64,000 nt of DNA. Source: Bifidobacterium mongoliense DSM 21395 (GTDB taxonomy: Bacteria > Actinomycetota > Actinomycetes > Actinomycetales > Bifidobacteriaceae). This document shows, piece after piece, positions 1 to 64,000 of this stretch. The stretch is taken from NCBI RefSeq assembly GCF_000741285.1, contig NZ_JGZE01000001.1, forward strand, positions 124,001 through 188,000. The letters run 5' to 3'. The notes under the pieces were generated by a model. The model saw nothing but the letters and a program-made list of their open reading frames with translations, ran no database searches and had not been told where the DNA came from. Positions within the stretch are counted from its first letter, which is position 1. The number at the start of each line of letters is the position of its first letter. A program made the position numbers and the translations under genes.

Positions 1-2050
1 TCGGCACCGGCCCCAGCACCGCGGGCATTGCGGCCTCGCCCTCGCCGACGGTGGCATGCGTGCCATCGAGCGCACCCACCTCGTGCAGCAGCCATGTCAC
101 GGCGTCCCGCCGCCCCCAGATGCAGGCGCAGGGCAGCACCGGGGGCAGGGCGGTCTGTGCGCGTTCATCGAGTTCGTGCGCGGCAAGTTGCGGGCTGTCC
201 CACAGCACGAGCGAACGGGCGAGCACGGGATCGCTTTCGCCGATGAGCAGAGCCTGACCGCCCCTGTTGCGCGGCAGGCACAAGGACACGGCCCTCATCC
301 AGTTCGTCAGTGTGTCGATGCGGGCGTCGACTCCCCGGGCATAGAGACTGGTCCAGGCGTCAAGGATCGCCACGGCCCGGTATCCGACCCCGATCCCGTC
401 ATCGGCCTGGACCAACGGTTCCGCCCCTGGAGGGGCGAGCACGAGCATGGACCGGTTCGGCACGCTGGACACGATGCCGCCCGGTTGACTCGGCCCGGAC
501 AGCACCATCGGCGCATCGCCGAACAACCCGTGCAGTTCCTGCGCGGTTCCGGCGGCACCGACACGCACCATATGCATGCGGTCGTTGCCGCAGTGCGGAC
601 AGCGCCAGTGCACGGCCGCCGCGCCGCACCATCCGCATCGGGGCACCGCGCCGGATGAGCGCACCAGCGGCCCGGTGCAGCGACGGCACCGAGCCTGGCG
701 GTGGCATCGGGTGCAGCCGAGCCGCTGTTCGACGCCGTCCTGGGGTATCGAGAGCAGCACCGGCCCCTCGTCCAGGGCCTCCTTAAGGATGCGCACGGCG
801 AAATGCGGGACGCGGGCACCCACCGTGGGATCCACAAGCCGTGTCAGCTCAGCGCGGTTGAGCCACCGTGTCCACGGCGCGCGTGACCTGACCACGGCGG
901 CGAACGGGTGCACGGCGACGCTGGGACCGCTCACCGGCGTCGCATCCGCGGCATCCATGCCCACCTCACGCTCACTCACGACGCTGCGGGCGTTGGCCAG
1001 GGCGAGGAACACCCCCTGATGACGCGCCGCCCGCAGACGCAGTACGCCGCGCGCCTGGGCGTAGGGCATCATCCCGTCGGCATGCTGATACGCCGCGTCC
1101 TCGAGAATGGCGAAGAACGCGGGCTCCCGTACCGGCGCATACATCGAGGCCCGTGGACCGACCACGCAACCCACCGCACCGCTCGCCACGGCGCAGTAGG
1201 CACGGTACCGACGATCCGGAGGCAACGAGGCGGCGAGCATGAGGTAATCGCCGCGCACCGCGTTACGTACGGGGTCGCCGGCCGTAAATTCACTCAACCC
1301 CAGCCTCCCCAGAGCACGGCACACCAGCATGGTCTCGCGCATGCCGGGCATGACGAGAACGGCGGATCGGCCATGGGCCATGGCGTCGAGGGCGAGCACG
1401 GCCAGATCGTCGGCCCACGCCGCCTGACCGGGCAGCATATCCATGACGAAGGCACCGTGCCGACGCGATTCGATGGCATCGGTGAGCGCCGCAACGTGCT
1501 CGTATGATTGCGCCAGCGATCGTAACCCGGCGTCGAGGGCGGCGTGCCCCCCCGGGTTCGTCCGACCGTATCGTGCGGCCGCCGTATCCTCCCCCGCCCG
1601 GCGCCACAACGGTTCCTTGTCGACGCGCGCGACGCGTGAGGGCAGGGACAGCCGCAGGATGTTGGCCCTCGTCCCCCCATAGGCATCGGCTATGGCAGAG
1701 ATGTCGCCGCGCATATCCTCGCCGACGAGCACATGCGGCGTCACCACCCGTTCGAGGAAACGCAACGAGGATCCGGGCACCGGGGACTGCGCCGAACGCT
1801 CCCATATGATCCCGTTGACCCGGCGGCCCGCGAACCGCACCCGTACGAGCGTGCCCGGAATCGCCGCGTCCGACTGGCTCTCATCGACGAGATAGTCGAA
1901 GGTGGACCCCAGGTGGGTCGCCTGCACATCCAGCACCACGCTGGCTATCGGCAGATCGGCGGCAGGCTCGCGCGCCGGGGCGGCCTTCCTCCGGCGACGG
2001 CGCGGGGCCATCCCCTCGAAGGCCGGTTGCTCGGCGTCGATCTCGCTCAT
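1..2050 (-). CDS. priA: Primosomal protein N' (PriA), C-terminal part cut by window edge
   Basis: Replication-restart protein that recognises stalled forks. The reading frame is open from ATG at 2050 to the window edge (about 683 residues seen). The paired cysteine zinc-binding region is intact, with CTRCHRQARCRRC near base 700 and CGWCG and CPHCG around 600-640. Where PriA helicases have a GxTGSGKT Walker A, this protein reads MLPGQAAWAD, with no lysine. Loss of the ATPase site is typical of actinobacterial PriA, so this is probably a DNA-binding, non-helicase form. It lies 34 bases downstream of metK on the same strand, probably as one transcript with rpoZ and metK. Confidence 0.85.
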   Translation of the reverse strand, partial: MSEIDAEQPAFEGMAPRRRRRKAAPAREPAADLPIASVVLDVQATHLGSTFDYLVDESQSDAAIPGTLVRVRFAGRRVNGIIWERSAQSPVPGSSLRFLERVVTPHVLVGEDMRGDISAIADAYGGTRANILRLSLPSRVARVDKEPLWRRAGEDTAAARYGRTNPGGHAALDAGLRSLAQSYEHVAALTDAIESRRHGAFVMDMLPGQAAWADDLAVLALDAMAHGRSAVLVMPGMRETMLVCRALGRLGLSEFTAGDPVRNAVRGDYLMLAASLPPDRRYRAYCAVASGAVGCVVGPRASMYAPVREPAFFAILEDAAYQHADGMMPYAQARGVLRLRAARHQGVFLALANARSVVSEREVGMDAADATPVSGPSVAVHPFAAVVRSRAPWTRWLNRAELTRLVDPTVGARVPHFAVRILKEALDEGPVLLSIPQDGVEQRLGCTRCHRQARCRRCTGPLVRSSGAVPRCGWCGAAAVHWRCPHCGNDRMHMVRVGAAGTAQELHGLFGDAPMVLSGPSQPGGIVSSVPNRSMLVLAPPGAEPLVQADDGIGVGYRAVAILDAWTSLYARGVDARIDTLTNWMRAVSLCLPRNRGGQALLIGESDPVLARSLVLWDSPQLAAHELDERAQTALPPVLPCACIWGRRDAVTWLLHEVGALDGTHATVGEGEAAMPAVLGPVP

Positions 2051-2084
2051 GGTTCACGATTCTAGGCCACACCGGGCCGTCGCG

Positions 2085-3332
2085 TCAGCGGTCCCGAGCC
2101 CCATCCCCCGTCGTTGCGGTCGCCGCGAAGGCGCGCAGCAGGGCGGGGACGCGGTCGGTGCGCTCCCAGGTGAAGTCGGGGTCCTCACGTCCGAAATGGC
2201 CGTAGGTGGCCGTTTTGCGATAGATCGGACGCAACAGATCGAGTTCGTCGATGAGCGCCGCGGGCCTTAAATCGAACACATCGCGCACGGCGCGCTGGAT
2301 GCGTTCGCGGGTGGCGTCGCCGATCTGCGTCCCGAACGTCTCCACGTTGACGCTCACCGGTTCTGCCACGCCGATGGCGTAGGCGATCTGTACCTCGACC
2401 TTGTGCGCCAGATGCGCCGCGACGATGGTCTTGGCCACCCACCGGGCGGCGTAGGCCGCGGAACGGTCCACTTTGCTCGGATCCTTGCCGGAGAAGGCGC
2501 CGCCGCCGTGATGCGCCGCACCGCCGTAGGTATCGACGATGATCTTGCGCCCCGTCAGCCCGGCATCGGCCGCGGGACCACCGAGCACGAAGGAACCGGT
2601 CGGATTGACCAACACCCGGAAATCGTCGTGCCTGACCGCTTCGCCGCAGACCTCATCGAGGACGGGTGCGATGACGTGATCGCGCAACCGACGCTCGAGC
2701 CACGGCTGCGTGACGTCCGGATCATGCTGGGTCGAGATGAGCACGGTGTCGACGCGCACGGGATGGTCATCGTCGTCGTATTCGATGGTCACCTGGGTCT
2801 TGCCGTCCGGCCGGAGATGATCGACGATGCCCTGTTTGCGCACCTGCGCCAGGCGGAAGGCGAGACGGTGGGCGAGGTAGATGGGCAGTGGCATGAGCAC
2901 GTCGGTCTCGTCCGAGGCATAGCCGAACATCACGCCCTGGTCGCCCGCCCCCTGGGACGCGTAGCGTTCCTCGCGCGAGGCGGTCGATTCGCGTGCACGG
3001 TCGAGCCGCTCGACCCCCTGGTTGATCTCCGGGCTCTGTTCGCTCAGCGCGACGAGGACGCCGCAGGAATCGGCGTCGAGGCCGATATCGGAACTGGTGT
3101 AGCCGATGGTGCGCACGACGTCGCGCACGATGTGCTGGATATCGCTGTACCCTTCGCTGGTGACCTCGCCGAAGACGAGGAACTGGCCCGTGGTGGCGGA
3201 GGTCTCCACGGCTACGTGGGAATGGGGGTCCTGACGCAGGATGTCGTCCAACACGGCGTCGGAGATCTGGTCGCAGATCTTGTCCGGATGCCCCTCGGTC
3301 ACCGACTCCGCGGAAATCAACCTACGTTCCAT
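2085..3332 (-). CDS. metK: S-adenosylmethionine synthetase
   Basis: Makes SAM from ATP and methionine in the cytoplasm. Family signatures are all present: GHPDK near the N-terminus, [12 protein letters not shown] in the middle, and [19 protein letters not shown] in the C-terminal half. Length (415 aa) is normal. Two ATGs lie close together at 3338 and 3332. The AGAGGG ribosome-binding site is correctly spaced only for 3332, so that start ([10 protein letters not shown]) is preferred. The 291 bases between this gene and rpoZ show no recognisable SAM riboswitch or other feature. Confidence 0.97.
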
Positions 3333-3629
3333 GCCCATACCCTCTCGTTCGATATTCCGCCGTTCCGACTTCGGCGATCACGTGCCGATCGACGCCGTGC
3401 GGGGCTCCTCATCCATGACTGCGCCCCGGTGTCGCCGACCGTACGCCGGCGACCCGCATATCCCACGGATACACGAACCACCGCAACGATCGAGCCAACC
3501 GGGGCGTCATACGGACGTCGTCACACGACGACGCACACTTCATTGACTGCCGTCATCGACCACCGCCATTGACCACAACCAAGCACCCACGCAGGGCACT
3601 CAGACCGCAGCCAATCGATGGCCCGACGC

Positions 3630-3914
3630 TCAGTTGCCTTCGGACAGATCGTCCTCGCCCAAGGTCTCCTCGAGCAGGCCCTCGTTGATCTCGCGGAACG
3701 CGATGGACAGCGGCTTCTCCTGGTTTTTGTACTCGACCAGCGGTCCGACGTTCTGCAGCAGCCCCTCGTTGAGCTGGGTGAAATACGAATTGATCTGGCG
3801 GGCGCGCTTCGCGGCGAAGATGGACAGCGCGTATTTCGAATCGGCGTGCTCCATGAGATCGTCGATCGTGGGGTTCGCGAATCCCTGAGGATGCGGCTCG
3901 GTGCCAAATGCCAT
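3630..3914 (-). CDS. rpoZ: RNA polymerase omega subunit
   Basis: Small subunit that helps assemble RNA polymerase by holding beta-prime. The 94-aa protein ([11 protein letters not shown]...) has the conserved core [18 protein letters not shown]. The ATG at 3914 is chosen over an upstream in-frame TTG at 3929 because a GGGAGAC ribosome-binding site sits 6-8 bases before it. Its usual upstream neighbour gmk is separated here by the oppositely oriented ilvD. Confidence 0.93.
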
Positions 3915-4084
3915 AACTATGTCTCCCAAATCTCGAATGCAGTCATACTAGACTGTTACCGGTGCCAGTATAGTAGGCCGCCGCGATATCCGGGGCGCCC
4001 CGCTGTGGACGGCGATGCCGCGCGATGATTCCATTATGTGACCGCCGTCACACACCCCACGGGGTCAGGCATTTGAATGAGACC

Positions 4085-5941
4085 ATGCACATGCGATCAG
4101 AGAAACTCATGAAAGGCCGGATGTTCGCCGGCGCTCGGGCACTCTACAGGGCGGCCGGTGTCGATGGCAGCGATTTCGGCAAGCCCATCGTCGCGATCGC
4201 GAATTCGTTCAGCGAATTCGTGCCGGGACACGTCCACCTCAACAAAGTCGGCCGCCTCGTCTCCGAAGCGGTCAAGAAGGCCGGCGGCATCCCCCGCGAA
4301 TTCAACACCATCGCCGTCGACGACGGCATCGCCATGGGACACACCGGCATGCTCTACTCGCTGCCCAGCCGCGACCTGATCGCCGACGCCGTCGAATATT
4401 CGGTCAACGCGCACTGCGCCGACGCCCTGATCTGCATCTCCAACTGCGACAAGATCACGCCGGGCATGCTCCTGGCGGCCCTGCGTCTCAACATTCCCAC
4501 GATCTTCGTATCGGGCGGCCCCATGGAGGCCGGTACGACGACGACGTCGGACGGCACCACGAAGAGCACCGACCTCATCGACGTGATGTACGCGAGCGCC
4601 GACGACAACGTCTCGGACAAGGATCTGCTCGCCTATGAGACCTCGGTCTGTCCCACCTGCGGTTCGTGCGCCGGTATGTTCACCGCGAACTCCATGAACT
4701 GCCTGACCGAGGCGCTGGGACTGGCGCTTCCCGGCAACGGCACGGTCCTGGCTTCGCACGCCTACCGCAAGCGGCTGTTCGAGAAGGCCGGAGCCATGAT
4801 CGTGCAGCTGGCGAACCGCTGCTATCACGAGGACGACGAGTCGGTGCTGCCCCGCAACATCGCGACGCGTCACGCCTTCCAGAACGCCATGACCATGGAC
4901 GTGGCGATGGGCGGTTCGACCAACACCGTGCTGCACATCCTCGCGGCCGCCCAAAGCGCCGACGTCGACTTCACGCTCGAGGACATCGAGCGCATCAGCC
5001 ACACCGTCCCCTGCATCTGCAAGGCCAGCCCGTCGGGACCGTGGGAGATCGCCGACGTCCACCGCGCCGGCGGCATCTGCGGCATCCTCGGCGAACTCGA
5101 TCGCGGCGAGAAACTGCACCGCGACGTGCACTCCATCGACTATCCCAGTCTCGAGAAGAAGCTCGACGATTGGGACATCATGCGCCCCAACTGCATCGAT
5201 GAGGCCAAGAAGCTCTACCATGCGGCGCCCGGCGGCATCAAGTCCCCCGATCCGTGGACGCACGAGACCCTGTTCGACTCGCTCGACACCGATCGCGTCA
5301 AGGGCGCCATCCACGACCTGGAGCATCCGGCCGTCGAGGAGGGCGGTCTGGCCGTGCTTCGCGGCAACCTGGCGCCCGACGGCTGCGTCGTCAAGACCGC
5401 CGGCGTACCCAAGGAGATCTGGCATTTCCGCGGCCCCGCACTCATCGTCGAATCGCAGGAACAGGCCGTCGAGGTCATTCTCAACGGCACGCTCAAGCGT
5501 GGTCAGGCGCTCGTCATCCGCTACGAAGGCCCCAAGGGCGGTCCGGGCATGCAGGAGATGCTCTACCCGACCTCCTTCGTCAAAGGCAAGGGCATCGGCA
5601 AGGACGTGGCGCTGATCACCGACGGCCGCTACTCCGGCGGCTCATCGGGTCTGGCCATCGGGCACGTCGCGCCGGAGGCCGCCAGCAAGGGACCGATCGC
5701 CCTCATCCGCGACGGCGATACCATCGTCATCGACATCCCCAACCGTCGCATCGACGTGGATCTCTCGGACGAACAGCTCGCCCAGCGTCGCGCCGAACTG
5801 GAGGCCGGGGACGGGTACGTCGCGCACCGCGACCGGAAGGTGTCGCTGGCGCTCAAGGCCTACGCCGCCTTCGCCCGCTCCGCCGACAAGGGCGCGACCC
5901 GCGACCCCGATCTCATCAACAAGCTCTCCGGACTCGCGTGA
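4085..5941 (+). CDS. ilvD: Dihydroxy-acid dehydratase
   Basis: Fe-S enzyme of valine, leucine and isoleucine synthesis that dehydrates 2,3-dihydroxy acids to 2-oxo acids. Cluster and Mg ligands are visible in [12 protein letters not shown] and [18 protein letters not shown], and the C-terminal substrate region [19 protein letters not shown] is intact. The predicted 618 aa matches the long IlvD type. The frame stays open upstream, but [12 protein letters not shown] at 4085 is the family-like start; the ribosome-binding site is weak. It is the only plus-strand gene in the left host block and sits alone between convergent gmk and divergent rpoZ, so it must have its own promoter in 3930-4084. Confidence 0.96.
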
Positions 5942-5976
5942 TCGCCATATCCGACATCGTCGTCTTCGCCTGATGC

Positions 5977-6606
5977 TCAGCGCGCCGGATCCGTGGCCGG
6001 GAGGCCGTACTCCCTGGCGATGACGTCCCAGAGCTCATCGGCGGCGGCCTCAACGGTGCTGTTCACGATCGTGACATCGAATTCGTGCTCGCTCGCTAGT
6101 TCCTCGCGGGCCGTGAGCAGGCGCTTGCGGCGCTGCTCCTCGTTCTCGGTGCCGCGTCCCACGAGTCGGCGGACCAGCTCATCGTAGCTGGGCGGCGCCA
6201 GGAACACATAGACGACGTCGAGACCCATGCGCTCGGCCTCGTGCCTGACTCGCCTGGCTCCTTGCAGATCGATCTCCAAAATCGTCGGGATTCCGGCGGC
6301 CACATGGTCGAGGACCGGCTGCAACGGCGTACCGTAATGGGCCATGTTGTGCACGACGGCGGTTTCGAGGAAATACCCTGCCGCCTCCTTGGCCTCGAAC
6401 TCGGCTTCATCCATGAACCAGTATGTCGTGCCGTCGATCTCGCCCGGGCGGGGGGCGCGGGTCGTTGCGGACACCGAGACCCACACCTGCGGGTGCTTCG
6501 CCCTGAGCGCGGCCTCGACCGTCCCCTTGCCCACCGCAGTGGGGCCGGTGAGGACGATGAGACGTCCGGTTCCGCGTCGTTGCCCGCGATTCGCCCCGTC
6601 TGTCAT
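5977..6606 (-). CDS. gmk: Guanylate kinase
   Basis: Phosphorylates GMP to GDP. It has a P-loop (GPTAVGKGT), the GMP-binding SATTRAPRPGE and the ILEIDLQGARRV segment. The ATG at 6606 (MTDGANRG) follows a GGTGAG ribosome-binding site and lies directly after the pyrF stop (6608-6610). A longer frame starting at 6630 would overlap pyrF and is not preferred. Length is 209 aa, with a short basic N-terminal extension before the kinase core. Last gene of the nusB-carAB-pyrF-gmk run. Confidence 0.95.
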   Translation of the reverse strand: MTDGANRGQRRGTGRLIVLTGPTAVGKGTVEAALRAKHPQVWVSVSATTRAPRPGEIDGTTYWFMDEAEFEAKEAAGYFLETAVVHNMAHYGTPLQPVLDHVAAGIPTILEIDLQGARRVRHEAERMGLDVVYVFLAPPSYDELVRRLVGRGTENEEQRRKRLLTAREELASEHEFDVTIVNSTVEAAADELWDVIAREYGLPATDPAR

Positions 6607-6607
6607 C

Positions 6608-7536
6608 TCACCGCTGCACATCCACATCACCTTCCTGATTCGTGCTCATCAGCGCCTCCCTGATATCCAACGAGATGTTCTCGGTGGCCTGGGACAGTTG
6701 CGCGATATCGGGGCCGTGGGCCGCGATGAACCGCGATACGGTCACCAGCACGTTGCCCTTGGTGCCCTTGAACACCGCCTCGAGGTCCTTCGCTTCGGCG
6801 CCCTGCCACCCGTATCCCGGGGAGAGGATGGGGCCGGTGAAACCGCCCAGATCAAGGGACGAATCGTGCAGCCAATGCCCGATCGTCGCCCCGATGATCA
6901 ATCCCACCGAACCCATGCCCGGTATGCCGTCGTTATACTGCTGCGCATGCCTGGCGATGCCGTACGCCACGGTTTTGCCCTGATAGTCGCCGGTCTGCCG
7001 TATGGCGGTCTGCAGGCTGGCCCCCTCCTGATTCGAGGTGAGGGAGGCGATGAAGATGCCCCTTCCATAGTCCAGCGCTTCGTGGATGAGTCCGCCCATC
7101 GAGCGTGCCCCGTAATAGGGCAGCAGGGTGATGGCGTCGGCCAGCATCGGGGAATCGGGATGGAAGTAGGCGTCGGCCAGAGCCGAAATCGTCGTGGCCA
7201 GCCCGCCGTGCAGGCAGTCCACGATGGTGATGACGTCCATCTGGCGCGCGGCATACAACACTCGTTCCAACGCTTCGAAGCCCTTGGACCCATAGCGTTC
7301 GAACATCGGCGTCTGGAACTTCACCGCGGCGGCCCGTCCCCGGGTCGCCTGCAGCATGCGCATGGAGAACAGCTCGGCGCCTCGGGCGTTGGCCTCGTAT
7401 CCCCAATCGGAGAGCATGCGCCGATGCGGGTCGATGCCTACGCACAACGGCCCGTATTCCGCCATCGACAGCGCCAGGCGTCTGCCGAAATCACCCCGAA
7501 CCGAGGCCGAGGCGGGTATGCTCTCGTGGTCGTCCA

Positions 7537-7540
<4 letters not shown>
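6608..7540 (-). CDS. pyrF: Orotidine 5'-phosphate decarboxylase (type 2)
   Basis: Last step of UMP synthesis. The 310-aa protein has the longer type-2 architecture, with CVGIDPHR near the N-terminus, the catalytic IVDCLHGG region and the C-terminal phosphate-binding [15 protein letters not shown]. Its ATG overlaps the carB stop by four bases (ATGA), which indicates translational coupling. Its place between carB and gmk groups pyrimidine synthesis in one operon. Confidence 0.95.
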
Positions 7541-10915
<3,375 letters not shown>

Positions 10916-10923
<8 letters not shown>

Positions 10924-12136
10924 TGCGGTGTCCTCCCTGTTCGGAGCCCATGAGCTCCGCGAAACGGTCGAAGAGATAGGCGGCGTCGTGCGGCCCTCCG
11001 GCCGCCTCTGGATGGTATTGGACGGAGAAGGCGGGGATGTCGACGCACTGCAGCCCCTCGACCACATCGTCGTTGAGATCGATGTGCGACACGAACACCC
11101 GGCCGAACTTGCCATCCCCATACGGGCTCATGACGGTCTCGCCGATGGGCGCGTCCACGGCGAAGCCGTGATTGTGGGTGGTGATCTCCACCTTGCCGGT
11201 GGTCATGTCCTTGACGGGCTGATTGCTGCCGCGATGGCCGAACTTGAGCTTGTAGGTGCCGAAGCCGAGCGCCCGGCCGAAGAGCTGGTTGCCGAAGCAG
11301 ATGCCGAAGAACGGATGCCCGGCCGCGAGCACCTCGCGCAGCAGCTCGACCACGGGACCGGCCTGTTCGGGGTCGCCCGGGCCATTGGAGAAGAAGACGC
11401 CGTCCGGGTGGAGGACTTCGATCTGCTCCAGGGTGACGTTCGAAGGCACGACATGCACCCGGCACCCGCGTTGCGACATGAGTCGCGGCGTCATCATCTT
11501 GAGTCCCAGATCAACGGCGACGACGGTGAACAGCGGATCCTTGCCCTCATACTCTCCCGAAGGTTCCACCGTATAGGGTTGGTCGGTGCTCACCTCATCG
11601 TACAGACGCCTGCCCTGCATCTTGGGGGTGTCCCTGACCTGCGCCAGCAGGACATTGATGGGCCGCACGGCACCGGTCTCGGGATCGAGCAGCGCGTCCC
11701 CGCTGAAGACGCCCGCCCGCATCACGCCTGCGGAGCGCAGGTGACGTACGAGTTCGCGGGTGTCGATGCCGCTGATGCCCACGATGTCGTATCGGTCGAG
11801 TTCGTCGTCGAGGGTTCGGGTGGACCGCCAGTTGCTGGCGATGGGACTGGGCTGCCTGACGACATAGCCCGACACCCAGATGCGTGACGACTCCGGATCC
11901 TCGTCATTGACCCCGGTGTCGCCGATATGCGGAAACGTCTGGATCACGATCTGCCGGTCGTAGCTCGGATCGGTAAGTGTCTCCTGATATCCGGTCATGC
12001 CGGTGGAGAAGACGATCTCACCGAAGGTGGCGCCCCGGGCCCCGTACGGATCACCGATGTATGTCTGTCCGTCCTCGAGGATGAGTACGGCATCCTCCGG
12101 CGTATAGCTGTTCAATGCTGCGTCTGTGAGATTCAC
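10916..12136 (-). CDS. carA: Carbamoyl-phosphate synthase small (glutaminase) subunit
   Basis: Glutamine amidotransferase partner of CarB. It has the conserved N-terminal [16 protein letters not shown] and a class-I GATase domain with nucleophile cysteine in [19 protein letters not shown] and the histidine in QYHPEA. Length 406 aa. The start is GTG at 12136, supported by a GGGAAGGG ribosome-binding site. The gene overlaps carB by 8 bases and follows nusB after 81 bases. Confidence 0.96.
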
Positions 12137-12217
12137 GATGATCCCTTCCCTCCGGCCTTACGGCCAAGACTATCGTCCGATTGGGACTCGCGGCCCGGCC
12201 GAAACGCCGCCGGACCG

Positions 12218-12928
12218 CTATGCGGAAGCTAGCGGGGGAACAGTCGTATCGGTATCGGTATCGGTATCGGTATCGGTATCAATGCCGGGAACGTTGTCCG
12301 TGGCGGCAACGGGAACGGGGCCAGGAACGTCAACCGGTTCCGACCCGGCGCTTGTCCGCTCTGCGTTAGCCTGCCCTGTTTCAGTCTGCGCTGTTTCAGC
12401 CTGCTCGGCCTTCTCTTGGTCAGCCTTAGCCTGCTCCGCAGTGGCTTGCTCGGCCGCTTCCTTTTCCGCCGCCGCTTTCTCGGCCGCGATTCTGGCGCGT
12501 TCGGCTGCCTCGGCCTCGAGATCGTACTGATCCTTGTCCGCGCACAATGCACTGAGTACGCCATGGATGAAGGAAAGCGACTCGTCGTCACTCAGGGTCT
12601 TGGCCTGGCCCAGGGCCTCGTCGATGGCCACCTTGTCGGGGACCTCGTCGTTGCCGAGAATCTCCCAAGCGGCGATGCGCAGAATATTGCGGTCGACCAC
12701 GGCCATGCGCTTGATGTTCCAACCCTTGGAATGATCGGCCAACGCGCGGTCCAGGGTGACCAGGTACTTGGCCACCGCGCGCACGATGGTGATCGCGTAA
12801 TCCGGCAACGGGGTCTGTGCCCCGGGGTGGGCGATGCGCTCAGCAAGAAGGGACAGGATGTCCTGTCCCTTCTCGTCGGCCTCGTACAACGTGTTCAGCG
12901 CCCGTTTACGAGCTGTGGAACGTGCCAT
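12218..12928 (-). CDS. nusB: Transcription antitermination protein NusB with repeat-rich tail
   Basis: RNA-binding subunit of the rRNA antitermination complex. Residues 1-140 are a standard NusB fold (MARSTARKRALNTLYEAD, then VVDRNILRIAAWE and VAIDEALGQAKTLSDDESLSFIHGVLSAL). The remaining roughly 95 residues are an A/E/Q/K-rich, probably helical segment followed by a (DT)n run encoded by a hexanucleotide tandem repeat. Most NusB proteins stop near 140 aa, so the tail is unusual. It starts 15 bases downstream of efp. Confidence 0.94.
   Translation of the reverse strand: MARSTARKRALNTLYEADEKGQDILSLLAERIAHPGAQTPLPDYAITIVRAVAKYLVTLDRALADHSKGWNIKRMAVVDRNILRIAAWEILGNDEVPDKVAIDEALGQAKTLSDDESLSFIHGVLSALCADKDQYDLEAEAAERARIAAEKAAAEKEAAEQATAEQAKADQEKAEQAETAQTETGQANAERTSAGSEPVDVPGPVPVAATDNVPGIDTDTDTDTDTDTTVPPLASA
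12245..12280. repeat. GGTATC hexanucleotide tandem repeat in nusB
   Basis: Five perfect GGTATC units (12251-12280) preceded by one imperfect CGTATC copy. On the minus strand they encode alternating Asp-Thr at the end of NusB. Because the unit is six bases, copy-number change would lengthen or shorten the protein without breaking its frame. Confidence 0.9.
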
Positions 12929-12943
12929 GGTTCGGATCCCCGA

Positions 12944-13507
12944 TCAGTTCTCACGTCCGAGGTATGACCCGTCGCGGGTATCGACCTTGACGTGCTCGCC
13001 TTCACCCACGAAGAGCGGAACCTGAATCTCAGCGCCGGTCTCCACCGTGGCGGGCTTCGTGCCCGCGTTGGAACGGTTGCCCTGTACGCCGGGCTCGGTG
13101 TGCGTGACCTCGAGGATCACGGAGGCGGGGAGTTCCACGCTCAGCGGGTTGCCGTCATGGAAGCTGATGATGCAGTCGGTGCCCTCGAGCAGGAACTTGC
13201 TCTGCTCGCCCACCATGTCCTTGGGGATGCTCACCTGGTCGTACGTGGTCATATCCATGAAGACGAAGCTGTCGCCGTCCTCGTAGGAATACTGCAACGT
13301 GCGGTTGTCGACGGTCTCGAACTCCATCTTCATGCCCGCGTTGAACGTCTTGTCGACGATCTTGCCGGTGAGCACGTTCTTGATGGTGGTGCGCACGAAA
13401 GCCGGCCCCTTGCCGGGCTTGACGTGCTGGAACTTGGTCACGGTCCACAGCTGTCCGTCGAGGTTCAGCACCGATCCGTTCTTGATGTCATTGGTAGTTT
13501 GTGCCAC
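12944..13507 (-). CDS. efp: Elongation factor P
   Basis: Rescues ribosomes stalled at polyproline. The 187-aa protein has three beta-barrel domains. The tip loop of domain I reads [14 protein letters not shown], the PGKGP type that in Actinobacteria is thought to work with an unmodified lysine. No EF-P-modifying enzyme gene is seen nearby. It is followed by nusB after 15 bases and probably begins the efp-nusB-carAB-pyrF-gmk transcript. Confidence 0.97.
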
Positions 13508-13584
13508 GTAAAGTCACCCTTTATTTCTGTGAAAATGCAGACAATGCTCGATTGTCCCGCTTATTATGCCATGACGCATAGAGA

Positions 13585-13617
13585 AAGGGGACCCGGTTAC
13601 ATGAACCGAATCCCCTT
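13585..13617 (-). terminator. Terminator after tuf
   Basis: Inverted repeat AAGGGGA/TCCCCTT with an inner GGTT/AACC pair between tuf and efp. On the minus strand the hairpin is followed by a pyrimidine run (TTTCTCT), fitting intrinsic termination of the str operon. Confidence 0.7.
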
Positions 13618-13711
13618 GCCTATGCCGATTGATCACTCCCCCGAACCGACCTGACGGCCGGTGCGGAAGTGCGGACGCCTTGTATCGGCGACGCCCGCAT
13701 ACCAGCCGAAA

Positions 13712-14911
13712 CTAGTCGATGATCTTGGTCACACGACCGGAGCCGACCGTACGGCCGCCTTCACGGACGGCGAAGGTCAGGCCTTCCTCCATGGCGATGG
13801 GCTGAATCAGCTCAACGGTGAAGGTGGCGTGGTCGCCGGGCTGAACCATCTCGACGCCTTCCGGCAGCGTGATGACGCCGGTGACGTCGGTGGTGCGGAA
13901 GTAGAACTGCGGACGGTAGTTGGAGAAGAACGGCGAATGACGGCCACCCTCATCCTTGGTCAGCACGTAAACCTCACCCTCGAACTTCATATGCGGGGTT
14001 ACGGAACCGGGAGCGGCCACAACCTGGCCACGCTCGACGTCCGTACGGTTGATGCCGCGCAGCAGCAGACCGGTGTTGTCGCCGGCCTCGGCCTCGTCCA
14101 TCTGCTTGTGGAAGGTCTCGATGGAGGTGACGGTGGTCGCGCGGGTCGGACGGATGCCGACGATCTCGACGTTGGTGTTGATCGGCAGCTTGCCGCGCTC
14201 GACACGACCGGTGACCACGGTGCCGCGGCCGGAGATCGTGAAGACGTCCTCGATCGGCATCAGGAACGGCTTGTCCAGGTCGTGGACAGGCGTCGGGATG
14301 TAGTTGTCGACGGCATCCATGAGATCCTTGATGCTCTGGACCCACTTCTCGTGATCCGGGGCATCGTCGTGCAGTGCGCCGTAGGCGGAGGTGCGGATGA
14401 CGGGGCAGTCGCGGTCGAAGCCGTTCTCCTCGAGCAGGTCGCGGACCTCTTCTTCGACGAGCTCAATGAGCTCCTCGTCGTCGACCATATCGCACTTGTT
14501 CAGCGCGACGATGATCTTCGGCACGCCGACCTGGCGGGCGAGCAGAACGTGCTCGCGGGTCTGGGCCATCGGGCCATCGGTGGCGGCGACCACGAGGATC
14601 GCCCCATCCATCTGAGCGGCGCCGGTGATCATGTTCTTGACGAAGTCGGCGTGGCCGGGGCAGTCGACATGCGCATAATGACGCTTTTCCGTCTGGTACT
14701 CGATATGCGCGATGTTGATCGTGATACCGCGCTGCTGCTCCTCGGGAGCGGCATCGATCTGATCGAAGTCATACTCCGGGTTCAGGTCGGGGTACTCCTC
14801 GTGGAGCACCTTCGAGATGGCGGCGGTCAGGGTCGTCTTACCGTGATCCACGTGGCCAATGGTGCCGATGTTGACATGCGGCTTGGTGCGCTCGTACTTT
14901 TTCTTTGCCAT
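13712..14911 (-). CDS. tuf: Elongation factor Tu
   Basis: GTPase that delivers aminoacyl-tRNA to the ribosome. The 399-aa protein has intact G motifs: [10 protein letters not shown] (G1), DCPGHADF (G3) and NKCD (G4). Domains II and III run through GRVERGKLP and [14 protein letters not shown] strong AGGAGGAC ribosome-binding site precedes the ATG. It lies 170 bases downstream of fusA with a long hairpin between them, so it may be served by fusA read-through and by its own promoter (a TACAAT -10-like element lies near 14977). Confidence 0.98.
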
Positions 14912-15019
14912 GTTCTTTTTGTCCTCCTGGACGTTTCGTAGTTCGCCCGTGCCCTAGGCACCAGGCTCCCGCTACATTGTACTGGGTTTCTGGGTTACGT
15001 GCCACAGCGTGCCCTAAAC

Positions 15020-15052
15020 CCAGTCAGCGCTACAGATATTAGCGCTGACTGG
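15020..15052 (-). promoter_or_regulatory. Long hairpin between fusA and tuf
   Basis: Twelve-base arms (CCAGTCAGCGCT and AGCGCTGACTGG) around a 9-base loop, just after the fusA stop. On the minus strand only a short GTTT follows, so it could be a weak terminator or attenuator, or an mRNA-stability element that sets fusA/tuf ratios. Confidence 0.6.
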
Positions 15053-15081
15053 AGACAGGCGCCACCTGCGTGGCAGGCGTG

Positions 15082-17211
<2,130 letters not shown>

Positions 17212-17239
17212 GAGTATTCCTCAGCTCTCTTGTCTCGGA

Positions 17240-17709
17240 TTACCAGCGATAGTGGGCGAAGGCCTTGTTGGCCTCGGCCATCTTGTGCGTGTCCTCGCGA
17301 CGCTTCACCGAGCACCTAGGCCGTTGGAGGCGTCGAGGATCTCGTTGGCGAGACGCTCGGACATGGTCTTCTCGCGACGCTTGCGGGAGAAGTCGGTCAG
17401 CCAGCGCAGCGACAGCGCGTTGGCGCGGTTCGGCTTGACCTCGACGGGGACCTGGTAGGTCGCGCCGCCGACGCGGCGGGAGCGAACCTCGAGGCTCGGG
17501 CGGATGTTGTCCAGCGCGCGCTTGAGCACGGTCACCGGCTCCTGCTCGGTCTTGTCCTTGACCATCTCAAGGGCCGAGTACACGATGTCCTCCGCGATGG
17601 CCTTCTTGCCATCGAGGAGAATCTTGTTGATGAGCTGAGCCACTACGGTCGAGCTGTAGATGGGATCGGGAAGCAGCTGATGCTTTTTTGCGGGTCCTTT
17701 ACGTGACAT
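17240..17709 (-). pseudogene. rpsG: Ribosomal protein S7 with a C-terminal frameshift
   Basis: Small-subunit protein that nucleates the 16S 3' domain and borders the E site. The frame from ATG 17709 is a normal S7 for about 130 residues, but after [10 protein letters not shown] it hits TGA near 17310, giving 134 aa. One base over, the expected tail [18 protein letters not shown]...YRW continues to TAA at 17240-17242. Restoring a single base gives exactly 156 aa, the usual length. S7 is essential, so this is either a sequence error or a real truncation; see findings. Confidence 0.9.
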
Positions 17710-17714
17710 ATCTC

Positions 17715-18086
17715 TTACTTCGCCTTCTTTGCTCCGTACAGGGAACGACCCTGCTTGCGATCCTTGACGCCCTGGGTATCGAGGGCTCCGCGCACGATGT
17801 GGTAACGCACACCGGGCAGATCCTTGACACGGCCGCCGCGCACGAGCACGATGGAGTGCTCCTGCAGGTTGTGGCCCTCACCGGGGATATAGGCGGTGAC
17901 TTCGATGCCCGAGCTCAGGCGCACACGGGCGACCTTACGCAATGCCGAATTCGGCTTCTTCGGGGTGGTGGTGTAAACACGGGTGCACACGCCGCGGCGC
18001 AGCGGGCTTCCCTTCAACGCCAAAGTCTTGGACTTCTTCGACTTTGCCGTACGTCCTTTGCGGACAAGTTGTTCTATAGTAGGCAA
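17715..18086 (-). CDS. rpsL: Ribosomal protein S12
   Basis: Decoding-centre protein, 123 aa, [12 protein letters not shown] to SLYGAKKAK. The streptomycin-determining lysines in [11 protein letters not shown] and [13 protein letters not shown] are the wild-type (sensitive) residues. The start codon is TTG (18084-18086) with a GGAG ribosome-binding site 7 bases upstream. First gene of the str operon, 5 bases before rpsG. Confidence 0.97.
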
Positions 18087-18729
18087 CTTCTGATCTCCGA
18101 TTCGTTGGTATCCTCTGTTCGTGAAGCCGCAGCACCGCGACCCACTGTTCCGATAATCGGTTCAGAAGCCACAGTCCACCGGCCCGATGGCCCGCTCTCC
18201 TCCGACGCACATCACTGCACGTCCTCGCCGGATGGCGGGATATCCCCATGCGCACCCCTATCACATAAGAGGCACCATTGGCACACACAACCATTAACAA
18301 TACCATGACCCCGGACCAGCTGCGCCGTGTCTGCGCGGATTGGTGTGGTGATGGCCGGTTGGTGCAGTGACGGCGGGTCGGTGCGGTGACGGCGGGTTGA
18401 TGTGAAGACGACGGATTGATGGGCAATAGCCGACGGCTTCGCCCCTCACCCACTCGATGATCACACCATCGCCGTCACATCACCTGCAGATCGCCACCCA
18501 CGAGATACGAGATAATAGGCAACTGATCGCCACCACCGATGGGCCAACCATCCTGTCACCCCGCCGTCACACCCCTGTCACCCCGCCGCCATATCGCAGT
18601 TCGTGGTTCCCCGTTTCCGCGGACACTCGCGGCTTTCTCCACTCCGACACCTGCCACGGCGTGGCGTTCTAGAACATCGTGTATAGTAATCGTCTGTTGT
18701 GCGAATGTGGGTAACCACGTCGCCGCCAT
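18087..18729. other. Intergenic region upstream of rpsL
   Basis: 643 bases without a convincing gene. It should hold the str operon promoter (minus) and the tRNA-His promoter (plus), though neither could be pinned down with confidence. It contains a degenerate 19-bp tandem repeat (18342-18417) and a C-rich stretch near 18555-18595 with similar GTCACCCCGCC words. Confidence 0.6.
18342..18417. repeat. Degenerate 19-bp tandem repeat, four copies
   Basis: Four abutting 19-base units beginning at 18342, 18361, 18380 and 18399. The middle two are almost identical (GGTGCAGTGACGGCGGGTC and GGTGCGGTGACGGCGGGTT) and the outer two are diverged. No coding frame explains them. Confidence 0.75.
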
Positions 18730-18803
18730 GGTGGATATAGCTCAGCAGGTAGAGCATCTGATTGTGGTTCAGAAGGTCGCGCGTTCGAACCGCGTTATCC
18801 ACC
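18730..18803 (+). tRNA. tRNA-His (GTG)
   Basis: Cloverleaf with the 8-bp acceptor stem expected of tRNA-His (encoded extra 5' G pairing with C73: GGTGGATA/TATCCACC), D arm GCTC/GAGC, anticodon stem TCTGA/TCAGA with loop TTGTGGT (anticodon GTG), and T arm GCGCG-TTCGAAC-CGCGT. CCA is not encoded. Its 3' half from 18761 is the prophage attL, so the tRNA is restored by phage-borne sequence. Confidence 0.95.
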
Positions 18804-18805
18804 CC
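18761..18805 (+). repeat. attL: tRNA-His 3' segment
   Basis: 45 bases identical to 59294-59338. The core starts at the last base of the 5' anticodon stem strand and runs past the 3' end of the tRNA. Similarity continues into the shared downstream terminator on both sides, with mismatches in between. Confidence 0.95.
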
Positions 18806-18813
18806 GCTCCAAA

Positions 18814-18845
18814 CCCCTACAGCCGCAAGGCCTGCAGGGGTTTTC
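18814..18845 (+). terminator. Terminator after tRNA-His (phage-derived copy)
   Basis: CCCCT/AGGGG arms with inner CAG/CTG pairing and a GCAA loop, followed by TTTT. The same element occurs at 59347-59378 behind attR, so the phage carries a mimic of the tRNA terminator as well as the tRNA end. Confidence 0.85.
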
Positions 18846-18950
18846 TCATAGCCGTTTAGCCGTTGTTTTCGCGGAAAGGTGTACACCAAGTGTATACCAA
18901 GATGCAGCGCGGAAAATTGAAGACCGCCCCTCGCCTGCTATCCTGTGGTC

Positions 18951-19058
18951 ATGCTTGACGCCGATGTCCTGCACCACGATTTGGCTGTTTTCGATGCGGC
19001 CTGCCAACGGCTTTACGATGATGGGCTGCTTTCGGAGGAGGTGTCGATGTTGGGTTGA
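18951..19058 (+). pseudogene. Truncated copy of the 20058 small protein gene
   Basis: Encodes 35 residues (begins MLDADVLHHDLAVFDAACQR) closely matching the first 30 residues of the intact 54-aa gene at 20058-20222, then diverges and stops within 5 codons. It is followed directly by an integrase fragment. This looks like a deletion junction in the remains of a related prophage. Confidence 0.7.
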
Positions 19059-19060
19059 TC

Positions 19061-19192
19061 ATGCAGATCGTCGGGCATAGCAGCATAGCCATGGTGGAAC
19101 ATTATCGTCATGCCGACATCACGGAACGACTCAACGCCATGGAAACACTCGACTCGTCACTGAATCTCGCACAAATCGAATGGAAGAAGTAG
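19061..19192 (+). pseudogene. Integrase C-terminal remnant
   Basis: 43 codons reading IVGHSSIAMVEHYRHAD... with the final box of a tyrosine recombinase (GHSS and catalytic tyrosine in EHYRH). It matches the last 42 residues of the intact integrase at 57849 in protein, but the DNA is clearly diverged and the orientation is opposite. It is therefore not a recent copy but a relic of another related element that used the same tRNA-His site. Confidence 0.85.
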
Positions 19193-19210
19193 GCCGCACA
19201 GGGGCCGTGA

Positions 19211-19654
19211 TCAGTTCTTCCGCTCCCAAAGCGCGATCGTCTCCGTAACGTCTTCCTCGTCGTTCTGGACCTCATGGTGGAACAGGGCCGCTATGGCGAA
19301 ATCACCGACATATTCATATGGCGCGCGTTCGCGTGAGCGGGCGAAGGTATACCGACGATTCCCGATACTGCTCGCATCACGCCCACCATCCCAGTGCTCC
19401 AATATGAACGACCTGCCTGTTGGAGCAACAGAAACCAAATCCAGATTCTTCGAATTCTCAGTCAGGAAGACAACCTCGACCGGCGTATCGCCATCACTCT
19501 CGCAAATCGTATACGCAGCATTACGTTGCCCAGCCTCAACCCCCTCCTCAATCTCAACACCCATCCGTCTAAGACCATCGGCCTGCGTTCTCGCCATAAA
19601 ACCGACCTGCGGAACATCAATCCTTACTGCAAATTGTTCATGCTCCAAAGACAT
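19211..19654 (-). CDS. Hypothetical protein (147 aa)
   Basis: No family recognised. Acidic soluble protein with a beta-rich look (VEVVFLTENSKNLDLVSVAP, FILEHWDGG) and no signal peptide or membrane segment. It is the leftmost intact minus-strand gene of the prophage, beyond the lysis terminator. That position is typical of accessory genes expressed during lysogeny, but function cannot be inferred. Confidence 0.65.
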   Translation of the reverse strand: MSLEHEQFAVRIDVPQVGFMARTQADGLRRMGVEIEEGVEAGQRNAAYTICESDGDTPVEVVFLTENSKNLDLVSVAPTGRSFILEHWDGGRDASSIGNRRYTFARSRERAPYEYVGDFAIAALFHHEVQNDEEDVTETIALWERKN

Positions 19655-19752
19655 ATCAGAACCCTTCCATAGACAAGAAACACAACCACAACAAGACTAC
19701 CGCCACTTCCGTTATCATGCTCGCGAACATCCTGCGCAGACTGGATTCCTGA

Positions 19753-20013
19753 TCACCGCCACTTCGTCCGCATCTCCTCCCACATGTAATCGGTGGCACC
19801 GTATCTGAGCACGCTGATGTCATACCTCAGATCAGCCAGCTCGGATGTCAGATGGCTGCGTTCGGTGTCGGGCAATGGTGACGCCAGGAGGTCCAGCAGC
19901 GCATCCTTGCGTGCCTGCATGCGGTTCATCGTCCTGCGTCTGATGATTCGCTCCCGTTTCCATGGCTCCGGCTCATGGCTCATGGCCGCATCATCCGGGA
20001 TATAACCGCTCAT
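19753..20013 (-). CDS. Hypothetical protein, basic with helical C-terminus
   Basis: About 86 aa from the ATG at 20013. A GTG at 20040 would add 9 residues, and neither start has a clear ribosome-binding site. The middle is strongly basic (WKRERIIRRRTMNRMQARKD) and is followed by an amphipathic helix (LLDLLASPLPDTERSHL). No family recognised. Short distance to the 19211 gene suggests co-transcription. Confidence 0.55.
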   Translation of the reverse strand: MSGYIPDDAAMSHEPEPWKRERIIRRRTMNRMQARKDALLDLLASPLPDTERSHLTSELADLRYDISVLRYGATDYMWEEMRTKWR

Positions 20014-20057
20014 ACCCCCATCGTATGGCAACGCCGTCACTCTGATACGCTATCGGT

Positions 20058-20222
20058 ATGACCGACACCGATGTCCTCCACCACGACCTGAACGCCTTCG
20101 ACGCGGCCTGCCAGCGGCTGTATTCGGATGGTCTGTTGTCGGAGGAGACGCTGGTCCGATTGCATGCGGTAGTGCACCGGGAGGCTTGGGAGATGGAAAC
20201 GCTCCGCCATCTTGAGAATTGA
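20058..20222 (+). CDS. Small conserved protein (54 aa)
   Basis: Encodes MTDTDVLHHDLNAFDAACQR...HLEN, a small acidic helical protein. It is believed real because a diverged, truncated copy of the same N-terminus exists at 18951-19058. It is plus-strand and convergent with the lysis operon. Function unknown. Confidence 0.65.
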   Translation: MTDTDVLHHDLNAFDAACQRLYSDGLLSEETLVRLHAVVHREAWEMETLRHLEN

Positions 20223-20238
20223 TATCGTCCTAAACGCG

Positions 20239-20273
20239 AAAAACGCCCCCACCTCCCGTAGGAAGTGAGGGCG
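20239..20273 (-). terminator. Terminator of the lysis/late operon
   Basis: Thirteen-base arms CGCCCCCACCTCC/GGAAGTGAGGGCG around CGTA, then TTTTT on the minus strand, 45 bases after the holin stop. It marks the end of the leftward late transcript and may also stop the facing 20058 transcript. Confidence 0.85.
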
Positions 20274-20317
20274 CTCGACTTGCGTTTTTAGCTGAAACGG
20301 TCACTAACGGCACGATG

Positions 20318-20557
20318 TTACCTGCTGTTGTATTTGACCGAGCTCAGACCGAGCAGTGCGCCGAGGAGCACTCCCACCGCGGTGATGGTGGCGGCCAACT
20401 GGCCGGCGAACGGGATCGACCAGATGCCGCCGAGTCCGACGATGAACGTGGCGAGGGCGGGCATGACGATGATCGCCACCCACTTCAAAACGTCATACAC
20501 GTGGTCGGGCAGGAGGCCCTGCGGACCCTCGGTCGTGTTGGTTGTTTCATCTGTCAT
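20318..20557 (-). CDS. Phage holin
   Basis: 79 aa with two membrane segments (roughly residues 26-46, WVAIIVMPALATFIVGLGGI, and 51-70, AGQLAATITAVGVLLGALLG), a short turn between them and a charged N-terminus. This is the class II holin pattern. It is the last late gene, directly downstream of the endolysin. It is expected to time release of lysin across the membrane. Confidence 0.85.
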   Translation of the reverse strand: MTDETTNTTEGPQGLLPDHVYDVLKWVAIIVMPALATFIVGLGGIWSIPFAGQLAATITAVGVLLGALLGLSSVKYNSR

Positions 20558-20566
20558 GATTGCTCC

Positions 20567-21790
20567 TTAGTAGGCGATGGTTTCGCCGACGTAGATGAGG
20601 TTGGGGTTACCGGACCGGTAGCCGTGGATGGCTCCTATGGGTACGCCGAGACGGCGGGCGATGGCACCGAGGGTGTCGCCGGACCGCACCGTGTACCGAC
20701 GTCCGGAGGATGCCGCCGCACCGCCGCTCGTGCGCAGTGTTTGGCCCGCGTAGATCGTGTACGGTGGCCTCAACCCGTTGAGCGCGGCGATGGCGGGCCA
20801 TGTCTGGGGCCACACCTTGCTCAGGTAGTCGCCGGAACGCACCACATACGAGCCACTCGACGTGACGGCACCGTTGAGACGGCGGTTGACGATGGCCATG
20901 ACCTCCGCATACCGGGATCCGAGCAGCTTCTGACGCTGGGGCTGATTGCCGTACAATCCCTGGATGACCGCCGTCGCCAAAGCGTTCGCGTCACCGGTGG
21001 GCGTGGTGGTCGTTTGCACCGGGGCCACATGGGCGGGCGGCGTCGACGTGGCCGGGTGGGTCACCGTGTCGATGGGCGCGTTGGCGTACTTCGCCCAGGT
21101 CGCGGCGGTGCCGTAGAACCAGTTGACGTCAACGGCGCTGCCGATGCCCGGCACATTGCCCGAGGATGAATACTGCCAGGCTGCCGCGAAGCCCCACGGA
21201 GCCACGCTGTAGGGCACGGCACCGGGGTCGCGCAGACGCTCGCCCGCATACCCGCGCGGATAACCCGCCACCCACAGGCCATAATCGGCGTTCGCGACGC
21301 TCGACCAGTCGGCCATGCCGATAGTGCTCGCGGACATGTAGATCAACGGCTTGGTGCCCCACGCGGCCGCGACACGGTCGAGCCAGCGTTTCGCCCACGC
21401 GACGTTGCTCTTCTGGCCGCCTCCCGGCTCCCAGTCGAGCACCGGCAGGATGCCCTGGCCGACATACCCCTTGGTCTGGGACAGGAACCAGTCGGCCTCC
21501 TGGTCCGCGCTGTTGCCGTATTCGGGACGGGCGAAATGGTAGACGGCGCGACGCACGCCCACCTGCGCGAACCCGGTGAGGGAACAGTCCGCCACGCCGT
21601 CGGTGAAACCAAGTCCCTCGGACACCTTGACGAACGCGAACGCGACGCCGTTGTCCTTGGCGGTGCGGGCACGCTGCTGGGCGACGCAACCCTGATAATT
21701 CGACACGTCGACGCCACTGTCCGCCTGCGCGATACTGGGTGCGATGAGCATGGTCAGCGCGAGCAGCGCACCACCCAACGGTTTGCGCAT
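20567..21790 (-). CDS. Secreted GH25 lysozyme with CW_7-like and two LysM domains
   Basis: Endolysin cutting peptidoglycan. From the ATG at 21790 the 407-aa protein begins with a signal peptide (MRKPLGGALLALTMLIAPSI, then AQA), followed by a GH25 domain with catalytic acids in DVSNYQG and VLDWEPGGG. Around residue 280 is a Cpl-7/CW_7-like repeat (VIQGLYGNQPQRQKLLGSRY). The C-terminus carries two LysM modules (YVVRSGDYLSKVW and YTVRSGDTLGAIARRLGVP). The frame is open to 21832, but the signal peptide favours 21790. A Sec signal suggests holin-independent export, with the holin triggering activity. Confidence 0.93.
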   Translation of the reverse strand: MRKPLGGALLALTMLIAPSIAQADSGVDVSNYQGCVAQQRARTAKDNGVAFAFVKVSEGLGFTDGVADCSLTGFAQVGVRRAVYHFARPEYGNSADQEADWFLSQTKGYVGQGILPVLDWEPGGGQKSNVAWAKRWLDRVAAAWGTKPLIYMSASTIGMADWSSVANADYGLWVAGYPRGYAGERLRDPGAVPYSVAPWGFAAAWQYSSSGNVPGIGSAVDVNWFYGTAATWAKYANAPIDTVTHPATSTPPAHVAPVQTTTTPTGDANALATAVIQGLYGNQPQRQKLLGSRYAEVMAIVNRRLNGAVTSSGSYVVRSGDYLSKVWPQTWPAIAALNGLRPPYTIYAGQTLRTSGGAAASSGRRYTVRSGDTLGAIARRLGVPIGAIHGYRSGNPNLIYVGETIAY

Positions 21791-21901
21791 GGGCCTAGGC
21801 TCTCGCCTATGCCGTGCATGATTGGAAAACACTATATTGCCTCCTGATATACGAAAACCACCCCGATCTGGGGTGGCATGTCTTGGAATGGTTGCCGTGG
21901 G

Positions 21902-22312
21902 TCAGCTGTCGAGCCGTGGGAATTCGGGGCGCATGCCGTCCGGCAAGTGAGGTTTCGGGTGATCCCTCGTGTACGCGATCTCACCCGACTGGCACAACCC
22001 GTCGAGCCAGTGCATGAGCTCACGGAGATAGCGGGTACGTTCCAGATCCCGGTCCTCGAACCGGTGCTCCTCCTTGCGCAGGCGGTCGTTATCGGCGAAC
22101 AGGCGCTTGAGTTTATCGTCCTGCTTGTCGATCTCCTCCTGCATCCTGCCCTGCGCGGACGCGAGCTCATTGTAGGCGTGCGCGAGGTTGCCTCGGTGGG
22201 CTCCCACGATGTTGAGCACGCCCGCCACGAGTCCCCCCACCACCACGCCGATCAGGCCGATGAGGGCGACCGTGACGTCCTTGTCGAGGGATGATATCCA
22301 TTGCGCCACCAT
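21902..22312 (-). CDS. Membrane-anchored coiled-coil protein of the lysis module
   Basis: 136 aa: one membrane segment (VALIGLIGVVVGGLVAGVLN, residues about 14-34), then a long charged coiled-coil region (NELASAQGRMQEEIDKQDDK and onward) and a hydrophilic tail. Small proteins of this layout lie between tail fibre and lysin genes in many actinophages. It could be a second holin or a spanin-like accessory; the sequence does not decide. Confidence 0.7.
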   Translation of the reverse strand: MVAQWISSLDKDVTVALIGLIGVVVGGLVAGVLNIVGAHRGNLAHAYNELASAQGRMQEEIDKQDDKLKRLFADNDRLRKEEHRFEDRDLERTRYLRELMHWLDGLCQSGEIAYTRDHPKPHLPDGMRPEFPRLDS

Positions 22313-22409
22313 GAACTCCTATCAGGTTAACGTGTCCGGGAAGATGAACGTGCCACCGGCCCACTGATGTCATTCTCGGACGCCTCTTCGTGTCTGTGGT
22401 TCATGGCGG

Positions 22410-25400
22410 TTACATGGCGAATATGCGGAAATACTGTGACAGTGTTCGCTTCGGAGAGAAGAGGGACCACCTGGCGTCGAGGCCGGTGAACAGTTCAGGT
22501 TTGCTGTCATAATCGCGTGAGTAAAGTTTCCCGGAAATGTTGATGCCATCATCACTATCCTCCACATACACCATCTGCGAGCAAACCATGTTACCAATGC
22601 CTTTCGATGGCATGGGAAAGTTCATCAGCCAAGTGTCCATGATCGTGCCGTCCGGCCTAAAGGCGTTCATGTCGAGGTGGTATTCCTTGCCGGCACCGTT
22701 GGTGCGTATGTATGCTTCGACAAGATACCATCCGCTTGACATGCTGAAATTGAATGTTCCTTGCAGATAACCGTCTCCACTGGTAGATACGCCGGTCCAA
22801 TCGTTTTCCCAGTTGAACACGCATCTTTTCTTCGACGTCAAATCATGCTTGTTAGAGTGTATTTCAACTGCTTCTTTGGTCACCGGGTCAATCTGAAAGA
22901 TATCTGTCGCCACAATAGCAACGTAGGGATTACCTTTGGAGTTTACACGGGCCTCCACGGTGGCGTACTTGCCGTTGCCTGTTCCGCCGGAAGCCATGAG
23001 CGTGGCCGACTGCCCATCTTTACCCGAGCGCACGTCGACCCTCGCAACATTTTTGTCGAGGTTATCTGCATCCATGGCCGATACGAGAGCACCCTGAGCA
23101 CCCGCTCCATCACCAAGCGATTGAAGCTGCACGTTTGCCACCTGGGGATTTTTGGAGTCCTTCATTCCAGAGGTCATTATCGAGCCAGTATAGTTTCCGG
23201 CCGTAGTCCCATGAATACCGCCAATAAAAGGTGATTTTTCGGATGAGTGGCTTTCAAACGCAATATAACCATCTACATTTATATTTGCATCATTCGGGAT
23301 GCCAATATCGTCATAGTCGCTGTCGATGATGACCCTTGAAACAGACTTGTCACCTGAATAGAATTTTCCGATCATCGAAACATCACCAGTCGTAGCATCT
23401 ATTCTGAAGGTTGTCGAACCCTTGGAATCATATCCCGTGATCCCTGAACTATCCATTTTCACTCGAGCACCACTGGAAGCGGTCTGGAACAGGCCGGACG
23501 TGACGATGGCAGCAGCGACGCTCCCCACGTCAAGCTTGTCGCCGGTAATGGTTTGAGCCGCGATTTTGATTGCAGTGACCGCGTTCGAGGTGAGTAGGTC
23601 GGTGGTGATGGCACCGTTGGCGATCTGCGTGGTGCCCACTGATCCTGCTACGAGAATCTCGTTAGCCACAACGAGATAATCCACGAACGCGCTGCCGTTC
23701 CACACTTGGATTCCCGTGACATGCTTAGAGTTGTCCAACTGGAACCATAGGTCACCGGGCACCAGCCCCGTATGTGCCGGTTCGCTGGCTGCCGAGAATA
23801 TCTTGTTTTTACCGTCAGCCGTAGTCTTAGCTAACTGCGCGGCAGTTTCGGCAGCGGCGGAATACTGATACGAGGAATCGAGAACCACTGGCGTGTAGGA
23901 GACTTGGCCGTTGGAGTACGTGACTTTCCGTGTCGTGTATAGATTCTGGTCACGCGCATACTCGGGCTCTGACGGCACCCATGGCGATGGCGGTGTAGCC
24001 ACTGTGGGCGTTGCCGGAGCAGACGTTCCCAGCGCCCAGTATGGGGTTATCGCGCTCACGCTCACGCCATCACTGCCAGCGGCTCCCGTAGCACCCGTAT
24101 CTCCTATTTTCCCGACCGAATACGCGGTCTCGTTCATGCCATCCGTATACGTGAAAACGGTGCGAGTCCACACATACATGCCAGCACTAGCGTTGGGCGG
24201 CGTCGCCTGCCAGCCGTCTGACGGGGCCGACGTGCCTGACGGTGAAGAAGCGTAGGAAATCACGCTTGATCTGATACCTACTCCATCCTTTCCCGGCACG
24301 CCATCGGTACCGCTATTGCCATCCCTGCCGATGTGAGAGGTGGAATACGCTGTCTCGGACGTGCCATCCGTGTACTGCCAGACGGTACGGGTCCACAGCC
24401 AGTCACCCGGGGTGACGGCAGGCACCGACACGCTCCATGATCCGGCGGGCGCGGTGGTACCACTCGTGCCGGGCTGATAGGTCACCGTCGTACTCGTGAC
24501 GCCGACGCCATTCTTTCCCGGCGTACCATCAGCACCACGGGCACCAGGATCACCCTTCGCGCCCGTAGCACCCGTATTGCCTGTCATGACCACAGGGTCA
24601 GTGGTGGTGTGATCGCCACTGCCATACGTGACAATGGTACGCACCCAGATGTATCTACCAGCGACCCATGCCGGCGCAGTCTCACTCCACCCTGTCGGGG
24701 GAGCAGTCGTCGGATCGGCAGTCTGCGCATACTGAGGCACATAGCTCGTCACCCCATTCTTCTGGGAGGACTGCGCCACGCTTGTGGCTTGGCCGGCCTT
24801 ATCGAGAGCTGACTGTGCGTCGGCCTGCGCCTTCCGCACCTCAGAAGCATCAACAGCGCTCTGCACCACCACGGTCACGGGATCAGACGCTACTGACGCG
24901 TTAGGTGCTGACGAGCCATCGGCAGCATGCGCGTCATCGTAGGCGATAGCCGTGATGGTAACCGTGTCCCCTGCGGTGAGTTCGGCAGCCGTTACCTTGC
25001 CGGCAGCCTTGAGCTGTCCCATGGCCACCGTCTTCGACCCGTCCACGGCCGTAAACCGCACATGGTCGAAATCGGCGGGAATACCGCCATCCAACGTGCC
25101 ATCCCATGACACCCAGACCGCACCATTATGCGACTCGGCGGTAATACCGAGAGGCTTCCCCGGCGCAGTCGTATCCCCTACCCATGTCGCGACCCCCGTA
25201 TCGCCAGCGCCAGCGCCCATGATCGTGGACGTGCCATCGGAGTTAGGAATCTCAACCGTTCCCGCATTACCAGTCATTTGACGAGATGCGATCTTGACCG
25301 CCGCGTTCGCCGTATCCAACGCTACTGTCACATTATCTTTGCGCGTGATATCCGGGTGAAAAGCCAATTGAAAACCTCCTAAAAAAAGTGCGTCCATCAC

Positions 25401-26588
25401 ATCGAACTTGAGCTTGACCTTGCTGGACTGGTCGCCACTCATCTCCATGAGACGAGTCTCATAACGCCCATCAGGGAGCGTGGGGAAACCGGAAACGTCA
25501 AGATGGAAAACCTCGCCCGGCCAGAACGAACCAAGCGGGTGAAGCAGCGTGCCGTTGGAATCCGTGTCGTTGACATCGATATTGCCCGTGAACTGCATCG
25601 ATGTAACCTTGTTGGCATTCAACACCGCCCGTACCTTGGGCTTGAGCACACCGAGATTCGCCGCGTCGGAATCCGAGTAAGTCATCTCACGCAGGATCGG
25701 CGGATCCATCGAACCGGTGATAGACGTGAGATCCTCGGCAAGCGTGGTGAGCACGCTCGCGTCGGTGCCCGCACCCGTACCGTACACGCGCTGGTAGGGC
25801 AGCGCGTAGCTGATGGTCAGATCCTCCAACGACCCGCCACCGGGGAAACTGTTGAGCACGATTGGCGCATGATCCATATCCAGATAGACATCCGCGTCGG
25901 AACCGGCCAGGAACCGGCAGCGCACATGACCGTCATCCGACCAGTAGGGGCGGAACGTCATGTCGGGGCCGCCCTGCACGTTCGCGATGTTCGTGAGCAA
26001 TGTTTTCACATTGAGATTCTGCACGTTCCACGCCTGGTAATCCGTGCGCTGATGATTGCCCGGCTCGTTCACATACGTGCAATCAAACGGCAGCGTGCCG
26101 CCGTTTTTCTGGTTTGTCGCGAGGTTGATCAGGTTCGAGGCTAGCCCACGCAGCGACAATCCGGTCCAACTCACCGTGTCCGTGGATTTCGTGTCAACGA
26201 ACTTGCCGTCACGGATCGCATATCGCGAGTCGAGCAGACTCATGGGCGAGTAGATCGGGAACGTGGTATCAAGCCACGTGTCCTCACGCTCCCCCAGCGC
26301 ACCCCACATGATCGGCATACCACGAGAGTCAGCCACCCCGTCATACACCCATGCGGAGCAGAGCGCCCGACGCCCCATGCTCAGAAGGTGAGCACGTTCG
26401 GCGGGAGTGTCCGCATTCAACGCACTCCACGGTAGCGTCAGGTTCGATGCATCCGCGTCACCCAGGTTCTTCTTGGTGGTCGTGAAACCGAAATCACCCA
26501 CCGTCATCTCCCACGAAAACGAGGGAATATCAATCGGTGTAATCAACTCTCCCGTACGCGCGTCAGTGAGATAGTGCCTCCAGCTCAC
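22410..26588 (-). CDS. Large minor tail / receptor-binding protein with collagen-like repeats
   Basis: 1392 aa. The N-terminal 420 residues resemble a siphovirus tail hub (Tal-like). A fibronectin-like region follows (about 460-570), then three blocks of Gly-X-Y collagen-like repeats (for example GNTGATGAKGDPGARGADG and GKDGVGI) separated by repeated modules with the motif TYGSGDHTTT/YTDGTSETAYS. The C-terminal 400 residues form a probable adhesive tip. Starts with GTG, overlapping the upstream gene by four bases. The tip-coding DNA (about 22400-23400) is visibly more AT-rich than the rest, suggesting exchange of the receptor-binding end. Confidence 0.88.
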   Translation of the reverse strand: MSWRHYLTDARTGELITPIDIPSFSWEMTVGDFGFTTTKKNLGDADASNLTLPWSALNADTPAERAHLLSMGRRALCSAWVYDGVADSRGMPIMWGALGEREDTWLDTTFPIYSPMSLLDSRYAIRDGKFVDTKSTDTVSWTGLSLRGLASNLINLATNQKNGGTLPFDCTYVNEPGNHQRTDYQAWNVQNLNVKTLLTNIANVQGGPDMTFRPYWSDDGHVRCRFLAGSDADVYLDMDHAPIVLNSFPGGGSLEDLTISYALPYQRVYGTGAGTDASVLTTLAEDLTSITGSMDPPILREMTYSDSDAANLGVLKPKVRAVLNANKVTSMQFTGNIDVNDTDSNGTLLHPLGSFWPGEVFHLDVSGFPTLPDGRYETRLMEMSGDQSSKVKLKFDVMDALFLGGFQLAFHPDITRKDNVTVALDTANAAVKIASRQMTGNAGTVEIPNSDGTSTIMGAGAGDTGVATWVGDTTAPGKPLGITAESHNGAVWVSWDGTLDGGIPADFDHVRFTAVDGSKTVAMGQLKAAGKVTAAELTAGDTVTITAIAYDDAHAADGSSAPNASVASDPVTVVVQSAVDASEVRKAQADAQSALDKAGQATSVAQSSQKNGVTSYVPQYAQTADPTTAPPTGWSETAPAWVAGRYIWVRTIVTYGSGDHTTTDPVVMTGNTGATGAKGDPGARGADGTPGKNGVGVTSTTVTYQPGTSGTTAPAGSWSVSVPAVTPGDWLWTRTVWQYTDGTSETAYSTSHIGRDGNSGTDGVPGKDGVGIRSSVISYASSPSGTSAPSDGWQATPPNASAGMYVWTRTVFTYTDGMNETAYSVGKIGDTGATGAAGSDGVSVSAITPYWALGTSAPATPTVATPPSPWVPSEPEYARDQNLYTTRKVTYSNGQVSYTPVVLDSSYQYSAAAETAAQLAKTTADGKNKIFSAASEPAHTGLVPGDLWFQLDNSKHVTGIQVWNGSAFVDYLVVANEILVAGSVGTTQIANGAITTDLLTSNAVTAIKIAAQTITGDKLDVGSVAAAIVTSGLFQTASSGARVKMDSSGITGYDSKGSTTFRIDATTGDVSMIGKFYSGDKSVSRVIIDSDYDDIGIPNDANINVDGYIAFESHSSEKSPFIGGIHGTTAGNYTGSIMTSGMKDSKNPQVANVQLQSLGDGAGAQGALVSAMDADNLDKNVARVDVRSGKDGQSATLMASGGTGNGKYATVEARVNSKGNPYVAIVATDIFQIDPVTKEAVEIHSNKHDLTSKKRCVFNWENDWTGVSTSGDGYLQGTFNFSMSSGWYLVEAYIRTNGAGKEYHLDMNAFRPDGTIMDTWLMNFPMPSKGIGNMVCSQMVYVEDSDDGINISGKLYSRDYDSKPELFTGLDARWSLFSPKRTLSQYFRIFAM

Positions 26589-27520
26589 TGGTCCGGCCCC
26601 CTGTCCCAGACCTGCAGGTCACGCCCCTTATAGGAGACGCCACCATTATCTGAATATCTGAAATACGGCATTCCGCTCGACTCCTGATGACTCATCAGAC
26701 CATTGCGGACAGCAATCGTATGTCTGCCCGCAGTGACCTTAACCAGCTTGTGAATCTCATGCGACTCCCAGACGCCGTTGGAAGCCTGCCATTCAGTACC
26801 CGAATGCGGGATTGCAACACCATCAAGCAATAATGCCGCAACACCCCAGCTAATCCAGCCACCACCTACTAAGTCCCTGCCCCTATCCTGATGAGCGTTG
26901 GCGAACGTGGCCTGATATATGATTTCCACCGTGCGATCAGTAGGGACATAAATGGAAACACTCTCCTGCGTATACCATTCACGAACAGTACTCGAACCAA
27001 AAGCGTCAGCAGTATTGGTGAACGCACCCAGGAGATCCCCCGATGCTCCGTATGGGATCGCATACCGCACATCAACACCGATCGACCCCACACCCGTCGT
27101 AGAGGCTCCCGCGGGAATCGTAACATTCCTCAACAGCAGAGCGCCCGCAGGCAGCTTGGGAGCCACGGGAGAAGCCGATGGCGTGCCCTGTAAGGCCAGG
27201 CAATGCACGTCATTATCCGGAGTGCCCGTGTTCGCAAGAAGATACACTGAGTCGATGCGCGCGTAGGTTCCGTCCCCTGCACTCACCGTGTTCTCAGTCT
27301 TGCCACCGGGCCAATACGCCTCCGTGTAACCGTCCGCATCACCCATCGAGCACACTGCCACCCCAGTCGAAACCGTATAATACAGATCGGAACGTCCGGA
27401 AACCGTCAATCCGCCCATGATGCCAGTGTTGTTCCAGTGCCGTTTGATGATCTGCCGATGCGTCAATGGGTCCACGCCATTACCATTCGTGTCAACGTCA
27501 ACGCCCAAAGCCGTGGTCAT
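26585..27520 (-). CDS. Minor tail/baseplate protein
   Basis: 311 aa from the ATG at 27520, chosen for the GGAGG ribosome-binding site 5 bases upstream. The N-terminus (MTTALGVDVDTNGNGVDPLT) and beta-rich body resemble baseplate upper proteins. A C-terminal jelly-roll-like region could bind carbohydrate. Its stop overlaps the GTG of the 1392-aa fibre gene, so the two are made together. Confidence 0.75.
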   Translation of the reverse strand: MTTALGVDVDTNGNGVDPLTHRQIIKRHWNNTGIMGGLTVSGRSDLYYTVSTGVAVCSMGDADGYTEAYWPGGKTENTVSAGDGTYARIDSVYLLANTGTPDNDVHCLALQGTPSASPVAPKLPAGALLLRNVTIPAGASTTGVGSIGVDVRYAIPYGASGDLLGAFTNTADAFGSSTVREWYTQESVSIYVPTDRTVEIIYQATFANAHQDRGRDLVGGGWISWGVAALLLDGVAIPHSGTEWQASNGVWESHEIHKLVKVTAGRHTIAVRNGLMSHQESSGMPYFRYSDNGGVSYKGRDLQVWDRGPDQ

Positions 27521-27580
27521 AGAGCCTCCAAATGAAAAGCCCCGCACCAGGCGAGGCAATGAATGTTTGAAAAGAGAGAT

Positions 27581-29011
27581 TTAGATGTAGGTGTCGCGGC
27601 ACACGGCCGTCACCCAGCCGGTACCAGCGCTCATCAAACGTAGGGACACCGAACCATTAGCAGGCACCACGGGAAAGTCACGCCTTGAAAGATTGCGGCT
27701 CACGTCCACGCCACCCATCGAAGCCGTCTGCGAGCGCGAATCCAGTATCAGCGGCACGGCACCTATCGCACCGTCATACTGCAGGGCGTTACCACCCCAC
27801 TGGACCTGCACGCCATTCGGGAACGGGCCGGTCACCGTGAGTACGGGGAACGCTTTCGAACTGCCCTGATTCAACAGCAGCGCCACATTCGACGCGACAC
27901 CACCCGTGCCATAATTCAACGGATAGGAAAGTCCCTTGCCAGTAGGAACCGGATAACTGTCCCCATCGAACCAGTCGATGCCGAGGGACTGCATGGCATT
28001 CCAGTCGGCAGCCGTATACAACCCGATATGACGCCATACGGTTTGCTGCGTCACATCAAGAGGGGCATACAGGCGGATACTGATAGAGCTGGTAGTAGGT
28101 GTTGTTGTGAAATCCGCTTGCAACACCCCACGTCCACTGCCACCGATCCTCATATGGGTAGCTAGTATTCTATCGTGGGCATCACTTTCATAAGCGAAAA
28201 GTGGGCCGTTGCTATTAGTAGGTCCATCACTACGAACCAAATCCGCGACGATATGATACGTCGTGTCAGGATTACATGGAATCTTAGCGTTTCCCGCGTA
28301 TTCATCGGCGTTATCATTCTGCGCGGAGACCGCCAACCCATCAGGCGTATCGGTCATGGTGACAGCGCTTTGCGCCCATCCGGCCGCAAGTGGCTTGGGG
28401 CTGGTGACGAGATTCGTCGCCACGACCGTCCCGCCCTGCGACAGGGTGCTGGTGGAAGCGTTTGCCGCTCCGGTCCATGCTGACACCAACCGGTGAACCG
28501 TCGAATACCGCAACCCACCCTGCACCGCCGACACGGGAAACAACTGCGATTGCAACGGACTCCACGCCAAACGCTCAGGACGCGGACAGATGATGGTAAG
28601 CGTGCCAGTCTCGGTTTGCCGAGCAAGGTTCTGCTGAGATTTATCCTTAACAGCCGAATCCACATAGCCGGACGCAAACAGATCGCTGTCATCGTCGGTC
28701 ACGCGGAATCTCACCTGCTGGTGAGCGAGAGACAGCAAAGAACCTTCATGAGCGAGAAGCCTGGTGCGACTATCCGTTAGAATACGATAGTCTACGACTA
28801 TTGTGCGCGTCCCATAGATGATGTCTTCTGCAGACACGTCGTGAGCCCCATCCCCCGAAGCGCGCTCCGTCAATTTCACCTTAGCGTCCGGAGTGCTATA
28901 CCAGCCATCCAGATAGCGGAGGATCATCTCATAGTCGCCAGCGCCGCCATACAGTGACACGGTAGGGCTGATATCAGATGTCGTATAGATTCTTACCAGG
29001 CTCATGGTCAC
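27581..29011 (-). CDS. Distal tail protein (Dit-like)
   Basis: 476 aa. The first 180 residues show the siphovirus distal-tail pattern (LTERASGDGAHDVSAEDIIYGTR is the variable loop area, then ERLAWSPLQSQ). The remainder is a carbohydrate-module-like extension. Start is GTG 29011 overlapping the tape-measure stop (GTGA), or ATG 29005. Genes order tape measure, Dit, tail tip as in lactococcal and actinobacterial siphophages. Confidence 0.82.
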   Translation of the reverse strand: MTMSLVRIYTTSDISPTVSLYGGAGDYEMILRYLDGWYSTPDAKVKLTERASGDGAHDVSAEDIIYGTRTIVVDYRILTDSRTRLLAHEGSLLSLAHQQVRFRVTDDDSDLFASGYVDSAVKDKSQQNLARQTETGTLTIICPRPERLAWSPLQSQLFPVSAVQGGLRYSTVHRLVSAWTGAANASTSTLSQGGTVVATNLVTSPKPLAAGWAQSAVTMTDTPDGLAVSAQNDNADEYAGNAKIPCNPDTTYHIVADLVRSDGPTNSNGPLFAYESDAHDRILATHMRIGGSGRGVLQADFTTTPTTSSISIRLYAPLDVTQQTVWRHIGLYTAADWNAMQSLGIDWFDGDSYPVPTGKGLSYPLNYGTGGVASNVALLLNQGSSKAFPVLTVTGPFPNGVQVQWGGNALQYDGAIGAVPLILDSRSQTASMGGVDVSRNLSRRDFPVVPANGSVSLRLMSAGTGWVTAVCRDTYI

Positions 29012-32000
29012 ATCCCATTCATCGAAATCAGTGCATTCGAACTCGATCTGATTCTGCTGGCCGCACGTTGCGCGTCGGCGGGGGAAGAACCAGTCCCATA
29101 CATCTTCATGTTCACCGTCTGCAAATACGTAACCTTGCCCTGTCCTGAATCAAACTTCGTAGGCAATGGAGTAGCCTGATACGCCTTCACAAGACCACCG
29201 GTCGCATACCGCTGCCAGTTGATGGCGTTGAGCATCTCGACGCCATACTGTTTGACAGCCGCTGCGCGCACGACGTACTCGCCGTTCGACAGTTTCGCCG
29301 GTATGTCATCGGATGTTCCGGTGCCGGGGCCGTTGATGAGGCCGCCCGAAGCGTGCTTTCCCCCGGATGAGACGTTCACGTGGAACACCTGACCGAGAAT
29401 CCCGTTCACGGTACTCCAGAATCCACTCGCATCGGCTCCCACCTGCACGGTCTTCTTACCGATGGTCGCTTTATCGACATTCCCTTTCACCGCGCGGAAT
29501 GGACCATCATCGCCCGATATGACACCGGTTTTCTTGTCGATCTTCCACCCGTTGGATTGGGCGATCTTACGGAAGTGGTCGCTGTTGTCTCCAAGCAGTT
29601 CACCGGTCTTCGGATTGATCTTCGCACCGTTCGCAATCGCCAGAGCGACCTCGAACTGCTGCTTATTCAAATCAAGGGTACCGGTCTTGGGATCGATTTT
29701 CAGACCGTTGACGGTGGCGAACGCTTCCAGTGCTTCCTTGTTATCGCCGCTGAGTTTGATGGTTTTGCCGTCTGGTAGTGATTTGGCTTTGATTCCGACG
29801 TCGTCGAGTGTTTTGGATGCCTGGTCGGAGATTTTCAGCGGTTTGGCGTTGGCGGCTGCAATGCGGTCGGTGAGGTCCTGCACGGCCTTGGCGGACAGGC
29901 CCACGCTGTCGGCCATGGCGTTGGCCTCCTCGGGGGTCTTGCCCATGGCCTTCGCCGCTTCGATGTAGTGGTTGCGGGCATCCTCCATGATTGGGTTGAT
30001 CTTGTCGACCGCATCACCGGCGCGGGCATGGGCTTCGGCGCTGCTCATGGCGGCCTTGGCGATGTCGTTGAGCGCACTCTGGTTGTCTCGTCCTTTCTTC
30101 GTGTTGATGTCGAGGATCGCACCGTTGTCTTTGACCGCTTGCGTGGCCTTGTCGAATGAATCGTGCAGCTGTATGTCGGCGTCGGATGCCGAAATGGTGA
30201 AACCGTAGTAGGTTTTGAGAGCGTCGACCACTTCGCCTAGGGCGGCGGCCTGCTCGCTAATCCCCTTGGTGGTTGCGCCGAATGCTTCGGCGAGGATATC
30301 CTTGGAGTCAGCGGCCTTCTCGTCGGCGGACGCACCCTCCTGCACGGCTTTCGTGCCATTGGCTTGGGCGACGGTGTTGGCGACCTTCTGCTTCGTCTCC
30401 TCCTTTTCCGCTTCGGCCTGTGCCTTAGCGGCGACACGGGAGTCGTCGATGGCTTTCTTCTGCTCCGTGAAAACGCCGTTGACGTGTTGACCGAGTGTCA
30501 CTTGTTCGGACGTGCCGAGTTTCAGTTTGTCCATCTGCTCGTTGTATTGAGCCAGTGCGATCTTATTCCCAGCAGCGGCCTGGGCGAATGTTTTAGCGCT
30601 TATGCCGGCCTTGTCGAGTGCCTTGGCGAAACCGTCGGCACCGGTCTGTTGTTTGTTCCACCATGACCATGAGATGTTGTTGCCGGTCGCGATGTTTTTC
30701 TGCAGTTGCATGGCTGCGTCCTTGCCCTTATCGAGCGCGTCGGCGTAGGCGTTGGCGCGCTGCTGTGCGTCATGTTGGCGTTGCGCCAGTATGCCTACGG
30801 CGATGGATGCTCCGGTGAGTGCGATGCCCCAAGGCCCGCCGAGCATGCTCATGAGGCCGCCCCCGGCGCTTTTCAAACCGCTCATGGCGGTCTGCCCGCG
30901 AGTCAGACCGTTGGCCATGAGACCGACGCCCTGCTCGGGCCCGTGGAACGCCGAGGTGAGCATCGACAGTCCGGCGGAAAGCTGTGGAGCAGCGGTCTTC
31001 AACCGTGTCATGGGGTCCACGACTTGTCCGAGTCCACGCTGGAAGCCGCTGGTGCTCTCCGTCAGCCCGCCGAACATCTTGTGCAACCCGGCGGTAGCGC
31101 CGATGATGAGACCCGCGCCAAGCACCCACTGCTGGGATGATGCAGGCATGCTGCGGAACAGGTTCAACAGGTCGGTCGCGTTCTGGGTGACGCTGCGCAG
31201 CGGTCCGTTCGCGGCTGACCCCAAACCAATGAGGACGTCTTGGGCGGTGTGCACGAACTTCGTCATGTCGCCCTTGAAGTTATCGGTCTTTTTGGCTGCG
31301 ATATCTGCCGCGTATCCGGACTGTGAAACGGATTTCGTCCACTTGTCGATACCATCTTTGCCCTCTTTGTAGAGGGTGTTCGCGGCGCTCATGGCCGCAT
31401 TCGAGAACAGTACGCCCATGGCCTGGTTGCGCTGCTCCGGTGTGAGCTTCGAGAGCTTGTCCTTCAGTTGTCCGGCGAAGTTGGCGATGCCGACGAACTT
31501 GCCCTGCCCGTCGTACAGCGACAGACCAAGATTGTCCATCTCGCTTTTGACCTGCTTGGACGGGGACATGAGGCCGATCAGCGCGGAGCGCAGTTCGGTG
31601 CCAGCCTCGGACCCGATGTTGCCCTCTTGGGCCATGGCCGACAGGGTTCCGACCGTCTCCTGCATGTTCGCGCCAAGCATGTGGGATGTACTACCGACCA
31701 TGCTCAGCGCCTCGCCCATGGCGGACACGGAGCCCAACGCCTTGTTCGCGCCGGCGGCGAGCGCGTCGGCGACCTGTCCGGCCTGTTTGCCGGTGAGGCC
31801 GAACTGGGTCATGGCGGATGCCATGTATTGGGTGGCGTCGCCGACGCTCATGTTGTCGGTGGCGGCGAGTGAGAGTGCGGCGTGCAGACCGCCTCCGAGT
31901 ATATCGGTGACGCTGACGCCGGCTTTGGCGAGTTCGTTGATGGCGTCCGCGGCATCCTCGGCGCTGTAGATTGTGGTGCGGCTGGCGTTGAGTGCGGCTT

Positions 32001-32292
32001 CGCGTAGCGCGTTGAGTGAGGATCCAGTGGCACCGGAGTTGGTCGCCACTTCGCTCATTTTCGCGTCGAAGTCGATGAAGCTCTTGACGGCGGCGACGCC
32101 GATGGCGGCGGAGAGGGCCCCTACGGCGAGGCCTGCTTTGGTGAAGCCGGCCTCCATTCGTTGACCTGTGGTCATGGGTTTTTCCATGGCCTTGGCCATG
32201 GTCTCCGCTTGGGTGGAGGCGGCCTGCATCTTGGTCGTGTAGTTCGACGTGTCCGCCATGAGGCGGATGACGATGTTCTCGTTCAGTGCCAT
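29008..32292 (-). CDS. Tape measure protein
   Basis: 1094 aa that set tail length. N-terminal TP901-type core (SFIDFDAKMSEVATNSGATG, with EDAADAINELAKAGVSVTDI), hydrophobic segments near residues 400-420 and 490-510, and long helical stretches. A periodic section near residues 870-980 repeats K-I-x-P/K-K-T-G motifs (LKIDPKTGTLDLNKQ, AKINPKTGELLGD, WKIDKKTGVISGDD). No lytic transglycosylase domain seen. Lies directly downstream of the chaperone genes. Confidence 0.95.
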   Translation of the reverse strand: MALNENIVIRLMADTSNYTTKMQAASTQAETMAKAMEKPMTTGQRMEAGFTKAGLAVGALSAAIGVAAVKSFIDFDAKMSEVATNSGATGSSLNALREAALNASRTTIYSAEDAADAINELAKAGVSVTDILGGGLHAALSLAATDNMSVGDATQYMASAMTQFGLTGKQAGQVADALAAGANKALGSVSAMGEALSMVGSTSHMLGANMQETVGTLSAMAQEGNIGSEAGTELRSALIGLMSPSKQVKSEMDNLGLSLYDGQGKFVGIANFAGQLKDKLSKLTPEQRNQAMGVLFSNAAMSAANTLYKEGKDGIDKWTKSVSQSGYAADIAAKKTDNFKGDMTKFVHTAQDVLIGLGSAANGPLRSVTQNATDLLNLFRSMPASSQQWVLGAGLIIGATAGLHKMFGGLTESTSGFQRGLGQVVDPMTRLKTAAPQLSAGLSMLTSAFHGPEQGVGLMANGLTRGQTAMSGLKSAGGGLMSMLGGPWGIALTGASIAVGILAQRQHDAQQRANAYADALDKGKDAAMQLQKNIATGNNISWSWWNKQQTGADGFAKALDKAGISAKTFAQAAAGNKIALAQYNEQMDKLKLGTSEQVTLGQHVNGVFTEQKKAIDDSRVAAKAQAEAEKEETKQKVANTVAQANGTKAVQEGASADEKAADSKDILAEAFGATTKGISEQAAALGEVVDALKTYYGFTISASDADIQLHDSFDKATQAVKDNGAILDINTKKGRDNQSALNDIAKAAMSSAEAHARAGDAVDKINPIMEDARNHYIEAAKAMGKTPEEANAMADSVGLSAKAVQDLTDRIAAANAKPLKISDQASKTLDDVGIKAKSLPDGKTIKLSGDNKEALEAFATVNGLKIDPKTGTLDLNKQQFEVALAIANGAKINPKTGELLGDNSDHFRKIAQSNGWKIDKKTGVISGDDGPFRAVKGNVDKATIGKKTVQVGADASGFWSTVNGILGQVFHVNVSSGGKHASGGLINGPGTGTSDDIPAKLSNGEYVVRAAAVKQYGVEMLNAINWQRYATGGLVKAYQATPLPTKFDSGQGKVTYLQTVNMKMYGTGSSPADAQRAASRIRSSSNALISMNGM

Positions 32293-32296
32293 GACT

Positions 32297-33153
32297 TCAT
32301 CCGTTTCTCATGTTGAGTTTCGTGGTCTGCGAGTTGGGGGCCTTGACTTCGCCGCTATCGGCGAAACGGCGCATGGCCTGTTCACGCATCTCACCGACGA
32401 AACACGTCTCCACGTCGGCACCCTTGAATGCCCGGTGCACTTTCTCCTGGTCGTGGCAGAACGTGATGTCCATGCCGCACACGGGACATTTACGGGCCGT
32501 CTCGTAGGTTTGCAGGGCGAGCATCCATGCCCGTTCCGTCTCATCCCATTCGACCATGTCGCCGGGCGTGGGGGTCCAGCCGAGGAAACGTTTGTAGCTG
32601 ATGCCGAGCCCGTGGGCGCAGCGGAGTTCCTCGACCAGTCCGGGGTGTTCGGCGAGGCGACCGGCTAGATCAGGTCGCGGACCGCTTTTGGGACCGAGGC
32701 GGTGGGGGTGTTGAGCTCCTGCACTGCCACGATGAGGTCCATGGTCTGCACGTCAGTGAGACTGTCGAGCAGTTCGGCGAGGTCGCCGTCAGCGAATTCG
32801 ATGGCATCACCGGACGTTTTCCAGACAGCGGATTCGAGCATCTGCGGGATGGCATCGGCGACCATCTTCGGCCAATCCTTGACGATGCGGTCGCCTTCGA
32901 CGCTCTGGTTGGCGATGACGATCATATTCCACTTCGATGCGTTCAGACCATGGATGCGCATCCGGATGGTCGACTCGTCGACCTTGGCGACCAGCTTCCT
33001 CAATGCTGCCTTCTTCGCCTGGATGTCCGTTGCTGATTTATTGTCCGCACGCGCCTGGTTGAGGTCGTTGGCCGCGTCGACGCTGGACTGCAATGCCACC
33101 ATGTCGGTGACGATATCGACGGTTTTCCCAGGCTTGTTTACTGTGATACCCAT
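32297..33153 (-). CDS. Tail assembly chaperone GT (made by -1 frameshift)
   Basis: Extended chaperone formed when ribosomes slip one base back at CCCAAAA (32686-32692). After the slip the frame continues without a stop (PKSGPRPDLAGRLAEHPGLV...) to 32297, giving about 285 aa from the ATG at 33153. The -1 part contains a CPVCGMD-type cysteine pair. G and GT products bind the tape measure during tail assembly in siphophages. Confidence 0.85.
32665..33153 (-). CDS. Tail assembly chaperone G
   Basis: 162 aa in the zero frame (MGITVNKPGKTVDI... to SVPKAVRDLI), ending at TAG 32665-32667, 19 bases after the slippery heptamer. Size, helical composition and position between major tail protein and tape measure are as expected for the short tail chaperone. 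A GTG at 33162 is an alternative start. Confidence 0.85.
   Translation of the reverse strand: MGITVNKPGKTVDIVTDMVALQSSVDAANDLNQARADNKSATDIQAKKAALRKLVAKVDESTIRMRIHGLNASKWNMIVIANQSVEGDRIVKDWPKMVADAIPQMLESAVWKTSGDAIEFADGDLAELLDSLTDVQTMDLIVAVQELNTPTASVPKAVRDLI
32686..32692 (-). promoter_or_regulatory. -1 ribosomal frameshift site CCCAAAA
   Basis: Reads C CCA AAA in the zero frame, a canonical X XXY YYZ heptamer, seven codons before the G stop. Both frames are open exactly as needed for a G/GT pair. Confidence 0.88.
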
Positions 33154-33250
33154 GTTTTCCACGCTCTTTCAAAGTAGGCACTCTCAAGTTGGTAAAGAGG
33201 TTCCCGCCGCATGGGAGAGTGGGAGACCATACGGCGGGAAGTGTTGCTGG

Positions 33251-33763
33251 TCAGGCGGTGGCGACCGTGGCGGTTTCAATGAGTGACGATGGGTCGATCG
33301 CGAAGCTGATCGTGCTGGTCTGGCGCGCGTTGGAAGCGTGAGCCACCGGGTTCTTCATACCAATCGCGACCTTGTAGACGGACACCACATCACCGGCGGC
33401 CCAGTCGACAGACGCCTCAGGTCCGCGACGACGTACGATATAGCCCTGCGTCCCCTCGGTGAGTGTCACCACGGCGGCATTGTCGGCATCTTTGCGGTTG
33501 ACGTTATCAAGCACCTCAACCTCGCCATTGTCGAACTTTTTCGGACCTAGGATCTTTCCCACCGTCGCGGTACCCTCACGACCATCGTCGATGCTGTCTT
33601 GCGAGCGCGTCGGCTTCCAGCCGTTAGGCACGATATAAAACGAAAGTTCGGTCGCGCCAACGCCGGTCAATTCGCTGATCTTTGGTGTTTTCATGTCCGC
33701 CAGCGTCTTGACGAAAACGGACTTGACGCCCTCTTCGAGATATGCGGATACATTACTAGCCAT
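33251..33763 (-). CDS. Major tail protein
   Basis: 170 aa, beta-rich (ELSFYIVPNGWKPTRSQDSI, VVSVYKVAIGMKNPVAHASN). Placed just before the tail chaperones, the standard place for the tail-tube subunit. Assigned mainly by position and size. Confidence 0.8.
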   Translation of the reverse strand: MASNVSAYLEEGVKSVFVKTLADMKTPKISELTGVGATELSFYIVPNGWKPTRSQDSIDDGREGTATVGKILGPKKFDNGEVEVLDNVNRKDADNAAVVTLTEGTQGYIVRRRGPEASVDWAAGDVVSVYKVAIGMKNPVAHASNARQTSTISFAIDPSSLIETATVATA

Positions 33764-33835
33764 TACTGCTCCTTATATAGTTGAGGTCATGGCGTTGTGC
33801 CATAGCCTGTGTTGGTTGTCGTCGTGTTCGGTATG

Positions 33836-34228
33836 TCATGCCGGCCATCCGGTGCGCCAGGTCAGTACCCGCATGAGGTACGGAGTGGAGGAGTCCGTGT
33901 CGACGAGTTCGGATGCGTACACGCCAGAATCAACATCCGCTATGAGCGCTGACACGCCGTCGGCGTGCGCACCATCGAGCGCTTCGGTGAGCTTGTCGCA
34001 TACAATGCCGATGCCGAGTTCCGACAAGGAAACAACACGTATGTCGAGTTTGCCGAGATGGTTCGTGGTCCGTCCGCCTTCGGAGCGTTCGCGCCCGTCC
34101 TCGCTCATGGACACGACGACCCATGGCGGTTTCGCACCGGTAGCTATGCCATCGGGGTACACTTTCCACCCTTTGAGGTCGGGCAGTAGTCCGATGATGG
34201 CGGCGCGTGCTCTAGCGTAGCCGTTCAC
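33836..34228 (-). CDS. Tail terminator / completion protein
   Basis: 130 aa (MNGYARARAAIIGLLPDLKG...). Has the short alpha/beta pattern of tail-terminator proteins that cap the tube and contact the connector, with PPWVVVSMSEDGRERSEGGR in the middle. It follows the 34225 gene with a 4-base overlap and precedes the major tail protein. Confidence 0.7.
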   Translation of the reverse strand: MNGYARARAAIIGLLPDLKGWKVYPDGIATGAKPPWVVVSMSEDGRERSEGGRTTNHLGKLDIRVVSLSELGIGIVCDKLTEALDGAHADGVSALIADVDSGVYASELVDTDSSTPYLMRVLTWRTGWPA

Positions 34229-34596
34229 AGTCCTTCGGCCGCCTTGGCCACATACTGGGCTGTCGGGTCAAGCTCGTCAGCGCCGTGACCGTAGAATTCA
34301 TGGCCGCCGCCGCCACGGCTCGTGCCGAAGAACGCGATGTTGGCCAGAGACCCGGCACCACCCTCCTCCGGTCCGATGTCGGCTTCGATGCGCACGCCCT
34401 CGGATTTCATGTCGTAGTGGATGGGGATGCGGCGGAATCCGGGGTTGGATGAGGACCGTACATCCTCCTGGATGGCTTCCTTGATGTTCTGCGCGCCCTT
34501 CTTCACCGCCGCAGCAACCAATGCATGTTTCTTCAATGGTGCCGCCGCGAGCTTTTGGGCGAGCGCATTCACTTGGGATACGTCAATGAGTGCCAT
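34225..34596 (-). CDS. Head-tail joining protein (HK97 gp10-like)
   Basis: 123 aa from ATG 34596 with an AAGGAGAC ribosome-binding site; the frame runs upstream to 34647 without support. The body (LKKHALVAAAVKKGAQNIKE, then RIPIHYDMKSEGVRIEADIG) and the C-terminal DPTAQYVAKA match neck proteins of the HK97 gp10 type. Confidence 0.72.
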   Translation of the reverse strand: MALIDVSQVNALAQKLAAAPLKKHALVAAAVKKGAQNIKEAIQEDVRSSSNPGFRRIPIHYDMKSEGVRIEADIGPEEGGAGSLANIAFFGTSRGGGGHEFYGHGADELDPTAQYVAKAAEGL

Positions 34597-34597
34597 G

Positions 34598-35035
34598 TCA
34601 GTCTCCTTCGGGCATTTCCTGTACGTTCCACCGTCTGGCGGTGGCATGCGTCTTTTCGGACTGCAGGTTCACCAGTCTGAAACGCTTGCCAACCATGTCA
34701 GAATCGGTTGAGGCCGTGCAGACTGCCACATCCTTCTCCCGCAAACCCACGAGTGTCATCGGGAAATGGATGTATAGGCTCCATACGGGCACGTTGCCGC
34801 CCACGTTGCTGCTGTCACCGGATGCGGTGACCACCTGCGAGGCGATGCCACCGGCAGTCTGGATCTTCCCCTTCGACTGCGCGAACAGCACCAGCTCCGG
34901 CGAATCAACGCCAGTGTCTGGATCGACCACATTCCTGCCAGTCGGACGCATCACGTCGAACGAGTCCGACATGAGAGATTCGGCGTTGGCACGCATCTTC
35001 GGCAGGGCAGCCTGCACCATGCTTGAAATGTCCAT
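34598..35035 (-). CDS. Head-tail connector protein
   Basis: 145 aa, with MRPTGRNVVDPDTGVDSPEL and GLREKDVAVCTASTDSDMVG, typical of small actinophage connector proteins (DUF6093-like). It lies within the connector block, one base before the gp10-like gene start. Confidence 0.72.
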   Translation of the reverse strand: MDISSMVQAALPKMRANAESLMSDSFDVMRPTGRNVVDPDTGVDSPELVLFAQSKGKIQTAGGIASQVVTASGDSSNVGGNVPVWSLYIHFPMTLVGLREKDVAVCTASTDSDMVGKRFRLVNLQSEKTHATARRWNVQEMPEGD

Positions 35036-35045
35036 ATGCGCCTTC

Positions 35046-35492
35046 CTAGTAGCCGAATGGGTAGTGAGGCAATGGGAATGCGTCAGGCTGCGCCTTGTCG
35101 ACTACACTGAACGCCGTTGTGGACGAGCTTCTCAGCAGCAGCGACCACTCCGAGTCAAGGATGACAATCTCGCCCGTAGACCTCGAGGCATCCACCGTCT
35201 GCTGGAAGTTGCCATCATCGATCTGGGTCATCATGGAACGCATGCCGTCAGGGTTTCTGGCTTTGCGTTCCACGGCCGAGACTTCCACGTCGTTCACGGT
35301 AGCTTTGTAGCCACCATCGGCATTCGCCCAGTCGTCCAGTTCGGTCACTCGAGCGCGGATGATGCGCTCCGCCCTGTTGAGCCACCGTTGAATCTGCTTG
35401 CCCCGTGCGCTGTCAGTGGTGATATCCTCACCAAGTTCGGCAGCGACATCGGCGACGGATGCATATCGGGCTACGAGTGGATCGTCTGGCAT
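35046..35492 (-). CDS. Head-tail connector (Gp19/Gp15-like)
   Basis: 148 aa from ATG 35492 (MPDDPLVARYASVADVAAEL), preceded by GTGAGGT. The helical N-terminus with RWLNRAERIIRARV is characteristic of Gp19/Gp15/Gp42-like adaptor proteins under the portal. The frame upstream to 35633 overlaps the 58-aa gene and is not used. Confidence 0.78.
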   Translation of the reverse strand: MPDDPLVARYASVADVAAELGEDITTDSARGKQIQRWLNRAERIIRARVTELDDWANADGGYKATVNDVEVSAVERKARNPDGMRSMMTQIDDGNFQQTVDASRSTGEIVILDSEWSLLLRSSSTTAFSVVDKAQPDAFPLPHYPFGY

Positions 35493-35499
35493 GGCTACC

Positions 35500-35676
35500 T
35501 CACTTTTTCGCTGTGGCAGTTGACTTTGGCTTTGCTGGCTTGTCTTCCGTAATCTCGTATCCATGACGTTGGAAATACGAGATGTCGGAAGTGCAGGTGC
35601 CGACACCATTTTGGAAATCAACACCTGCGACATCGCCAGTGAAGCCCTTGACCGGGGTCTTCACCGTCCAGCTCAT
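35500..35676 (-). CDS. Small capsid-associated protein (58 aa)
   Basis: Encodes MSWTVKTPVKGFTGDVAGVD and a C-terminal HGYEITEDKPAKPKSTATAKK-like basic tail. Its ATG overlaps the capsid stop (ATGA), and it ends 8 bases before the next connector start. Proteins of this size with the same G-x-V-D-F pattern follow the capsid gene in many actinophages. Role unproven; perhaps a capsid decoration or stabilising protein. Confidence 0.78.
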   Translation of the reverse strand: MSWTVKTPVKGFTGDVAGVDFQNGVGTCTSDISYFQRHGYEITEDKPAKPKSTATAKK

Positions 35677-36644
35677 TGCACCTTCACCCCGCGAAGAACG
35701 GCGGCGGCCTTAGTGGCCTTCAACGCGACGGCGATGGGGCCAAGTTCGACCTCGCCCTTCTTCACCGCATTTGCAGTGGTGAAGTCTGGCAGCCAAGTCT
35801 GCACGAGCTGTCCACCAGCAACGGAGACGCCATGGAAGCCGTCCAGACCGACACGGTAGGCGTACACATCCGAAGTGCCCTTAGACGGATCCACGGGGAT
35901 GATCGGATCATTAGTACCAGCCTTGGCTCCGGCGTCCACGAGCAGGATGTTGCCATAGGTCTCTCGAGTGACAGGGCGCCCGTTCGCGCCGACCAGATCC
36001 TCAACGGGATCCTTGACGTACTGGCTGGTGCGACGTGCTGCGGCGCGGACCTTTGCCAATGCCTTGGCGTTACCGACCAGGACGGTCGGATCACCATCGA
36101 GCAGGCTCAGGAACGCGTCGAGCGAATCGAGGATCTTGAAGCCGTTGTCCGAAATGTCCGTCCAATCCGGATTGGAGGTTTTATCCTCCGTGCTGGAACC
36201 GGTCAGCGCCTTATCCAACCCATCGAAAGCATTCGCGTTCTTGGCGATGTCACCGTTTATCACGGTGTCCTGGAACAGAGTGGTCGCAGCCTTGACCTTC
36301 TGCGTGATGTTCAATGCGATGGCACCGGAAGCTTCCGGTCCGAGGTTGGCGAGCACACGATCGACTTCGAAGCTGCCACCGAGAACCGCCAGATCGACGG
36401 AAAACTTCTGCGTGGTGACTTCCTGCGGTGCGTATTCGCTGTTGATCGCACGGAACGCAGCGGTCGGCTGGGTTGCGAGACGACGATATGAGTAGGTAAG
36501 CGTCGCGCCGCCGCCAGCGGGGCTCACCACATCATCGAAGATGAGGGAATCAAGGATTTCCGAGTTCTTGCGGAACTCATCGATGACCATGGGATCATAG
36601 TCTTCGAGCGCATTGTTCTTGGCTTCTGCCAAAGTTACTGCCAT
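35673..36644 (-). CDS. Major capsid protein
   Basis: 323 aa, HK97-fold type, MAVTLAEAKNNALEDYDPMV with the E-loop/P-domain region LTYSYRRLATQPTAAFRAIN and LFQDTVINGDIAKNANAFDG. No long N-terminal delta domain, which fits the separate scaffold gene just upstream. Confidence 0.9.
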   Translation of the reverse strand: MAVTLAEAKNNALEDYDPMVIDEFRKNSEILDSLIFDDVVSPAGGGATLTYSYRRLATQPTAAFRAINSEYAPQEVTTQKFSVDLAVLGGSFEVDRVLANLGPEASGAIALNITQKVKAATTLFQDTVINGDIAKNANAFDGLDKALTGSSTEDKTSNPDWTDISDNGFKILDSLDAFLSLLDGDPTVLVGNAKALAKVRAAARRTSQYVKDPVEDLVGANGRPVTRETYGNILLVDAGAKAGTNDPIIPVDPSKGTSDVYAYRVGLDGFHGVSVAGGQLVQTWLPDFTTANAVKKGEVELGPIAVALKATKAAAVLRGVKVQ

Positions 36645-36662
36645 TTGTACCCTCCTTAAGGG

Positions 36663-37217
36663 TTATTTCAGATGACCGGCGATCGCGGCGGACAGGGACG
36701 CAGGCTTTGGCTTGCCACCCCTGCCCTGGCTCTTGTCGGGTTTGGGAATATTCGGCTTGGTTTGCTGAATCAACGGAAGAAGTTCATCTGCATCAGCGAG
36801 CATGGAATCCTTGTCGGAACCGTTGAGCCGAGTGGCGAGCTTCAAAGGGATACCCTTTTCAGCGGCAACCTCATACTGCAAGGCCTTGAGCGCATTCTCG
36901 GAATTGGATTTCTCCAATGCCTGCAACCGTTCGGCTTCCTTCTCGGATTCGGTCTTGTCCTTGTCCTTGAATGCTTGGATCTGAGCCTCGTATTCGGCCA
37001 GCTTGGCCTTCGCGGCCTTGTTCGCCTCACGTTCGGCCTTGAGTGCTTTCAGCCCGTTCTCGCCAAGCTTCTCGGACTCGTTGCCCTGCTGTTCCGCGTT
37101 GCTCTCGTCCGGCTTTGGCTCAGGATCGCCCTGACCATCTTCTGCAACTCCTCCGCCTTCGCCGCCATCAGCGACGATCATGCGGACATGCCGTAGAGAA
37201 TTCCAACGTGTATGCAT
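36663..37217 (-). CDS. Capsid scaffolding protein
   Basis: 184 aa from ATG 37217 with GGAGAAAC ribosome-binding site. Acidic N-terminus, then a long charged coiled-coil (KAEREANKAAKAKLAEYEAQ) and a Lys/Pro-rich C-terminus likely to bind capsid. Composition and location before the capsid gene define it. Confidence 0.85.
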   Translation of the reverse strand: MHTRWNSLRHVRMIVADGGEGGGVAEDGQGDPEPKPDESNAEQQGNESEKLGENGLKALKAEREANKAAKAKLAEYEAQIQAFKDKDKTESEKEAERLQALEKSNSENALKALQYEVAAEKGIPLKLATRLNGSDKDSMLADADELLPLIQQTKPNIPKPDKSQGRGGKPKPASLSAAIAGHLK

Positions 37218-37302
37218 AGTTTCTCCTTGTTGATTGCGCCACATCGCATGGCAAAAGCCACTCGCATCGCACGAGCGGTAAAAATTAGATAAGAGAGGCT
37301 GT

Positions 37303-38325
37303 TTACAGCCACCCGTAATTGTTGAGAAGTCTCATCGCCTGAGCGTGATCGCTGCCTGCGATCTGATAGATGCTTTCAGGCATCAATCTGGGCCGGTCGG
37401 CACGCCAGTATTTCGAACCGTATTCCACATGCCCTTTGACATATCCGGCCTGTTTCATACGGGAATACGCCCAGCCGTGCTTCGTGGTGCCCTCAGACGT
37501 GTATTTAATGGATCTGCCGTAAAGCTGTGCTGGTCGGACGTTCCCGCTCTTACGGTAGGCGTTTACCAGCTGATTCAGGTCTGCACCATCATGCCATGCC
37601 TGTGCATTAGCTTGTGATCCAAGCGTCTTGGCGAGATCCTCAGAGCTCAGCGAGTTCAGATAGTCGGTCGCGTTCGCATAATGCTTGGCCAGAGCGCTTT
37701 CATCGGTGCTCCATGCCGCTACACAATCACAATGCGGATGCCGCTCGAACGCTTTCTTCCCCGAAGGGATGCCGGCAAGGATCGCGCAGCGCCCGCAGGA
37801 TGGCGGCGTCAGCATACGCACATAGTGTGCCGTGAAACTATGCGCCTTCGCAGCCATCATCGAGGAAGTTCGGGCAGTGTCGGCAAGGACCGTGCGCGAA
37901 CGTAGCGCCAGACTGTTCTCAATGGTGGAAAGTGCCATATTCAAGGAATTTCCGTTCGCTACCGATTGTTTGCCAAGCAGAACGCTGCTCCATAGGTTGA
38001 CGAAGGTGTTCTGCCCGTTGCCAGCCCATCCGATAAGCCTTGAAGTGTCAAACGCGAATTCTCCACTACCTATGTTCTTGCTGCCCAGGCTTTGCATCAC
38101 ATCTGGTGTTGTGTCAGCCATGTATTCGGCCACGTCCTGCTGAGCTGAATCCAATGCTGAAAGCATGGGCGCGTAAGCGTCCGCGTAAGCCTGATTGAAG
38201 TCGTCAGACCGGTTTTGCCGCCACGCCTTGACTATCTGCGCCACTGCCCTGTTGCTGACCGACCGCAGGTACCTGCCCTGCAATACCGCCACCTTGGGCA
38301 TCTCCTGCCCCGCCATTGTCCGCAC
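37303..38325 (-). CDS. Minor head protein, MuF-like
   Basis: 340 aa. Contains a cysteine/histidine cluster PSCGRCAILAG...FERHPHCDC (about residues 185-220), the hallmark of phage minor head/MuF-type proteins that attach to the portal. It overlaps the end of portal by 122 bases in another frame; a later start is possible, but the N-terminal VAVLQGRYLRSVSNRAVAQI looks conserved. Confidence 0.8.
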   Translation of the reverse strand: MRTMAGQEMPKVAVLQGRYLRSVSNRAVAQIVKAWRQNRSDDFNQAYADAYAPMLSALDSAQQDVAEYMADTTPDVMQSLGSKNIGSGEFAFDTSRLIGWAGNGQNTFVNLWSSVLLGKQSVANGNSLNMALSTIENSLALRSRTVLADTARTSSMMAAKAHSFTAHYVRMLTPPSCGRCAILAGIPSGKKAFERHPHCDCVAAWSTDESALAKHYANATDYLNSLSSEDLAKTLGSQANAQAWHDGADLNQLVNAYRKSGNVRPAQLYGRSIKYTSEGTTKHGWAYSRMKQAGYVKGHVEYGSKYWRADRPRLMPESIYQIAGSDHAQAMRLLNNYGWL

Positions 38326-39670
38326 TCGTAGCCTCCGGCTTCAAAAGATTCTCCCACTGCGCCGCATCAAGTTCATCGAACCGCTGCCGTTCCAAATCCT
38401 TGCGAGCCTGAGACCAGCCAAGCTCGTCCCAGGCACCCTCACGGCTGAGAATTCCAGAAGCGACAAGCTTCTGTATCGCATCCGCCTTCTGCGAGAATGT
38501 AGGCGTGTTCGGGTCATCCCAGTCAGTGCGGATCCGATTGCCGTCAAGCCACTCGCCCTTGCCGAACCGGTAGGCCAAGGCCATCACGTCAGCCCAACAG
38601 TCACCATCGGTCATGTTCTTCAACTCGACGTTCTTCACGAGTCGAACCTCATCAGCGCGGATGGCACCCTCGGCTGCAGGGTTCGCCGTGTTCTGTCCGA
38701 AGTAGCGCATAGGCAGGCCGGTCACGGAACTCACCTGTTCGGCAAGCATGTCAATCACCGTTTTGAAATTCGTCAACTCCGATGCCTGGAACTGTCCGAA
38801 ACGTGCAGAGGAATCCTGTGTGACAGTCATGGCCGTGTAATACGCCTGCCATGAAGCCGCCATCTTGCCAGTGGCCGCATCGATGAAATCATCCTTGTTC
38901 ACGCCGGTAGCCCACTTACCGGGAACCGCATGAGTCTCCATCGCAACCTGCAAATCCATGAGCGCTCGAGCCGCCATATCCGTGGGCTTGAGCACATCCT
39001 TCATCTCGGATTCACCAATGAAATTGCCAACACGGGGACGGTTAAGGAACTGCACGACAGGCACACGATGCAGCTTATGGTCGTCACGATCCTCTATAGC
39101 CCACTGCCATCCCTTGACGCGCTGCAGGTAGATGGTCGAATCAGGCAAGTAGAGCGTAGCCTCCGTGGGTGCAGCACGTTCCAACGGATCGTAGTAGATT
39201 CGTAGAGCTGCCGTAATCTTTCGCGTGCGTGGATCGATCTCGGAGATCATCGAACGGGATGACTCCACGGTAATCAGCGGATGTTCGGTGTCATCCTCGT
39301 TGGTGCCGACAGAAACAAATCCATGACCCTGCACGCGCGTTTCCAGATGGTTTAAGACGCTCTGCGAATCCATGTTGTTCGCTTCCCAGACCTCCGACAG
39401 GTAGTCGTTGGAATCTGGATCATCGGGAAGGCTGAAAGAGCGCACATGCTGACGCTGCACCACGGTATCCACAGTGACGCGAGGCCAGTTCAGGGGAAAC
39501 TCGAACACTCGCAGCTCAGGCGGCACGGCAAGGCCTATCGTCTGGATGTGCTGCTCGCCACGATAATACTTGTCAAGATCCTCATGGACCTTACGCAAGG
39601 TCTGAAGCCTTGTATACAAGTGTCGCATCAGTGCAGATTCATCCGAAGACAACTCCGTTACCGCCTCCAT
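38204..39670 (-). CDS. Portal protein
   Basis: 488 aa from ATG 39670, chosen for a GGAGGTGCGC ribosome-binding site; the frame begins 10 codons earlier. SPP1 gp6-like portal with YYRGEQHIQTIGLAVPPELR at the N-terminus and SSVTGLPMRYFGQNTANPAA in the stem/wing region. The dodecamer would form the DNA entry pore. Starts inside the 3' end of the terminase gene. Confidence 0.93.
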   Translation of the reverse strand: MEAVTELSSDESALMRHLYTRLQTLRKVHEDLDKYYRGEQHIQTIGLAVPPELRVFEFPLNWPRVTVDTVVQRQHVRSFSLPDDPDSNDYLSEVWEANNMDSQSVLNHLETRVQGHGFVSVGTNEDDTEHPLITVESSRSMISEIDPRTRKITAALRIYYDPLERAAPTEATLYLPDSTIYLQRVKGWQWAIEDRDDHKLHRVPVVQFLNRPRVGNFIGESEMKDVLKPTDMAARALMDLQVAMETHAVPGKWATGVNKDDFIDAATGKMAASWQAYYTAMTVTQDSSARFGQFQASELTNFKTVIDMLAEQVSSVTGLPMRYFGQNTANPAAEGAIRADEVRLVKNVELKNMTDGDCWADVMALAYRFGKGEWLDGNRIRTDWDDPNTPTFSQKADAIQKLVASGILSREGAWDELGWSQARKDLERQRFDELDAAQWENLLKPEATSADNGGAGDAQGGGIAGQVPAVGQQQGSGADSQGVAAKPV

Positions 39671-41306
39671 GCGCACCTCCAATCTTTGTGGTCTGTCCAA
39701 GCAGGAAAACCTTGTTGCTATTCATGCCCCACCCCAGGGCACGCATATCGCAAGCAGCCTCATGGGCTAGGATGTCAGCCATGGAAATATCGATCTTCTG
39801 ATTCTCTGACGGTTTGCCTAGAACGAATTTGTCACCGGGTTTGGCAACCATGCGAGCTGCCATCATGTGCAGCTTCGCTGTCAGATCGGGGCTATGGGAT
39901 GTCGTCTTGTCGGCCGTATCCTCGCGGAATCTCACAAGCGCGTTGTACATGCGCCCAGGCTGATTCGTAGGCCATTGGACGACCACATCCTCGCCGTAGC
40001 GTTCGCTCCACGCGTCGACCTGCGTCTCCCATGGATGAGGGTCACAGTAGAAGCGCTTCACGCGGTAATGATGGAACATGTCACTCACGCACGCATCGAC
40101 CTCACTGCGCGGTATGCGACCCTCCCATTCCTTCGGATTCCAGTACGACGGGCGCTTCGCGGCACCATAGGTGGGAGTCCAACGCCAGCCGTCAACAGCC
40201 TCAGCTCGAAGCGCCGTCCAATCCCCCGACTGCGAACCATCGAAGCCAAGACAAATCTCAGAACCCTCGGGAGGCACTGGCCGATCCTTCTCGGTTGCGT
40301 CATAGAGAGCTTCGGGCATGTAAGCGCCCAAACCTTGAACCAGCTCGCATCCGAAGAAACGTCTCGCCTGCGCCGGATCACGTTCAAGAAGCTCGGAAGC
40401 CGTAGCCTCCACACTGTCCAGATTCACCCAGGGGCTTCCCTGATACACGAATTCGAGAATCTTGCGCCGATCATCCTTGTCGGTGAAGTCAAGGTCAGGA
40501 TCATGGCGCGGAAAATACTTCATAATATCGGTCGAGCGACTCTCATAGGTAGCCTGCCCGAACGAGGCATCCATCGGATCCCATGGGTTCGTAAGCTCAA
40601 GCATCCTGCCATCCATGCCGGAAACGCCACGAAGCACGGTATCGGCGACCTCGAACATGCCAGAACGCTTCGTGTACACGCCAGACTCGTCGCACAAGGC
40701 GAAGTTCACGGGATTGCCGAGCTTGGAGCGTGCGGACGCGGTCACTGGGTCGATGCGGCCACCGTTAGGCAGGCGTATGAAGCCCTCCCGCACTTTCATC
40801 AAGTCGTCAAGCTTGCCGTTACGAACCATCGTCTGCAATGGGCGGTACACGTTCGCCGTCTGTTCCTCCGAGTTGGCGAGCAACTGCACCAGGGCTGTTC
40901 GCCTTGGCATGCCCATCGCCTCGCCCGGCTGATAGCGGTATTCAAACCCGCATCCACAACCCCAGTCGGAGCAGCGGTACACCTCGCCACCCTTGGCCCA
41001 GCCACAGAACACGCAAGGACCACCACCCTCGAAACAGGCGGTTGCAGCACCGAAAGGCGACTTGCCAAGCTTCTGACCGCCGACGATCTGTCCGCGACGC
41101 CAACGAAAGGCGGCACCCTGCAACGGCCTCGAAGCATTAAACTTCGTATCCTCTTTCACACGGTAGAACTCGACGGCGTTACGCAGCTGCCACCCAGTCA
41201 GCACAAACGGCTTGTTCAGGTCATAGCCGGAAGGAACAACGCAATGCCACTGCGTCCAATCGGCGAACAGGAAACCCAGAGACTTCGGCAAAGACGCAAC
41301 CGCCAT
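39639..41306 (-). CDS. Terminase large subunit with cysteine-rich insertion
   Basis: 555-aa packaging motor. ATPase half with Walker-A-like VGGQKLGKSPF and Walker B FALCDES. Nuclease half with acidic residues in LGFDGSQSGDWTA, FYCDPHPW and IDISMADILAHEA. Just after the Walker A there is an unusual Cys-rich stretch (CVFCGW ... CSDWGCGCGF) looking like a zinc knuckle. Small terminase is 8 bases upstream. Confidence 0.93.
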   Translation of the reverse strand: MAVASLPKSLGFLFADWTQWHCVVPSGYDLNKPFVLTGWQLRNAVEFYRVKEDTKFNASRPLQGAAFRWRRGQIVGGQKLGKSPFGAATACFEGGGPCVFCGWAKGGEVYRCSDWGCGCGFEYRYQPGEAMGMPRRTALVQLLANSEEQTANVYRPLQTMVRNGKLDDLMKVREGFIRLPNGGRIDPVTASARSKLGNPVNFALCDESGVYTKRSGMFEVADTVLRGVSGMDGRMLELTNPWDPMDASFGQATYESRSTDIMKYFPRHDPDLDFTDKDDRRKILEFVYQGSPWVNLDSVEATASELLERDPAQARRFFGCELVQGLGAYMPEALYDATEKDRPVPPEGSEICLGFDGSQSGDWTALRAEAVDGWRWTPTYGAAKRPSYWNPKEWEGRIPRSEVDACVSDMFHHYRVKRFYCDPHPWETQVDAWSERYGEDVVVQWPTNQPGRMYNALVRFREDTADKTTSHSPDLTAKLHMMAARMVAKPGDKFVLGKPSENQKIDISMADILAHEAACDMRALGWGMNSNKVFLLGQTTKIGGAHGGGNGVVFG

Positions 41307-41314
41307 GAAGCCTC

Positions 41315-41848
41315 CTAAATATCAGTGAACCGGTCCCGTGCACTTGGGAACTGAATGATCTTCGAATCCTTAGCAGAAGATTTCGGCTTGGTCTGCTGAT
41401 CGACAATCTGCCAACCATTGAGCCGCAAACCCTGCGGGGTCAGGCCAATCGTGTCCGCGTAGCGCTGCAACGTGGAACGGTCAGCCGCCTTCGCATCAGG
41501 AGACTCACAAATCACGAACTGACGGCAGTACAAGGCAACCGTGTTGAACAGATACGCATATTCCGGCATATGCCATGCAATAGCCTGCGGAAGCTTCCAA
41601 AGTTCACGCCAAAGTTGCTGCTCGCGCTCATTCCACGCTTCGGTGGAATCCTTGTCCTTCTCCTTATGGAAACCATCCTCATCCTTATAGGAATCCCAGA
41701 TGATGTATCGGCTCAATGGGAAAGCGCGTGGCTTATAGCGATATCCTTTCGCATCCAAAGGGAGCAACGATCTGCCCATGCGTTCGGAACGCTCGGAATT
41801 CGGGTCGAACGCAGGACCGGAACGCGCTCGAGCGCCACCCTGAGCCAT
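41315..41848 (-). CDS. Terminase small subunit
   Basis: 177 aa from ATG 41848 with GAGGT ribosome-binding site; the frame is open to 41956. Positioned immediately before the large subunit, with a C-terminal LQRYADTIGLTPQGLRLNGW pattern seen in actinophage small terminases. Binds packaging sites on the concatemer. Confidence 0.8.
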   Translation of the reverse strand: MAQGGARARSGPAFDPNSERSERMGRSLLPLDAKGYRYKPRAFPLSRYIIWDSYKDEDGFHKEKDKDSTEAWNEREQQLWRELWKLPQAIAWHMPEYAYLFNTVALYCRQFVICESPDAKAADRSTLQRYADTIGLTPQGLRLNGWQIVDQQTKPKSSAKDSKIIQFPSARDRFTDI

Positions 41849-42045
41849 GCTGACCTCACATTCCATGCTTCGAGAACGGTCCTTGCGAAAACTTTGAACC
41901 CTCCGCACTTGCGAGCCACCTCTCCGGCGGTCCTGAAGGGTGCCAGGTGGGGTCACCCCGGTGGGGGTGCGTCGGAATTTTTCCGGTCTGGTTTTCGGAG
42001 AATGCTTTTTAAGTTAATTGTTTTTGTTTTTAGGTTTTTAGTGTG

Positions 42046-42390
42046 TTATTTCGTCCAATGTTCGCGCATTCTTGTGCTGTTTGCTTGTCCTGCGCTGCGG
42101 TTGCAGTGAGCGTGTGCTGGTCCGCGATAGTGTTGCCGGTCTGCTGCGTGGTCGAGGTCCCATGCTTGGCCGCGTGTGATTGGTTGGCCGCATCGGTTGC
42201 AGGTTGGTGTGAGTCCGTGTGCGATGGCGTTGGCCCATTGTTGTCGTAGTGCTTGGTGTGCTTTGCCGTAGCCTCGTTGCTTGGCGGTGCCGCGCTGCCT
42301 GTCGTGGATGGTTGCGTGGGGTTGGCAGTAGCGTTGTCCGACTGGTACGAGTTGTGGGCAGTTGGGCCAGGCGCATCGGCGCATGGGCAT
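42046..42390 (-). CDS. HNH endonuclease
   Basis: 114 aa with Cys pairs (CAWPNC, CNRCGQ) and a ββα-metal core WDLDHAADRQHY...HAHCNRSAGQ. HNH nucleases beside terminase genes assist DNA cutting at cos ends in long-tailed phages, so the phage probably packages cos-type ends. First gene of the late operon. Confidence 0.88.
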   Translation of the reverse strand: MPMRRCAWPNCPQLVPVGQRYCQPHATIHDRQRGTAKQRGYGKAHQALRQQWANAIAHGLTPTCNRCGQPITRGQAWDLDHAADRQHYRGPAHAHCNRSAGQANSTRMREHWTK

Positions 42391-42452
42391 GGGCGTGACC
42401 TTTCCGGCGGTATGCTGTGCTTGTCATGTGTGTCTATTGAATGGGGGTTGTC

Positions 42453-42695
42453 ATGTATTACTCGGAGCCGGATTACTCGTGGGTGCCGTTGGTGATGGGT
42501 GTGGCCATGTTGGTGGGGTTGGTGGTTGGGTATTTCGTCATCAAGGCGGCGGTGAGGAATGGGATCAATGAGTCCCGTCTGCTCGTGAAACCGAAGGGTC
42601 CGGAAGTGGTGCCGGGCAAAGTGTCGGAGCCGGAGCCGGTCAAGACACCAGAGCCTGCGGCCGAGTCAAAGGGCTCGACGATCTGGCCGAGTTGA
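42453..42695 (+). CDS. Small membrane protein on the opposite strand
   Basis: 80 aa from ATG 42453, preceded by GGGGTT; a shorter-spaced in-frame ATG is at 42441. One membrane segment (LVMGVAMLVGLVVGYFVIKA) then a hydrophilic Pro/Glu-rich tail (VSEPEPVKTPEPAAESKG). It is a lone plus-strand gene inside leftward phage genes, as expected for a lysogen-expressed accessory gene. Function unknown. Confidence 0.65.
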   Translation: MYYSEPDYSWVPLVMGVAMLVGLVVGYFVIKAAVRNGINESRLLVKPKGPEVVPGKVSEPEPVKTPEPAAESKGSTIWPS

Positions 42696-42703
42696 ATGTA
42701 ATG

Positions 42704-42758
42704 TTGCCCTGCTCTCGTCGGCCTGTGTGGGCTGTGGGATTGTGGCGAGGCAGGGCAA
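42704..42758. terminator. Inverted repeat between converging genes
   Basis: TTGCCCTGC and GCAGGGCAA arms with adjoining CTCG/CGAG, separated by about 37 bases, between the plus gene ending at 42695 and the minus gene ending at 42762. Could act as a two-way transcription stop, though there is no clear T tract. Confidence 0.4.
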
Positions 42759-42761
42759 GTG

Positions 42762-42986
42762 TTATTCGAAGTCGAAGCAGTCTGCGCCCATGCTGAAGAG
42801 TCCGACGGTGACGTATGGCGCTTGGGTCTTAGGTGATACCCAGCTGATGCGTCCGTTGCCGTCGCTGTTGATTTCCTCGAGCGGCGTGGTGTCGCATACG
42901 AAGGCGAATGGTGTGCCGTATGGCAGGACCTGTTCGAGTGCTTTGCGTATCTTCTCGCTGAAGGCTTCGGCTTCATCCTCGTTCAT
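42762..42986 (-). CDS. Hypothetical protein (74 aa)
   Basis: Acidic protein MNEDEAEAFSEKIRKALEQV with a central beta-strand region. No family recognised. 27 bases after the 43014 gene, same strand, likely co-transcribed. Confidence 0.6.
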   Translation of the reverse strand: MNEDEAEAFSEKIRKALEQVLPYGTPFAFVCDTTPLEEINSDGNGRISWVSPKTQAPYVTVGLFSMGADCFDFE

Positions 42987-43013
42987 CGCTTGCCTCCGTC
43001 GGTCTTGAAGTGT

Positions 43014-43235
43014 TTACTCTTTTTCGAATGCGTCCATGAATGCTTGTGTGGCTCGTTGGAAGCGGTGTTGCAGGCTGGTCTCGTCCACACTGACTTCGAC
43101 GGTCTGGTATTGGTATCCGCGTTCGGTGGTGGGTTTGATGCGCAGCGGCACCTTCACGTGGAAGCTGCACAGCGGTTCATCGTCGCTTTCGGGGGCGGTG
43201 ATGGATAGTTCTATCTCGGTGTGCGGTGCCATCAT
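43014..43235 (-). CDS. Hypothetical protein (73 aa)
   Basis: MMAPHTEIELSITAPESDDE..., starting at ATG 43235 with GGAGGCAC 7 bases upstream; the frame is open to 43289 but unsupported. Beta-rich with an acidic helical end (FMDAFEKE). A long hairpin (43260-43295) sits in its leader. Function unknown. Confidence 0.62.
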   Translation of the reverse strand: MMAPHTEIELSITAPESDDEPLCSFHVKVPLRIKPTTERGYQYQTVEVSVDETSLQHRFQRATQAFMDAFEKE

Positions 43236-43259
43236 CGTGTGCCTCCGTGTGAAGTATGG

Positions 43260-43295
43260 TGCCTGGTGGGGAAAGGTTGTAAAGTCCACCAGGCA
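43260..43295 (-). ncRNA. Leader hairpin with 10-bp arms
   Basis: TGCCTGGTGG and CCACCAGGCA are perfectly complementary around a 16-base loop, directly after the tRNA-like cluster and before the 43235 ribosome-binding site. It could be a processing site for the tRNA transcript or a control hairpin. Confidence 0.55.
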
Positions 43296-43302
43296 AGAGT
43301 GT

Positions 43303-43389
43303 GGTTCTCACTTGGGAGCGAAGGAATTCTAAGACTTGCGTCCTACTGCCATTCGGCAACCCAGCTGTTATCCCTGATACGCGAGAACC
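43303..43389 (-). ncRNA. Structured RNA candidate next to tRNA-Trp
   Basis: Closing 7-bp stem GGTTCTC (43389-43383) with GAGAACC (43309-43303) enclosing 73 bases, including two adjacent short hairpins GTTGCC-GAAT-GGCAGT and AGGAC-GCAA-GTCTT. Its length (87) and position one base after the CCA end of tRNA-Trp suggest a type II tRNA or relic, but no satisfactory T loop or anticodon arm could be drawn. Low confidence. Confidence 0.35.
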
Positions 43390-43390
43390 A

Positions 43391-43461
43391 TGGCACGTCG
43401 GCTTGGAGTCGGACCAAGTCTGACGGTTTTGGAGACCGTCATCGCACCGTGCGACCGACAT
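43391..43461 (-). tRNA. Phage tRNA-Trp (CCA), compact D arm
   Basis: Acceptor ATGTCGG/CCGACGT (one G-U), discriminator G and encoded CCA. Anticodon stem ACGGT/ACCGT with loop CTCCAAA (anticodon CCA). T arm CTTGG-TCCGACT-CCAAG. The D arm is squeezed to CGCA-CGG-TGCG, and the T loop has C instead of T at position 55. Only 68 bases without CCA. Probably functional or recently decayed. Confidence 0.7.
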
Positions 43462-43537
43462 GTGCGGGCAGAGGCTTGAATGCTCTCGGGGAGCACCGCA
43501 TTTCAGCGTGCCTGACCTCTAGTGAGGATTATGGTGG

Positions 43538-43556
43538 TGCCCACCAATGGTGGGCA
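43538..43556. repeat. Perfect palindrome in the tRNA spacer
   Basis: TGCCCACCAATGGTGGGCA: 8-bp arms around a 3-base centre, between the two tRNA genes. Could be a protein site or an RNA hairpin; there is no T tract. Confidence 0.55.
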
Positions 43557-43615
43557 GTCGCATAGCGATCAACCTATACGGGATGCACTCGGATCCATTA
43601 ACCGTGCATCATTCG

Positions 43616-43686
43616 TTCCTCTGGCGGGAGTCGAACCCGCTCGCGCGCACTAACATTACGTGCTCTATCCGTTGAGCTACAGAGGA
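43616..43686 (-). tRNA. Probable phage tRNA-Asn (GTT)
   Basis: Acceptor TCCTCTG/CAGAGGA, discriminator A, D arm GCTC/GAGC, T arm GCGGG-TTCGACT-CCCGC, and an anticodon loop that can be drawn as ATGTTAG (anticodon GTT) on a 4-bp stem CGTA/TGCG. The acceptor and D arm match bacterial tRNA-Asn. It is 71 bases, one or two short around the anticodon arm, so the isotype is less certain than the call as a tRNA. CCA not encoded. Confidence 0.68.
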
Positions 43687-43801
43687 GTCCTTCCGCCTTA
43701 TGCATGACCGGAATGCTCCAGGCCAAGGAGCGTATGTCGACAACCGGTCGAGGAGCAGTGCGGAAAGAATATTGCCGCCCGCTATATGACGGCAAGAATG
43801 G

Positions 43802-44005
43802 TTATTGGTCTTTGCCGAACTGCTGGTTTCGCGCGCGGCGCAGGCTGCGTATGAGGCGGTTGATGGCGGAGCGACTGTTCAGTGTCATCGCTCCTTTGAT
43901 GTAGGGTGGTTCGTCTCCCCATTGCACGGTTAGGTCAGGTTCGTTGTCGTCTCCTTGGACCTTCGGGTGCTCATAATCCGACTCGTAGAACTTTTCTTTT
44001 GGCAT
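43802..44005 (-). CDS. Hypothetical protein (67 aa)
   Basis: MPKEKFYESDYEHPKVQGDD with a basic helical C-terminus (INRLIRSLRRARNQQF). The ATG at 44005 is preceded by AGGTGGCG. Not recognised; small basic phage protein perhaps binding nucleic acid. Confidence 0.6.
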   Translation of the reverse strand: MPKEKFYESDYEHPKVQGDDNEPDLTVQWGDEPPYIKGAMTLNSRSAINRLIRSLRRARNQQFGKDQ

Positions 44006-44071
44006 CACGCCACCTGCCTTTCGGGCTATAGTTGTTGTCTGTTGGATTCCTCATTGGAGAGGAGGTGAATT

Positions 44072-44227
44072 ATGAAGGTCGCAAGATATTATTCAAGTAA
44101 CCCCAGTGATCCTGATGTGTATCACGATCATGACGATTGCCCTACTGGTAAGCAGATTCCTTGGTACAACAAGCAGTCTGGTGACAATGGTTATCGTCAT
44201 TGCAAGGATTGCGAGGAGCTTGACTAA
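44072..44227 (+). CDS. Small Cys/His protein with its own terminator
   Basis: 51 aa, MKVARYYSSNPSDPDVYHDH then DDCPTG...HCKDCEELD. Very strong ribosome-binding site (GGAGGTG, 6 bases before ATG) and an intrinsic terminator 20 bases after the stop. Cys/His spacing suggests a small zinc-binding protein. Plus-strand island between leftward genes, so an independently expressed accessory gene. Confidence 0.72.
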   Translation: MKVARYYSSNPSDPDVYHDHDDCPTGKQIPWYNKQSGDNGYRHCKDCEELD

Positions 44228-44246
44228 CTTCGAGTAACTTACAAGT

Positions 44247-44277
44247 GAGCCCGGCTCAAACATGGCCGGGCTCTAAT
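44247..44277 (+). terminator. Terminator of the 51-aa gene
   Basis: GAGCCCGGC/GCCGGGCTC nine-base arms, followed by TAATT. Confidence 0.8.
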
Positions 44278-44366
44278 TATGGGGGTGTTGGTATGTCCAT
44301 CTATGAAAATAACCAACTTTAGCTAGTATGGCGTCCACAGTTGGCGAATGCAAATAACGTCCACAG

Positions 44367-45128
44367 TTAGCGTGTGTACGCTCGCCACACGTCCCAGAGC
44401 AGGAACACTGGCTTGCTGTCCTGACTGCCTACGCTCTTGATGATGCCGCGTCGCTTCCACTCGCTGATCGTTTTCCGCTTGATATCAACACCGCATCCTT
44501 TCAACAGTTTGCTGAGTGCTGCTGCTGTGCCTTGAGCGTCGGATATGGCGAGTTTGAACATGCGCTGCTCCTGTATCTGCCGGATGTTGACGGTCGTGCC
44601 GCATGTGCATGGCTGCCAGCCTGCCGCCAGATCGTCTTCGCTTGACCATATGCCAGCGCCACAGTGGTCGCATTGGCCGATGAGGATTCGGTCTGACGGT
44701 GGTTCGAACTGTCTGTCGAGCCTGTGGACGGAATTCTCGGCCAGCTTGTAGATTTGCACCGCGTCGTTTCGGCTCATGAGCTTCTGCGAGCGTCGTGATG
44801 CCACACTGAGCAGGCTTTCTGCGTTCACCCGGACAAAGTGCAGTCCCAATGCCTTGCCGAGCTGTACGGCGTATTCTATGAGATTCTGCTGCAACTGCCA
44901 TGCGCCCACGTTCACCGGCACGGGGGCGACGGTTCGAGAACCGTGGTTGCTTTCGCGCACCATGACGCTCGCCTTCTTCGCCGCGATCTGACGAAGGTCA
45001 GGCAGTCGCACAGCCAAGTGGTGCAGCATGTGCGACAGCTTGGTCACGCACTTGCCGCAAACCTGCGTTCCTGCAGTCTCAGCACCACACAAAGCGCAGC
45101 CGACGATGACAGGTCGAGTCGTAATCAT
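44367..45128 (-). CDS. Zinc-ribbon and winged-helix protein, candidate late regulator
   Basis: 253 aa. N-terminal CxxC pair (CALCGAET...CGKC), a second treble-clef-like group (CDHCGAG...CTCG, residues about 155-175), and a C-terminal helix-turn-helix-like segment (GVDIKRKTISEWKRRGIIKS). No exact family recognised. It is the last sizeable gene before the tRNA spacer and the late genes, a usual position for a late-gene activator; this is inference from layout. Confidence 0.65.
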   Translation of the reverse strand: MITTRPVIVGCALCGAETAGTQVCGKCVTKLSHMLHHLAVRLPDLRQIAAKKASVMVRESNHGSRTVAPVPVNVGAWQLQQNLIEYAVQLGKALGLHFVRVNAESLLSVASRRSQKLMSRNDAVQIYKLAENSVHRLDRQFEPPSDRILIGQCDHCGAGIWSSEDDLAAGWQPCTCGTTVNIRQIQEQRMFKLAISDAQGTAAALSKLLKGCGVDIKRKTISEWKRRGIIKSVGSQDSKPVFLLWDVWRAYTR

Positions 45129-45325
45129 TCAACAACCTCGGTTTCTAGGTGTCGGGCGAGAAGGGTTACATGAATCCTGGCCAACGGGAAGGAAGAATCT
45201 GGAGGTTCGATTTTTATACTGCCGGATTCAACCCCGTAAGCCATGTCATAGCCATCTGCCAAAAACTGCGTTTCACCATTTCTGTGATGGATAATGCGAA
45301 TTTCATTGAAACAGTAATCTTTCAA
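45125..45325 (-). CDS. Hypothetical protein (66 aa)
   Basis: Starts at TTG 45325, overlapping the upstream stop (TTGA), and its own stop overlaps the next ATG by four bases. Mixed alpha/beta, not recognised. Confidence 0.6.
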   Translation of the reverse strand: MKDYCFNEIRIIHHRNGETQFLADGYDMAYGVESGSIKIEPPDSSFPLARIHVTLLARHLETEVVE

Positions 45326-45474
45326 AATTCCGGCCCCTTGTCTTCTAACGTCGCGCGTAGCGCGGCGATGACCTGTGGGCTGAACCCGTAGTCACGGCGT
45401 ATCTGCTCGTCGTCCGCACCATCGCGCATGGCATCCTGCGCCTCGTTGTAGCGGGTTTCGTTACGCTTGGTCAT
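45322..45474 (-). CDS. Small helix-turn-helix-like protein (50 aa)
   Basis: MTKRNETRYNEAQDAMRDGA then DDEQIRRDYGFSPQVIAAL, a pattern like a short HTH. Start ATG 45474 overlaps the upstream stop (ATGA). Real by coupling on both sides. Confidence 0.68.
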   Translation of the reverse strand: MTKRNETRYNEAQDAMRDGADDEQIRRDYGFSPQVIAALRATLEDKGPEF

Positions 45475-45761
45475 TCCGATACTGCCTTACGAGCGGCTTC
45501 GAGCACCGCTTTGGATTGCGCCATGAATTCCTCACGCTGCTCCGGCGCGATGCAATGCCAGGCGGCAACGTAATCATCGTGGCTCATATGATGTGCTGAC
45601 GTGGTGAGCCGGCTGAATATCGCAATCGCACCAGCCTCGATCTCCCCTTCGGTAGGCTCAGCGGTACGACCGGCAACATAAGCTTTACGCAAATCATCGG
45701 AATTATAGATACAAGGAATTCGCTCGATCTTTTCCTCCGCTTCATCTGTTGCGATACTCAT
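45471..45761 (-). CDS. Hypothetical protein (96 aa)
   Basis: MSIATDEAEEKIERIPCIYN, helical C-terminus (QREEFMAQSKAVLEAARK). Contains a segment (TEGEIEAGAIAIFSRL) common in small actinophage proteins of unknown role. Four-base overlaps at both ends. Confidence 0.66.
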   Translation of the reverse strand: MSIATDEAEEKIERIPCIYNSDDLRKAYVAGRTAEPTEGEIEAGAIAIFSRLTTSAHHMSHDDYVAAWHCIAPEQREEFMAQSKAVLEAARKAVSE

Positions 45762-46141
45762 TGCTGCTCCTCACGCTGTAAACCGTTCGATTTATAGAGA
45801 TAGTTTTCTTTGCGATACGGGTTTGGAGATGCCGGTTCGGCATTCTCCACACCATCCATCCAACCGCGCGCATGCCCTTCACCCCACGCTTCTGCTCGTA
45901 TCTGAGTATCATGAGCAGCGAAGGACTGAATACGCCAACCGACGTATGCTTTCCTGAACTGTTCCCAATCAAATATTTTTGATGAACCCGTTGTCATCCA
46001 ACCTCCTTCCACGTTGATTGCGATAACTCCACAAAAATGACCTCTGCCAAAATCGTCATGGACATCCAGAAGAAACGTGTCATCACACTCTGGTTCCGGT
46101 GTGCTCTCGGTTATTTCTATTGGTTCGTATTCCTGTGTCAT
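45758..46141 (-). CDS. Hypothetical protein with AEAWGEGHARGWMD motif
   Basis: 127 aa. C-terminal region RAEAWGEGHARGWMDGVEN followed by SPNPYRKENY is shared with the gene at 46356. N-terminus is unrelated and acidic. No known function; ATGA overlaps both sides. Confidence 0.66.
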   Translation of the reverse strand: MTQEYEPIEITESTPEPECDDTFLLDVHDDFGRGHFCGVIAINVEGGWMTTGSSKIFDWEQFRKAYVGWRIQSFAAHDTQIRAEAWGEGHARGWMDGVENAEPASPNPYRKENYLYKSNGLQREEQQ

Positions 46142-46359
46142 GATTCTCGTCCTTTCAGAACGTTGTTGATTGCTTTTCGCAGTGCGTATCTTGAGGCTTG
46201 TTTGAGTGCTTCCTGCCGCGGCTGGTAATCGGGTATCGTGTTCGCGCTGCCGACCATCGCCAGGTATTTCTCATCGGTTTCGTAAACGTCGAAAGCCCGA
46301 TCCAATTCGATATCCGTCACCGGTGCGATTCCATCGAACGATGGTTGAAAGATGCTCAT
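46138..46359 (-). CDS. Hypothetical protein (73 aa)
   Basis: MSIFQPSFDGIAPVTDIELD from ATG 46359, which overlaps the upstream stop; C-terminus helical and basic (ASRYALRKAINNVLKGRES). Function unknown. Confidence 0.64.
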   Translation of the reverse strand: MSIFQPSFDGIAPVTDIELDRAFDVYETDEKYLAMVGSANTIPDYQPRQEALKQASRYALRKAINNVLKGRES

Positions 46360-46688
46360 GCTTCCTCGCTTTCGTAGGGGTTGGGACTCACTCCGGCGAG
46401 AGCTCTGCTTACTGCCGTATCGGCTTGGACTGATTCCATGGCATCCATCCAACCGCGCGCATGCCCTTCACCCCATGCTTCGGCTTTCACTTTTCGGAGC
46501 CAGCGGTCGAACTCTGGCCCGTAAACTTGGTCAAGTCGACGGACTACGTAGCTTGTTGGCAGGTCGTTGTCATCCCCTTCAAGCGTTACGAGACGGTGGG
46601 CGGCGTAGTGCGATCTCACTTCCTCGGTGGTTGGCGTATATGCCTTGTTTTGCCGTCCAGCGGCTTCCGTGTGCCCTGTTCCTGTCAT
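46356..46688 (-). CDS. Hypothetical protein with AEAWGEGHARGWMD motif (second copy)
   Basis: 110 aa from ATG 46688 (MTGTGHTEAAGRQNKAYTPT), with AGGAAAGGAAC ribosome-binding site. C-terminal KAEAWGEGHARGWMDAMES and SPNPYESEE match the 45758 protein. The frame is open far upstream only because the preceding gene has lost its own frame. Confidence 0.75.
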   Translation of the reverse strand: MTGTGHTEAAGRQNKAYTPTTEEVRSHYAAHRLVTLEGDDNDLPTSYVVRRLDQVYGPEFDRWLRKVKAEAWGEGHARGWMDAMESVQADTAVSRALAGVSPNPYESEEA

Positions 46689-47183
46689 TCTGGTTCCTTT
46701 CCTAGTATTTGGTTGATGTCCCCTTTGCCGAGTCTGCCGGCGAAATGGGGGGGTGTGCGTCCGCTTCGGCTTCGCCGGCGCCGACGGAAGCTGACGTCCG
46801 CGAGACATGTCCAAGGCTGTCGAAAGCGCCTGCCGTGCTGGCATGCCACGGTCCACGTTCGCGATCAACGACCGCCGAGCCGCCCAGAGTTCATACGCCG
46901 TCAGGTCGAGCGGCTCCAGCATCCGACCGATCTCCGCCTCCGAAAGTCTGGTGCTCGGACGATGGGCTTTGATGATCTCGACGATGTCCTCCGGGGCTAT
47001 CATCCCGAAGTCATGATGCCGGGTATGCCATTCAGCCAATGCGGCGAGGCACTGAGACAGCGTCGGGCCGCACGCCTGGTTGATGATCTGGCCGAAGAGG
47101 ATCGCGTCGTTCTGGTCTGCCGTCCGATGGTCAAGGTGCTTGATCGCGGTCATGAGGTCCCAGCAGTCAGTTTTCGACAGCAT
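46685..47183 (-). pseudogene. Early phage gene broken at a seven-C run
   Basis: N-terminal part MLSKTDCWDLMTAIKHLDHR through ALSTALDMSRGRQLP reads from ATG 47183. At a C7 run (minus strand; 46747-46753) the frame passes into unnatural sequence and fuses with the next gene. With one C fewer it continues HFAGRLGKGDINQILGKEPE and stops at 46685, overlapping the next ATG as ATGA, like its neighbours. Restored length 165 aa. Function unknown; lies after the replication initiator. Confidence 0.75.
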
Positions 47184-48017
47184 GTTGGGTCATCCTTTCC
47201 TCCGCGGCCAGCTGGTCGTGGATGCGCCGGTCCTCGTCCCATTCGGCCTGAGCCTTCTGCGTCTTGGTGAGATAGACGCCGAAAGGTCTCCCCCGCCTCG
47301 GTTCGTCGGCGTGCCTGCGGATCCAAGTGGAGAACGCCCTGTCGAAATCCTTGTACTTGTATTTGTTGCCGGTGGCGGCGATAGTGTCACGGAACTGGGC
47401 AGCCAGATCATCAACATCAACCTTCGCTTTGCCTTCGGATTCCATCTTGGTTGCGAGTTCGTAGTGGGATCGCTTCGGGGTCCAGTCGTCGGGAAGTTTC
47501 GAGCGAGAACGCGAAACTTGTTTCGCGGGTATGTTGTTCCCCTGTTCCCCTGTTCCCCTGTTCCCCTGTTCCCCTGTTCCAAGGCTGAACCACCGTCTGT
47601 ATGCGCGGAATCTCCGCGACTATTGTCGGTAAAACCGTGATTGCCGTAGAACTCCTTGTCTGGAGCCGATTCCGGGTCGTCAGGCGCTGGAAACCTTGAC
47701 GAAGCGCGACGTTCGTTCCTCTGATGCTCATCCCACCGGGTGATCGAGTAGAAACGCCTTTCATCGTTGATGTAGAACTCCACCGAGAAGGTGTTTGCAA
47801 CTTCCGTGAGTATGCGCGGAAATTCCGTGATAAACGTCGGTGATTCCGAGTCGTGTGGGAAAGCGAATGACATCAGCTCCATGGGAGTCCACTCCGCGCG
47901 TCCGTGGTCATCAGCCCAATTCCACATCGCTATATAAAGAAGTCTTGCCCATGGAGACGCTTTCGCAGTGGATGGAGACCGCCAAAACTCAGGCTTGATT
48001 GTCCTAATCCTTGCCAT
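47167..48017 (-). pseudogene. Phage replication initiator out of frame at an octanucleotide repeat
   Basis: N-terminus MARIRTIKPEFWRSPSTAKA and LLYIAMWNWADDHGRAEWTP is typical of phage replication-initiation proteins with a winged-helix start. After the repeat (47541-47580) the frame turns to nonsense. The natural C-terminal half (KLPDDWTPKRSHYELATKM, then FDRAFSTWIRRHADE) is in another frame ending at 47167. Removing one 8-base unit joins the halves into a 280-aa protein. As sequenced the gene is off. Confidence 0.85.
47541..47580. repeat. 8-bp tandem repeat (5 copies) inside the replication initiator
   Basis: Five perfect CCTGTTCC units (plus strand), with a degenerate unit before them. 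Unit length is not a multiple of three, so each gain or loss changes frame. Four or seven copies would restore the downstream reading frame. Confidence 0.93.
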
Positions 48018-48417
48018 ATGTCACCGTCAATTCCCTATTCATATAGTGCTTGGGCCTTAAAATATTCCGTGATGGGTTGAGATTGGCGATACAAAGAGCC
48101 TCGAGAAATCCTTCTCGAATTTCGGTCTCATAAAAATCATTTGCATCCAAACCAACTACCTCAAGCCATGTAACTAGATGCCACCACGCCTTGCGTCTGT
48201 GCTTATCCAGCCTGTCTTTCACATGCCAGGTCTTCCCTATATAAGAAAGTTCGTCGCCGCAAAAAGCAAAATACACAAACCCACGAGCGTACTTAGTTGG
48301 AATCAATTCATCGCAAGATCGCTGTGATGGGAGCGGTCCTGAATAGCAGTCAAACACGGACAACGCATCGATATCATCACTGCGCCAGAATTCCGGTTTA
48401 ATCGTCCGTATCCTCAT
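48004..48417 (-). CDS. GIY-YIG nuclease with replication-initiator-like N-terminus
   Basis: 137 aa. The first 16 residues (MRIRTIKPEFWRSDDI) are those of a replication initiator like the next gene. From about residue 45 it becomes a GIY-YIG domain (FVYFAFCGDELSYIGKTWHV, then DRLDKHRR and a conserved ALCIANLNPSRN). Overlaps the initiator by 14 bases. This looks like a homing-type nuclease that has captured the initiator start. Confidence 0.8.
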   Translation of the reverse strand: MRIRTIKPEFWRSDDIDALSVFDCYSGPLPSQRSCDELIPTKYARGFVYFAFCGDELSYIGKTWHVKDRLDKHRRKAWWHLVTWLEVVGLDANDFYETEIREGFLEALCIANLNPSRNILRPKHYMNRELTVTYGKD

Positions 48418-48688
48418 GGTTCTCTCCTTTCCTTGGCGCTGTGTACTTCCGTTCGGTTACCGTCCACCGGAAGTCCTTGAGGTCGTGCCCCAGTCTCCAA
48501 ACCCAGTAGACGGTCGATATCGTCACCATGAGGGCGAACCAGTAGGCCTGCGCCATGAGGTCCGCGAACACTACCAGCGAGGTGAATTCAATCCCGAAGA
48601 CATCCAGCCAGACGAATATCGTTTTGGGCTTTCCGGTGTTGGTTGTGATGGTGACTTCGGCCGGTATACTGCAATCATTTGCATTCAT
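48398..48688 (-). CDS. Membrane protein (96 aa)
   Basis: ATG 48688 overlaps the upstream stop. Two hydrophobic stretches (TIFVWLDVFGIEFTSLVVFA and AYWFALMVTISTVYWVW) then a basic tail. Function unknown; possible superinfection or host-membrane effector, by position only. Confidence 0.64.
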   Translation of the reverse strand: MNANDCSIPAEVTITTNTGKPKTIFVWLDVFGIEFTSLVVFADLMAQAYWFALMVTISTVYWVWRLGHDLKDFRWTVTERKYTAPRKGENHEDTDD

Positions 48689-49044
48689 GTTTTTCCCTTC
48701 TTTGCCTGTTCCAGGTACTCCTGGTCGAGCCACTGGTCGAGATCCCGGTGGTCGAATCGTGGTGGATGCCGATTGGTCATGCGTGGCCCGGTACCCGCTT
48801 CGATCCGGTAGTACATGCTGTCGATGCTGATGTGCATGTAGGCGGCTGCCTGCGTGGCGTTCATGCCCCTGGGCTTCCGGCAGACGTCAATGTAGTGGAT
48901 GCATCCCGGGTCGGTGAGCATGAAGTCGAGCACCTGCGGGTCGATGTGCTGCACTTCCGTCTCGTAGGGCCATCGGCCTGTGCTGTCGGCCACCGGTTGG
49001 GTGAGGACACGGCCGCCGTTACGCAGGTCCGGACGTGGCCTCAC
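48685..49044 (-). CDS. Small DNA-binding protein, excisionase-like HTH
   Basis: 119 aa from GTG 49044 (GTGA overlap). A helix-turn-helix of the MerR/Xis type is seen in GMNATQAAAYMHISIDSMYY...RFDHRDLDQWLD. Could be an excisionase or an early regulator; it is far from the integrase, so regulator is as likely. Confidence 0.68.
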   Translation of the reverse strand: MRPRPDLRNGGRVLTQPVADSTGRWPYETEVQHIDPQVLDFMLTDPGCIHYIDVCRKPRGMNATQAAAYMHISIDSMYYRIEAGTGPRMTNRHPPRFDHRDLDQWLDQEYLEQAKKGKT

Positions 49045-49559
49045 GATTCCATCTCCCGACCCAGCGGGAGACCGTGGTTGAGGACCACCGCGAGCGAACG
49101 CAGATCGCAGCGGACCAGTTCCATGGGCGCCTTCCCCTTGGTCGTGAATGGTGTGAAGTTCCCCGTGTTGTGCAGGAACAGGTCGTCCGGCGCCTCACGG
49201 CGCATCGCGTCGAGCACCTCCGGCGTCGTGTATGCCATTTGCGAACCGATCTTCCGCATACTCCTGAACCCGATGCCTGGTACTTTCTGCACGACGAAAT
49301 AGAATGGTGCATCGAGATTGCCTGCTTCGTCTATCGCCTCCAGCATGTGTGCGCGGTAGGCTTTGGCTTTGGTGTTTTTGCATTCGATGCAGACCCGCTG
49401 GCCCATGAAGTAGGTGTTGGCGATGTCGCCGATATCAGTGGCGCCATGGAGCCGCGGCCGCATGATCCGATCATCGTCGAGCGCCTGGGCGAGGTAGTCC
49501 CGCACCACGGTTTCGAACCGGGTCCCCTCGGTTTTCGCGCTTTTCCTGTTCCGGCTCAT
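49041..49559 (-). CDS. PD-(D/E)XK nuclease, Holliday-junction-resolvase-like
   Basis: 172 aa. Core GATDIGDIANTYFMGQRVCI followed by ECKN is the D-(x)n-ExK active site of small archaeal-Hjc-like phage resolvases; RFETVVRDYLAQAL precedes it. Lies in the recombination block with SSB and RecT. Confidence 0.78.
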   Translation of the reverse strand: MSRNRKSAKTEGTRFETVVRDYLAQALDDDRIMRPRLHGATDIGDIANTYFMGQRVCIECKNTKAKAYRAHMLEAIDEAGNLDAPFYFVVQKVPGIGFRSMRKIGSQMAYTTPEVLDAMRREAPDDLFLHNTGNFTPFTTKGKAPMELVRCDLRSLAVVLNHGLPLGREMES

Positions 49560-49873
49560 ATCAGCTCCTCACGGATGTTACGGGCGCCGTAGGCTCCGGT
49601 ATCAGCCCAGTCGAGCATCGTTGTCATCCATTCGAACGTGGCGCGGGACACGCTTCCGCCGGCGACCTGTACGGGCATGTTCGATGCGCCATGGGGTTTC
49701 GCTTTTGGTTTCGACTCGTACGGTCGGATGCGGCCCGAATACCCGTGAGTGCGTGCGTAGTCGATGACCGTTTCCGACAACTTCCTTGAAGTGCGTCCGG
49801 AGCCGTTGAGTGCGTTCTTCACGGATGCCCGACTCAATCCAAGCGCCGCCGCGATGGTTCTCTGCGAGATCAT
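49556..49873 (-). CDS. LacI-type HTH protein
   Basis: 105 aa from ATG 49873 (ATGA overlap). N-terminus MISQRTIAAALGLSRASVKN and SETVIDYARTHGYS is a LacI-style DNA-binding head without the sugar-binding domain. Probably a phage regulator. Confidence 0.78.
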   Translation of the reverse strand: MISQRTIAAALGLSRASVKNALNGSGRTSRKLSETVIDYARTHGYSGRIRPYESKPKAKPHGASNMPVQVAGGSVSRATFEWMTTMLDWADTGAYGARNIREELI

Positions 49874-50037
49874 GCCGTACGCTCCTTCCACGTGGCTATG
49901 GACTTTTCGTCGTACGCTTCGTAGTTGTTGATGGCGCGACAGTTCCTGCACTCCCCCGCCGCATTCAGCCGCATCCCGCAGTCGGGGCATATGGGTTCCA
50001 CGTCGGGCGGCTCGATATTCTCAAAACTCCGGTTCAT
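49870..50037 (-). CDS. Zinc-ribbon protein (55 aa)
   Basis: MNRSFENIEPPDVEPICPDC then CRNC: two CxxC pairs 12 residues apart. ATG 50037 lies within the 3' end of ssb. Function unknown. Confidence 0.66.
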   Translation of the reverse strand: MNRSFENIEPPDVEPICPDCGMRLNAAGECRNCRAINNYEAYDEKSIATWKERTA

Positions 50038-50512
50038 CACTGCCCCCGAAGTCACTACTAGCGGTCGTGAAACCATCTCCGGAACCCCATGGGTCGCCAG
50101 CCGATGCCTCCTGTCGCGTGGCCTGACGGTTCGCGTAACCCGGCGTCTGGCGTGACTGACCACCGTTGTTCTGGCGTGGCATGACCTGCACGTCACTGCG
50201 GTTCAGGTCGACACCGACCACGTCGGCGCTCATTTCCAGATTCACCTTGCCCTGGTATTCGTCCGACGTGACGACCCCGTAGCAGACCACGTGATCTCCC
50301 TTGTGCAGGCTATTGAGGATGTGCTGGGCCGTGTACTGGTCCCACACGGTCACGCGATACCAGACGGGAGCGCCGTCACCCCACTGCCCCTGCTTTTTGA
50401 CCCTTGGCGTCACGCATACGCTGATCCGAGCGATGGTCTTCCCGTTGACCTGCTGCGATTCGGGGTCGCGACCGAGATTACCGACGATAAGACTTGGTAT
50501 TCCATTGATCAT
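50021..50512 (-). CDS. ssb: Single-stranded DNA-binding protein
   Basis: 163 aa. OB-fold region (LIVGNLGRDPESQQVNGKTI, WYRVTVWDQYTAQHI) and an acidic tip DFGGSDEPEF for partner contacts. Partner of the RecT gene directly upstream (4-base overlap). Confidence 0.92.
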   Translation of the reverse strand: MINGIPSLIVGNLGRDPESQQVNGKTIARISVCVTPRVKKQGQWGDGAPVWYRVTVWDQYTAQHILNSLHKGDHVVCYGVVTSDEYQGKVNLEMSADVVGVDLNRSDVQVMPRQNNGGQSRQTPGYANRQATRQEASAGDPWGSGDGFTTASSDFGGSDEPEF

Positions 50513-51327
50513 TTCTTTGCCTCCGAGGCTTCCTGCGCTTCATGGGGTGGTTCGATATCCGGGTGTTCGGCGTTCCACAACGCGTCTCTGACTCTCCCCG
50601 GCACCATGTCAGGCGAGTCGAGCATCATCAGCACGTCATCGTCCGACACGTCCTTCACATTCGCGCTGTCCACGCCGACCAGCGCCTTGAGCGCGATGCG
50701 CGCCTTGCCGGCATTATCGACGCCACCCTGCTTCAGGAGGCCGGCAAGCTGCATGCGCTGCTCGTGGGTGGCGACCACCTGCACGCTCACCGGCTCCGAT
50801 GCGGCATGCTCTGGCAGGTCCTGCATCTCATCCGGCGTGTACCCGGCACCATACAGGGCTTCGGGGCAGGCTTCGCGGGCCACGGCGCTGATGGCACGCC
50901 ACGTGAGCATCGTCATCGGCTGACGGGCGTAGTTCTGGTTGTTCGCCAACCCCATCGATTTCGCCCACTGCATGTCCCTCGTGACCGTGAACGGGTAGTC
51001 CGGGTCATCAGCGCGCACGATGATCGCCGTGACGCTCACCTTCGCCTCATCCTTACGGATGCGCAGCTTATGACCCGCTTTACGCACCTGGCTGGCGATC
51101 AGCTCCGCACTCATCGTCGGCTTGCCCTTGATCACACTGATGCGATACAGGCTCTCCGCCGGGCTCAATCCCATCGACGCGCCGAACCCGACAGCGACGA
51201 GAATGTTCGCGGGCTTGCCCTTGTACGCCTCCGGCAGGATGTCGGCCTGTTCGGCCGCCTTCGCCCACCGAATCTGCTCGGACATCGTCACCTCGGCGCT
51301 CTTGCGCACCGTCAGATCGTTTCCCAT
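50509..51327 (-). CDS. recT: RecT-family single-strand annealing protein
   Basis: 272 aa. VGFGASMGLSPAESLYRISV and PTMSAELIASQVRKAGHKLR are RecT/RedB-type. The C-terminal third is lower-complexity and acidic. Works with SSB in recombination-dependent phage replication; the 51312 gene upstream may be its accessory. Overlap 16 bases with that gene. Confidence 0.88.
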   Translation of the reverse strand: MGNDLTVRKSAEVTMSEQIRWAKAAEQADILPEAYKGKPANILVAVGFGASMGLSPAESLYRISVIKGKPTMSAELIASQVRKAGHKLRIRKDEAKVSVTAIIVRADDPDYPFTVTRDMQWAKSMGLANNQNYARQPMTMLTWRAISAVAREACPEALYGAGYTPDEMQDLPEHAASEPVSVQVVATHEQRMQLAGLLKQGGVDNAGKARIALKALVGVDSANVKDVSDDDVLMMLDSPDMVPGRVRDALWNAEHPDIEPPHEAQEASEAKK

Positions 51328-51893
51328 GAGAACGCCTCCTCGTCTTCCTCGGCTTCGCCGTTTTCTTGTTCCCCGGCTGCAATCTGCGGGATGCCGGTCA
51401 TCTTCAGCGCATTCGCGGCCGTTTCGCGCAGTTTCGGATCGGATATGATCTCATCCCACGAGGGTCCGCTCACCGCGACGGAATCATCTCTAGCGGATGC
51501 CCATTTGACTCCGGGGATCTCGGTGACATTGTGTTTCTTCATGATCATGGCGATGACCTTCGGGTCGAGCGCCTCCTCGACGGGCAGGATGTAACCGCTG
51601 TCGGTCATGTCCTCCTCGCCGTTGTCATACAGCCATGAGCCGAGCATGGCGATGTCGTCGACTTTCGGTTTCGCCTCTCCCCCGCGACGGTGCGTGCTCT
51701 CGCCAAGCATCGTCGTGACTGTTTCGTTGGGCTCCGTGTGTTCGACGAGGTACTTGCGCAGCGCCTTAGTCGATGCGTTAAGCTGCTTTGCATACGCTTC
51801 CATGGCGAGTAGCAGCGTGTTGGCTTTGACCACGTCCATGTCGCCGTCCGCGATGGCGGCGGTGACCGGTGTGGTGATCTCTTTCCTGCTCAT
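51312..51893 (-). CDS. Recombination-module protein of unknown function
   Basis: 193 aa, MSRKEITTPVTAAIADGDMD, helical N-terminal half (YAKQLNASTKALRKYLVEH) and very acidic C-terminus. Genes of this type sit before RecT in several actinophages, but no nuclease motif is seen. Function unknown. Confidence 0.68.
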   Translation of the reverse strand: MSRKEITTPVTAAIADGDMDVVKANTLLLAMEAYAKQLNASTKALRKYLVEHTEPNETVTTMLGESTHRRGGEAKPKVDDIAMLGSWLYDNGEEDMTDSGYILPVEEALDPKVIAMIMKKHNVTEIPGVKWASARDDSVAVSGPSWDEIISDPKLRETAANALKMTGIPQIAAGEQENGEAEEDEEAFSWETI

Positions 51894-52120
51894 TTCGTTT
51901 GCGCTTTCTGTAGTGTTTCGAGTGTTTTCGCGAGGCGGTTGATGGTGTCGCGCACGTGGTCGAGGTAGTCGTCGACCTCATTCATGTCGTATCCCTCGCG
52001 GAACCGGTGCGTGGAAAACTCCTGGTCGCGTACGTCATTCGGTGTGAGCAACGGCAGTGGTTGGGAGACTAACTGCCATACGCTCGTGACCAGTGGCGTC
52101 TTCCTCATGTGAGATTTCAT
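51890..52120 (-). CDS. Small DivIVA-domain protein
   Basis: 76 aa. Residues 25-65 (LTPNDVRDQEFSTHRFREGY then DMNEVDDYLDHVRDTINRL) match the N-terminal membrane-binding and coiled-coil start of DivIVA/Wag31. The long coiled-coil of cellular DivIVA is missing. It overlaps the 52035 gene by 86 bases and the next gene by four. Might interact with host polar growth machinery. Confidence 0.8.
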   Translation of the reverse strand: MKSHMRKTPLVTSVWQLVSQPLPLLTPNDVRDQEFSTHRFREGYDMNEVDDYLDHVRDTINRLAKTLETLQKAQTK

Positions 52121-52238
52121 CCCTGTACTTCCTTATATGATCGAAGATGTTGGTTGGGTAGTTTTCGAACCATGCGAGCGGATAGTGGGACCGGGCCATG
52201 GTGCGGGCGATGGCGCGCACATACGGTTCCTCACTCAC
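52035..52238 (-). CDS. Hypothetical protein (67 aa)
   Basis: Probable start GTG 52238, overlapping the upstream stop. RSHYPLAWFENYPTNIFDHI is a distinctive middle segment; no family recognised. The 3' third overlaps the DivIVA-like gene in another frame, so one of the two may use a different start. Confidence 0.55.
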   Translation of the reverse strand: MSEEPYVRAIARTMARSHYPLAWFENYPTNIFDHIRKYRDEISHEEDATGHERMAVSLPTTAVAHTE

Positions 52239-52452
52239 CGCGGCGACCTTCCGACGTGGTTCGTGGCTGGACGTCGAATGATTCGGTACGCGCCTGCAGG
52301 TCACTGGCAAGGTAACCGCCCTTCTCCCCCACGCTTGGAGCCCTGTACAGGTCGCCGTAATGACGTCGGAAGGTGCGTATCGTCTTATATGGCGTGTGCT
52401 TCATGGCCTCCTGCTCCGGCCAGTAGTCGAATGGGATGCGTTCACGCTTCAT
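52231..52452 (-). CDS. Hypothetical protein (73 aa)
   Basis: MKRERIPFDYWPEQEAMKHT, ATG 52452 after GGAGGTGCG. Basic start and disordered end. Not recognised. Confidence 0.63.
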   Translation of the reverse strand: MKRERIPFDYWPEQEAMKHTPYKTIRTFRRHYGDLYRAPSVGEKGGYLASDLQARTESFDVQPRTTSEGRRGE

Positions 52453-52615
52453 GTCGCACCTCCAGTGCGTTATGTATGGCAATCGCGGCTGAAATGATGT
52501 AGGCCACGACGAGGATCGTGTTGCGCAGTGGCGTCACAGTGGCATCGCTGCCGACCAGCAGTAGGAAACACATGACGGTGACCGCGAGCGCCACGAGAAA
52601 ACGAATGCGGGTCAT
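52442..52615 (-). CDS. Membrane protein, two segments (57 aa)
   Basis: MTRIRFLVALAVTVMCFLLL and a second segment NTILVVAYIISAAIAIHNAL. ATG 52615 overlaps the upstream stop (ATGA), with AAGGAGC ribosome-binding site. Early phage membrane protein of unknown role. Confidence 0.65.
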   Translation of the reverse strand: MTRIRFLVALAVTVMCFLLLVGSDATVTPLRNTILVVAYIISAAIAIHNALEVRHEA

Positions 52616-52902
52616 TTCGCCTGCTCCTTGTGAGTCTGATGCCAAAGGATCTCGACCATGTCATCGGTGTCATAGGTGGCCATGAGGCCTTTCGCACCAC
52701 GTTTCATGTCCTTGCACAGTGTTGGTGGAAGGCTCCGTATGCCGTTTGAGTCGGGTTGTATGCGCATGGCTTCTGCCAGGCGTTCTGGTTCCACGTCGGA
52801 GAGCATGGCCACTGCTGTGGCAGAGAGCAGGTCGATGCCGTGCTCGTGTTTCAGGTAGCCGAGGCGTATGAGTTCCGAGCGTTTCTCTTCGTAGGTAGCC
52901 AT
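52612..52902 (-). CDS. Hypothetical protein (96 aa)
   Basis: MATYEEKRSELIRLGYLKHE, helical, acidic C-terminus (TYDTDDMVEILWHQTHKEQ). One base after the antirepressor stop. Not recognised. Confidence 0.64.
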   Translation of the reverse strand: MATYEEKRSELIRLGYLKHEHGIDLLSATAVAMLSDVEPERLAEAMRIQPDSNGIRSLPPTLCKDMKRGAKGLMATYDTDDMVEILWHQTHKEQAK

Positions 52903-52903
52903 G

Positions 52904-53674
52904 TCACGCCGCCTTTCCGATGGTGTGGTTGAGTACCGCCCATGTCTGGTCGAACAGGTCGCGGGATGCTTCCGTGTACGCGTACACCTTGCGGATTTGC
53001 CCGCTGCCGGTCGTGATGTCGGCGCGATCCGGCGCCATGCCGTGACGCGCGACGTAGAGACGTTTCAAGGTCTTGCCGAACACCCCGGCCATGCGCCCCA
53101 ACGCCTTGCCGTGGATGCCAAGACCACCGAGATAGTCCTGCACGTAGAGTGGGCGCGTGGTCGGGTCCAGTTCGGGGATCTCACCGGTTTCCCGTGCGAG
53201 CACGATGCGCGCCTTCGCCTCGAGAAAGTCCGGGTGGATCAATCCTTCGGCGGCCTTCAGCAATTCCATGTTCTGCATGCGCCGCAGGTGTTGGGCGTTG
53301 AGCAGGTGCTCGTTGACCACGACACCGGAGTTGAAATACCGGTCGAGGGCGTCCGCCGCCTCCTTCTGGTAGGCGATGACCACATCTTTCGCTGCTTCTG
53401 ACTTGAGCCGGCTCGTGTCGATGGTCGCCAGCCACATCGTGAACGTCCGACGATCAATCATGAACATCTCATGCTGCTTACCGTCGGCACCAACCGAGGT
53501 CATCATGACCCCTGTTGCCCAAGGTTGACGATCAATACGGTTCCTCTGGGACTTTGCATCCAGACCGAGATTGTTGCAGATGGGGGTAAGAGCCACGAAG
53601 ACCGAGTCGCCTTGCTTCTGCGCTTCGATGATCTGCCCGTTGAACGGGATCTGCTGTATACTATTGCTTGTCAT
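52904..53674 (-). CDS. Phage antirepressor
   Basis: 256 aa. N-terminal P22-antirepressor-like domain (IPFNGQIIEAQKQGDSVFVA, ICNNLGLDAKSQRNRIDRQP) with RRTFTMWLATIDTSRLKSEA, then a C-terminal domain with GIHGKALGRMAGVFGKTLKR. First gene after Cro; expected to inactivate the repressor and favour lytic growth. Confidence 0.85.
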   Translation of the reverse strand: MTSNSIQQIPFNGQIIEAQKQGDSVFVALTPICNNLGLDAKSQRNRIDRQPWATGVMMTSVGADGKQHEMFMIDRRTFTMWLATIDTSRLKSEAAKDVVIAYQKEAADALDRYFNSGVVVNEHLLNAQHLRRMQNMELLKAAEGLIHPDFLEAKARIVLARETGEIPELDPTTRPLYVQDYLGGLGIHGKALGRMAGVFGKTLKRLYVARHGMAPDRADITTGSGQIRKVYAYTEASRDLFDQTWAVLNHTIGKAA

Positions 53675-53727
53675 TTCAACTCCTAACTAGTTGTTGTGAT
53701 TCGCCCGTGTTGGTAGCGCGGGCTTTT

Positions 53728-53976
53728 TCATGCCGCGAGCGATTGCCCGGCGGATTCGTTGTGTTGGCCGATGGTGGTGACTTCTCCAGGCTGAAATCCG
53801 AATGCCGCGTAAAGACCGACAATCAGCGCCGGAGTGGCGACTCCCGTCTTCCTTGCCTTGCTCAAGGCGCTCTCGCTTATTCCGAGGGCTCCGGCGAATG
53901 CCGAGTCGGTCTTGAGTCCGCTCATGCGCTTGGCTCGCTCGAGGAAACCGGGCTTGAACTCGATTTGATATGCCAT
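53728..53976 (-). CDS. Cro-like regulator
   Basis: 82 aa from ATG 53976 with AGGAG; the frame is open to 54108 across the operator and is not used. HTH in DSAFAGALGISESALSKARK. Divergent from the repressor and first gene of the leftward early transcript. Confidence 0.8.
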   Translation of the reverse strand: MAYQIEFKPGFLERAKRMSGLKTDSAFAGALGISESALSKARKTGVATPALIVGLYAAFGFQPGEVTTIGQHNESAGQSLAA

Positions 53977-54102
53977 CACATCTCCTTTCCTGTCGAAGTT
54001 TCCCGACATGGCATAACTATATACCACTTTGGGAAGAGATGCAACCGAAATGGTGAAGAATTTTATTTGACTTTCCCAAATTTGTATACCATAATGGGAA
54101 AC
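53977..54102. promoter_or_regulatory. Lysis-lysogeny switch: divergent promoters and operators
   Basis: Rightward: -35 TTGACT (54067-54072), 17 bases, -10 CATAAT (54090-54095). Leftward: -35 TTGCAT (54039-54044), 17 bases, -10 TATAGT (54016-54021). Half-sites built on TTTCCC/GGGAAA flank both: 53999-54011, 54024-54035, and an inverted pair at 54072-54101. The operator arms overlap both promoters. Confidence 0.82.
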
Positions 54103-54528
54103 ATGCAAACGAATATCATGGAATGGCTACGCAAGGTCACCAACGGCGACACCAAGAATGCGATCGCAGTCAGGTCCGACCTTCCCACCTCCACACTGAA
54201 CAGGCAATGGAACGATGAGAAGTTCTCCGCCGACGTGGTAATCTCCGTGGCGCACGCCTACGGCGCCTCTCCGATTGAGGGATTGAGCGCACTCGGCGTC
54301 ATCACACGCGACGACATCGAGCGTCTACGCAGCGACGATGCGCTCAAGGATGCTACCGACGACCAGCTTCTGCAGGAGCTCGCGCGACGCTTGGCCGATC
54401 AGCACGACGTGATCGTGGACGACCCAGCGAGCGCCTGGAACATGCCGGTCGGCGTACGGCTCGAGCCGGCTGCCTCCCATGACAAGCGAAAAGGGCAGGC
54501 CAAGGGAGTCGATGAGGAATACGCTTAA
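54103..54528 (+). CDS. Phage repressor, probably leaderless
   Basis: 141 aa. N-terminal helix-turn-helix (NAIAVRSDLPTSTLNRQWND), no protease or C-terminal S24 domain. Its promoter -10 ends 7 bases before the ATG, so the message would start at or next to the start codon, as in lambda cI. An in-frame ATG at 54094 lies inside the promoter and is not expected to be used. Followed by ImmA, which typically cleaves such short repressors. Confidence 0.82.
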   Translation: MQTNIMEWLRKVTNGDTKNAIAVRSDLPTSTLNRQWNDEKFSADVVISVAHAYGASPIEGLSALGVITRDDIERLRSDDALKDATDDQLLQELARRLADQHDVIVDDPASAWNMPVGVRLEPAASHDKRKGQAKGVDEEYA

Positions 54529-54958
54529 GGTGCTCATCTCGCCACACGACACATACGGGTCGCTCCGCCTGATGGCGGACCGGCTCGGCGTTCGTGTACG
54601 AAGCGAGAATATACCGGGCGATGACCTGTGCGGATACTTCGAAGCCTGGAATAATGCGATCATCATAGACCGCAGTATGACCTACCGGGGGAAACGATGC
54701 ACGCTGGTGCATGAGCTGGTGCACTGGTCGCACGGCGACTTCTTCCATGGGTCGGTCATCGATTCACGGCTCGAGAACCGTGCGCGCAGGGAGGCCGCCT
54801 GGCTACTCGTGGACCCGCGCGAGTACGAGCAGGCTGAGAGCATGTACGAAGGCGAGTCGAAGTCCATCGCCATCGAGCTCGACGTGACCTTACAGATTAT
54901 CGAGGATTACCGCGATATGGTCCTCGCGCCATTGCGGGACCAGTGCGCAGCGTTATAG
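54512..54958 (+). CDS. ImmA/IrrE-family metallopeptidase
   Basis: 148 aa, MRNTLKVLISPHDTYGSLRL, with the HExxH zinc site in CTLVHELVHWSHGDFF. Overlaps the repressor by 17 bases. Expected to cut the repressor after DNA damage or another signal, giving SOS-independent induction control. Confidence 0.9.
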   Translation: MRNTLKVLISPHDTYGSLRLMADRLGVRVRSENIPGDDLCGYFEAWNNAIIIDRSMTYRGKRCTLVHELVHWSHGDFFHGSVIDSRLENRARREAAWLLVDPREYEQAESMYEGESKSIAIELDVTLQIIEDYRDMVLAPLRDQCAAL

Positions 54959-55002
54959 TTTTACCGGGCAACAACGCCCGGGTTAGAAGGGAAGAAGTCA
55001 TC

Positions 55003-55575
55003 ATGTCAGAGGAATCGAAGCCACAGGAACCGGTCGATCCGGCACCGATCAAACAAGGTAAGGCCAAGAAACCGAAGAAGCCGCTACTCAAGCGCGTATG
55101 GTTCTGGATCATTGTGGTGCTCGCGGTCATCGTCATCTACTCGATCACCACGTCCAACGGGTCAGGCGGCAGCACGGCACCGGCCGTTTCGCCGTCAGCG
55201 AGTTCGACTCAGGCGGCGAAGCCCAAAGCGTCGGAGAAACCCGCTGCCCCGGCGAAGCCCGCGGTGCCCGCCGAGTACGTGAACGCCCTGACCAAGGCCG
55301 GTCAGTATTCCGATTCGATGCAGATGAGCAAGCAGGGGATCTACGATCAGCTCACCTCCCCCAATGGCGAGCAGTTCAGCGCCGATGCGGCTCAGTATGC
55401 GGTTGACAACCTTAAGGCCGATTACAATGCCAACGCCTTGGCGAAGGCGAAGAGCTACGAGAGTCAGATGAGCATGTCGCCCGAAGCGATCCGTGACCAG
55501 CTGACCAGTGAGAACGGCGAGAAGTTCACCCAATCCGAAGCGGATTACGCGATTGCGCACCTCAACGACAAGTGA
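55003..55575 (+). CDS. Ltp-type superinfection-exclusion protein
   Basis: 190 aa. Charged N-terminus, membrane anchor VWFWIIVVLAVIVIYSI (residues 34-50), Pro/Ala/Lys-rich spacer, then two copies of the Ltp repeat (YVNALTKAGQYSDSMQMSKQ and ALAKAKSYESQMSMSPEAI). No lipobox, so anchored by its helix. Ltp of lactic phages blocks DNA injection of related phages. Own terminator follows. Confidence 0.85.
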   Translation: MSEESKPQEPVDPAPIKQGKAKKPKKPLLKRVWFWIIVVLAVIVIYSITTSNGSGGSTAPAVSPSASSTQAAKPKASEKPAAPAKPAVPAEYVNALTKAGQYSDSMQMSKQGIYDQLTSPNGEQFSADAAQYAVDNLKADYNANALAKAKSYESQMSMSPEAIRDQLTSENGEKFTQSEADYAIAHLNDK

Positions 55576-55590
55576 CCTAAACGTACGAGA

Positions 55591-55615
55591 GGCCCCGCTT
55601 CATTGCGGGGCTTTC
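55591..55615 (+). terminator. Terminator after ltp
   Basis: GCCCCGC-TTCATT-GCGGGGC then TTTC, 17 bases after the stop. Confidence 0.9.
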
Positions 55616-55716
55616 TCATATCCTCATGGCGCGAGGTGGAATTCGTGAGAATTACACCCCGCTAGTATTTCTGTTAAAGCTTTCTATTAACACTTACTGT
55701 TATTCCTTATATAGGT

Positions 55717-55864
55717 AGTCTGTACAGACTCCACCACCAGTCTCTACAGACTGCACCCTCCGTCTGTACAGACCGCACCCGCGTCTACACAGACCGCACC
55801 CCCTGAGTCTGTACAGACTCCACCCACCCGTAGTCCCTAGGGACGGCCGTTGTCTGTACAGACC
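55717..55864. repeat. Seven palindromic repeats (GTCTGTACAGAC type)
   Basis: Palindromes centred in 55717-55730, 55739-55752, 55761-55774, 55782-55795, 55806-55819, 55833-55844 (variant GTCCCTAGGGAC) and 55852-55863. Spacing is 19-27 bases, near two helical turns. Three or four are perfect 12-mers; others differ by one base. No coding sense. The region 55616-55716 before them is AT-rich. Confidence 0.93.
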
Positions 55865-55878
55865 ACAGGTGCTATATT
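55850..55878 (+). promoter_or_regulatory. Promoter overlapping the last palindrome
   Basis: TTGTCT, 17 bases, TATATT. The seventh palindrome covers the -35 end and spacer, so a protein binding it would block this promoter. Confidence 0.72.
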
Positions 55879-55904
55879 GGAAGAGAAATAAGAAAACCTC
55901 GGCG

Positions 55905-56084
55905 ATGGTGGAACATCCCGAGGCTATGGCAACAACTGAGATAGCAGTCGTTACGGTAACCACTATACCGCAGCGTCGCGGAAAGATAAACACATGGGTT
56001 ACCACAATTGCAGGATTGTGCAGCAACTTCCAAGCTCACGGACAATCTATCTTCCACACAATGGAGCTCAGACCGTTTCCATGA
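55905..56084 (+). CDS. Small protein coupled to the next gene (59 aa)
   Basis: MVEHPEAMATTEIAVVTVTT..., starting about 20 bases after the expected transcript start, with a weak ribosome-binding site. Its stop overlaps the ATG of the next gene (ATGA). No family recognised. May be a real small protein or a leader that controls the next gene. Confidence 0.5.
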   Translation: MVEHPEAMATTEIAVVTVTTIPQRRGKINTWVTTIAGLCSNFQAHGQSIFHTMELRPFP

Positions 56085-56512
56085 CGTTCGTCCACGACAT
56101 GCTGCAGACGGTAGCGCTCGCCAGCAACGACTACGTGACCGACGAGGAAATACAACGCCGGAAAGAAGACAGGGAAAACCTCGGCATGGACCCGATGGCG
56201 ATACCCCGCTACTGGTTCGGCAGTTGGGAGCATCTGGCGCAACTTATGTGGGAGAAGCCCACACCTGCCACCAGGAACCGGATACGCAGGGCATGGAGGG
56301 CGCTCGCAGAGATGGGCATTGCCAAACGATACTGTCGCATGACCATGCGCGGCTGGGAGTACACGCACCTGCTCACGATAGGCTGCGAGCAGGGCAACGA
56401 CATGTACGCTGGGCTCACCGACGACGATGTGGAAGACGATATCGAAAGTCGGCTACTTGGCGCGTATGAAGACCTTCGAGAGTGGCCGTATGCGCTCGAA
56501 TTGAGAGCCTGA
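56081..56512 (+). CDS. Winged-helix-like protein under the palindrome array
   Basis: 143 aa from ATG 56081; an in-frame ATG at 55994 is an alternative. Core PRYWFGSWEHLAQLMWEKPT then RNRIRRAWRALAEMGIAKRY looks like a DNA-binding winged helix. Probably the protein that binds the upstream palindromes, but not identified with any known replication or regulator family. Confidence 0.65.
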   Translation: MTFVHDMLQTVALASNDYVTDEEIQRRKEDRENLGMDPMAIPRYWFGSWEHLAQLMWEKPTPATRNRIRRAWRALAEMGIAKRYCRMTMRGWEYTHLLTIGCEQGNDMYAGLTDDDVEDDIESRLLGAYEDLREWPYALELRA

Positions 56513-56571
56513 ACGGCTATTCTTCCTTTTACGCCATTCAGCATCTCAACGATTGATCTTCGGATTCACCA

Positions 56572-56594
56572 GCCCCGCTTCGGCGGGGCTTTTC
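56572..56594 (+). terminator. Terminator after the 56081 gene
   Basis: AGCCCCGC-TTCG-GCGGGGCT then TTT; 44 bases before the convergent toxin gene end, so may serve both strands. Confidence 0.88.
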
Positions 56595-56638
56595 CATATA
56601 CGAAAAAGCCCGGAACAAGGACGGGACGAAAATGGTTG

Positions 56639-57160
56639 CTAGGTGTTTTTCTTGGCCGAAGGCCATATTTGATGTTTGGCATCCCACCATACAATGTGAA
56701 ATTCATTATCCGTTAAGAAGCCGTAGAGACGCTCCCTGCCTCCAAGTCTAAACCGAGCGATCGCATCTCCCTTCCTAGAATAGTAGTGCCCAAGTCTGCT
56801 GACAGGCTCTTGGTTTGGGCACAACGTGAAATCTTGATAAAGCTTGAATGCGTCATAGTCTCCTAATAGCTCACCAACGGTAAGAGTTTCAAAATCCTTG
56901 AGCTTTTCAAGGAGAAGGCCATGCTCGGGCTCACTCATACGTTTCAATGACCAAGGACAGTCATCTTCCATGTCTATGCAGTCAAACCTAAATACCAGAT
57001 ACTTTTTCCGTGGGTCCTGTGCAATTTCCCTAGCAGAACTCGGAACAACATAGGATTTAGGTTCCTCTCTCGCTGATTCGGGAACCGTGAATGATTGAAG
57101 TATAGACGCATTAACAGATTTCTTAGGATGCCGAACCTTATCCTTACCTTTATGTCCCAT
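56639..57160 (-). CDS. Putative toxin partner of the Panacea antitoxin
   Basis: 173 aa. Basic N-terminus (MGHKGKDKVRHPKKSVNASI), middle with KYLVFRFDCIDMEDDCPWSL, and C-terminus RYGFLTD-like FLTDNEFHIVWWDAKHQIW. The latter pattern is seen in some RNase-type toxins found next to Panacea/DUF4065 genes. No exact family recognised. 8 bases after the antitoxin stop. DNA is AT-richer than surroundings. Confidence 0.68.
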   Translation of the reverse strand: MGHKGKDKVRHPKKSVNASILQSFTVPESAREEPKSYVVPSSAREIAQDPRKKYLVFRFDCIDMEDDCPWSLKRMSEPEHGLLLEKLKDFETLTVGELLGDYDAFKLYQDFTLCPNQEPVSRLGHYYSRKGDAIARFRLGGRERLYGFLTDNEFHIVWWDAKHQIWPSAKKNT

Positions 57161-57168
57161 GGTCGCTC

Positions 57169-57606
57169 TTAGTCGGTCAAACCGCCATAGTATTCCGCGA
57201 TGTCTGCATTTTTGATTTCTGCAGATGAGCTGACTCCGGACGGCAGACCGTTCCTAGCATTCTTCCAGGGTGCCTCATGATGAGTCAACTGGCTTAGTTC
57301 ATATGCACCCATGTCGCCGTAGAATGACAGCACCCCATTCACTGTAGCTTGTTGGGTAGCGTCAAGTTTTGATGCATCACCGTTGATGTCGCCATCACAG
57401 ATTTTGAAGAGGCCCTTATGCTGATGGTACAGGTCTGGGCAAACCGGACCATTTGCCCACGCTTGAATCTCTTCAGGGAAAAGAGGCTTTTCATCCCAGA
57501 CGAGCGACCATGCCTGAGAGTAGTAGCACAGTTTCTGAAGCTTCATCGTCGTCATGGAATGTTTTTTCTTGAGAATATACGCAGCCACATCAAATACACT
57601 CGTCAT
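57169..57606 (-). CDS. Panacea-domain (DUF4065/SocA-like) antitoxin
   Basis: 145 aa from ATG 57606 with GGAGCG. Family motifs: MKLQKLCYYSQAWSLVW near the N-terminus and EIQAWANGPVCPDLY in the middle. Panacea proteins neutralise many different toxins, which fits the unknown neighbour. First gene of the pair, with a palindromic operator upstream. Confidence 0.88.
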   Translation of the reverse strand: MTSVFDVAAYILKKKHSMTTMKLQKLCYYSQAWSLVWDEKPLFPEEIQAWANGPVCPDLYHQHKGLFKICDGDINGDASKLDATQQATVNGVLSFYGDMGAYELSQLTHHEAPWKNARNGLPSGVSSSAEIKNADIAEYYGGLTD

Positions 57607-57642
57607 AGCTCGCTCCTCTCGCTTCAACTTTCCTAATGCATA

Positions 57643-57664
57643 TTGTGCATAACTCTGTGCACAA
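57643..57664 (-). promoter_or_regulatory. Palindromic operator of the toxin-antitoxin pair
   Basis: TTGTGCA, 8 bases, TGCACAA, 37 bases before the antitoxin start, in an AT-rich region (TATATA stretches) suitable for a promoter. Probable autoregulation site. The rest of 57607-57848 shows nothing else clear. Confidence 0.65.
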
Positions 57665-57848
57665 CATGTGTATATATCATATACAACACTGATATGACGA
57701 CTAATAGGCTTCCCGACACTCCCGAATTGCTATATGAAACCACACAAAGTCATACCCCTTCCACACTCAATGCCGTGCGTCCTGTGATCTCCGACAACGC
57801 TTGTGGATTCCAATGTGTGTAGCCCGCTGTGGTGGCAATGTCTTATTC

Positions 57849-59132
57849 TCATTCGATCTGTGACAGGTTGAGCGATGTGTCGAGAGTCTCCATGGCCTTC
57901 AACCGTTCGGCGTTGTCGGCGTGGCGGTAGTGTTCGACCATCGCATCGGAGCTGTGTCCGACGATCTCCCTGATGAGCTGGAAGTCGACGCCCTGGGCGG
58001 CGAGCAGGGTCACGATGGCATGACGGCTCTCGTGACCCACATGGCCGGCGGCGTCCATACCCGCGTCGGTCATGAGCTGGCGGAACTCGCGCATGTCGCT
58101 CTTGGGGTCGATGGGGTTGCCGTCCGCATCGTGGAACATGAGACCGTACACGCTGCCTGTATCCCGCTTCCGGTACATGGCGAGCACCTGTTGCAAGGGT
58201 GGCACGATGGGCACGATCCTGCCCGTCCGCGACTTGGGTCGCGTGAGCGCGTTGGACCCGTTGAGCGCGACCATGTCGTAACCGTCTGGCACGCGCCACA
58301 CGGCCTTCGGGCACAAGCCCCCCTTGTGTTTCCCGCATGGGTATTCGCCGTCGATGGAAGTGCCGCACCCGTGGTCGCGGGGCACGGTCTGCAGCTTCCA
58401 ATCGACCGTGTACATGGAGGTGCGAGGATTGTACGACTTCCACGTCGCGCCGAGTATCTCCCCCTGACGCATGCCGGTCAGGAGCCGGAACCACATGCGG
58501 GCACCAAGCGCCGTGTCCTCGTATCCCGCGGCGATCCTCAACATCTCCTTGAGTTCGGGGACGCTGAACGCGCCACGGCCGGTGCCCGAATCCTTGCGCT
58601 GCGGGGTCCTCACGGCGAGCACGGGATTGGAGGGTATGATCCGGTCGGCGTAGGCGGCCTGCATGATCTGGTTGAGGCAGGTGCGTATCTGACGTTTCAG
58701 GCTGATACCCGCCGGCCCCTTCGCCTCGCCCTTCTGCGTATAGGATCGGGCGTGCTCGAGGATGGAGCGCACGGTGCTGGGCACGATCCTCTCGAGTGCC
58801 GTGTTGCCGTACTCCCCCAGATGCCGGTCGATGACCGTCTTGTACATGGCGTAGCTCTTCGGATCGATGTCATGCCGCTTGTGCTCGAGCCACCCCTCGG
58901 CGTACTCGCCAAGCTTCACATGCGCCTGCGATTCGACGCCCGTGGCCCTGATCCGCCTGAGGAGGTCCTCGAGTTTGGATTGACATTCGCGGTAGGTCGA
59001 TGCGGTGACGGTCCTCTTGCGCTGCTCGCCGTTGGGGTACAGGCCGATGGCGACCTGCGCCCGCCAGCGGACGTTGCCGTGCCGGTCGGTGTATTTCCTC
59101 GCCCTGTATCGACCCGTGGCGCTTCTCGTCAT
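57849..59132 (-). CDS. int: Tyrosine integrase
   Basis: 427 aa from ATG 59132 with GGGAGGG; the frame is open to 59186. N-terminal AP2-like arm-binding region (RWRAQVAIGLYPNGEQRKR), core-binding SAM-like domain, and catalytic residues in LLTGMRQGEILG, GHESRHAIVTLL, GHSSDAMVEHYRHAD. Adjacent to attR, as usual. A GTGTACACCAAGTGTACACC repeat lies just before the gene. Inserts into tRNA-His. Confidence 0.95.
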   Translation of the reverse strand: MTRSATGRYRARKYTDRHGNVRWRAQVAIGLYPNGEQRKRTVTASTYRECQSKLEDLLRRIRATGVESQAHVKLGEYAEGWLEHKRHDIDPKSYAMYKTVIDRHLGEYGNTALERIVPSTVRSILEHARSYTQKGEAKGPAGISLKRQIRTCLNQIMQAAYADRIIPSNPVLAVRTPQRKDSGTGRGAFSVPELKEMLRIAAGYEDTALGARMWFRLLTGMRQGEILGATWKSYNPRTSMYTVDWKLQTVPRDHGCGTSIDGEYPCGKHKGGLCPKAVWRVPDGYDMVALNGSNALTRPKSRTGRIVPIVPPLQQVLAMYRKRDTGSVYGLMFHDADGNPIDPKSDMREFRQLMTDAGMDAAGHVGHESRHAIVTLLAAQGVDFQLIREIVGHSSDAMVEHYRHADNAERLKAMETLDTSLNLSQIE

Positions 59133-59293
59133 GACGCCCTCCCGTCGGTTTAGGTGTACACCAAGTGTACACCAAACGATTGCCATGTCATTGCCGGGTG
59201 ATTACCATACCGGATATTCAGAAACGTTGGAATTCCAACGTTTTCAAGTCCGAATCGTTGGAACGGCGGTGCCCAGAATCAGTATATCCCATA

Positions 59294-59338
59294 ATTGTGG
59301 TTCAGAAGGTCGCGCGTTCGAACCGCGTTATCCACCCC
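59294..59338 (+). repeat. attR: tRNA-His 3' segment
   Basis: Second copy of the 45-bp core; here it lacks the tRNA 5' half and is not a gene. Marks the right end of the prophage. Confidence 0.95.
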
Positions 59339-59346
59339 TCTCGAAG

Positions 59347-59378
59347 CCCCTACAGCCGCAAGGCCTGCAGGGGTTTTC
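59347..59378 (+). terminator. Original tRNA-His terminator
   Basis: Same hairpin as 18814-18845 (CCCCT/AGGGG, TTTT), left behind on the host side. Confidence 0.85.
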
Positions 59379-59900
59379 TCATGCACTCGCCGTTGCCAAA
59401 CTCCCCCACTTGTGTGCCCCATGTGTGCCCTATGCGTATACCTACCACATGTACGCCAAGATGCGCAGCAGAAGTTCGGCATTGCTTCACCGAACGTGAG
59501 CCGGGGCCGGGATTCACATACAATCCGCGCGAGTATGCACTCGTGACGAAGACGACCCCACGCGACTCACCGACCAAATCCGCCTCCGCGAATATCTCCT
59601 CACCCCCCTACGGACGGTACCGCACGCATACGCACCGCTATCAAACGATCACCAACTCAGGGAATCGCAATCACATGACCGACCCAACACCGTCGTCCGC
59701 CACTCCCCCTGAGGATCATCCGAGAGGAGTCGCGTGCCAGGCCGGATACATGTCTGTAATCGATACGTGTTCTTGAAGTATGCCACGCCGGTTCAACCCC
59801 GATACGGTTTTCGAAATCCAGGGAATGCCCGGGCCACCATTCCATCATTGCAGCAACGTGACAGCTACAGGAGCCAACCCGGACCCATTCGAACCCTATG

Positions 59901-59956
59901 CCGTTCACCCCGTGCCCCGTTCACCCCGTGCCCCGTTCACCCGTTTGCCGTTCACC
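59901..59956. repeat. 16-bp tandem repeat
   Basis: CCGTTCACCCCGTGCC twice perfectly (59901-59916, 59917-59932), then two shortened copies. Noncoding. Confidence 0.8.
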
Positions 59957-60007
59957 ATCCTCATGGCAGCGACTCGATTGTGCTTACCGCATCATGCATG
60001 GTAGCAT

Positions 60008-60025
60008 TGAGTGAGTAGTCACTCA
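60008..60025 (+). promoter_or_regulatory. TetR-type operator
   Basis: TGAGTGA-GTAG-TCACTCA, seven-base perfect arms, 65 bases before the ABC operon. Typical of TetR-family control of drug exporters; the tetR gene follows the operon. Confidence 0.75.
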
Positions 60026-60089
60026 CTACATGATCTCACTACGAGCCCATTGCCCGTCCCGAGTCATTCGACGTACCTAGGAGGCAACA

Positions 60090-60860
60090 TTGACGAAAGG
60101 CACCATGCCGCACACCCTCGAATCCCCGACCATCAAGGTTTCGCATTTGGTCCAGGGCTACGGGAAAAGGGTCATACTACGGAACATCGATTGCGAGGTC
60201 CGCCATGGCGAAATCGTTGCCCTTATCAGACCGAGCGGTTCAGGCAAAATCACGTTGATCAGCACCATCGTGGGTATGATGCCCCCGAAATCAGGTACGG
60301 TGCAAGTGCTCGGCACCCCCATGCCGGACCGCACCATGCTCGGCAACATCGGGTTCATGGCCCAGACCGACGCGCTGTACACCAACCTGAGCGGTTTGGA
60401 GAATCTGAGATTCTTCGCGTCCCTGCAGCATGTGCGCGGGAAGCATTTCAACGATGCCGCACTGCGCGCGGCCAGCGTCGTCCATCTTGACCACGCGCTG
60501 AGCAACAGAGTGTCGCATTACTCGGGAGGTATGAAACGACGCCTATCGATGGCGATCGCACTCATCGGCGACCCCCCGATACTCATCCTCGACGAACCCA
60601 CTGTGGGCATAGATCCGCAGCTGCGTCGAGAACTGTGGAACGAGCTACACCGCATCGCGGATCAAGGCCGCTCCATCCTCCTCACCACGCATGTGATGGC
60701 AGATGCCGCGCAGACGGACACCTTGCTGATGATCCGACAGGGCCGAGCAATCGCCCAAGGATCCCCCACAGCCGTCAAGAATCTCTATCAAGCAACAAGC
60801 ATCGAGGATGCTTTCATCGAAGCGGGAAAGGAACAAGATGCGAACCATAGCAATGATTAG
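60090..60860 (+). CDS. ABC transporter ATP-binding protein with altered Walker A
   Basis: 256 aa from TTG 60090, decided by AGGAGG 5 bases upstream. Drug-exporter type (ABC-2). Signature YSGGMKRRLS, Walker B ILILDEPTVGID and H-loop TTHVM are normal, but Walker A reads IRPSGSGKITL where GPSGSGKTT is expected (G to R, T to I). The lysine remains; loss of the threonine should weaken Mg-ATP binding. Overlaps the permease gene. Confidence 0.88.
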   Translation: MTKGTMPHTLESPTIKVSHLVQGYGKRVILRNIDCEVRHGEIVALIRPSGSGKITLISTIVGMMPPKSGTVQVLGTPMPDRTMLGNIGFMAQTDALYTNLSGLENLRFFASLQHVRGKHFNDAALRAASVVHLDHALSNRVSHYSGGMKRRLSMAIALIGDPPILILDEPTVGIDPQLRRELWNELHRIADQGRSILLTTHVMADAAQTDTLLMIRQGRAIAQGSPTAVKNLYQATSIEDAFIEAGKEQDANHSND

Positions 60861-62070
60861 AAGGATATTGACGGAACTCTTGCGGGACAAGCGAACATTG
60901 GCCCTGATGTTCGCCGCACCTTTGCTGATTCTCACTTTGCTGTACTTCCTGTTCCAAGGAGCCGGTAATACGAGCGCAGACCTAGCCGTGCAGTCGGTAG
61001 ATGACGACCTGGTGTCCGCCATGCAGGTGGATGGCCTGCATATCCACAAAATCCCAGAACGCCAAACAACGGACCAAAGCAGCAACTACACCGAACGCAT
61101 CATACGCGATAACGATTACGCCGGCTTCCTCTGTCAGAATGACGGTTCTCTACATCTCACCCTCGCCGGAGCCGACGAAGCCCAAAGCGGCTTAATTCTC
61201 GAAAGCCTTAAAGCCGCTCAGGCCGAACTCTCCGGTAAAGCCGCCTCAGCCACCATCGCCTCACAAGCAGCCGCACTCACACAGCTCGAAAGCACTGTGG
61301 CGGCACTCACCTCACGACTCCAAACCCTCAGCGGAGGAAGAACGGGCACATCGACGGGTCTGCCGCAAGCTTCGATTGATGCTAAGGGCGGAGAGCCAAC
61401 AAACCGACCTTCCATGGCGACAACACCATCCTCGGTCACGGTGGACTATCTGTATGGCAGCAAGCATTCCACCTTCTTCGACACCCTAGTGCCGATTATG
61501 ATGGGCTTCGTCATCTTCTTCTTTGTGTTTCTCATCTCAGGCATCTCCCTACTACATGAACGAGCCACCGGAACGCTGGCGCGTTTACTCGCCACACCAA
61601 TTCGCAGACATGAGATCGTCAACGGATACCCCATCGGTTACGGCATTGTGGCCATCGTGCAGACCGCTGTGGTAGTCGGCTATACCATCGTGGTATTCAA
61701 GACGCAGATACTCGGCAATGTGTGGAATGTCCTGCTGCTGAACCTCATGATTGCAGGCACCGCGCTCACCCTCGGTCTACTGGTATCGGCCTTTGCCGCG
61801 ACCGAGTTCCAGATGATGCAGTTCATCCCCATCGTCGTCATCCCCCAGATATTCTTCTCGGGAATTATCCCAGTGGCCTCGATGCCCGGTTGGCTACGAA
61901 CAATCGCCCATGTCACACCCTTGTATTGGGGGTCGCGTGCAATGAGCGATGTTGTGGAGAAAGGCGCCAATCTTGCTCAGATAGCGCCAAATCTTGGCGT
62001 GCTTCTAACATTTATCCTGGTATTTCTCGGGTTGAACATACTGGCGATGCGAAAATACCGTCGGATCTGA
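60838..62070 (+). CDS. ABC-2 type exporter permease
   Basis: 410 aa from ATG 60838 (GGAAAGGAAC). One N-terminal membrane helix (LALMFAAPLLILTLLYFLFQ), a long extracellular loop (about residues 45-220), then five helices including VPIMMGFVIFFFVFLISGIS. Works with the ATPase just upstream, probably exporting a drug or lipid. Confidence 0.9.
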   Translation: MRTIAMIRRILTELLRDKRTLALMFAAPLLILTLLYFLFQGAGNTSADLAVQSVDDDLVSAMQVDGLHIHKIPERQTTDQSSNYTERIIRDNDYAGFLCQNDGSLHLTLAGADEAQSGLILESLKAAQAELSGKAASATIASQAAALTQLESTVAALTSRLQTLSGGRTGTSTGLPQASIDAKGGEPTNRPSMATTPSSVTVDYLYGSKHSTFFDTLVPIMMGFVIFFFVFLISGISLLHERATGTLARLLATPIRRHEIVNGYPIGYGIVAIVQTAVVVGYTIVVFKTQILGNVWNVLLLNLMIAGTALTLGLLVSAFAATEFQMMQFIPIVVIPQIFFSGIIPVASMPGWLRTIAHVTPLYWGSRAMSDVVEKGANLAQIAPNLGVLLTFILVFLGLNILAMRKYRRI

Positions 62071-62146
62071 GAACATCCCCCAGCACTGGGCGGTGACACG
62101 GCTCCGAACCATACCGCATATCTCAAATGCTTCTCAGGGGGAATTG

Positions 62147-62838
62147 ATGGACAACAGCAGTTCGGTCGAGGACATGTTCATGCAGACCTTGCACTCCTCC
62201 GACCTCTCCGCAAAGCAGAAAGCCGTGCTGCAAGCCAGCCTGACCCTTTTCTCCGACAAAGGGTACGACCGCACCACAACACAGGAAATCGCGGAGCTGG
62301 CGCACGTCTCCCAGGGAACCGTCTATAAGAGATTCGCCACCAAGCATGACATCCTCGAAGCCCTCATCACTCCATTCATCGACGAAATCATCCCTCGGAT
62401 GGCCATTGAATTCACCAACACCGTGCATGCCCAACAACTTCCGGACTTCAATGATTACCTGAGTTTCGTGGTTCGGGATCGTCTCGAGTTGGTGGTGACC
62501 AATAGAAAGCTCGTTCGTATTCTCCTAGCAGGGGCGTTCAACAATCAATCGGAGGCCGAAGCGTTGCTGGCCAGAATCTCTGAGTCCCTCCGGGGAGTCG
62601 AGAAGCAATTCACCGCGATTTTCTCCCGTTATCAGCGCAATGGGCAGCTCGTGAACTGGCCGGTCTCGCAAATCATCAGGTATACAGCGGCGGCAATTAT
62701 CAGCCATGCCCTTCCCGTGGTGCTTACAGCGGATTGCCGCGACCCCGATGAGGCGCTCGCCCATCAATCGACCTGGATCTGTCGACGAGACAAATCGTGG
62801 CTTTTCTCCGACACGGTCTCTCCCCCGTATCTGCATAG
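62147..62838 (+). pseudogene. TetR-family regulator with C-terminal frameshift
   Basis: Start ATG 62147 after AGGGGGA. N-terminal DNA-binding domain is intact (AVLQASLTLFSDKGYDRTTT, VSQGTVYKRFATKHDILEAL). Near 62750, after DPDEALAH, the frame changes. The likely natural end SIDLDLSTRQIVAFLRHGLS reads one frame over to TAG 62836-62838. In the present frame the protein runs on to 63643, across the opposing nicotinamidase gene. Local regulator of the ABC pair. Confidence 0.75.
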
Positions 62839-62911
62839 GCCAATCCACTGCCATCTGAGCTGTAGGCGTTGCCCCTATCCCGGTAGAGCCTCGAGCTCAA
62901 CATCACCACGC

Positions 62912-63484
62912 TCACGCAACCAGTTCAGCGCCAGCCGCAGCCATCTCCTTGAGGGCCGCCCGCGACGAGTCGGGCGCCACTCCCGCCACGAGATCACGCA
63001 GCACACGCACCGAGAAGCCGAGTTTCAGTGCGTCGAGTACCGAGGCCCGCACGCAGTAGTCGGTGGCGATGCCCGCCACGTCGACGGCATCGACGCCCGC
63101 CCGGTGCAGCAGCTGTTCGACGGTGGCGCCATCCTCGGCGGTGCCCTCGAAGAGGGAATACGCGGGCACCCCCTGCCCCTTGAAGATCTGATTGGTGACG
63201 GCCCGCGTATGGAACCCCGGATCATATTGGGCACCGTGGGTGCCGGCCACGCAGTGCACGGGCCAGGTATGCACGAAGTCGGGGGCGCCGTGGGCGAAGT
63301 GTCCGCCGTTGTCGGAGTCGGCATCATGCCAATCGCGCGAAGCGATCACCGCCGCGTAATCTCCCGCATGGTCGGCGAGGAACCGGGTGATGCCCTCGGC
63401 GACGGCATGGCCGCCGGTAACGCCGAGCGCACCGCCCTCCGTGAAGTCGTTCTGTACGTCGATGATAAGCAATGCTCGAGTCAT
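62912..63484 (-). CDS. pncA: Nicotinamidase
   Basis: 190 aa from ATG 63484; the frame extends to 63637 but is unsupported. Isochorismatase-fold with catalytic Asp in LLIIDVQNDF, metal/proton relay in ASRDWHDADSDNGGHF and nucleophile Cys in GIATDYCVRAS. Hydrolyses nicotinamide to nicotinate for NAD salvage; also converts pyrazinamide. Confidence 0.93.
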   Translation of the reverse strand: MTRALLIIDVQNDFTEGGALGVTGGHAVAEGITRFLADHAGDYAAVIASRDWHDADSDNGGHFAHGAPDFVHTWPVHCVAGTHGAQYDPGFHTRAVTNQIFKGQGVPAYSLFEGTAEDGATVEQLLHRAGVDAVDVAGIATDYCVRASVLDALKLGFSVRVLRDLVAGVAPDSSRAALKEMAAAGAELVA

Positions 63485-63651
63485 GGCCCCATTATAGGGA
63501 ACGCGTATATCGGGCGCTCGCACGGCAACGGCGTAACGAACCCGACGCACCGGACCGTGGTATATATGACGGCAGTACCCATAACGATCACCCACACAGC
63601 AATCACGTACACACCGGTCGCAACACAGCGATCCCATATATAAGGATTGTC

Positions 63652-64000
63652 ATGCTCTCATTCGTCAACGATTACAGCGAAGGCGCTCACCCGGCCATTC
63701 TGCGACGCCTCTCGGAAACCAACATGGAGCAGCTGCCCGGCTACGGTTCGGACCACTACTGCGCGAGCGCGAAAGACAGGATTCGCAAGGCCTGCGGTAC
63801 ACCCGACGCGGACGTATGGTTCCTGGTCGGGGGCACCCAGACCAACCAGAACATCCTCGATGCGGTCGCCCCGCCCTATGCGGGCATCCTGTGCGCCGAC
63901 AACGGCCACATCAACGTCCACGAGGCGGGGGCCATCGAATCCACCGGACGCAAGGTGCTCGCGATCCCCGGCCACGACGGCAAGCTCTCGGCGGCCGACG
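63652..64000 (+). CDS. Threonine-aldolase-like PLP enzyme, 5' part
   Basis: Open to the window edge (116 codons). MLSFVNDYSEGAHPAILRRL, GYGSDHYCASAKDRIRKACG and FLVGGTQTNQNILDAV are the start of the low-specificity L-threonine aldolase / beta-eliminating lyase family. AAGGATTG ribosome-binding site. Divergent from pncA. Confidence 0.88.
   Translation, partial: MLSFVNDYSEGAHPAILRRLSETNMEQLPGYGSDHYCASAKDRIRKACGTPDADVWFLVGGTQTNQNILDAVAPPYAGILCADNGHINVHEAGAIESTGRKVLAIPGHDGKLSAAD

Follow-up and report, generated by a model that had tools for sequence, protein, structure and literature searches.

Organization of the locus

The stretch of DNA analysed here (the window, 64,000 nucleotides from Bifidobacterium mongoliense DSM 21395) holds a prophage in which genes for an anti-repressor (minus strand), a repressor-like protein (minus), a second repressor-like protein (plus), an ImmA-type peptidase (plus) and an Ltp exclusion lipoprotein (plus) lead up to a small unit (plus) that is the subject of this report. 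On the 3′ side of the unit follow a Panacea antitoxin gene and that of its partner (minus), and then the integrase gene (minus). The two repressor-like proteins are called Cro- and CI-like from their place. A sequence-only reading of this DNA had set the unit between superinfection-exclusion and toxin-antitoxin genes, which agrees with the Ltp-type lipoprotein gene found upstream and the Panacea/SocA-like antitoxin gene and partner found downstream. The Panacea (SocA-like) antitoxin and its partner, a 173-aa protein weakly similar to the MAG6450 family and to PADLOC NsnC, occupy 56639-57627. The unit comprises the following features.

55665-55712, no strand: AT-rich tract, candidate DNA unwinding element (from composition and a period-13 repeat)
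55718-55863, no strand: array of seven 12-bp dyads, candidate iterons and operator (from sequence, shuffles and a genome scan), at 55718-55729, 55740-55751, 55762-55773, 55783-55794, 55807-55818, 55833-55844 and 55852-55863
55850-55878, plus: sigma-70-like promoter TTGTCT-17-TATATT (from a promoter scan; same layout in the close homologue L003)
55897-55923, plus: leader hairpin H1, preceded by an A-rich run and terminator-like if read on the minus strand
55962-55967, minus: candidate antisense -10 hexamer TATAGT, whose transcript would end at H1
55980-55985, plus: ribosome-binding site GGAAAG (from sequence)
55994-56512, plus: gene of a 172-aa protein (MGYHNC...), probable array-binding protein or initiator; start revised from 56081
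56577-56589, plus: terminator-like hairpin closing the unit

The lytic initiator of the prophage sits elsewhere, at 47190-48017 (PHROG 2149, E 4e-46). Inside its gene, at 47535-47580, there are 5.8 perfect copies of TGTTCCCC as 8-bp repeats. This stretch is probably the lytic origin, because its identity to the prophage of genome G011 is 94% over 69 bp although the two initiators share 28% of residues over 239.

The dyad array

The seven dyads share the form GTCY-N4-RGAC and start 22, 22, 21, 24, 26 and 19 bp apart (range 19-26 bp). Six of them are GTCTGTACAGAC or at most two letters off, and the sixth along the array (55833) reads GTCCCTAGGGAC. Five dyads are perfectly palindromic; the two others, at 55740 and 55783, are broken solely within the central four bases, and the Y and R positions are complementary in all seven. 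The longest run of GTC-N6-GAC at spacings of up to 30 bp is seven, as against a maximum of two both in 200 dinucleotide shuffles of the window and in 2000 shuffles of 170 bp. Seven palindromes at about two-turn spacing, as described in the sequence-only reading, are thus confirmed far beyond shuffled sequence. Several sites so spaced are also what an iteron replicon would have, initiator binding being putative here.

The sites are restricted to one place. No copy of the 12-mer with up to one mismatch was found outside the array when its own genome was scanned, and the looser form GTCY-N4-RGAC recurs in the window as one lone extra dyad, at 14921. Repressor operators and stoperators are scattered over a phage genome, whereas this 12-mer is confined to the array; its absence elsewhere in the genome also rules out the site of a global regulator. 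Read-out by CI was rejected, since the repressor region (about 54000-54115) has TTTCCCA-like repeats, seen by eye, and zero GTCY-N4-RGAC dyads. A known structured RNA was ruled out, as Rfam matches at the array were all sub-threshold, and a decoy for other bifidophage origins was discarded, as the other 110 genus genomes searched held no further array.

One close homologue of the downstream protein was found (84% identity), at locus L003 in G011 (MAG Bifidobacterium sp. isolate UW_MP_BIF8_1), a genome of the same genus. The L003 gene sits between ImmA and integrase genes, as in the window, but the gene downstream of it differs. The earlier proposal had been made to depend on conservation of the array next to homologues of the gene, and L003 carries six dyads at the same place. 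Five of them are GTCC..GGAC, versus mostly GTCT..AGAC in the window. All 13 dyads of the two loci keep the outer four pairs, with position 4 complementary to its partner in each, while the central four bases vary. Arrays of this form occur in two of 112 genus genomes, and these are the two in which the gene has a close homologue. Because the sites differ between close relatives, keep their dyad beside the same gene and are absent elsewhere, the gene product is very probably the protein that binds them. The coupling of array and protein is well supported by these comparisons.

AT-rich tract, promoter and leader

The tract preceding the array is 75% A+T (window mean, 40.5%), which places it within the richest 0.05% of window stretches. 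It contains three tandem 13-mers (55671-55683, 55684-55696 and 55697-55709), followed by TATAGG. Period 13 scores 32 of 39 in these repeats beside the dyads, and none of 300 shuffles matches it; the period-13 repeat in the L003 tract is likewise unmatched in 300 shuffles. When the best of seven periods is taken for each shuffle, one of 120 reaches the period-13 score, in the window and L003 each. An AT-rich element with short repeats, such as adjoins the sites of an iteron replicon, is thus present as a sequence feature. DnaA-box-like sites number 31 in the window versus 41 expected, and the two one-mismatch sites in the unit both lie within the gene.

The last dyad (55852-55863) covers the 3′ part of the -35 hexamer as well as the spacer's first half. 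This agrees with the promoter under the last site of the sequence-only reading. The promoter scan, over 2.8 kb, found three sites like TTGTCT-17-TATATT versus 2.3 expected by chance.

In the leader, the strict hairpin test for H1 is reached by three of 100 shuffles of the window sequence. The stem is kept in L003 with one compensatory (double) change and one matched extra pair, in the alignment as read, and the leaders of the two loci are more alike than the rest of the unit. No good -35 was found for the antisense TATAGT. A short leader ORF or conserved leader peptide was rejected, as the reading frame is broken in L003.

The gene and its protein

ATG 55994, which gives a 172-aa protein, is a more likely translation start than 56081. 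The close homologue largely conserves the 29 residues ahead of 56081, with synonymous changes; MGYxN is the usual family start, and GGAAAG stands eight bases upstream. The start at 56081, given in the sequence-only reading, is thus probably wrong.

The same reading held that the protein matches no recognised family, and searches of Pfam, PHROG, NCBIfam, PADLOC and PDB with the window protein likewise gave no match better than chance. Its description as a winged helix fares less clearly. The conservation pattern of the relatives, as read, and one weak Rrf2 match (E 0.01, Pfam, in one of 15 family members) favour it, but the AlphaFold model is of low confidence (pLDDT 36.7 at full length and 59.3 for a fragment). 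The best Foldseek match to this model, a transcriptional repressor, has an E of 5.0.

An iteron replicon would have an adjoining gene homologous to a known initiator, and such homology was not found. None of the 15 family members showed it in Pfam or PHROGs, hhalign of the protein against initiator alignments gave no match, and the best PDB match of a 12-member profile had an E of 0.79. Homologues in phage and plasmid records were absent or at chance level (E 2-9; plasmid protein matches E 2-5).

A wider family in Bifidobacteriaceae

A profile of the two close sequences, run against 189 family genomes, matched beyond the known two just G009, which is doubtful (E 0.008, with stops); the other 395 phylum genomes gave no match. 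When 55640-55993 was used as a DNA query, the leader hairpin turned up in front of a different gene, L123 in G038 (E 4e-4); two further leader matches (L125 and L126) were judged to be in unrelated coding sequence. With the L123 protein as query, 19 places in 16 of 189 Bifidobacteriaceae genomes were found. A profile of 15 members then matched 18 of the 189, one of which (G111, inside a 900-aa frame) is doubtful, and a search of 396 genomes across the order matched four, all of this genus.

The family comparison covers 13 of the 19 places together with the window and L003. These 15 members are about 14 independent ones, as L157 and L158 are near-identical; L144, L145, L146, L147, L148 and L149 were excluded because they were truncated, weak, interrupted by a stop or identical to another copy. 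The shared pattern, MGYxN...GWxxxAxxxG...RIS...L...GLIKxL...NAxxLLLLGDDEEN, may be that of a winged helix, as we read it. The window pair is joined to the other 12 members by hhalign (90%, E 1.6e-6), although an HMMER search with those 12, at E 0.001, failed to recover the window gene. Homology of the pair to the rest is indicated by this hhalign match together with the MGYxN start, the leader DNA match and the shared layout.

An AT-rich tract (45 bp, 71-84% A+T, the richest 0.4% at each locus) is found in all 15 members, starting 224-325 bp before the gene start, and its direct repeats are reached by at most four of 120 shuffles in six of the 15. Member-specific dyad arrays unmatched by any of 40 shuffles occur in five (window, L003, L151, L154 and L159), and in each of these five a site overlaps the best-scoring promoter candidate. 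The arrays of the other ten are reached by 3-35 of 40 shuffles. An array that beats shuffles is thus present in the close homologue and in three of the 13 remote relatives compared.

A leader hairpin after an A-rich run, 88-98 bases before the start, passes the strict test in 11 of 15 members (0-3 of 100 shuffles in ten; L163 is weak, at 8 of 100). The test fails in L156, L157, L158 and L161, each of which has a hairpin there by eye. All 15 leaders have a minus-strand TAnnnT at a like place, a motif that 53% of shuffled 48-base stretches contain somewhere, and no -35 accompanies it. The ribosome site is predicted to be paired (at least 0.79) in 12 members and at about 0.3 in the window, L003 and L150; a shorter stretch of L150 folds with the site paired. 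RNAalifold on the 15 aligned leaders gave no consensus structure, so the evidence from the leader comes from single-sequence folds and the strict hairpin test.

An integrase-like ORF lies within 3.3 kb in ten of 15 contexts, about 240-730 bp off in seven of these, and an ImmA gene within 3.2 kb in eight of 15, the contexts being of unequal length and some short.

Similar arrays in phage initiator genes

Two pattern scans of viral contigs returned 24 and 69 stretches, or 91 loci besides the window's own contig. An array with at least three concordant sites is held by 52 of these, and in 51 (all except L014) an ORF of at least 100 aa covers it. From 121 ORFs listed over the arrays, 56 were hand-picked as likely sense frames and scanned, three loci giving more than one. 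PHROG 22470 'replication protein' was matched by 36 of the 56 and O-like or replication-initiation families by others, which suggests that the GTCC/GTCT dyad-array grammar is mostly that of phage initiator iterons. These phage proteins have no detectable similarity to the window protein. At L031-L098, GTCC-N4-GGAC arrays at 22-23 bp steps lie within DUF1376/PHROG 22470 initiator genes of many phages and are likely intragenic origins.

A candidate replication module

The explanation we favour, tentatively and short of calling it probable, is that 55665-56589 is a self-contained, prophage-borne replication module of plasmid style, with iterons, a melting region and an autoregulated initiator. 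Under this proposal the 172-aa protein would bind the seven sites, one dimer per site, and the filled array would melt the adjoining AT-rich 13-mers, leading to theta replication of an excised or freshly infecting circular genome. By occupying the last site, the protein would repress transcription of its own gene. Synthesis would be kept low during integration by the structured leader, perhaps aided by a short antisense RNA that terminates at H1.

A plasmid-style replicon in the lysogeny region is favoured because an array of sites, 13-mers and an autoregulated gene are the parts of an iteron origin and because the predicted leader layout resembles the one proposed for Pseudomonas REx-C modules. 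Array and gene occur together, in two of 112 genomes, and are conserved as a unit in the close homologue. Sites restricted to one place would be expected of an origin or an autoregulator, not of a regulon. The 13-mers abut the array in the order seen in RK2 oriV and lambda, and the antisense-terminator-like hairpin with its candidate antisense -10 resembles plasmid copy control. The sequence-only reading had suggested a self-contained regulatory or replication unit. Array and gene are conserved together at L003; replication is something we infer from the parts. The earlier comparison with iterons is strengthened by the AT-rich 13-mers beside the array and by the like arrays inside phage initiator genes.

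The known systems differ from the unit in several respects. RK2 oriV has iterons beside four 13-mers, and its initiators are winged-helix proteins (PMC4081077); as in that system (oriV/TrfA), a row of putative initiator sites stands beside AT-rich tandem 13-mers. Unlike RK2, however, the window has dyad 12-mers rather than direct-repeat iterons, no DnaA-box enrichment and no Rep match. The lambda origin also has iterons beside an AT tract (PMC7466680). O-type origins (DUF1376/PHROG 22470, O-like) share with the window the dyads at 22-23 bp steps, some sites being identical (GTCCCTAGGGAC). In contrast to them, where the array is inside the initiator gene, the window array is upstream of the gene and outside the lytic replication region, and the proteins have no detectable similarity. 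For REx-C, the proposed layout is a hairpin that terminates an antisense RNA whose promoter lies in a second hairpin, further downstream and ahead of the initiator gene (PMC5304414). The leader resembles such plasmid control leaders (REx-C and ColE2) in its 5′ hairpin, which would end a predicted antisense RNA from a downstream hairpin, but it has no conserved leader peptide, its antisense RNA is a prediction and the -35 is missing.

Several observations weigh against a replication module. There is no Rep family match, no plasmid relative and no DnaA-box enrichment, and a lytic initiator with 8-bp repeats of its own is already present in the prophage. Arrays are weak in most relatives (ten of 15), AT-tract repeats are found in six of 15 and the hairpin test fails in four of 15. 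Occlusion of the ribosome site is predicted in 12 of 15 members yet not in the window, L003 or L150, and the antisense promoter is without a -35. Finally, an origin active within an integrated prophage would do harm if it were not under tight repression.

Alternative explanations

The strongest competitor, though we consider it rather unlikely, is that the array serves as a multi-site operator for a transcription factor that controls its own expression and tunes lysogeny. Such a protein would bind its own array cooperatively and repress or activate its own promoter, and perhaps its neighbours, with the AT tract as an upstream promoter element. The overlap of sites and promoter in the window, L003 and three relatives fits, as does the position near CI-like, ImmA and integrase genes. 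The lack of initiator homology points the same way, with mild support from the weak Rrf2 match in one of 15 members. However, no other target with up to one mismatch exists in the genome, so that little beyond the gene itself would be regulated. Seven sites are many for autoregulation, and the AT tract present in 15 of 15 members at 224-325 bp from the start is left unexplained; in the window the array separates this tract from the promoter.

A defence system resembling BstA/aba, in which the protein blocks replication of incoming phages while a cognate array titrates it on the phage's own replication and so confers self-immunity, appears distinctly improbable. The unit does lie in the lysogeny region beside an exclusion lipoprotein and a toxin-antitoxin pair, its sites vary among members, and BstA/aba provides a precedent for a prophage gene with a cognate cis DNA element (PMC8585504). 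Lambda iterons and a short RNA can also block lambda replication (PMC3349717). Against this, none of the 15 members has a KilA-N match in Pfam, and the window protein and three relatives have no PADLOC match. The Pfam result is not final, given that KilA-N in BstA needed remote-homology methods (PMC8585504). As described there, aba is a 63-bp stretch over the bstA start with no site array, unlike the seven-site array and AT-rich tract of the window (PMC8585504). The AT-rich 13-mers and the antisense-type leader would also be unexplained.

An excisionase or integration-control protein, that is, a small DNA-binding protein encoded near int, is an explanation to which we give little credence. The ten contexts with an integrase-like ORF within 3.3 kb are in its favour, but five of 15 contexts, some of them short, are without an integrase, and the window sites lie 3′ of int, at a distance of 3.3 kb from its 5′ end, and not at the prophage end. 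At 153-195 aa, the proteins are also large for an excisionase. A site for partition (a centromere) or for incompatibility, bound by its own protein, would explain an array upstream of the presumed binder's gene, but it is the least credible reading, as an integrated prophage does not need partition and no ParA- or TubZ-like partner was found among the 19 prophage proteins scanned.

Implications and related observations

Returning to the replication module, it is conceivable, though we would not presume it, that a second replicon, of plasmid type and located near the integrase, is present in many temperate phages of bifidobacteria, each of which would be an integrating phage-plasmid. Such a replicon would combine iterons that differ from member to member with an unwinding element, an initiator of a new family and control at the RNA level. 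The phage could then be maintained or multiplied as a plasmid, either once excised or before it integrates, independently of its lytic origin. The proteins would then form a new initiator family, bifidobacterial temperate phages would have two origins, one lytic and one plasmid-like near int, and compact replicons would be available for bifidobacterial vectors. If instead a regulator or a defence system is the right reading, the locus still offers a protein family new to the literature, together with cognate DNA sites that evolve.

No family name was found in Pfam or PHROGs (15 members), NCBIfam (window protein) or PADLOC (window protein and three relatives). Among the matches listed from the open PMC literature, none describes the unit or the family, and the excerpts of two bifidobacterial prophage papers mention neither (PMC6109161; PMC8705816). 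An iteron-like origin with its initiator is a known kind of element; what appears to be new is its location within a prophage close to int, together with the protein family and the combined control.

L151 (G119, C13) has two members separated by about 1.5 kb, of which the second lacks an in-frame MGYxN start, and a Panacea gene is found 3′ of a family member there, as in the window. On contig C18 of the window's own genome (L169, 48170-48259), 30 degenerate residues remain of a second family member, beside a gene read as holin-like; we read them as the trace of an older prophage.
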